A stretch of 23,620 nt of DNA, from the IMG/VR virus record IMGVR_UViG_3300032296_000550, positions 1-23,620 of that record; one strand, written 5' to 3'. The position numbers were made by a program, and so were the translations under genes. The notes beneath the pieces were generated by a model that was not told the origin of the DNA, did not search any database, and saw only the letters and a list, made by a program, of their open reading frames with translations. The stretch is from a virus. Positions 1 to 23,620 of this stretch are shown here, piece after piece (the first letter of the stretch is position 1; the number at the start of each line of letters is the position of its first letter).

Positions 1-40
1 ACCTATGGTTAAACAAAGCGCATAACAGCCGTTCAATCAT
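1..40 (-). CDS. Partial small protein, N-terminus only
   Basis: A leftward gene begins here and runs off the left edge of the window. Only 13 codons are visible, starting MIERLLCALF. The start is supported by a good Shine-Dalgarno (AAGGAGAG) a few bases upstream and by a 4-base ATGA overlap with the stop of the preceding gene, the coupling used throughout this arm. The visible residues are hydrophobic and could begin a membrane or small helical protein, but too little is present to identify it. Confidence 0.55.
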   Translation of the reverse strand, partial: MIERLLCALFNHR

Positions 41-264
41 TGTTCTCTCCTTGCGCGGATAGCTGCGGCTGCTTCCAGATAAGTCTTTGCATTGAACGCA
101 ATGACAGCACACGCCTCGCGCTCTGCTGCTGCGACTAGGTTGGCAAAGCGTTCAAAGAAAATCTCCCAGTCCACCTGATCTTCTTCAGGCCAAAACGGTA
201 GGCAGCAATCGCAGTTAATAAGCGCAGCCTCCCGCGCCATGCGGATAATGTCATCTCTGTTCAT
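37..264 (-). CDS. Small phage protein, EREACA/AIRAR family, copy 1
   Basis: This 75-aa protein has no assigned function. The start chosen is MNRDDIIRMA, 11 codons inside the longest reading frame, because it is preceded by AAGGGGAC and overlaps the upstream stop as TGATG. Its C-terminal part carries AEREACAVIA followed by AAAIRARREQ. The same blocks occur in the gene immediately upstream (EREACAKLCE and ALAIRARGQ), and both begin MNR(D/E)D, so the two genes are tandem paralogues. Proteins of this general look are common in phages and are usually annotated as hypothetical. The C-terminus overlaps the next gene by 4 bases (ATGA). Confidence 0.7.
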   Translation of the reverse strand: MNRDDIIRMAREAALINCDCCLPFWPEEDQVDWEIFFERFANLVAAAEREACAVIAFNAKTYLEAAAAIRARREQ

Positions 265-527
265 CACTGTCCCCTTGCGCGGATAGCAAGGGCGCACATA
301 CTTGCGCCAGAAAAAACCCCTGTTTTGAGTGTCTCGTCATCAATCATCCCGCGATCTACGCTAAACGCTTCACACAACTTCGCACACGCCTCGCGTTCTT
401 CTTCTATTACGCACTCAACAAAGCGTACAAGTGCAGGTGGGTCAAACTCATACGTGACATACCCATTTCCGTCTGTCACCTCGTCAGCCCAATCTTTTAC
501 CAGTTTAAATAAATCTTCTCTGTTCAT
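264..527 (-). CDS. Small phage protein, EREACA/AIRAR family, copy 2
   Basis: This 87-aa protein is a paralogue of the next gene downstream. Both start MNR(E/D)D, both carry EREACA in the middle (here about residues 44-49) and both end in AIRAR plus a short tail. The N-terminal half here is different and acidic to aromatic. The start overlaps the preceding metallopeptidase-like gene by 4 bases (ATGA), so it is probably translated by coupling; its own Shine-Dalgarno is weak (only AAG nearby). Function is unknown. No catalytic motif or membrane segment is visible. Confidence 0.7.
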   Translation of the reverse strand: MNREDLFKLVKDWADEVTDGNGYVTYEFDPPALVRFVECVIEEEREACAKLCEAFSVDRGMIDDETLKTGVFSGASMCALAIRARGQ

Positions 528-826
528 AGCTTGGCACTCACTATCGCGTTGGTAAGATGTTTGGCAAAGCGTTCAACGAACCGCTCGTTGTCCCACAGTG
601 GGCTGCGCATCTCATACAAAATGGCGTGCGTCATCTCATGAAACAGCGTTTCATATTTCTCCTCGTCAGAGAAGCTGTAGCCGTTCGGGTCGCGCTTACC
701 TAGCTTGATGACCTTATGCTTCACGTCCACCATGCCACGGTCAAACCCGTTGCTTACATGCTGCTCAAGTAAAACTGTGTAGGTGCGTTTACCTACCGTC
801 ACTTCTTTCGGTATCGTGTATTTCAT
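524..826 (-). CDS. Small HExxH putative zinc metallopeptidase
   Basis: This 100-aa protein contains a clear gluzincin-type helix, LFHEMTHAIL at about residues 61-70, with the zinc-binding pair in HEMTH at 63-67. The short N-terminal beta-rich part followed by HExxH resembles the stand-alone phage peptidases of the SprT-like or ImmA/IrrE-like groups. A third zinc ligand is not certain; E76 or E81 downstream could serve. The start at MKYTIPKEVT is backed by AATAGGAG nine bases upstream, and that Shine-Dalgarno overlaps the region of the DNA polymerase stop codon. It is the gene directly after the polymerase and is coupled to the following gene. The substrate is unknown; activity against a host regulator is only a guess. 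Confidence 0.7.
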   Translation of the reverse strand: MKYTIPKEVTVGKRTYTVLLEQHVSNGFDRGMVDVKHKVIKLGKRDPNGYSFSDEEKYETLFHEMTHAILYEMRSPLWDNERFVERFAKHLTNAIVSAKL

Positions 827-835
827 GTATTTCTC

Positions 836-2803
836 CTATTGTTTTGCGTCGCCGTAACGACGGTTATGTCCGATGTCGGCCTTCAAAGGTATGCCCGGCA
901 TGTACGGTGGTTCTTTGACCATTTGTTCGTACACCCATGGCATACCCTCCGAAACCTCGGATTCTGGTACAAGTACAACTACCTCATCATGCACTGTCAG
1001 CACGCAGGGATAGCGCTTCTGTATCCGCAACATGCCATCAGTCATTACGCAGCGAGCAACCGACTGAACAATGTTTTCAGTCAGCTTTCCACCATACAAC
1101 TTCTTGTAATGCTCACCGTACGTCCACTGCATCCTGCCCTTGGCGTCGGCCACTCCTTTTAACGCAGGATAGCGCAAAGACAGACCGCTTGGCAAGACCA
1201 CTTCACCCTTCTTGAATGTCACACACTTGTGCGTGTACTCCCTACCGTTTGCTATGGACTGGTGAATCAGGTCTTGGCACATTGCCCAATAGTCAACGAC
1301 AGGTTGTGAGGCGCTGCGGTACTTGTCGATGATCTCCTTGGCAGCGAGGCAGTGAATCAGCAACTCGTCCTTGGTACATGTGTGCGGTATGGTTGCCATC
1401 TTTTCAAGGTTGACATCCCACTCAAGGAACTGCTGCACCTTCGCAGGTGTCACACCCAACAGCTTGGCAACACGTTTGTCGTAACGCATAGGCGGCGCAC
1501 CGAGGAACCCAGTCAACAACTGCGCAGCGAAACTTGTCCACCCGAGGTTGTAGCCTGCGCCTAGCAGGGCGGACTTGGCACTTTGTCGCAAGTCAGGGTG
1601 GCTGTCTTTTGTCATGCCGGGAATGTTGAACATCTCAGCGCCGAACGTAGCGTACACATCCTCACCCGAGCGGAACATCTCAAGCACCGACTCGTAGCCA
1701 GACAGCCACGCCAGCACACGCGGTTCGATCTGTGACAGGTCGCACACCACCAACGTAAACCCGTCTGGTGCAAGGATTGACTTGCGCAGGAACGAGCCAC
1801 GCTTCATGTTCTGCATGTTGATGCCGCTGCCCTTGCTTGCTGCCCACCGTCCTGTGTGTGCGCCGTAGTAGTTCAACGGCACAGGCAACGTGCCACGCTT
1901 GGCTATCTCAAGGAATCGCTGCGCTCGCGTTCTCTCAAGGGTGGACTTGACCTTGAGTCTAGCTTCGCATAGGAGTGCAATTTCTTCTCTCTCCGAATTG
2001 AGGAGTGCCTGAAAGAGTGCGTCGTTCTTTGCGAGAGCATACGTATCCTTGCCAGTCGTTTTGCTTTTCTTAACAGGCGGTTCACAACCCAGAGCCACCA
2101 GTAAATCCGCAAACTGATCATTACTTGCCAGCACGCCATCCGTGACACCCAACCGCGTAAGCAACCCCTCACGCTTCTCCCGCTCCTCATTGATCGCTTC
2201 CTCTAGCATGCCTTGGTCAAGCTCCAAGACCGGGTTGGTAAACATCTTCAACGTCAGATCAATCAAGCGCAACTCTTTGAGTGGGTAGCCCACGATCAAT
2301 CTCTTGAAAACTTCTTCGCACAAATACGTATCGTGTCGGCAGTAGTCGGCAAGCTCTGACTCAACTTCGAACGTAAGCTGTGCCAACCCATCGGTGCTAT
2401 GTACTGCTTTGCCTTTGGGCGGTAACTCAAACTCCTCGGCCAACTTGGCAAGACTGTTACCTACCTCCACACCACGCAGCGCACGTGCCATGGACAGCGA
2501 GTCGAAGATGAACGCAGGCTGCACACCGTATACCCACGACAGGATGGCGACATCGAACTGCGCGTTGTGCGCAAGCACCGCAGCGTTACTCCAATCTATA
2601 CTAGCAACCCAGCGCGGTATGTCTCTGCCGCTGACCCACGTGGCAGGTAGTCCGTCACCGTACTCCTTGATACACATACCAAACGCAGTGAAGCGCGGGT
2701 CTCGTATGTACTCCTCCGTTGTCATCTTCGAGAGTGTGTAGTCTTTGCTTGACCATCTTGTCTCGAAATCGATGACGTATGTTTTTGCGAATGGTGCTGA
2801 CAT
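836..2803 (-). CDS. polA: Family A DNA polymerase with 3'-5' exonuclease
   Basis: This 655-aa protein is the phage replicative polymerase. The start is MSAPFAKTYV, with AGGAG ending 4 bases before it; a longer frame adds 17 codons without a better ribosome site. The N-terminal DnaQ-like proofreading domain shows IDFET (D12, E14), AHNAQFD (D84) and YCRHD (154-158), the DEDDy set. The polymerase domain shows GRW at 318-320 and NMQN at 329-332, motif A CDLSQIEPR (D355), motif B RQSAK...GYNLG (R406, K410, Y418) and motif C VHDEV (605-607). No 5'-3' exonuclease domain is present, as is typical for phage forms such as T7 gp5. It follows an 87-aa gene by 7 bases and precedes the HExxH gene. All key residues are intact, so it should be active. 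Confidence 0.97.
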   Translation of the reverse strand: MSAPFAKTYVIDFETRWSSKDYTLSKMTTEEYIRDPRFTAFGMCIKEYGDGLPATWVSGRDIPRWVASIDWSNAAVLAHNAQFDVAILSWVYGVQPAFIFDSLSMARALRGVEVGNSLAKLAEEFELPPKGKAVHSTDGLAQLTFEVESELADYCRHDTYLCEEVFKRLIVGYPLKELRLIDLTLKMFTNPVLELDQGMLEEAINEEREKREGLLTRLGVTDGVLASNDQFADLLVALGCEPPVKKSKTTGKDTYALAKNDALFQALLNSEREEIALLCEARLKVKSTLERTRAQRFLEIAKRGTLPVPLNYYGAHTGRWAASKGSGINMQNMKRGSFLRKSILAPDGFTLVVCDLSQIEPRVLAWLSGYESVLEMFRSGEDVYATFGAEMFNIPGMTKDSHPDLRQSAKSALLGAGYNLGWTSFAAQLLTGFLGAPPMRYDKRVAKLLGVTPAKVQQFLEWDVNLEKMATIPHTCTKDELLIHCLAAKEIIDKYRSASQPVVDYWAMCQDLIHQSIANGREYTHKCVTFKKGEVVLPSGLSLRYPALKGVADAKGRMQWTYGEHYKKLYGGKLTENIVQSVARCVMTDGMLRIQKRYPCVLTVHDEVVVLVPESEVSEGMPWVYEQMVKEPPYMPGIPLKADIGHNRRYGDAKQ

Positions 2804-2810
2804 GTTTCTC

Positions 2811-3074
2811 CTAGTTAAGAAGTCGTTGTATTGCTGCACCCTGCATCTCCTCACGAAGTAACTCCATGGATGAACCCATCATCATGACTGCCAACGTGGG
2901 CGGGGCGTTGAAGTTGTAAGTCTGTAGTACGTGATCATCCTCATCGAGCATCAGCAGCACCGCGTGTTTAGTGGGCGATGCCTCTGACAAGAACTGATGC
3001 AGCATGGCAAGGGTCTTGATGATGTACTCTTCCTTCTCTTCCTCTGACATCTCGACGGTGTCTGGTCTGCTCAT
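2811..3074 (-). CDS. Acidic small protein of unknown function
   Basis: This 87-aa protein starts MSRPDTVEMS, nine codons inside the longest frame. This start forms an ATGA overlap with the preceding nuclease gene and has TGGAG upstream. The N-terminal third is acidic and helical (SEEEKEEYI); the centre has AVLLMLDEDDHVLQTY, which looks like a short beta strand pair; the C-terminus is methionine-rich and helical. The family is not recognised. It lies between a VRR-NUC nuclease and the DNA polymerase, so a role linked to replication is possible by position only. Confidence 0.7.
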   Translation of the reverse strand: MSRPDTVEMSEEEKEEYIIKTLAMLHQFLSEASPTKHAVLLMLDEDDHVLQTYNFNAPPTLAVMMMGSSMELLREEMQGAAIQRLLN

Positions 3075-3373
3075 GATGGCTCCAGTAAGTTGCGTAACCA
3101 CGACTCTAGTATCGAGACGTTCTCCTCGTTGATGACAATGGTGTACCCACCGGCCTGCCGTATCTTCTGCATCTGCGCTTCCTGTAGTGGCGTGGGCTTG
3201 TTGCCTTTAGCCTTACATTCAATGCCAATAAACACACCGTTGTAGCAACCGATGATGTCAGGCACACCCGATGAACCATACCCACCTGTCACGGGGTAAA
3301 AGTAATAGATGCCGAGTCGTTTAAGAATCGTCGTGACTGAAGATTTGACTTTGCTTTCTGGCGTTTGTGCCAT
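3071..3373 (-). CDS. VRR-NUC domain nuclease (PD-(D/E)xK fold)
   Basis: This 100-aa protein matches the stand-alone VRR-NUC nucleases common in phages. The core is GVPDIIGCYNGVFIGIECKA: the catalytic aspartate sits in VPD (about 37-39), followed by the E-C-K triad at 52-54, then KGNKPTPLQ with the conserved glutamine near 64 and a final helix after GG. These Holliday-junction or structure-specific nucleases usually sit in replication modules, as here, two genes before DNA polymerase. The start MAQTPESKVK (ATG) is preferred to an upstream TTG because it is preceded by GGGGGT at good spacing. It overlaps the end of the HTH gene by about 53 bases, which is long for this genome. Confidence 0.88.
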   Translation of the reverse strand: MAQTPESKVKSSVTTILKRLGIYYFYPVTGGYGSSGVPDIIGCYNGVFIGIECKAKGNKPTPLQEAQMQKIRQAGGYTIVINEENVSILESWLRNLLEPS

Positions 3374-3587
3374 CGATGTACCCCCGTATGCGTTCAATTG
3401 ACCAATCAGTTGCGTCGTACACAGACAGAATGAACTCTGCTGTAACCGCCGATGTGCCTGCGCGTATCTTTGAGATCGTTGGTGCGCTGACCTCTAGGAA
3501 CCTCGCCAAGTAGGCATCCGATGGTAAATTAAATTCGTCCTTGATTGCATCAAGAAGTGTGTGGGGTATGCGTGTTGCTTTCACCAT
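3321..3587 (-). CDS. Cro/CI-like helix-turn-helix DNA-binding protein
   Basis: This 88-aa protein contains a helix-turn-helix of the lambda-repressor-like type: LARFLEVSAPTISKIRAG at about residues 30-47, with the second and recognition helices separated by the usual turn, then a third helix and WSIERIRGYI. No dimerisation or peptidase domain follows, so it resembles small Cro-type or adaptor regulators. The start MVKATRIPHT is chosen because GGAG lies 7 bases upstream; a longer frame reads back through another small gene. It overlaps the stop of that small gene (ATGGTGA) and runs 53 bases into the nuclease gene. It is a candidate repressor or activator for one of the operator-like repeats in the left arm, but no target can be assigned. 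Confidence 0.78.
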   Translation of the reverse strand: MVKATRIPHTLLDAIKDEFNLPSDAYLARFLEVSAPTISKIRAGTSAVTAEFILSVYDATDWSIERIRGYIDGTNARKQSQIFSHDDS

Positions 3588-3742
3588 CTTGCTTCTCCAT
3601 AAAGTTCTGTTGTTGGTTTTGTATTGACAGGCTTGGGCTGCACTTGCAGCCGCCATCCTGCCTGCATGAAGCGTTCTGCCGAGTCCTTATCCCAGAACTT
3701 ACGTAGCAGAACGCCATCCTCGTCATAGACCCAGTACCTCAT
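3581..3742 (-). CDS. Short conserved-looking 53-aa phage protein
   Basis: This complete short frame encodes 53 aa, beginning MRYWVYDEDGVLLRKFW and continuing with SAERFMQAGW. Its start forms an ATGA overlap with the stop of the preceding 60-aa gene, and its TGA overlaps the start of the HTH gene, so it fits exactly into the coupled chain and fills what would otherwise be a gap. The two aromatic strand-like segments, then a helix and a proline/lysine-rich tail, suggest a small folded domain. Function is unknown. Support is positional and compositional only. Confidence 0.75.
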   Translation of the reverse strand: MRYWVYDEDGVLLRKFWDKDSAERFMQAGWRLQVQPKPVNTKPTTELYGEARW

Positions 3743-3921
3743 ACCCGCAGGATGACGCTAAACACCTTGGATAAGAACGAGTGCTGCTCATGGCGATAAC
3801 CTAGCAGCAAGTCCTGCATGAAGCGCTCCTCTGGTGTGCGGTCTTCTTCCCTGACCTGTGGCATGTAGAACTTGCCGATCTTGGGCGGGTCTTCCTTGAT
3901 GAACTGTCCGTCTCGTAACAT
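3739..3921 (-). CDS. Small 60-aa protein of unknown function
   Basis: This 60-aa protein starts MLRDGQFIKE, preceded by a strong GAGGAGGAC and overlapping the previous stop as TAATG. It has a proline-rich first half with EEDRTPEERFMQDLLLGYRHE in the middle (written here in two blocks: EEDRTPEERF, MQDLLLGYRHE) and a short hydrophobic C-terminus. The family is not recognised. Both ends are coupled to neighbours, which supports its being a real gene. Confidence 0.65.
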   Translation of the reverse strand: MLRDGQFIKEDPPKIGKFYMPQVREEDRTPEERFMQDLLLGYRHEQHSFLSKVFSVILRV

Positions 3922-4217
3922 TAGTAGTCCTCCTCTTCGATAAAGTAATTAGGGACTCGTTGCCTGCGCTCCTGCTTCAAGTCCTCCAGCTTGCGTCGAA
4001 CCTCTACCTTCTTGCGGTGAATCTTCTCCGCCACCTTTGCCATGGGTTTGGGTGGCGGTGCTTCTGCTTCCGGTGAGTCCTTCAGTGGCACAAACTCCCG
4101 TACTTCTATGGAGTAGAACGACTCTCTGCACGCCTCGCACTTACGTTGCCTGCGTATCTTGGCAGGAAGCTGCCGAGTATTGACAACGTAAGTCTTGCCA
4201 CCGCAATCACACAGCAT
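3921..4217 (-). CDS. NrdR-like zinc-ribbon protein lacking an ATP-cone
   Basis: This 98-aa protein begins with a zinc ribbon whose spacing and residues follow the N-terminus of NrdR repressors: C3 and C5, then VVNTR, then IRRQRKCEAC (C27, C30) and an aromatic segment ending in a glutamate, like the NrdR pattern VxDSR...RRRxEC..C. The usual ATP-cone that senses nucleotides is missing. It is replaced by a proline-rich linker and a very basic helical tail (KIHRKKVEVRRKLEDLKQER) that could bind nucleic acid. A role as a small DNA-binding regulator is likely; control of nucleotide-reductase genes is not implied, since none is seen here. It overlaps the preceding gene by 11 bases. Confidence 0.72.
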   Translation of the reverse strand: MLCDCGGKTYVVNTRQLPAKIRRQRKCEACRESFYSIEVREFVPLKDSPEAEAPPPKPMAKVAEKIHRKKVEVRRKLEDLKQERRQRVPNYFIEEEDY

Positions 4218-4671
4218 CGTCCACCGCCTCTGACAACTCCAAGTCTGCCTCGCTCACGTGCATAGCCACTGCATGCTTGGTGCGCCACACTTCCAAGTAA
4301 CCGTCTGCTTGCTCCAGTACAAACGTGCCCTTACCCCAGTTGCGTGTAGCGTACGAGTGCGTGGATGAGTAGATCGACTTCGGGTGGAACTCACGGTGTG
4401 GAATCTTTACGATGTCATCTTCTTTCATGGCCTCCAGAATGGGGCGCAGGTAGTCCATGATGGCACCGAAGGGTACGTGTGGATTACGCGGTATGCGCTT
4501 GGCGCGTTCAGCCTTGGCAAGCTGTGCCAACTCTCCGTCATACACGTTGTACACACTGCTCACGATGCCGTAGTTGAACCCGAACTTACTGTGCAATAAC
4601 TGCAAACGGTTATGCGCTTCGATCAACAGCTTCTGTGCGACTACTGGTAATTGTTCATGCTTCTTTGCCAT
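4207..4671 (-). CDS. 154-aa protein of unknown function
   Basis: The start MAKKHEQLPV is preceded by AAGGAG and marks the first gene after a 136-bp intergenic gap with its own promoter candidate; the longest frame would extend 72 codons back through that promoter and into the next gene, so it is rejected. The N-terminal half is helical and basic. The C-terminal half has YATRNWGKGTFVLEQ and GYLEVWRTK, suggesting beta strands. There is no recognisable catalytic motif. As first gene of a transcription unit ending in DNA polymerase and nuclease genes, it may belong to the replication module. Confidence 0.72.
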   Translation of the reverse strand: MAKKHEQLPVVAQKLLIEAHNRLQLLHSKFGFNYGIVSSVYNVYDGELAQLAKAERAKRIPRNPHVPFGAIMDYLRPILEAMKEDDIVKIPHREFHPKSIYSSTHSYATRNWGKGTFVLEQADGYLEVWRTKHAVAMHVSEADLELSEAVDDAV

Positions 4672-4700
4672 GATGCTTCTCCTTGAAATTGATTGAAACA

Positions 4701-4720
4701 CGGTAAGACAATCCTTACCG
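4701..4720. repeat. Inverted repeat just downstream of the promoter
   Basis: CGGTAAG (4701-4707) and CTTACCG (4714-4720) form a perfect 7-bp dyad with a 6-base centre. It sits immediately after the -10 box of the candidate leftward promoter, about where transcription would begin. It could be an operator or a 5' leader hairpin. There is no T-run, so it is not a terminator. Confidence 0.55.
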
Positions 4721-4732
4721 TGGCGAAACTTG

Positions 4733-4760
4733 ATGTTACCTAATCGGTTGGAGATGTCAA
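4733..4760 (-). promoter_or_regulatory. Candidate sigma-70 promoter, leftward
   Basis: On the minus strand a perfect TTGACA (4760-4755) is followed after 16 bases by TAACAT (4738-4733), four of six matches to the -10 consensus. It lies in the only sizeable gap between the DUF3150-like gene and the next leftward gene, 62 bases before that gene's start. It would give a separate transcript for the regulators, nuclease and DNA polymerase. Confidence 0.5.
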
Positions 4761-4807
4761 GCGTTAGACACACTCCGACAAGCTCCAACAAGCTACGACA
4801 GCGCACA

Positions 4808-5686
4808 TCAAAACGCGAACTTGTCCAACAACTGATCGACCTGTGCGCGTACGTCAGTGCGTACTCCCATGTTCTTGCGCAGATCATCAGGCTCTACTCC
4901 TGACAACAAGTTAGCAAGAGAGCGGCGGGTATCCTCAAGGTTCGTGTCACCCACCACGTTCAATGACTTCACGATATCGCAAAGTTCTAGGGCACCTGAG
5001 ACCAGCGAGTCATGGAAGCGGCGCGTCTTAACTTCACCGTTGATGACATCGACAGCGAGCCTGTCCGACATACGGCGCAGGTGTTCACCGAGGCGAGCGC
5101 GTACGTCAGCCATGGCAGTCTCGACACGCTCTGCTTGCAGCTTCTCTAGCTGCTGCTTGAGTTCTGCCTGCGCTTCGTTGCCCACGTCCACACGGAAGTC
5201 ACCGGCAGTCGGCACCGGCATGTAGCCCACACGGAAGCGGAACTTCTCTGCAATAGCTTGTGCAGTGGGGTACTCATCGCGCTTGAACATATCGCCCAGC
5301 GCCATCGCTTGCGCCGTGATTAGTGTGGGGTAGGTCTGCACGAAGTCGTCCACCATGCGGTTGAACTCCTCCTCGTACTCACCCATCTTGGCAGTGAATG
5401 TCATGAAGTTCACAGTCGGCAGCAAGCGCAGACCAGAGTCAGACCACGGCAACGTGTTGTCGTAAACGAATGTGCGCACCTTACCGATCTGCTGGTTGAT
5501 GGCATCCAACTCGGGGCGACCTGCAAGCAGGTTCTTGTTGACGCGTGCTGCGTCTTTCGCCATCGCAGACTTGGTGCTGATGACCTCATCGGTCGTGCCC
5601 TTGTCGAGCTTGCGTGCTGTCCACACCGATGCGTTGAACTCAACGAGCATGGCGCAGGTATCGAGGTTGTAACGTGTCGTATTCAT
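4808..5686 (-). CDS. DUF3150-like protein of the MoxR/VWA module
   Basis: This 292-aa protein is mostly alpha-helical and acidic, with no catalytic motif. Its length, helical make-up and place after a MoxR ATPase and a VWA protein fit the DUF3150 family, whose members accompany CobS/CobT-like gene pairs in phages and integrative elements; this assignment rests largely on context. A long helical stretch with coiled-coil character runs from about residue 170 to 220 (QAELKQQLEKLQAERVE). The start MNTTRYNLDT has AAAGGAG upstream, and that Shine-Dalgarno overlaps the TAA stop of the previous gene. It is the last gene of the module before an internal promoter. Its likely role is as a partner or substrate adaptor of the AAA+ and VWA proteins. 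Confidence 0.68.
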   Translation of the reverse strand: MNTTRYNLDTCAMLVEFNASVWTARKLDKGTTDEVISTKSAMAKDAARVNKNLLAGRPELDAINQQIGKVRTFVYDNTLPWSDSGLRLLPTVNFMTFTAKMGEYEEEFNRMVDDFVQTYPTLITAQAMALGDMFKRDEYPTAQAIAEKFRFRVGYMPVPTAGDFRVDVGNEAQAELKQQLEKLQAERVETAMADVRARLGEHLRRMSDRLAVDVINGEVKTRRFHDSLVSGALELCDIVKSLNVVGDTNLEDTRRSLANLLSGVEPDDLRKNMGVRTDVRAQVDQLLDKFAF

Positions 5687-5698
5687 AGTAGTTCTCCT

Positions 5699-5968
5699 TT
5701 ATGCTAAACGTAGGGTTAGTATTGCTTTGACTTGCTCTACTGCTTCATTGATTTGATGCTGTTGTGCTTCACGTCCGTAGTACAGCGTTGCTAGGAAGTA
5801 AGGGTTGCTCTCTGCTGAGTCAGTAAGTTCAACTCGGTAAAGAGCAGGTCCCGTTACTTTGATCGGCAGCGTCACCATATCCTTGGTTACGTAGCTGTGA
5901 AATACCGCGTGCATGTGCGGTGAGAAGATGAGGCTTTCGCTCAAGCCAAGATTCAACCCTTCACTCAT
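5699..5968 (-). CDS. 89-aa protein within the MoxR/VWA module
   Basis: This small protein starts MSEGLNLGLS and overlaps the end of the VWA gene by 4 bases (ATGA); its TAA stop forms part of the Shine-Dalgarno of the next gene. It has strand-like blocks (VTLPIKVTGPALYRVEL and PYFLATLYYG) followed by a C-terminal helix (INEAVEQVKAIL). It is not recognised. Its tight coupling on both sides suggests it is a component of the same complex. Confidence 0.7.
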   Translation of the reverse strand: MSEGLNLGLSESLIFSPHMHAVFHSYVTKDMVTLPIKVTGPALYRVELTDSAESNPYFLATLYYGREAQQHQINEAVEQVKAILTLRLA

Positions 5969-7155
5969 ACCCCCTCCAGTAGTGACGAGATGTTGACCAG
6001 CTTGCCCTGCGGTGGCGTGAAGCGTTCGTTGTCAACGACACCCCACAACTGCGGCGCTTCTGTGTGTAAGTCCTGCGCACCGTAGAAGTACCCATCGGTC
6101 AGCCAGATGATGCCCTTGGCCTTGATGTCATTGGCTCGCAGGTGTTGAACAACACACGATGGCTCAGTGCCTCCACCACCGGCAGGCTTCAACGCTTGCG
6201 CGATTGACTCGTACTCATGCGGCTCGAACACCTGCTCACCGCACACCTCGCTGTCCCACCATATGATGCGAACGCGCTCCGGGTTAGCCATGCGGCAGAT
6301 GTTGGCGATCTCACCGAACAGCACCGGATATATCGCGCCCATCGAACCGGACGTGTCACCCGCAATCACTAGCTCACCGGTTGACTCAGAGAAGTGTGAC
6401 CACAGCAACACACCCAGAGGAAGGAAGCGTTTGTTGGGCGGGGACAACCGAGACAAGTCATGACCTACGCACACAGTCGTTGCGAACTCGCGCATAGCAT
6501 CTCGCCAGTCGGTGTTACGTTGTGCTGTCATGTTGTCGATAGCAAGGTTGCGTGAGCCTTGGCCTGCCATGTTGTTGGCAAGTATGGCGCTCTGTCGTAC
6601 TGCTTCCTCAACCATCGACTTCAACTCGGTGGCTTCCTCGTCATCGAAGTTACCCTCCATGTGTTCGTCAAGCGAGCCGCCTCCCTGCTGGTCTTGATCG
6701 TCCTGCTTGTCTTCAGCGATCAGCACCTTCAGCACCTCAATCAACGACATGTCAGCGAACCGCTGGTCAATCAACAAGTCATCAGTCGGGCGCTCAACGA
6801 ACTGGAACGTGGGATCAAGCGACTCGATCAGCCCGTTAACCACGTAGTCCGCAGCACGTGGCATGTGGCGTGGGTACTTCTGTGCCAGCGCCTTGTACTC
6901 GGTGCAGTGGTGCAGCAGCTTGTGGCCGTTCTCGTGCAGCACCAGATACCGTAACTGCTTGCGGTTCAAGTCTGCGCAGAACTTATTGCCGTAAGTCACG
7001 TCACGCCCATCGGTGGCAGCGGTTGGCATAGAGTCGCTGAACTTGACCTCGCCAATCATTGCCACGCCGGACATGCGCGTGAACTCCTTGTGCCGAGCGA
7101 TATCGATATGGGTTGCCTCGATACGCTGCGGTAGTTGTAAGTCTTGCCAAGCCAT
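5965..7155 (-). CDS. Metallopeptidase-like plus VWA domain protein (DUF2201 type)
   Basis: This 396-aa protein joins two domains. The N-terminal part carries LVLHENGHKLLHH with the zinc motif HENGH at 74-78, as in the putative metallopeptidase domain that precedes DUF2201/VWA-like domains. A low-complexity acidic linker (about 148-175, DDQDQQGGG) separates it from a C-terminal von Willebrand A fold with an intact metal-ion site: VIAGDTSGSM (DxSxS at 267-271), a GGGGTEP loop, and WLTDGYF. VWA proteins of this type act with MoxR AAA+ ATPases, encoded just upstream, in complexes that remodel or insert metal into targets. The strong AAGGAGGAG before the start overlaps the MoxR stop. All metal-binding residues look intact. 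Confidence 0.9.
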   Translation of the reverse strand: MAWQDLQLPQRIEATHIDIARHKEFTRMSGVAMIGEVKFSDSMPTAATDGRDVTYGNKFCADLNRKQLRYLVLHENGHKLLHHCTEYKALAQKYPRHMPRAADYVVNGLIESLDPTFQFVERPTDDLLIDQRFADMSLIEVLKVLIAEDKQDDQDQQGGGSLDEHMEGNFDDEEATELKSMVEEAVRQSAILANNMAGQGSRNLAIDNMTAQRNTDWRDAMREFATTVCVGHDLSRLSPPNKRFLPLGVLLWSHFSESTGELVIAGDTSGSMGAIYPVLFGEIANICRMANPERVRIIWWDSEVCGEQVFEPHEYESIAQALKPAGGGGTEPSCVVQHLRANDIKAKGIIWLTDGYFYGAQDLHTEAPQLWGVVDNERFTPPQGKLVNISSLLEGV

Positions 7156-7164
7156 AGCTCCTCC

Positions 7165-8298
7165 TTAACGCATGGTGATAAGTTCAGCGTTGTCACGCAG
7201 CATGGTCGTGAACGCAGGGATAGTCATGAAGAACGCCGCCTTGGTGATGTTGTTCGACACCGCTGTGCTGAACAGCCCCTTCATCTCGCCACGCATACGC
7301 AGCACGTAGGTGGTGAGCGCATCAGCTTCTTGCCGGTTGGCAACACGGTTGATGAACTTGAACACTTGAACAGTCTGAACAATCGGGTTACTTGGCACCG
7401 GCGTGTTGTGCGGGTCGTTCACCACGTCATCGTAGGCAGGCATCTGCTCACCGAAACGAATCACCGACATCAGCTTGCCAGCGAACGATGGGCCGACCGT
7501 ACCGATTAACGTCTGCTCCAGCGCCATGCTGTCCTTCCCAGCAAGATGTTTCACAACATCGCTTGATGCCTCCATCGAACGGGGTGAGGCGTAGGCGAAC
7601 TGACTTGCATCACGTGGGTTGAAGATGTCAGGCGCATCGGTCTCGATCTTCTTGCCGTGAAACTTGCCGCCGGGTAAGTAGTCCACGAATGAGTGGAACG
7701 CTTCCGGGTATTGTTGCGCCGTGGCAATCACCTCGGGTGCCAAGCCTTTGTTGGTGGCATACACCACCCAGCGCGGCATGTCCGCCTTGCCCAAGTTAAT
7801 CTGTATCAGGCGGTTGCGCATGTGGGCCTGCAACATATCGCCCAGACCTTCTGACGCTAGGTTGGTGGTGGCAAACACGACAGACCCTTCAGGCAGGTAC
7901 AGGTTGCCAAGCCTGCGCTCGTAGATCACAGGCGCGATCTGAGGCTTCATGTAGCTTGGAGCCTTGCCGATCTCATCGAAGCACAGCACGACAGGCCGTG
8001 CGCCCTCTACGCCTCGGCAGTTGGCCTTGGATACGCCGAACCGGTCGTTGGGTATCTCACGCGATACGCCAAGCTCGGTGTCGATGGTGGGCATCCAGAT
8101 CGAACCATCAGCAAGTTGCTGACAGTCAATGATGCCGGGGAAGATGTGGTTTGCGAACTGCGGCAGCTTTTGCAGCGCGTAGTAGATCGAGGTTTTGCCG
8201 ATGCCGTTCTCGCCGGACAGCAGCACCGTACGCAGGTGGCCTACAGAAGAGATGACACTGGTTGCTTGCTCGAACGAAAGAAATTTCTGTGCGTTCAT
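7165..8298 (-). CDS. MoxR-type AAA+ ATPase
   Basis: This 377-aa protein has the AAA+ core at its N-terminus: Walker A GENGIGKTS (29-37), Walker B VVLCFDEIG (103-111), sensor 1 in VFATTNLASEG (N146) and an arginine-finger region HMRNRLIQI (R161 or R163). Inserts and the FATTN segment match the MoxR/CobS branch, which works with VWA-domain partners as a chaperone-like remodelling machine. The C-terminal half (about 230-377) is specific to this family and probably forms the lid and partner interface. It heads the four-gene module, behind a promoter with a perfect TATAAT and a strong Shine-Dalgarno (AAAGGAG, nine bases before ATG). The cellular target is unknown. Confidence 0.9.
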   Translation of the reverse strand: MNAQKFLSFEQATSVISSVGHLRTVLLSGENGIGKTSIYYALQKLPQFANHIFPGIIDCQQLADGSIWMPTIDTELGVSREIPNDRFGVSKANCRGVEGARPVVLCFDEIGKAPSYMKPQIAPVIYERRLGNLYLPEGSVVFATTNLASEGLGDMLQAHMRNRLIQINLGKADMPRWVVYATNKGLAPEVIATAQQYPEAFHSFVDYLPGGKFHGKKIETDAPDIFNPRDASQFAYASPRSMEASSDVVKHLAGKDSMALEQTLIGTVGPSFAGKLMSVIRFGEQMPAYDDVVNDPHNTPVPSNPIVQTVQVFKFINRVANRQEADALTTYVLRMRGEMKGLFSTAVSNNITKAAFFMTIPAFTTMLRDNAELITMR

Positions 8299-8345
8299 GG
8301 TTGTTTCTCCTTTGTCAATACTATTATGAAAGATGTTGTGGGCAG

Positions 8346-8374
8346 ATTATACCCATGGTGAAAACGCAATGCAA
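8346..8374 (-). promoter_or_regulatory. Candidate promoter of the MoxR/VWA operon
   Basis: On the minus strand TTGCAT (8374-8369) is followed after exactly 17 bases by a perfect TATAAT (8351-8346). The -35 box is weak (three of six). Transcription would begin about 40 bases before the ATPase start codon, in the gap after a tiny membrane-protein gene. Confidence 0.6.
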
Positions 8375-8385
8375 CTGTATCTAGT

Positions 8386-8469
8386 TCATAGCACCCCCTC
8401 GTACATTAGTATCATCATGACAAACAAACCCACGGCGCATACCACGCCAACCCAATCAAGATCGTCCAT
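8386..8469 (-). CDS. Tiny 27-aa single-pass membrane protein
   Basis: This short frame encodes 27 aa: MDDLDW, then a hydrophobic segment of about 16 residues (VGVVCAVGLFVMMILM), then YEGVL. It has an excellent ribosome site, AGGAG eight bases before ATG. A second frame of the same design lies directly upstream with the same MDD start and a similar hydrophobic stretch. The acidic N-terminus and single membrane segment suggest a small inner-membrane peptide. No lysis function can be claimed from this alone. Confidence 0.55.
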   Translation of the reverse strand: MDDLDWVGVVCAVGLFVMMILMYEGVL

Positions 8470-8487
8470 ATTGTTTCTCCTCAGAAA

Positions 8488-8589
8488 TTACCGCAGTATC
8501 ACGAGCATCATGAAGGCTACGCCCAGCACGATACCCACCATGCAGCCTGCAAGCGCGCAGGCCACCATCCTCATCTCATCATCATCCAT
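8488..8589 (-). CDS. Tiny 33-aa single-pass membrane protein
   Basis: This short frame encodes 33 aa, starting MDDDEMRM and followed by about 22 hydrophobic residues (ACALAGCMVGIVLGVAFMM, then LVIL) ending in R-stop. CTAGGAG lies eight bases before the start, right after the peptidase stop codon region. With its neighbour it forms a tandem pair of acidic-start, single-helix peptides filling what would otherwise be a 300-bp gap. The glycine/alanine-rich helix may allow self-association. Function is unknown. Confidence 0.58.
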   Translation of the reverse strand: MDDDEMRMVACALAGCMVGIVLGVAFMMLVILR

Positions 8590-8607
8590 CTTCTTTCTCC
8601 TAGTTAA

Positions 8608-9771
8608 TCAGTGCGTGTGACACATATCAAACAAGTCCAGCATCACCGTGTCAACATCGAACCCGTCCTGTATCGCCTCGAGTGCGTACGTCAGTTCATC
8701 CGGCCCGAGGTTCTGCACACGGATATGTTTCAGCGCCAAGTCGATATCGTCAGGGTATGCAGCCACCGCCATCATCTCGCGCAGCGCACCCGTGAACCCC
8801 TGTGTGGCATCCATCAGCGCGTCGATGGCATCGAGTCGCTTGTACTTACTGTCGGCGTAGTCCTCCCATGTGTCGTCGTTGCCGTCCCACCACGCTGTGT
8901 CGTAGTAGCTGCTGTACCCCTTGTACCCACCCCATACTTTCTCCTCGACAACTGACGGGTCACGCTCAGTCGGCAGGCTATCCCAATCAAGCTGTACGGC
9001 AGCGGCAGCAAGGCGGGTGAAGTGGTCGAGGTTCAATGACTCGCGCTCGGTGTGCTCGTTGTAGTAACCCACGCTGATGTTTGTACACTCGGGGATAACT
9101 GTCGTGAACTCAGCGGTGTCGGTGTACACACCAGAGTCGTCAGGCGCATACATGAACGCATCGGGGTCGAGGTCGTTGAAGGCATTAGCCAATGCCTCGG
9201 CGAATGAATCTGAACAACATCTACCATACCCCTGATGACTGATGATGCTGTCCACACCACGGCGATCAAACGCAATGGCACGATCAAACTCGCTGAGTAA
9301 GTCGGCGTACTGCTTGGCGATGAATGTCGCACCGATGCCACCACGCTCCTCGCCCTGCGTGAAGATAAAGTAACTCGGCTTGCCTGCATGAATCAGGTTC
9401 ATCAGCAACGCCACACCAGCGCCATCATCTGCACCGAGCGGCGCGCCACCGTATGCGTGGATCGTGTTGTCCTTCAGCTTGATCAGGTTCTTGCCATCTT
9501 CCCTGTGTACCGTATCGACGTGCGCCACGAACAGCGTGCGGTGTGACTTCTTGATACGCGCATCAACGTGCAGGTTACCTGCGGCATCGATGAACGATCT
9601 GGGTTTGAGTTTAGTGGGCAGGTTGTCATGCAGCCACTCGGTGAATCGGCGTACTGCTTTCCCACCATGCGGACGCTTGACGGTAAGTGCAGTCTTGAGG
9701 GTTGTCATCAGCGCAGTTGATGCGGTGATGGGCGTTGGTTTAGTTGTGCGTGGTGTAGCGCGTGTCATCAT
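8608..9771 (-). CDS. M20/M28/M42-like zinc aminopeptidase
   Basis: This 387-aa protein shows the co-catalytic two-zinc peptidase pattern in order: FVAHVDTVH (H84, D86), GADDGAGVAL (D115, D116), QGEERGGIGA (E141, E142), FDRRG (D169) and a late histidine in YYNEHTERESL (H240). This order and spacing is that of the M20/M28/M42 group, which removes N-terminal or dipeptide residues. The last 130 residues are acidic and tyrosine-rich (YKGYSSYYDTAWWDG) and look specific to the phage. Two ATGs lie in tandem at the start (9771 and 9768); the second has slightly better spacing from AAGGAG. It overlaps the stop of the 429-aa gene, so the two are co-translated. A peptidase of this class is uncommon in phages; a substrate cannot be named. 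Confidence 0.85.
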   Translation of the reverse strand: MMTRATPRTTKPTPITASTALMTTLKTALTVKRPHGGKAVRRFTEWLHDNLPTKLKPRSFIDAAGNLHVDARIKKSHRTLFVAHVDTVHREDGKNLIKLKDNTIHAYGGAPLGADDGAGVALLMNLIHAGKPSYFIFTQGEERGGIGATFIAKQYADLLSEFDRAIAFDRRGVDSIISHQGYGRCCSDSFAEALANAFNDLDPDAFMYAPDDSGVYTDTAEFTTVIPECTNISVGYYNEHTERESLNLDHFTRLAAAAVQLDWDSLPTERDPSVVEEKVWGGYKGYSSYYDTAWWDGNDDTWEDYADSKYKRLDAIDALMDATQGFTGALREMMAVAAYPDDIDLALKHIRVQNLGPDELTYALEAIQDGFDVDTVMLDLFDMCHTH

Positions 9772-11057
9772 TCTTCTCCTTCGTTGTTGTCTTCATCGTT
9801 GCTCGGGTACTCATCGGCGTACATGGGGTGGATATTCAACTCGTTACCGTACTCATCCTTCACCAAGACGCTGTCAACATCTTCGCTGTACCACTCGTTG
9901 CTGTGCTCGCACTCCCACGCATGATCGCGGTGTTCGTACTCGCCGTTCTCTAGTGTGATGATGTTGTTCTCATCGAGGTAGTCCAGATCGTAGTGGCGGT
10001 CTGTTGACTCCAGATACAGCACGTTGTCCTCGTGAATGTTGCGCTCAATCCCACCGCGTGACAACGCTCTGCTGTATCTGTACTCGTAGCAGTGCTCGCA
10101 TACGTGGGTTTCATCTCTAGCGCCAACCCAGTACATATCCTCGCTGTGGTTGTAGTCACCGCAACTCTCGCACGCCTCGGTTTCATCCTCCTCCTGCTCG
10201 GGCGTGCCGTCTGTGTTGTTGCATACGTACTCACCACCGTCGCAGATACGCAGTCGTTGCTCACCAGCGATACGCACTATGTCCACGTTCTGCACGTCGC
10301 CGTCGATGTACGGTGCGAGGAAGCTACCCCAGTTTGAACCGCGTTCGATGAACGCCATGTGTGCGCCTTCAGGCCAACCGCCACGGTGTACGTAACCCTG
10401 CTGCTTTAACCATGCTTCCAACATCTCGTCAGCGTATGAGTAACCATCGCCTTTCTTGTAGCTGCGTACGTAGCACTTGTAGTCGCTGTCGGGGTCTTTG
10501 TACACCAGCGCACGACCAACGACATCACCCTGTGCAACACGGCGTGCCATACCCCAACCGTAGTCGGGTTCGTACACTCTGTATGGGTGACGCTCGCTGT
10601 GGCAATCGTTCCATCGCATACATGACTGCGGCCCACGTTGCAGCGTGTCGAGTATCTCATCCATCGTATGCACAACCTCGCAACCCGATGCACCACACAG
10701 CGCAACGATGTCGCGTATCTGATCGTCACGTAGTTTGCTCGTGCTGAAGTGTCGGCGTAGATACTTGCCGATGCTGGTGATTGTCTGGCGGTTGTCGTGG
10801 CCTGCTCTGTCATCACGTGTGTAGGCTAGGCGTTGCGGATCAGATGTTGAGATGTGCGGCCACTCAAGTACCAGCAAGTGCCAGTCGATTGGTGGTGCTA
10901 GTCTGACTGCCTCCCACACCGCATCGTGCATGGCGTACTCGTTCTGCTCACGGCCATGCCAACCACGCAAACCACTCGGGTCTTGGCGCAGCACACGGGC
11001 AAGCTCTTGCATCCATTCGATGCGTGACTTGGGGTCATAGGTGTAGATGTCTTTCAT
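9768..11057 (-). CDS. 429-aa cysteine-pair protein of unknown function
   Basis: This 429-aa protein is rich in tyrosine, histidine and acidic residues. The centre carries a likely zinc site, CESC (296-299) and CEHC (320-323) separated by 20 residues, with further cysteines near 272 and 279. The C-terminal 100 residues alternate acidic and aromatic residues (YDLDYLDENN) in repeated strand-like blocks around short positions where displayed side chains resemble WYSEDVDSVL. The start MKDIYTYDPK has AAAGGAG nine bases upstream. It follows an inverted-repeat-bearing leader and is coupled to the peptidase by ATGATG overlap. The family is not recognised beyond resemblance to long phage hypothetical proteins with zinc knuckles. 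Confidence 0.75.
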   Translation of the reverse strand: MKDIYTYDPKSRIEWMQELARVLRQDPSGLRGWHGREQNEYAMHDAVWEAVRLAPPIDWHLLVLEWPHISTSDPQRLAYTRDDRAGHDNRQTITSIGKYLRRHFSTSKLRDDQIRDIVALCGASGCEVVHTMDEILDTLQRGPQSCMRWNDCHSERHPYRVYEPDYGWGMARRVAQGDVVGRALVYKDPDSDYKCYVRSYKKGDGYSYADEMLEAWLKQQGYVHRGGWPEGAHMAFIERGSNWGSFLAPYIDGDVQNVDIVRIAGEQRLRICDGGEYVCNNTDGTPEQEEDETEACESCGDYNHSEDMYWVGARDETHVCEHCYEYRYSRALSRGGIERNIHEDNVLYLESTDRHYDLDYLDENNIITLENGEYEHRDHAWECEHSNEWYSEDVDSVLVKDEYGNELNIHPMYADEYPSNDEDNNEGEE

Positions 11058-11084
11058 GGTTGCTTCTCCTTTGTTGTGGTTGTT

Positions 11085-11104
11085 GGGGACAACTTGTCCC
11101 TGAG
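11085..11104. repeat. Dispersed inverted repeat, copy a (variant)
   Basis: GGGACAA (11086-11092) and TTGTCCC (11094-11100) form a 7-bp dyad with a one-base centre, followed by TGAG. It shares the GGGACA...TGTCCCTGAG core with four other copies at 11.6-13.75 kb but lacks the outer CTCA on one side. It lies in the 50-bp leader before the 429-aa gene. There is no adjoining T-run. Confidence 0.6.
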
Positions 11105-11107
11105 TTG

Positions 11108-11260
11108 TTACTGCGTTTCTCCTTCTTCTGTTGTGCCGCCGTTTAACTGCAAGTACATCTCCTTATCTACTGATATCCAGAGGCAATCATCAAACTCGTG
11201 CATCACCTCTGCGCTCTCCAGTATGTCGAAAGCAAGTTCAAGTTTTTCCCAGTCAGTCAT
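11108..11260 (-). CDS. Short acidic 50-aa protein
   Basis: This complete 50-aa frame starts MTDWEKLELAFDILESAEV and ends in GGTTEEGETQ. The start overlaps the stop of the next upstream gene as ATGA, and AAGGAG lies seven bases before it. The protein is acidic, with one amphipathic helix and a short strand pair (CLWISVDKEMYLQL). Function is unknown. It is followed by the inverted repeat in the leader of the 429-aa gene. Confidence 0.7.
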   Translation of the reverse strand: MTDWEKLELAFDILESAEVMHEFDDCLWISVDKEMYLQLNGGTTEEGETQ

Positions 11261-11460
11261 TTCATTTCTCCTTCATTTACTATGGGTTGGTCAAGCGCGG
11301 CATTCAGTCTTACTAAAACTCTGCGCATCTCATCAACGTCATCGCCCACTAGACACGGTGTTGTGTAACCCACGGGTTTGCCGTTCGTGTAGTTCACCTC
11401 GGCAAAGAACAGCGTGCCATCTTCGGTGCGTATCAGTCTGTTGTTCCATGTCATTTCCAT
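11257..11460 (-). CDS. 67-aa protein of unknown function
   Basis: The start MEMTWNNRLI is chosen because GGGGAG lies seven bases upstream; a longer frame reads back into the neighbouring 50-aa gene. The protein appears to have a beta-strand N-terminus (NRLIRTEDGTLFFAEVNY), a GYTTPCLVG strand and a C-terminal helix (VDEMRRVLVRLNAAL). It sits between two 50-aa genes, coupled to both. Function is not recognised. Confidence 0.7.
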   Translation of the reverse strand: MEMTWNNRLIRTEDGTLFFAEVNYTNGKPVGYTTPCLVGDDVDEMRRVLVRLNAALDQPIVNEGEMK

Positions 11461-11461
11461 T

Positions 11462-11614
11462 TCACTTCTCCCCTTCTGTGTATTCAACTTCGATGTGCCA
11501 AGCAAACGAGGCAGGCTCGATACCCATACTTAGCAAAACGTCATGCAGCATCTCGCCCATCATTGCTACGTCTTGGCGGCTTAGTTCGTTGTCGCCGATC
11601 AGTACTGTCTTCAT
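11462..11614 (-). CDS. Short 50-aa protein of unknown function
   Basis: This complete 50-aa frame starts MKTVLIGDNELSRQDVAMM and ends in EVEYTEGEK. AAAGGAG lies seven bases before its start, and its TGA falls one base before the next gene's start codon. Two helices (ELSRQDVAMMGEML and DVLLSMG) followed by a strand are predicted by eye. It is the first gene after a terminator hairpin only about ten bases upstream of its ribosome site. Confidence 0.7.
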   Translation of the reverse strand: MKTVLIGDNELSRQDVAMMGEMLHDVLLSMGIEPASFAWHIEVEYTEGEK

Positions 11615-11630
11615 TTCACTTCTCCTTTAT

Positions 11631-11659
11631 AAAAAACTCAGAGACACCATGTCTCTGAG
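11631..11659 (-). terminator. Rho-independent terminator; dispersed inverted repeat, copy b
   Basis: Read leftward, CTCAGAGAC (11659-11651), a five-base loop and GTCTCTGAG (11645-11637) form a perfect 9-bp stem followed by six Ts. It sits directly after the 259-aa gene and before a new ribosome site. The stem is also a full member of the CTCAG-GAC/GTC-CTGAG repeat family, the only copy with a T-run. Confidence 0.8.
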
Positions 11660-11666
11660 GTACTGC

Positions 11667-12446
11667 TTACTCGTATGACACGAGCAGGTTGCCCAACCGT
11701 TCGATCTCCTGCGCATCTTCGGTTGGGGTTAGTGCCATCCACGATTTCGGTGTGGCTTTGTGGAGTGGCATATCTTTGGCAATCGCTATCGCTCTATCGA
11801 TACAGGCAATCACGTGTTGCGCGTAGGCAACTTGGTTAGGTAGTCCGCGCATCTCTGCATCTGCTAGTTGGGCATCGTGCATCGCCCGATCTTCACGCCA
11901 TACATTCAGACGTTTCTCTCTGGTAAGTGCGCGTTGCTGTGTGTAGTTGTTCTTCTCAAAGAGTGGCGATCGGTTGCGTGCATGGGCGTTGGTAGGTAGC
12001 TGCTGTTGTTCTTGCGCGAAAGCAAGTTTGATCTTGCGTGGTATCCAGTCAGTCCAATGCGCACCATCGTCGGTGACTGTGTACTTCTGCCGCTTCGCTG
12101 CTTCGAGTGGCGTTAACTCACCCTGCCTTTGGTATGCGCGAAGCGTGGGTAGTAGCTTCTGCTGCACTCGCAAGTACTGCTCATAGAGTGTTCGATGCTG
12201 GTACATCGCGTTCTTCTTGTAATGCCCAAGCTTTGCGCGTGTGGTGTTCATCTCTGTGAGTAACCCGTTAACGAGTACGCTCCACGGGTCTGCGGTTTGG
12301 TTGCGTAGTCGGGCGATCTTTAATTCGTATCGTCGCTTGGTCTGCGCTCGCTCGATGATCTGATTGATTGCCTTGAATGGAAGGCCGCGTTTCTCTAGCC
12401 GCTTGTAGAGTTGCTTCTTCGTGAGTTCGTGGTATTGCTTGCGCAT
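11667..12446 (-). CDS. Basic helical 259-aa protein of unknown function
   Basis: This protein is strongly basic and almost wholly helical, rich in K, R and Q, with N-terminal MRKQYHELTKKQLYKRLEKR resembling a SAP-like or nucleic-acid-binding helical pair, a central RYELKIARLRN segment and TREKRLNVWREDRAM later. No catalytic motif is seen. Single-stranded DNA or RNA binding is plausible from charge. The start is supported by AAGGAG seven bases upstream. It is the first gene after the origin-like non-coding block and is closed by a strong terminator, so it may form a one-gene transcript; a role at the origin is an inference from position. Confidence 0.7.
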   Translation of the reverse strand: MRKQYHELTKKQLYKRLEKRGLPFKAINQIIERAQTKRRYELKIARLRNQTADPWSVLVNGLLTEMNTTRAKLGHYKKNAMYQHRTLYEQYLRVQQKLLPTLRAYQRQGELTPLEAAKRQKYTVTDDGAHWTDWIPRKIKLAFAQEQQQLPTNAHARNRSPLFEKNNYTQQRALTREKRLNVWREDRAMHDAQLADAEMRGLPNQVAYAQHVIACIDRAIAIAKDMPLHKATPKSWMALTPTEDAQEIERLGNLLVSYE

Positions 12447-12498
12447 AGTTTCTCCTTACGTAAAGTCACAAGTTTATGCCTTGTGTCACGTGATGGCA

Positions 12499-12564
12499 AG
12501 AAGTTTATGTTGTTCTGCCAAACAGTTTCCATTCGCTGAAATGCCTGAGATACCGCATGAATAC
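12499..12564 (+). repeat. Long inverted repeat, left arm
   Basis: The arm contains AGAAGTTTA (12499-12507), GCCAAACAGTT (12517-12527) and CCGCATGAATAC (12553-12564). All three recur in reverse complement in the right arm with the same 9-base gap between the first two and 25 versus 24 bases between the second and third. Confidence 0.8.
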
Positions 12565-12639
12565 AGGCGAAAACTTAGTTAGGAAAAAACGTAAGTCTAC
12601 CTAACACGTGAAATGTGAGAACACCATAAGCCTAGAGTG

Positions 12640-12686
12640 TTTATGCCAAGTTTAATGACTGTTCGCTTTCGGAACTTTGGCATAAA
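12640..12686. repeat. Inner dyad TTTATGCCAA
   Basis: TTTATGCCAA (12640-12649) is repeated in reverse complement at 12677-12686, with 27 bases between. The same octamer TTTATGCC occurs at 12473-12480, so three copies lie in this block. They could be iterons or sites for an initiator or repressor. Confidence 0.6.
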
Positions 12687-12760
12687 GTCTGTAGACCCCT
12701 GAAGCTATAAATAAATAAGTGTTATGTATACTATATAAATAAATTAATTATTATTAGTTA

Positions 12761-12825
12761 GTATTCATGCGGGTTCTCACGCTTTTTTGCGCTGTCAACT
12801 GTTTGGCGAAACGTATTAAACTTCT
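12761..12825 (-). repeat. Long inverted repeat, right arm
   Basis: Reading leftward, AGAAGTTTA (12825-12817), GCCAAACAGTT (12807-12797) and CCGCATGAATAC (12772-12761) mirror the left arm. The intervening bases differ, except for TGAGA near the inner end, so this is an old or functionally constrained duplication rather than a fresh one. GTCAACTGTT (12794-12803) also recurs directly at 12834-12843. Confidence 0.8.
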
Positions 12826-12834
12826 CTCCAATAG

Positions 12835-13050
12835 TCAACTGTTGCTTTCAAGAAAGTATCTCTCCACAACAAGTTTGTGAGAGATGATCTTCAACTCGCG
12901 TCGATCATCGAGTGAGCGTAGCTGCACTTCTTTCGGTGCGTACGCTGCATCGTAGTAGATGCCTAGCACTTCCCAATTACGGCGCTGGTATTTGATGGTG
13001 TTGGGGTACTCAGGGACTGCGTGTCTTTGAGTTGTTGTGGAGTGTTTCAT
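12835..13050 (-). CDS. 71-aa basic protein of unknown function
   Basis: This protein starts MKHSTTTQRH and overlaps the stop of the preceding 53-aa gene as ATGA, with GGAAGGAA upstream. It has strand-like blocks NWEVLGIYYD and ELKIISHKLVVERYFLES, suggesting a small beta-rich fold. Codons 7-14 contain a degenerate copy of the dispersed inverted repeat. It ends at the edge of the origin-like block. Function is not recognised. Confidence 0.65.
   Translation of the reverse strand: MKHSTTTQRHAVPEYPNTIKYQRRNWEVLGIYYDAAYAPKEVQLRSLDDRRELKIISHKLVVERYFLESNS
13009..13031. repeat. Dispersed inverted repeat, copy c (inside a gene)
   Basis: CTCAGGGAC (13009-13017) and GTCTTTGAG (13023-13031) match the arms of the family with two G-T positions, at the same 5-base spacing as copies b and d. 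It lies within the 71-aa coding region near its 5' end. Confidence 0.55.
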
Positions 13051-13208
13051 CGTTCGTTTCCTTCCAGTAGATCGAACAGGTAATCGCCTAAGTCTTGGCC
13101 GGTGTAGTCAAAGCCATCGAGCCAGTAGGTGCGGTGTTCTTCTGGGCAAGCCAGAATCTGCGCGATGGTCATTCCGAGCATGGTGTCGTGTGGTGATGGG
13201 AAGTTCAT
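13047..13208 (-). CDS. Short 53-aa protein of unknown function
   Basis: This complete 53-aa frame starts MNFPSPHDTMLGMTIAQIL and continues with CPEEHRTYWLDGFDYTGQDL and an acidic C-terminal helix (GDYLFDLLEG). GAAAGG lies eight bases before the start and its stop overlaps the next gene as ATGA. It fills the space between a GC-rich hairpin and the 71-aa gene. A competing arginine-rich frame on the same strand is judged to be a shadow. Confidence 0.68.
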   Translation of the reverse strand: MNFPSPHDTMLGMTIAQILACPEEHRTYWLDGFDYTGQDLGDYLFDLLEGNER

Positions 13209-13230
13209 GATGATGCCTTTCAGGTTTGAC

Positions 13231-13269
13231 AGAAAAGAGAATCGGCGCGAGACCTCGTCTTCTCGCGCC
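13231..13269 (-). terminator. Weak rho-independent terminator candidate
   Basis: Read leftward, GGCGCGAGA (13269-13261), an 8-base loop and TCTCGCGCC (13252-13244) form a perfect 9-bp GC-rich stem. The following GATTCTCTTTTCT is T-rich but interrupted. It lies between the 124-aa gene and the 53-aa gene and may give partial termination. Confidence 0.5.
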
Positions 13270-13293
13270 TTCCGTGTAACTTACTGCTGAGAA

Positions 13294-13316
13294 CTCAGAG
13301 ACAACGTGTCTTTGAG
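13294..13316. repeat. Dispersed inverted repeat, copy d
   Basis: CTCAGAGAC (13294-13302) and GTCTTTGAG (13308-13316) are separated by five bases; the arms match but for one G-T position. It begins two bases after the stop codon of the 124-aa gene (reading leftward) and lacks a T-run. Confidence 0.6.
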
Positions 13317-13318
13317 AA

Positions 13319-13693
13319 TTAAACGCCTGCAAGAAAACGCTTCTTCTGCGCAGCGGTGAGGTCATTGAACTTCTTGAGCAACTGCGCGACTGGATCGGGT
13401 TGCTTCGCTTTGGTCTTGCCACTAGGCAAGTCGCTTGGTGGGTAGATGACGTTGAGTACGCGCATCACGGCCTTGTGTGCTGCCATGCCTTGCTTGGTGT
13501 CAACATTAAAACCATCGCCGCGTTGACCGGTGCGAATCCGCACATCGTACTTCTTGCTTGCCCATTGCAACGCGTGAGGCTTTGCCTCGGCGCGTGAACC
13601 AATGCCAAGCTGCATCATTGCCTCAGCGAAATTGACGCTTGTCTTCTCGACGGCGTCGAACACTTGTGCTGGTGTGGTGTAGTTGATAGTCAT
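13319..13693 (-). CDS. 124-aa protein, first gene of the left arm
   Basis: This is the promoter-proximal leftward gene, probably expressed first after infection. It starts MTINYTTPAQ with AAGGAG nine bases upstream in a leader identical over 14 bases to that of the MoxR-like gene. The protein has a helical N-terminus (FDAVEKTSVNFAEAMMQLG), a central basic part (KKYDVRIRTGQRGDGF) and a lysine-rich C-terminus (AAQKKRFLAG). DNA binding is possible from charge. It is flanked by two copies of the dispersed inverted repeat, one in the leader and one just after the stop. The family is not recognised. Confidence 0.7.
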   Translation of the reverse strand: MTINYTTPAQVFDAVEKTSVNFAEAMMQLGIGSRAEAKPHALQWASKKYDVRIRTGQRGDGFNVDTKQGMAAHKAVMRVLNVIYPPSDLPSGKTKAKQPDPVAQLLKKFNDLTAAQKKRFLAGV

Positions 13694-13726
13694 GGTTGTT
13701 TCTCCTTGTGTGGTTACTGCGTTGAA

Positions 13727-13748
13727 CTCAGGGACACGTGTCTCTGAG
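13727..13748. repeat. Dispersed inverted repeat, copy e
   Basis: CTCAGGGAC (13727-13735) and GTCTCTGAG (13740-13748) flank ACGT, giving a 22-bp near-palindrome with one G-T position and a perfect GACACGTGTC centre. It lies in the leader of the first leftward gene, about 30 bases after the -10 box, a position suited to an operator. Confidence 0.7.
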
Positions 13749-13775
13749 TGCGTTGCCTCATTGCAACACAGCTAT

Positions 13776-13784
13776 ATTATACCA
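13776..13784 (-). promoter_or_regulatory. Extended -10 leftward promoter
   Basis: On the minus strand TGGTATAAT (13784-13776) is a perfect extended -10 element (TGn plus TATAAT). No good -35 lies 17 bases upstream, which is typical of extended -10 promoters. Transcription would start about 75 bases before the 124-aa gene and read through inverted repeat copy e. Confidence 0.6.
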
Positions 13785-13966
13785 CAATAGGCTACCAAAT
13801 ACCCTTGACACCCCCACTCGGCGACCCCACCGTACCCCATCCCCCCGAGATTTGGCAGCGTCGTAGCTCGACCATATAACACTATTCCTCACACGCACCA
13901 CAACTTTTGTTAGCAATCTGTCAAGTACCCACCCCCTACCAAAAGCAAACGCGACCCCCCACCCCT

Positions 13967-13995
13967 ATTACAAAAAAATTAACAGCTATTGTCAA
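13967..13995 (-). promoter_or_regulatory. Strong sigma-70-like leftward promoter
   Basis: On the minus strand a perfect TTGACA (13995-13990) is followed after 17 bases by TGTAAT (13972-13967), five of six at the -10. Together with an A/T-rich spacer this is the best full promoter in the window. It lies just downstream of the leftward terminator at 14016-14044, so it would start a clean transcript into the left arm with a leader of about 270 bases. Confidence 0.65.
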
Positions 13996-14005
13996 ACACT
14001 TGACA
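13990..14005. promoter_or_regulatory. Dyad TGTCAA-ACAC-TTGACA over the -35 box
   Basis: A perfect 6-bp dyad with a 4-base centre covers the -35 box of the leftward promoter and presents a second TTGACA facing rightward, but no -10 box lies 17 bases after the rightward one. A repressor bound here would block the leftward promoter. Confidence 0.4.
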
Positions 14006-14015
14006 CGCACCCGCG

Positions 14016-14044
14016 AAAAAAAGCCCGCCGGGAGAGGGGCGGGC
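14016..14044 (-). terminator. Strong leftward terminator facing out of the virion arm
   Basis: Read leftward, GCCCGCC (14044-14038), an 8-base loop and GGCGGGC (14029-14023) form a perfect 7-bp GC stem followed by seven Ts (14022-14016). No leftward gene precedes it in the window, so it would stop antisense transcripts from the virion genes before they reach the left-arm promoters. Confidence 0.78.
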
Positions 14045-14074
14045 GCAAGCAAAGCTAGGAGAAGTACTACAGAA

Positions 14075-14105
14075 TCGACACAGAAGTGTCAAAGTGCAGT
14101 ATATA
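14075..14105 (+). promoter_or_regulatory. Weak rightward promoter candidate
   Basis: TCGACA (14075-14080) and TATATA (14100-14105) are separated by 19 bases, longer than ideal; TATACT follows two bases later. GACAC-AGAA-GTGTC (14077-14090) forms a small dyad between the boxes. It is the only promoter-like pair directly before the terminase operon and may need a phage activator. Confidence 0.35.
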
Positions 14106-14136
14106 CTCGCGTTAACGCTACGACAAGGAGCGCGTA

Positions 14137-14757
14137 ATGCTGGAGCATTTGGTGGATGGAAGTGTTGTTTTTGAGCCGGAGGTGATCCCCACCCCCGAGA
14201 AACTGCGTATGCTCGAAAAGACAACATCACAAGAGCTATTCACAAGTCAAATCAGTACGTCGGATTGGTTGACCGAACTGGGCGCAGCGCCAGACCCATT
14301 AGAAAAAGCGCAAAACGCCGAGGCCAACCGTGCATTTACTGCACTTGCCACACCGGCGAGCGATGAAGAGAAGAAAGCTGCCCTTACTAAACTGACTACA
14401 CCCGCCGCCGTGCGGCATCTGGTGGGCATGTTGACCGCCTACGACTGGAAGTTTGTTGAACAGGCGCAAGAACTCCGGGGCTACGCTGTCAGCCAGCTAC
14501 TTGAGGAGACGAAACACCCCGATGCCAAGATCAGATTAAAAGCGCTAGAGCTTCTGGGCAAGGTAACGGAGGTCGCGCTCTTCACAGAACGTGTGGAAGT
14601 GAAGAAGAATGAGCTAAGTGACACCGAGCTTGAGCAGCGCATCAAGGACAAGCTGGCAAAAATGGCAAGAATTGTGGATGTGACGGACATCAAGGATGTC
14701 ACGGACATCGACGAAGCGGAAGAAGAACCAAAAACAGATGAACCTGACCCCGCATGA
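14137..14757 (+). CDS. terS: Terminase small subunit
   Basis: This 206-aa protein is the first rightward gene and directly precedes the large terminase subunit, which it overlaps. The N-terminal half is variable; the centre has AVRHLVGMLTAYDWKFVEQ and the helical stretch AKIRLKALELLGKVTEVALF at about residues 130-149, typical of phage small terminase subunits that bind the packaging site and hand DNA to the large subunit. The C-terminus is very acidic (DIDEAEEEPKTDEPDPA). The start is supported by AAGGAG six bases upstream. The call rests on position and the helical signature; no strong catalytic motif is expected. Confidence 0.75.
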   Translation: MLEHLVDGSVVFEPEVIPTPEKLRMLEKTTSQELFTSQISTSDWLTELGAAPDPLEKAQNAEANRAFTALATPASDEEKKAALTKLTTPAAVRHLVGMLTAYDWKFVEQAQELRGYAVSQLLEETKHPDAKIRLKALELLGKVTEVALFTERVEVKKNELSDTELEQRIKDKLAKMARIVDVTDIKDVTDIDEAEEEPKTDEPDPA

Positions 14758-16249
14758 GATAACCGCGCTTCAGCGCGTGTTGCCGACGCTCTCTCCGCAG
14801 GAGAAGGCGGAGCTATTGGCGGACCTTGAAGAGCGAGCCGCCCGTGCCGCCAAGAAAGCAGCGCAAACCAACGTGTTGGGGTTTGCAACTGAGGTGTATC
14901 CGGGGTTCAAGATCGGGCCACACCACAGAAAGCTGGCAAAAATATTCACGGACGTGATCGAGGGTAAGAAAAAGCGCGTCATAATTAATATCGCGCCGCG
15001 TATGGGTAAATCGGAGTTCTCTTCCTACCTGTTTCCGGCGTTTTTCTTGGGCAAGTACCCCGAAAAGAAGATCATTATGGGCACGCACACCGCTGGCCTG
15101 TCAGAAGATTTCGGTAGAAGGGTGAGAAATTTAATTGAAAGCGAAGAATACCGATCCATTTTTCCCAATACTCAAGTCGCCGACGACCAGAAAGCGGCAG
15201 GAAAATGGTCTACCTCTGCGGGAGGACAATATTACGCAGCAGGTGTTGGTGGAGCACTGGCCGGTCGTGGTGCAGACCTTTTTGTCATCGATGACCCGCA
15301 CTCAGAACAAGACATGAAGGCCAACAGCCGTCTGGCATTTGACTCCGCATGGAGTTGGTTCCAGACAGGCCCATTACAGCGTCTGATGCCCGGAGGGGCA
15401 ATCATTGTCATCATGACACGCTGGAGTCTGATTGACCTGACCGGTCGCTTGATCGACTTCTCCATCAAGAATCCCGACGCGGATCAGTGGGAGATAGTGG
15501 AGTTGCCCGCCATCCTGCCGTCTGGCAAAAGCCTGTGGCCTGAACAGTGGCCGGTGGAGCAGCTAGAGGCGAAGAAGGCGGCGCTTGACCCGCGCTTCTG
15601 GAATGCGCAATATATGCAGCAGCCAACGGCTGACGGGGCCGCTTTTATCCCGCGATCTGCATGGCAGATTTGGCCGCACGAAAAACCTCCGCAGTGCGAG
15701 TTCATCATACAAAGCTGGGATACTGCGCACGAAACAAAAACCACCTCTGACTACAGCGCCTGCACAACGTGGGGCGTGTGGTACAACGAAGAGGACGGCA
15801 ACAGCCCACACTTAATACTGCTCGATGCCTTTAAAGACAGGATGATGTTCCCTGAACTGAAGGAAGCTGCGTTCAAGCACTGGAAAGAGTGGGACCCCGA
15901 TGCGTTCATCGTGGAAAAGAAAGCAGCAGGCTCGCCGTTAATTCAAGAATTGCGGCGCATGGGTATTCCGGTACAAGAGTTCACACCATCACGAGGTAAC
16001 GACAAGGTTGCGCGTATGAACGCAGTCTCTGATTTGTTTGCTAGCGGCAAGGTGTGGGCACCGGATACGCGTTGGGCGAGAGAAGTCATTGAAGAAGTGG
16101 CAGCGTTCCCTGTGGGCGACCATGATGACTTTGTAGATACCACCACACAGGCACTCCTGCGCTATCGGCAGGGTGGATTTATTAGCCTGCCATCCGATTA
16201 TGAAGACGAGCCAGCAATATTCCGGCGCAAACAGTTTGCTTATTACTGA
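14738..16249 (+). CDS. terL: Terminase large subunit
   Basis: This 503-aa protein is the packaging ATPase and nuclease. The ATPase half has a Walker A variant IAPRMGKSE (85-93), Walker B LFVIDDPHS with acidic D185-D186, and the coupling motif IMTRWS (TRW 227-229). The RNase-H-like nuclease half has IQSWDTAH (D328), AFIVEKKAAG (E393) and GDHDDFVD (D463, D467), a complete catalytic set. The start MNLTPHEITA is chosen over an in-frame ATG 14 codons earlier because that one has AGG directly abutting it; the Shine-Dalgarno here is also modest, so translation is probably coupled to the small subunit, whose end it overlaps by 20 bases. Confidence 0.96.
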   Translation: MNLTPHEITALQRVLPTLSPQEKAELLADLEERAARAAKKAAQTNVLGFATEVYPGFKIGPHHRKLAKIFTDVIEGKKKRVIINIAPRMGKSEFSSYLFPAFFLGKYPEKKIIMGTHTAGLSEDFGRRVRNLIESEEYRSIFPNTQVADDQKAAGKWSTSAGGQYYAAGVGGALAGRGADLFVIDDPHSEQDMKANSRLAFDSAWSWFQTGPLQRLMPGGAIIVIMTRWSLIDLTGRLIDFSIKNPDADQWEIVELPAILPSGKSLWPEQWPVEQLEAKKAALDPRFWNAQYMQQPTADGAAFIPRSAWQIWPHEKPPQCEFIIQSWDTAHETKTTSDYSACTTWGVWYNEEDGNSPHLILLDAFKDRMMFPELKEAAFKHWKEWDPDAFIVEKKAAGSPLIQELRRMGIPVQEFTPSRGNDKVARMNAVSDLFASGKVWAPDTRWAREVIEEVAAFPVGDHDDFVDTTTQALLRYRQGGFISLPSDYEDEPAIFRRKQFAYY

Positions 16250-16265
16250 TTTTTAAGGAGCCAGC

Positions 16266-18710
16266 ATGGCGACGAATTTTGACAAAGCCCTTTATCAAGC
16301 ACCTTTGGGTTTACCAGAAGACGATGCAGAAGGCATCGAGATTGAAATCGTAGACCCAGAGGCCGTGCATATCGAGGGGCCGGGGTTCGAGATCGACATC
16401 GAGAAAGATGGCGAGGAAGAAGACTTCAACGCGAACCTCGTTGATCAATTGCCGGGCGACGTGCTGGAGACGTTGGCATCCGACTTGCAGGAAGACATCA
16501 CAAACGACCTGTCCTCACGCAAGGAATGGGAAGACACCTATAAAGAAGGCTTGACCCTGCTCGGGTTGAAGTATGAGGAGAGGACTGAACCGTGGAATGG
16601 CGCGTGTGGTGTGTTTCACCCAATGATCACCGAAGCGGTGGTGCGGTTCCAAGCAGAGACAATCACCGAGACTTTCCCTGCTTCCGGGCCTGTGAGAACA
16701 AAGATCATCGGCAAGGAGACCACCAAGAAGAAAGAAGCGGCAGAGCGTGTACAGGAGGACATGAACTACCAGTTGACGGAAGTCATGGTGGAGTTTCGTC
16801 CAGAGCATGAGCGCATGTTGTGGAGCCTGCCAGCCACCGGTAGCGCGTTCAAGAAAGTTTATTACGATCCGAATATAGAGAGACAGATTTCGTTGTTTGT
16901 ACCGGCAGAGGACATCATCCTGCCATACGGCACCACAGAACTCTCAAGCTGCCAGCGCATCACACACCGTATGCGCAAAACAGAAAACGAGATCGTGAAG
17001 TTGCAGCAAGCGGGCTTCTATGCCGACGTTGACTTGGGCGAACCGACAAAGTTCAAGTCAGAGATTCAGGAGCGCAAGGATAAAGAGTCAGGTCTGTCGG
17101 CAAGTTACGATGACCGGTTTGAGTTGTATGAGTGCCATGTTGATCTGGACTTGCCGGGGTTTGAAGATAAGGATGATGACGGTGAAGCCACAGGTATTGC
17201 GCTGCCATACGTCGTCACACTCTTGCGCGGCACTAACGAGATTCTGGCGATTCGCCGTAACTGGAAAGAAGACGACGAACTCAAACTAAAGCGTCAGCAC
17301 TTCGTACACTATCAGTACATCCCCGGCTTTGGTGCGTATGGTTTCGGTCTGTTCCACTTAATCGGTGGCTATGCGCGTAGTGCCACAAGTTTGATGAGAC
17401 AGCTTGTTGATGCAGGCACACTCTCGAACTTACCCGGTGGTCTGAAGTCCAGAGGGCTGCGTATTAAAGGTGATGACACGCCAATCGCTCCCGGTGAGTG
17501 GCGTGATGTAGATTTAGGCTCTGGAGGTATTCGTGACAACATATTGCCGTTACCTTATAAAGAACCGTCACAGACTCTCTATCAACTCCTCGGGACAATT
17601 GTTGAAGAGGGCCGCAGGTTCGCAGCGACTGCTGACATCCAAGTGTCCGATATGTCAGCTAATGCTCCGGTTGGAACGACGCTTGCGATACTCGAACGCA
17701 CCCTAAAAGTCATGAGCGCCGTACAGGCGCGAGTGCACTATGCCTTCAAACAGGAACTCAAACTGTTGGCGGGCATCATTCGTGACTACACGGATGACGA
17801 TTACAACTACGAGCCGGATACCGACAGCGATGCGCCACGCGCTAAGAAGTCAGACTACTCGCACGTTGACATCATCCCAGTTAGCGACCCCAACGCGGCC
17901 ACAATGTCGCAACGCGTGGTGCAGTACCAAGCAGCCCTTCAGTTAGCACAAGGCGCTCCGCAGTTATATGACATGCCGATGTTGCACCGTCAGATGCTGG
18001 AGATTTTGGGCATCAAGAACGCGCAAAAGCTGGTGCCGGTAGATGATGATCGCACGCCACAAGACCCGGTCAGCGAGAACATGAACGTGATCAACTTGAA
18101 GCCTGTGAAGGCGTTCTTGTATCAGGATCACGAAGCACACATCCGCGTGCACATGGCGGCGATGCAGGACCCGTTGATTCAACAACTGGCGGGTCAAAAC
18201 CCACAGGCTCCGATGATTCAACAAGCGATGCAGGCGCACATCATGGAGCACATCGCGTTTGCATATCGTCAGAAGATCGAGCAGGCGTTGGGTGCTGATC
18301 TACCGAAACCCGACGAGAAGATGGAGCCAGCAGTCGAGATTCAACTCTCGCGTCTCGTTGCACAGGCTGCACCCATCGTGTTGCAGCAGAGCCAGTCAGA
18401 AGTCGCACAACAGCAGGCGCAAGCCGCTGCGCAACAAGCAGCACAAGACCCCGTCATCCAGATGCAGCAGCAGGAGTTGGCGCTGAAGAAAGAGAAGCAG
18501 GATACCGATGCACGCATCGCAGAAGAAAAGCTAAAGCTAGAAAGAGAACGGCTTGAGTCCGAAATGATGCTGAAGGGCTTGCAAGCGTCAGCCAAGACCG
18601 TACTAGATCGTGAGCGCATGCTTGCGGATAACGAGCGTGAAGGTGTTCGCATCGGTGCGGACATTGCGCGGCAGCGCCAAGAGGCGGAGCGTAAACCCAA
18701 GGAGGGCTGA
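16266..18710 (+). CDS. Portal protein with long coiled-coil C-terminus
   Basis: This 814-aa protein follows the terminase and is the head portal, the dodecameric ring through which DNA enters. The acidic N-terminus (1-65) is followed by the portal body; useful marks are TEPWNGACGVFHPMI, VPAEDIILPYGTTELSSC, and GFGAYGFGLFHLIGGYARS with the long helix SATSLMRQLVDAGTL. The C-terminal 200 residues are Q/A-rich then charged heptad-like (EEKLKLERERLESEMM), longer than in many portals and probably forming a barrel or internal extension. AAGGAG lies before the start. It ends in a TGATG overlap with the next gene. The family assignment rests on order, size and these segments. Confidence 0.9.
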   Translation: MATNFDKALYQAPLGLPEDDAEGIEIEIVDPEAVHIEGPGFEIDIEKDGEEEDFNANLVDQLPGDVLETLASDLQEDITNDLSSRKEWEDTYKEGLTLLGLKYEERTEPWNGACGVFHPMITEAVVRFQAETITETFPASGPVRTKIIGKETTKKKEAAERVQEDMNYQLTEVMVEFRPEHERMLWSLPATGSAFKKVYYDPNIERQISLFVPAEDIILPYGTTELSSCQRITHRMRKTENEIVKLQQAGFYADVDLGEPTKFKSEIQERKDKESGLSASYDDRFELYECHVDLDLPGFEDKDDDGEATGIALPYVVTLLRGTNEILAIRRNWKEDDELKLKRQHFVHYQYIPGFGAYGFGLFHLIGGYARSATSLMRQLVDAGTLSNLPGGLKSRGLRIKGDDTPIAPGEWRDVDLGSGGIRDNILPLPYKEPSQTLYQLLGTIVEEGRRFAATADIQVSDMSANAPVGTTLAILERTLKVMSAVQARVHYAFKQELKLLAGIIRDYTDDDYNYEPDTDSDAPRAKKSDYSHVDIIPVSDPNAATMSQRVVQYQAALQLAQGAPQLYDMPMLHRQMLEILGIKNAQKLVPVDDDRTPQDPVSENMNVINLKPVKAFLYQDHEAHIRVHMAAMQDPLIQQLAGQNPQAPMIQQAMQAHIMEHIAFAYRQKIEQALGADLPKPDEKMEPAVEIQLSRLVAQAAPIVLQQSQSEVAQQQAQAAAQQAAQDPVIQMQQQELALKKEKQDTDARIAEEKLKLERERLESEMMLKGLQASAKTVLDRERMLADNEREGVRIGADIARQRQEAERKPKEG

Positions 18711-18916
18711 TGCCTGAAATAAACCAACGTAGTTTCGTGGAGGTATTGCGGGACATGATCCGCAAAGACATGAACAACTACGCCGATGATGTCGCAGGCG
18801 GTGCCTGTGCTGATTTTTCGCAGTACCAAAAGCTCTGTGGGGTAATTCAAGGTCTTGCCTTGGCAGAGCGTCACCTACTTGACCTTGCGGACAGACTGGA
18901 GAAAGCAGATGAGTGA
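18710..18916 (+). CDS. 68-aa protein between portal and co-chaperonin
   Basis: This small helical protein starts MPEINQRSFVEVLRDMIRKD, coupled to the portal stop by TGATG with GGAGGG upstream. It has QYQKLCGVIQGLALAERHLL in the middle and ends DRLEKADE. It overlaps the start of the GroES-like gene by 8 bases. A small head-assembly or regulatory role is possible; short helical genes at this position are frequent in phages, without a known function. Confidence 0.75.
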   Translation: MPEINQRSFVEVLRDMIRKDMNNYADDVAGGACADFSQYQKLCGVIQGLALAERHLLDLADRLEKADE

Positions 18917-19346
18917 ATTGATACTCCCGAAGTACCTGAAGGAGCTTATCGAAACAGAAACAGATTTAAAGGAAGAAACGGTAGATTCGCCAGCCGATGA
19001 GGGTAAAGCACGGCAGCTACCAAAACCGGCAGGCTTCAAGGTGCTCTGCGCCGTGCCGCCTGCGGATGATACGTTTGAGGATTCAATGCTTGTCAAAGCG
19101 GCAATCTCTCAGCGTGTTGAGGAACAGACTACGACTGTGTTGTTTGTCGTGGCGTTGGGTCCTGACGCATACAAAGATACTGAGCGGTATCCGTCAGGGC
19201 CTTGGTGTAAAGAAGGCGATTTCGTGCTGGTAAGGGCTTACTCTGGCACGCGATTTACGATTCACGGCAGAGAATTCCGCATGATCAACGAAGATCAGGT
19301 GGAGGGTGTCGTTGAAGACCCACGTGGTTATGCACGCGCAGGTTAA
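18909..19346 (+). CDS. GroES-like co-chaperonin
   Basis: This 145-aa protein has a helical N-terminal extension of about 38 residues and then a GroES-like beta-barrel domain. The order of elements follows GroES: FKVLCAVPPAD (strand 1, about 43-53), a flexible segment with DSMLVKAA at the place of the mobile loop (hydrophobic MLV, about 60-62, for GroEL contact), TTVLFVVALGPDAY, then KEGDFVLVRAYSGTRF, HGREFRMINEDQVEGVVED. Host GroEL would be the partner, as with T4 gp31. The gene lies between portal and scaffold, so the capsid protein is the natural client. The start MSELILPKYL overlaps the previous gene by 8 bases; an upstream frame adds 18 unlikely residues. Confidence 0.82.
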   Translation: MSELILPKYLKELIETETDLKEETVDSPADEGKARQLPKPAGFKVLCAVPPADDTFEDSMLVKAAISQRVEEQTTTVLFVVALGPDAYKDTERYPSGPWCKEGDFVLVRAYSGTRFTIHGREFRMINEDQVEGVVEDPRGYARAG

Positions 19347-19356
19347 GGAGGCAGAC

Positions 19357-20346
19357 ATGGCAAGCGAACAGTTTAAAGGCGAGGACTTCAAGTTCCCCGA
19401 TGAAATTGAATCAAAGCAAGATGATCCGAAGGTCGAGATTGACATCGAGGCCGAGGGTGATATCGAAATTGAAATAGAAGACGATACCCCTGAACCGGAT
19501 CGTGGGCGCAAACCGCTGGACAAAGAGGTAGAAGACCCATCAGACGATGAGGTCGAGCAGTACAGCGATAAAGTCCAGAAACGGATTAAAGAACTGGCGC
19601 ACGCTCGGCATGATGAACGCCGTGCCAAGGAAGCCGCCCTGCGCGAACGCGAAGAGGCGATGCGGGTTACTCAGCAACTTGTTGAGGAGAACCGCAGACT
19701 TAAGAGCTACGTGTCTAGCGGAGAGCAGACGTATGCCACCGTGTTGAAGGAGAAAGCGGAAGCTGATCTGGAGATGGCGCGTCGTCGGTATAAGGAGGCG
19801 GCGGAGTCATATGACTCTGACGCCATGTTGGCGGCTCAAGAAGCTCTGCAAGATGCCAAGATTCGGTTGATGCAGGCAGAAAATTTTAAGCCGACCCCTT
19901 TACAAGATGAAAACCAACAGGTATATAGTCAACCTCAAGAGCAACAAACCCCCGCTCTGGACGCGAAGACCCTGCGCTGGCAGGCAAAAAACCAGTGGTT
20001 CGGCGCGGATGGGTTTGAAGAGATGACGGCGATGGCTATCGCCATGCACTCAAAGCTCGTCAATCAAAACGGGCCGGAATACGCCCGCACCGATGAATAC
20101 TTCGAGCGTATCGACGCTCGCCTTCGTGAGAAGTTCCCCGAACATTACGGGGAGGAACGGCGTGACTCACCACGCGATGCGTCCACTAAAAAACCCCCTG
20201 CGACAGTTGTAGCCCCCGGCACTCGCTCGTCTGGCGCAAAGAAGGTCAAACTTACCAAAACGCAAGAAACTTTTGCACGTAGGCTTGGTTTGACACCACA
20301 ACAATACGCAATGGAAGTTTTGAAACTGGAGGCATCAAATGGTTAA
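19357..20346 (+). CDS. Head scaffolding protein (predicted)
   Basis: This 329-aa protein has the features of a phage scaffold: a highly acidic N-terminus with EIDIEAEGDIEIEIED (about 26-41), a long charged coiled coil from about 65 to 175 (RRAKEAALREREEAMRV, LEMARRRYKEAAE), a Q/P-rich linker, and a basic C-terminal region (AKKVKLTKTQETFARRLG) that could bind the capsid protein. It lies three genes upstream of the major capsid gene. The start MASEQFKGED is preceded by TTAAGGAGG, which overlaps the co-chaperonin stop; a longer frame lacks support. It could instead be an internal virion protein. Confidence 0.7.
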   Translation: MASEQFKGEDFKFPDEIESKQDDPKVEIDIEAEGDIEIEIEDDTPEPDRGRKPLDKEVEDPSDDEVEQYSDKVQKRIKELAHARHDERRAKEAALREREEAMRVTQQLVEENRRLKSYVSSGEQTYATVLKEKAEADLEMARRRYKEAAESYDSDAMLAAQEALQDAKIRLMQAENFKPTPLQDENQQVYSQPQEQQTPALDAKTLRWQAKNQWFGADGFEEMTAMAIAMHSKLVNQNGPEYARTDEYFERIDARLREKFPEHYGEERRDSPRDASTKKPPATVVAPGTRSSGAKKVKLTKTQETFARRLGLTPQQYAMEVLKLEASNG

Positions 20347-20776
20347 TCCCCGCACACCCCGTGACGTTGAAACACGCGAAAAAAGCGCTCGATATGTTTA
20401 TCAACCACCGAGCACACTGCCTGACCCGACCCCTGAACCGGGCTACAGCTACCGTTGGATTGCAGTCGCAGTTAACGGCCAACCTGTAGCTGCCAACGTG
20501 TCCACCCGGATGCGTGAAGGCTGGGAGCCTGTCAAAGCGGCAGATCATCCAGAATTGATGCTCCCGGCTAACGCAGCGGGTAATGTCGAGATTGGCGGTC
20601 TGATGCTTTGCAAGATGCCTAGCGAACGAGTTCAGGCGCGTAACGAGTTCTATATGAACAAGGCGGATCAGCAGGTTGAGTCGGTTGATAACACCTTTAT
20701 GCGCCAAAGCGACGCTCGGATGCCGCTCTTTAACGAGAGAAAGTCCACAACGTCTTTTGGCTCTGGCAGCAAATAG
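20339..20776 (+). CDS. 145-aa head-module protein of unknown function
   Basis: This protein starts MVNPRTPRDVETREKSARY and overlaps the scaffold stop by 8 bases. The centre has GYSYRWIAVAVNGQPVAANV and REGWEPVKAADHPELM, a small mixed fold; the C-terminus (FMRQSDARMPLFNERKSTTS) is polar. Its place between scaffold and decoration-like genes suggests a virion or head-assembly protein. Homologues of this order-conserved gene are normally hypothetical. Confidence 0.75.
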   Translation: MVNPRTPRDVETREKSARYVYQPPSTLPDPTPEPGYSYRWIAVAVNGQPVAANVSTRMREGWEPVKAADHPELMLPANAAGNVEIGGLMLCKMPSERVQARNEFYMNKADQQVESVDNTFMRQSDARMPLFNERKSTTSFGSGSK

Positions 20777-20799
20777 CCTTTTATTAACTAGGAGTAATC

Positions 20800-21480
20800 A
20801 TGGCATATCCGACTGTAAATGCCCCCTACGGGCTAGTACCGATCAATTTGATCGGCGGTCAGGTGTTTGCTGGCGCAACCCGGCAACTCCCGATTGCAAG
20901 TGGCTATGGCACCGCTATTTATTACGGTGACGTAGTTAAATTCAATACTACCGACGGCACTATTGTTAAAGAGACAGGTACGGCTACTGTTTCCGCAAAC
21001 GGTGTTGTTGGCGTGTTCCTCGGTTGCACTTATACCAACCCTTCGACTGGTCAGAAGCTGTTTGCTCAGTCGTATCCTTCGGGCGGTGTAGTTGCTTCTG
21101 ACATCGAGGCTTATGTTGCTGACGATCCAGATCAGTTGTTCAAGGTAGCTGTGACTGGCGGTTCTACTTCGACCACCGTCACCCCGATTTCGGGTGCTAT
21201 TTTGGGCAGCAACATGGGCATTTCGCAGCCCGCTGCAAACACTACTATTTCGGGTAACTCGAACATCGGCGCATATAACGCAGCAGACAGCACTGTCTTT
21301 ACGCTGCCACTGCGTGTCGTTGCTCTGGTTCCTGAGACTACTGATTCCAGCGGCAATTACAGCGAAGTAATTGTTAAATGGAATGTTCCGTATATCACTC
21401 TGGTAGATGGTACCCCGAACGTCGTGTCGTATAACGGCGGTCACTCGTACCTGAACCCGAACGGTCAGTTCAACGTATAA
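20800..21480 (+). CDS. Head decoration-like / capsid stabilising protein
   Basis: This 226-aa protein is rich in G, T, S, V and A with alternating strand-like segments and starts MAYPTVNAPYGLVPINLIGG. The middle (VVGVFLGCTYTNPSTGQKLF, then DIEAYVADDPDQLFKVAVTG) and end (EVIVKWNVPYITLVDG) look like jelly-roll or beta-tulip folds of decoration proteins. It directly precedes the major capsid gene, the usual site for such a protein. CTAGGAG lies eight bases before the start. The identity is inferred from position and composition. Confidence 0.65.
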   Translation: MAYPTVNAPYGLVPINLIGGQVFAGATRQLPIASGYGTAIYYGDVVKFNTTDGTIVKETGTATVSANGVVGVFLGCTYTNPSTGQKLFAQSYPSGGVVASDIEAYVADDPDQLFKVAVTGGSTSTTVTPISGAILGSNMGISQPAANTTISGNSNIGAYNAADSTVFTLPLRVVALVPETTDSSGNYSEVIVKWNVPYITLVDGTPNVVSYNGGHSYLNPNGQFNV

Positions 21481-21493
21481 GGGAGTCTGAATC

Positions 21494-22402
21494 ATGGCTA
21501 TTTCACGCGCACAACTACTGAAAGAGCTGCTCCCCGGCTTGAACGCATTGTTCGGTCTGGAGTACGCTCGTTACGGCGAAGAGCACAAGGAAATCTACGA
21601 AACCGAGACTTCCGAGCGTTCGTTCGAAGAAGAAACCAAGCTGTCTGGCTTTAGTGCCGCACCGGTGAAGAACGAAGGTTCTGCAATCGCGTACGACAAC
21701 GGTCAGGAAGCATGGACTGCTCGGTACAACCACGAGACTATTGCCCAAGGTTTCTCGATCACTGAAGAAGCGATTGAAGATAACCTGTATGACAGCCTGT
21801 CGGCTCGTTATACCAAGGCGCTGGCTCGTTCGATGTCCTACACCAAGCAGGTCAAAGCAGCAGCAATCCTGAACAACGGCTTTAACGCTTCCTATCCGGG
21901 CGGCGATGGCAAGGCCCTGTTCGCAAACAACCACCCACTCGTTTCTGGCGGCACTAACTCGAACATCCCTTCGACGCCTGCTGACTTGAACGAAACTTCG
22001 TTGGAAAACGCTGTGATTCAAATCGCTGCGTGGACTGATGAACGTGGTCTGCTGATTGCTGCACGTCCTCGTAAACTCGTTATCCCACCGTCGCTACAGT
22101 TTATTGCGACCCGCCTGCTGGAAACCAACCTGCGTGTGGGCACCAATGACAACGACGTTAACGCACTGAAGAACAATGGTTCGATCCCAGAAGGCTATGC
22201 GATCAACCACTTCTTGACCGACAACAACGCATGGTTCCTGACCACTGACGTTCCAAACGGCATGAAGCACTTTGTTCGTACACCGCTGCAAAACTCCATG
22301 GACGGGGATTTTGACACCGGCAACGTGCGTTACAAGGCTCGTGAGCGTTACTCGTTCGGCTGGTCTGACCCGCTGGGCATGTTTGGCTCGCAAGGCGCGT
22401 AA
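21494..22402 (+). CDS. Major capsid protein, Mu gpT-like
   Basis: This 302-aa protein resembles the Mu-like major head subunit (gpT) family of HK97-fold capsids. Marks include the N-terminal LLKELLPGLNALFGLEYARY, RYNHETIAQGFSITEEAIED (E-loop/spine region), KALFANNHPLVSGG (about 139-152), ARPRKLVIPPSLQFIATRLL (spine helix after strands) and the C-terminal YSFGWSDPLGMFGSQ. No protease-cleavage delta domain is seen, so a separate scaffold is expected, in line with the gene at 19357. AGGGAG precedes the start by about 10 bases. It is followed at once by a strong terminator, which would set its high expression. Confidence 0.88.
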   Translation: MAISRAQLLKELLPGLNALFGLEYARYGEEHKEIYETETSERSFEEETKLSGFSAAPVKNEGSAIAYDNGQEAWTARYNHETIAQGFSITEEAIEDNLYDSLSARYTKALARSMSYTKQVKAAAILNNGFNASYPGGDGKALFANNHPLVSGGTNSNIPSTPADLNETSLENAVIQIAAWTDERGLLIAARPRKLVIPPSLQFIATRLLETNLRVGTNDNDVNALKNNGSIPEGYAINHFLTDNNAWFLTTDVPNGMKHFVRTPLQNSMDGDFDTGNVRYKARERYSFGWSDPLGMFGSQGA

Positions 22403-22404
22403 GG

Positions 22405-22431
22405 AAAAGGGGGCTTTACGCCCCCTTTTTT
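22405..22431 (+). terminator. Rho-independent terminator after the capsid gene
   Basis: GGGGGC (22409-22414), loop TTTAC and GCCCCC (22420-22425) are followed by six Ts; four upstream As can extend the stem. It begins three bases after the capsid stop codon. It closes the packaging and head transcript, at least partly. Confidence 0.9.
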
Positions 22432-22452
22432 GTAGTATATAAAGTAGTTATT

Positions 22453-22525
22453 CCGGGGATTACCCGGTGCGCTCGAACAGGCCCCCGGCCTGACTTCATG
22501 CAGATCGGCGCACCTAACCGCATGA
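22453..22525 (+). promoter_or_regulatory. Structured RNA leader with possible pseudoknot
   Basis: Several nested pairings lie between the capsid terminator and the next gene: CCGGG/CCCGG (22453-22457 with 22463-22467), an outer GGTGCGC/GCGCACC (22466-22472 with 22508-22514), an inner CAGGCC/GGCCTG (22478-22483 with 22487-22492), and TCATGC/GCATGA (22496-22501 with 22520-22525), whose second arm lies just before the GAGGGA ribosome site. The last pairing crosses the outer stem, so it would be a pseudoknot. The first and outer stems share two bases, so they may compete. Confidence 0.5.
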
Positions 22526-22537
22526 GGGAAAATTCAA

Positions 22538-23038
22538 ATGGCTCTTTCTACTACCCAAAGTATCTGGCGTTCGGGTGGCGGCGACACGACTCGCACCGCA
22601 TATTGCGGCTCCGGTCTGATGGCTGCTGAGTTTTATTTTGATCCGACCGCAGTCAACACGACTACTGCTAAAGTTTCTTCCGCTGCTGGTGCTCCGGCAG
22701 TCATTCTGCCTGCTGGCGCTGTTATTACCGCTATCCAGTTTAATGCGCTAGGTACTGGCGGCTCGACACCTACGATGGATATGGGTTTCACAACCTATAC
22801 TTCTGGCACTGCCACTCCTACTGGCCTGATCGATAACTACGCTGCTGATGCAGGCAAAAAACAAGTTGTCTGGGGCGATAGTGGCACGGGCACGTCGTTG
22901 GGCACAATTATGTCTGCTACCGAAATGGTTTACATCACGGGCGGCGCTAATACTGGTGATGCACCGACTGGTGGCACGGTTGCTGGACGTATTCTGTACT
23001 ACGTCACTGATCCGCTGGTTGGTCAGCAGAACGTCTAA
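22538..23038 (+). CDS. Beta-rich virion protein, 166 aa
   Basis: This protein starts MALSTTQSIWRSGGGDTTRT and is rich in G, T, A and S with no charged helices, typical of a phage structural protein. Strand-like parts include APAVILPAGAVITAIQFNAL and TPTMDMGFTTYTSG, with AGRILYYVTDPLV near the end. GAGGGA lies upstream, partly within the structured leader. It follows the major capsid gene after a terminator. It could be a head fibre, minor decoration or connector-exposed protein; the sequence does not decide. Confidence 0.7.
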   Translation: MALSTTQSIWRSGGGDTTRTAYCGSGLMAAEFYFDPTAVNTTTAKVSSAAGAPAVILPAGAVITAIQFNALGTGGSTPTMDMGFTTYTSGTATPTGLIDNYAADAGKKQVVWGDSGTGTSLGTIMSATEMVYITGGANTGDAPTGGTVAGRILYYVTDPLVGQQNV

Positions 23039-23051
23039 TTAGGGGTTCGAT

Positions 23052-23540
23052 ATGGCTATGCAATACGACGTAAAGTCGTTCCATGCAACAGCTTCATCGC
23101 TTGCGTATGGTGATCGCACACGTTTGAAAGGCGTGGTTATATCCCCCGTTACGTCTACAACTTTCAACTCGTGTGTGGTGGATACTGCGGGGGCGTTGAC
23201 GGGAACGTACGATATTCCGGGTTCAACGACCTGCACCATCACTATTGCCAATCATGGGTTGTCGAACGGCGACATAGTTGGGCTTAACTTCACTAGCGGC
23301 ACGGCAGTAGACGATAGCTATGTTGTAGCGAATGTAACGACTAATACGTTCACTGTAACAACGGCGAGTCTGACCACCAGCGGCAACGTAACGATGTACC
23401 CCAAAGTCCTTGTTGAACTGGACTGCTCTTCGGGCACATCGTTTTATACGTTGATTCCGGGCGAGGGCATTCTTGCAACAGGCGGGTTGTTTATTCTGCT
23501 GCCGTCCACTAACGTCACTATGACTATTTTTTACGGATAG
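23052..23540 (+). CDS. Virion protein with FCCH-like segment, 162 aa
   Basis: This protein starts MAMQYDVKSFHATASSLAYG and is beta-rich. The middle, ANHGLSNGDIVGLNF then SYVVANVTTNTFTVTT, resembles the small FCCH-like barrel repeat (HGLxxGDxV...Y.V..VTxxTFTV) found in phage tail and virion proteins. The end (GLFILLPSTNVTMTIFYG) is a strand pair. AGGGG lies six bases before the ATG. The following partial gene has a similar N-terminus (MQTDVKSA), suggesting related neck or tail proteins in tandem. Confidence 0.7.
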   Translation: MAMQYDVKSFHATASSLAYGDRTRLKGVVISPVTSTTFNSCVVDTAGALTGTYDIPGSTTCTITIANHGLSNGDIVGLNFTSGTAVDDSYVVANVTTNTFTVTTASLTTSGNVTMYPKVLVELDCSSGTSFYTLIPGEGILATGGLFILLPSTNVTMTIFYG

Positions 23541-23549
23541 GAATAGGCC

Positions 23550-23620
23550 ATGATGCAGACTGACGTTAAATCCGCCCGTGCCGCAAACACTGGACTGTTG
23601 GTAACTCAGATTCCTACGCG
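23550..23620 (+). CDS. Partial virion protein, N-terminus only
   Basis: The gene runs off the right edge. It starts at one of two tandem ATGs (23550 or 23553) and reads MMQTDVKSARAANTGLLVTQ. GGATAGGAATAGG precedes it, with AGGA at good spacing and overlapping the previous stop. The segment MQxDVKS matches the N-terminus of the preceding protein, pointing to a related small structural protein, probably of the neck or tail. Confidence 0.6.
   Translation, partial: MMQTDVKSARAANTGLLVTQIPT

Follow-up and report, generated by a model that had tools for sequence, protein, structure and literature searches.

The five dispersed inverted repeats in the window (the whole 23,620-nucleotide stretch of virus DNA analysed here) are most likely places on the DNA at which a small phage protein, not described before and encoded by the first early gene, is bound. 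The probability that this protein, P1, regulates its own gene and damps the first early operon by binding palindromic double-stranded DNA sites is put at roughly two in three. P1 has 124 amino acids (13319..13693), and its gene lies between the first two sites. The sites and genes of this early region are all given on the - strand, from which the early genes are read.

Site 1 (13727..13748, -) is a palindrome in the P1 leader, 33 nt ahead of the P1 start, and reads CTCAGAGAC-ACGT-GTCCCTGAG on the - strand, with a spacer of 4 nt. Its center is at about +31 relative to the inferred transcription start of the early promoter, the extended -10 element of which, TGGTATAAT, is found at 13776..13784 (-); -10 boxes at this spacing recur in relatives. 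Site 2 (13294..13316, -) begins 2 nt past the P1 stop codon, and nearly all relatives have it at the equivalent position. Site 3 (13009..13031, -) had been placed inside a gene by the first-pass annotation. That placement needs correcting: the palindrome begins about 16 nt past the stop of the gene at 13047..13208 (-; 53 aa), the end of which overlaps the start of the gene at 12835..13050 (-; 71 aa), and it lies within the start of the latter. In two relatives (L006 and L028) the site 3 palindrome is preserved despite changed encoded residues. Site 4 (11637..11659, -) comes 7 nt past the stop of the gene at 11667..12446 (-; 259 aa) and is the only copy of the five followed by a long, terminator-like T-run. 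Site 5 is a variant palindrome, 3 nt past the stop of the gene at 11108..11260 (-; 50 aa) and 24 nt before the start of the gene at 9768..11057. It had been listed as a shorter copy at 11085-11104, but is a full 23-mer, GTTGGGGAC-AACTT-GTCCCTGAG, at 11082..11104 (-), and is therefore slightly longer than first stated. Thus, one site is in the P1 leader, and the other four begin 2-16 nt past a stop codon.

The whole window was scanned with the pattern CTCAGGGAC...GTCCCTGAG, allowing at most four mismatches over 18 positions and a spacer of 3-7 nt. The matches are exactly these five sites, four of them at the very coordinates first reported, while first-order Markov resamples of the sequence give a mean of 0.33 matches and a maximum of 2 in the same scan. 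The earlier statement that no copies occur elsewhere in the window is therefore right. In a near relative, L199, all five copies are conserved and syntenic, including an identical 23-mer at site 5, and the position of site 1 is also kept in L040. This does not fit the suggestion of a mobile hairpin, as MITE- or REP-like repeats would be expected to change location from one relative to another.

The arrangement of P1 and palindromes recurs in over 100 sequences of related uncultured phages. In 171 of the 197 loci with P1 (99 distinct proteins among the 171), a palindrome near the start of the first early gene is matched by another with like arms at its stop codon, and additional copies are found at downstream gene junctions. 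The core of the palindrome is of about 14 kinds between lineages, one core being common to the copies within each phage, and, as judged from the sequences compared, the site peculiar to a lineage changes together with the P1 protein. When strict criteria are applied, at least three members of the locus's own palindrome family are present in 25 loci out of 100, while no resampled sequence had as many as two. The site sets are tied to P1. The first-pass view of a phage-specific regulatory set that is not due to chance is supported. The sites usually number 3-6 per locus, are 20-23 bp long and are restricted to the first early genes, where they mark the gene junctions of one operon; the late arm has none. 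Gene junctions hold 182 of the 236 non-leader sites, compared with 40% of random positions, and about 95 of the 236 begin no more than 5 nt past a stop codon. The -10 boxes are at a set distance from the leader sites, but not from the internal ones.

Four cultured phages with distantly related terminases (DSL-LC04, HTVC027P, HTVC023P and 023Pt_psg01) have no such palindrome family. Two similar GC-rich hairpins occur in Pag-Yong1. A scan of bacterial genomes returned a single relative of the terminase, on a contig of a Chitinophagales MAG, with neither P1 nor sites in the stretch examined. A pattern scan of viral contigs gave 94 stretches, which were discounted as evidence because they are mostly single copies in unrelated context, fitting chance (about 70 expected, by a rough estimate).

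Palindromes of this kind are able to fold, are transcribed and adjoin start and stop codons, and one copy has a terminator-like T-run. They could thus be hairpins of the early mRNA (attenuators, processing or stability elements, or antitermination sites) recognized as folded RNA. Concerted change between phages first suggested compensatory RNA hairpins, an idea dropped after the arms were compared within phages: pairing is not kept (z -0.35 at core positions and -7.6 at all positions, against +23.6 for a simulated paired control). The arm differences had been said to preserve G-U pairs. This is so on the + strand only; on the - strand, from which the early genes are read, these positions give A-C mismatches. 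On the transcribed strand, A-C mismatches exceed G-U pairs (77 versus 50). The spacer has the phage's own modal length in 302 of 307 sites, whereas RNA loops normally tolerate change, and an Rfam search gave no match. RNA hairpins are decidedly unlikely on these grounds. As the arms vary without keeping base pairs, the repeats are dyad DNA sites rather than RNA hairpins or general terminators: a fixed spacer with half-sites that vary freely of pairing is the behavior of a dyad operator. The asymmetry of the outer positions occurs in both senses.

Two further explanations invoke the hairpin form. Intrinsic terminators might resemble each other by chance; site 4 is a good terminator, and the flanks are A/T-rich in some clades. 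At least five T in the eight bases after the site are found, however, on the sense side of 52 of 307 sites and on the antisense side of 38 of 307. In the window, site 4 alone qualifies. Terminators need neither a common sequence within a phage nor joint change between phages. This makes the explanation extremely improbable. Phage-specific hairpin promoters of the N4 virion RNA polymerase kind would be short conserved dyads before genes, as seen here, and template-strand wobble pairs do occur in the window. Neither strand shows selection for pairing, however, and the leader sites have a bacterial -10 box, which leaves such promoters hardly credible. A search for a single-subunit (T7-like) RNA polymerase, run without a positive control, was empty.

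P1 accompanies the sites constantly. The first-pass annotation had suggested, as a possibility, operators for a small helix-turn-helix (HTH) protein. A small phage protein as the binder is indeed the best explanation, but the likeliest partner, P1, belongs to no recognized HTH family. The P1 sequence has no match in Pfam, PHROGs or the PDB, and its family is absent from 50,697 named phage records at the sensitivity used. Searches with its fold against the PDB and viral structures gave insignificant matches only, to MarR proteins, STIV F93 and small terminases. The AlphaFold2 model of the P1 monomer has a pLDDT of 88.6, and the order of structural elements is predicted to be alike in two separate P1 subfamilies. 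In L199, P1 has an internal deletion, yet the sites are retained. A YdaS/HTH_3-like protein at 3321-3620 has sub-threshold Pfam matches only.

The adjacent residues H73 and K74 (window numbering), which are encoded at 13472..13477 (-) and belong to one P1 helix spanning residues 67-83, covary with half-site positions 5 and 7 and are the proposed base-reading residues. Alignment column 76 (K74) is K or R in 13 of 15 representatives with G at site position 7 and in none of the five others (Fisher p 0.0014). In column 75 (H73), E goes with C (6/6), H, R, K or Y with G, and mostly Q, D or S with T. The P1 proteins of the near-identical pair L196 and L197 differ at four residues, one of them K to S, while every palindrome copy differs (GTAGC versus GGGAC), the four changes, K to S included, going with that from GGGAC to GTAGC. 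On the tree, the changes are located on separate branches. This is the covariation of regulator residues with site bases that is expected of a dyad operator, with L190 and L297 as exceptions to the K74/position 7 rule, further P1 columns scoring equally high and permutation values that ignore phylogeny. Two P1 alignments were left out of scanning as too diverse.

By combining these observations, it is possible to describe how the system may work. The palindromes would be bound as double-stranded DNA, probably by a P1 dimer with each subunit on one half-site. The first early promoter would yield P1, which on accumulating would bind its own leader site and the sites at subsequent gene junctions, probably repressing transcription over the initial ~3 kb of the early operon, a stretch that is longer in relatives. 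P1 bound at the leader would act near the promoter; on the internal sites, which are not promoter-linked, it would obstruct elongating RNA polymerase in the fashion of stoperators. As the P1/site pair is peculiar to each phage lineage, regulation by P1 should not extend from one phage to another.

The negative direction of this regulation is inferred, and P1 might instead activate early or middle transcription. The leader site of the GGGTC clade precedes the -10 box, its center near -49 from the start and adjoining a poor -35. In the window's clade, however, the site follows the start by about 30 nt, and the internal sites have no promoter link, so that activation is unlikely. P1 could also bind the sites in the service of DNA maintenance, be it partition, replication start or packaging: a set of scattered palindromes with a single cognate protein resembles ParB/parS, and the site cluster adjoins the terminase genes. 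The confinement of the sites to the junctions of one operon, away from the late arm, and their bracketing of P1's own gene, as is typical of autoregulation, speak against this role, as does the result that ParA was found in none of 16 relatives of about 60-66 kb, with 14 of 14 controls detected. We consider it very unlikely.

A brake of P1 on its own operon would be most like the stoperators of cluster A mycobacteriophages (L5 and Bxb1, with the repressor Rep), in which many dispersed repressor sites lie for the most part in the short gaps between genes, away from promoters; one of them precedes the regulator's own gene, and from phage to phage the regulators have diverged along with their sites (PMC6550527, PMC9283540). 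Both systems have several copies of one site, mostly intergenic and away from promoters. Stoperators, however, are asymmetric 13-mers oriented with transcription, 20-30 in number, whereas the system of the window has 20-23 bp palindromes, usually 3-6 per locus. Their binder belongs to the L5 Rep family, to which P1 is unrelated, and acts as a monomer carrying two DNA-binding domains. Cluster A mycobacteriophages are temperate, whereas neither integrase nor ParABS was detected in the 16 relatives of about 60-66 kb searched here, all 14 controls being detected. The operators of lambda (cI/Cro) are also palindromic half-sites read by a dimer, with autoregulation of the regulator gene, but they are at promoters, whereas the sites described here are mostly inside the operon and remote from promoters. 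The SAS/ESAS repeats of cluster K mycobacteriophages are short, adjoin gene starts and are in part an inverted repeat; we know of no regulator that changes with them. In contrast, the copies described here come after stop codons and are matched to a single protein family. T7 Gp5.7, a small protein of a lytic phage, binds DNA and represses those promoters of the phage genome that the host polymerase uses (PMC5569994). P1 would be comparable as an early shut-off protein of a lytic phage; P1 itself has no match to solved structures. To our knowledge, Gp5.7 has no dispersed cognate sites.

Dispersed repressor sites that block an operon have so far been known best from temperate mycobacteriophages. 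The phages described here show a similar layout, but with palindromic sites, no integrase or ParA that could be detected, and a protein family that has no match in Pfam, PHROGs or the PDB. The natural P1/site pairs, among them near-identical proteins whose sites differ, would permit a direct test of how a regulator and all its sites switch specificity at once. More tentatively, a large and apparently obligately lytic phage clade may possess an undescribed DNA-binding family that has a fold of its own and brakes an operon in the manner of stoperators, and changes at one or two residues of one helix might have switched its specificity time and again. The resulting ~14 non-interchangeable classes would then possibly be incompatibility or superinfection groups without lysogeny.

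The early genes of the window, which comes from an IMG/VR virus record, lie on the minus strand and run from 13693 towards lower coordinates, and the late arm (small terminase, large terminase, portal) starts at 14137 on the plus strand. The palindrome CTCA(G/A)(G/A)GAC-N-GTC(T/C)(T/C)TGAG occurs five times. One copy (13727-13748) lies in the leader of the first early gene (13319-13693), here called P1 together with its product. The others start shortly after stop codons: 2 nt for the copy at 13294-13316, about 16 nt for 13009-13031, 7 nt for 11637-11659 and 3 nt for a variant at 11082-11104. The first-pass annotation saw the palindrome nowhere else in the window and doubted that chance could produce the set. 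Both points hold: no further match is present at up to 4 mismatches, and resampled sequence gives 0.33 matches as compared to five. L199, the nearest longer relative, has all five sites at corresponding places.

Some other elements lie close to these sites. A small inverted repeat, GTTGC-AATGAG-GCAAC (13750-13765), is located between the leader palindrome and the early promoter, the -10 box of which is TGGTATAAT (13784-13776). On the minus strand, the P1 tail site is followed by a GC-rich hairpin (13244-13269) whose tail is rich in T, and similar sequence follows P1 in three related loci (L099, L100, L180). Between the divergent arms, at 14023-14044, the minus strand carries a perfect hairpin with seven T that resembles a terminator.

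The sites recur throughout the clade in company with P1. Relatives were gathered via the small terminase, P1 and a neighbouring early protein, and were searched by a palindrome detector with no prior knowledge of the sequence. At least three copies of one palindrome family were found in 25 of 100 loci; resampled loci never had two. The families vary from phage to phage, with inner cores GGGAC, GGGTC, CGGAC, TGGAC, GAGAC, TGTAC, GGTGC, GTTAC, GCGAC, CTGAC, TAGAC, GTAGC, GGGTG/GGGTA and GGGAG. Where a relative is near-complete, sites above background are restricted to the early side, within roughly 8 kb upstream of the large terminase. The two copies that come last before the terminases are usually separated by about 420-500 bp and have the first early gene between them; that gene is a P1 homolog in nearly all loci (P1 was found in 86 of 101). 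Among 197 loci with P1, 171 have a matched leader and tail palindrome (99 distinct P1). In the CGGAC clade (L183, L185, L191 and relatives), the leader site is within the P1 coding sequence, the same DNA encoding residues such as ADKSSAS. A pattern scan also returned a long terminator-like palindrome, CATTCTCAAGGACATTTTGTCTTTGAGAATG, with a T-run in unrelated viral contigs (L013, L017, L033, L042).

Between phages, the arms of the palindrome change in concert, a pattern compatible with a paired RNA hairpin as well as with a two-fold DNA site. Comparison within a phage separates the two, because a hairpin must keep its pairs and a dimer site needs only acceptable halves. The earlier suggestion that arm differences preserve pairing is not borne out, as variable positions show no excess (315 paired, 331.7 expected). 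In a larger set, pairing falls below the shuffled expectation (414 versus 479, z -7.6), a deficit traced to outer A/T-rich positions that differ between halves; core positions are neutral (z -0.35), and the same data with pairing imposed reach z +23.6. A-C mismatches outnumber G-U on the transcribed strand, and the spacer has the phage's own modal length in 302 of 307 sites. The pairing tests, mismatch types and fixed spacer favour a dyad DNA site.

In Pfam and PHROGs, P1 and 43 homologs gave nothing meaningful, only isolated weak single-member matches, and among PDB sequences there was no match. Fold searches gave no significant match, and five P1 variants matched none of 50,697 named phage records. 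The AlphaFold2 model is confident (pLDDT 88.6) and consists of two helices, a β-hairpin, a third helix (67-83), a flexible linker and a C-terminal helix pair; the same order is predicted for a separate P1 subfamily. The L199 P1 (2581-2895, reverse-complement orientation) has an internal deletion leaving 104 aa, with most of the second helix missing, although this locus has all five sites; the deletion could be an assembly error or a real loss.

The sites covary with two P1 residues. The comparison covered 20 representatives of one P1 group and set alignment columns against positions 5-8 of the half-site (CTCA-5678-C). When position 7 is G, column 76 (K74 of the window P1, third helix) is K/R in 13 of 15 representatives, the exceptions being L190 (T) and L297 (Q); with any other base there it never is (Fisher p 0.0014). 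At position 5, a C goes with E in column 75 (H73) in 6/6, a G with H/R/K/Y, and a T mostly with Q/D/S. Of the top-ranked column/position pairs listed, this one shows the most mutual information; several further columns score high too, and the permutation values ignore phylogeny. On the tree, the changes lie on separate branches (L196 versus L197; TGTAC versus TGGAC clades; L190; L195). The L196 and L197 proteins have four differences in about 123 residues, yet every site copy differs. Such residue-base correspondences look like the usual recognition of bases by a helix lying in the major groove; for P1 this is a lead rather than proof.

Under a simple ORF rule for gene calling, 182 of 236 non-leader sites are at gene junctions, compared with 40% of random positions, and about 95 begin within 5 nt of a stop codon. 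A general terminator function is not supported, since T-rich tails number 52 on the sense side and nearly as many, 38, on the antisense side. A -10 box lies 40-60 nt before the centre of 27 of 71 leader sites (about 1.7 expected for two bins). In the GGGTC clade (L119, L121, L125, L140 and relatives), the leader site is upstream of the -10 box, which follows after 30-50 nt, and not downstream of the start. No comparable -10 box was found at internal sites, and it is therefore more likely that these act on passing polymerase than on initiation.

No description of such a system was found in the open-access literature. The closest working analogue is that of the cluster A mycobacteriophages, in which the repressor blocks elongation at many intergenic sites, the stoperators, and repressors diverge in step with their sites (PMC6550527, PMC9283540). 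The P1 system is not a member of it: it has palindromic sites and an unrelated protein, and no lysogeny genes were found. T7 Gp5.7, from a lytic phage, is a functional cousin in early shut-off (PMC5569994).

Neither tyrosine integrase nor ParA was detected in 16 relatives of about 60-66 kb (control genomes 14/14 positive), and from this gene content lytic growth seems likely. A terminase relative occurs in one bacterial genome contig, the examined stretch of which has no P1. Elsewhere in the window, the small protein encoded at 3321-3620 matches YdaS and HTH_3 below threshold and is another possible DNA-binding protein, not linked to the sites in this analysis. The early arm also encodes a VWA/metallopeptidase-like protein beside an ATPase (5965-8298; DUF2201 and phrog_1297 matches) and an M28-type peptidase (8608-9771).

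We infer that P1 dimerises and binds the palindromes, and that it would act as a repressor and block elongation. The phages may form separate incompatibility groups.
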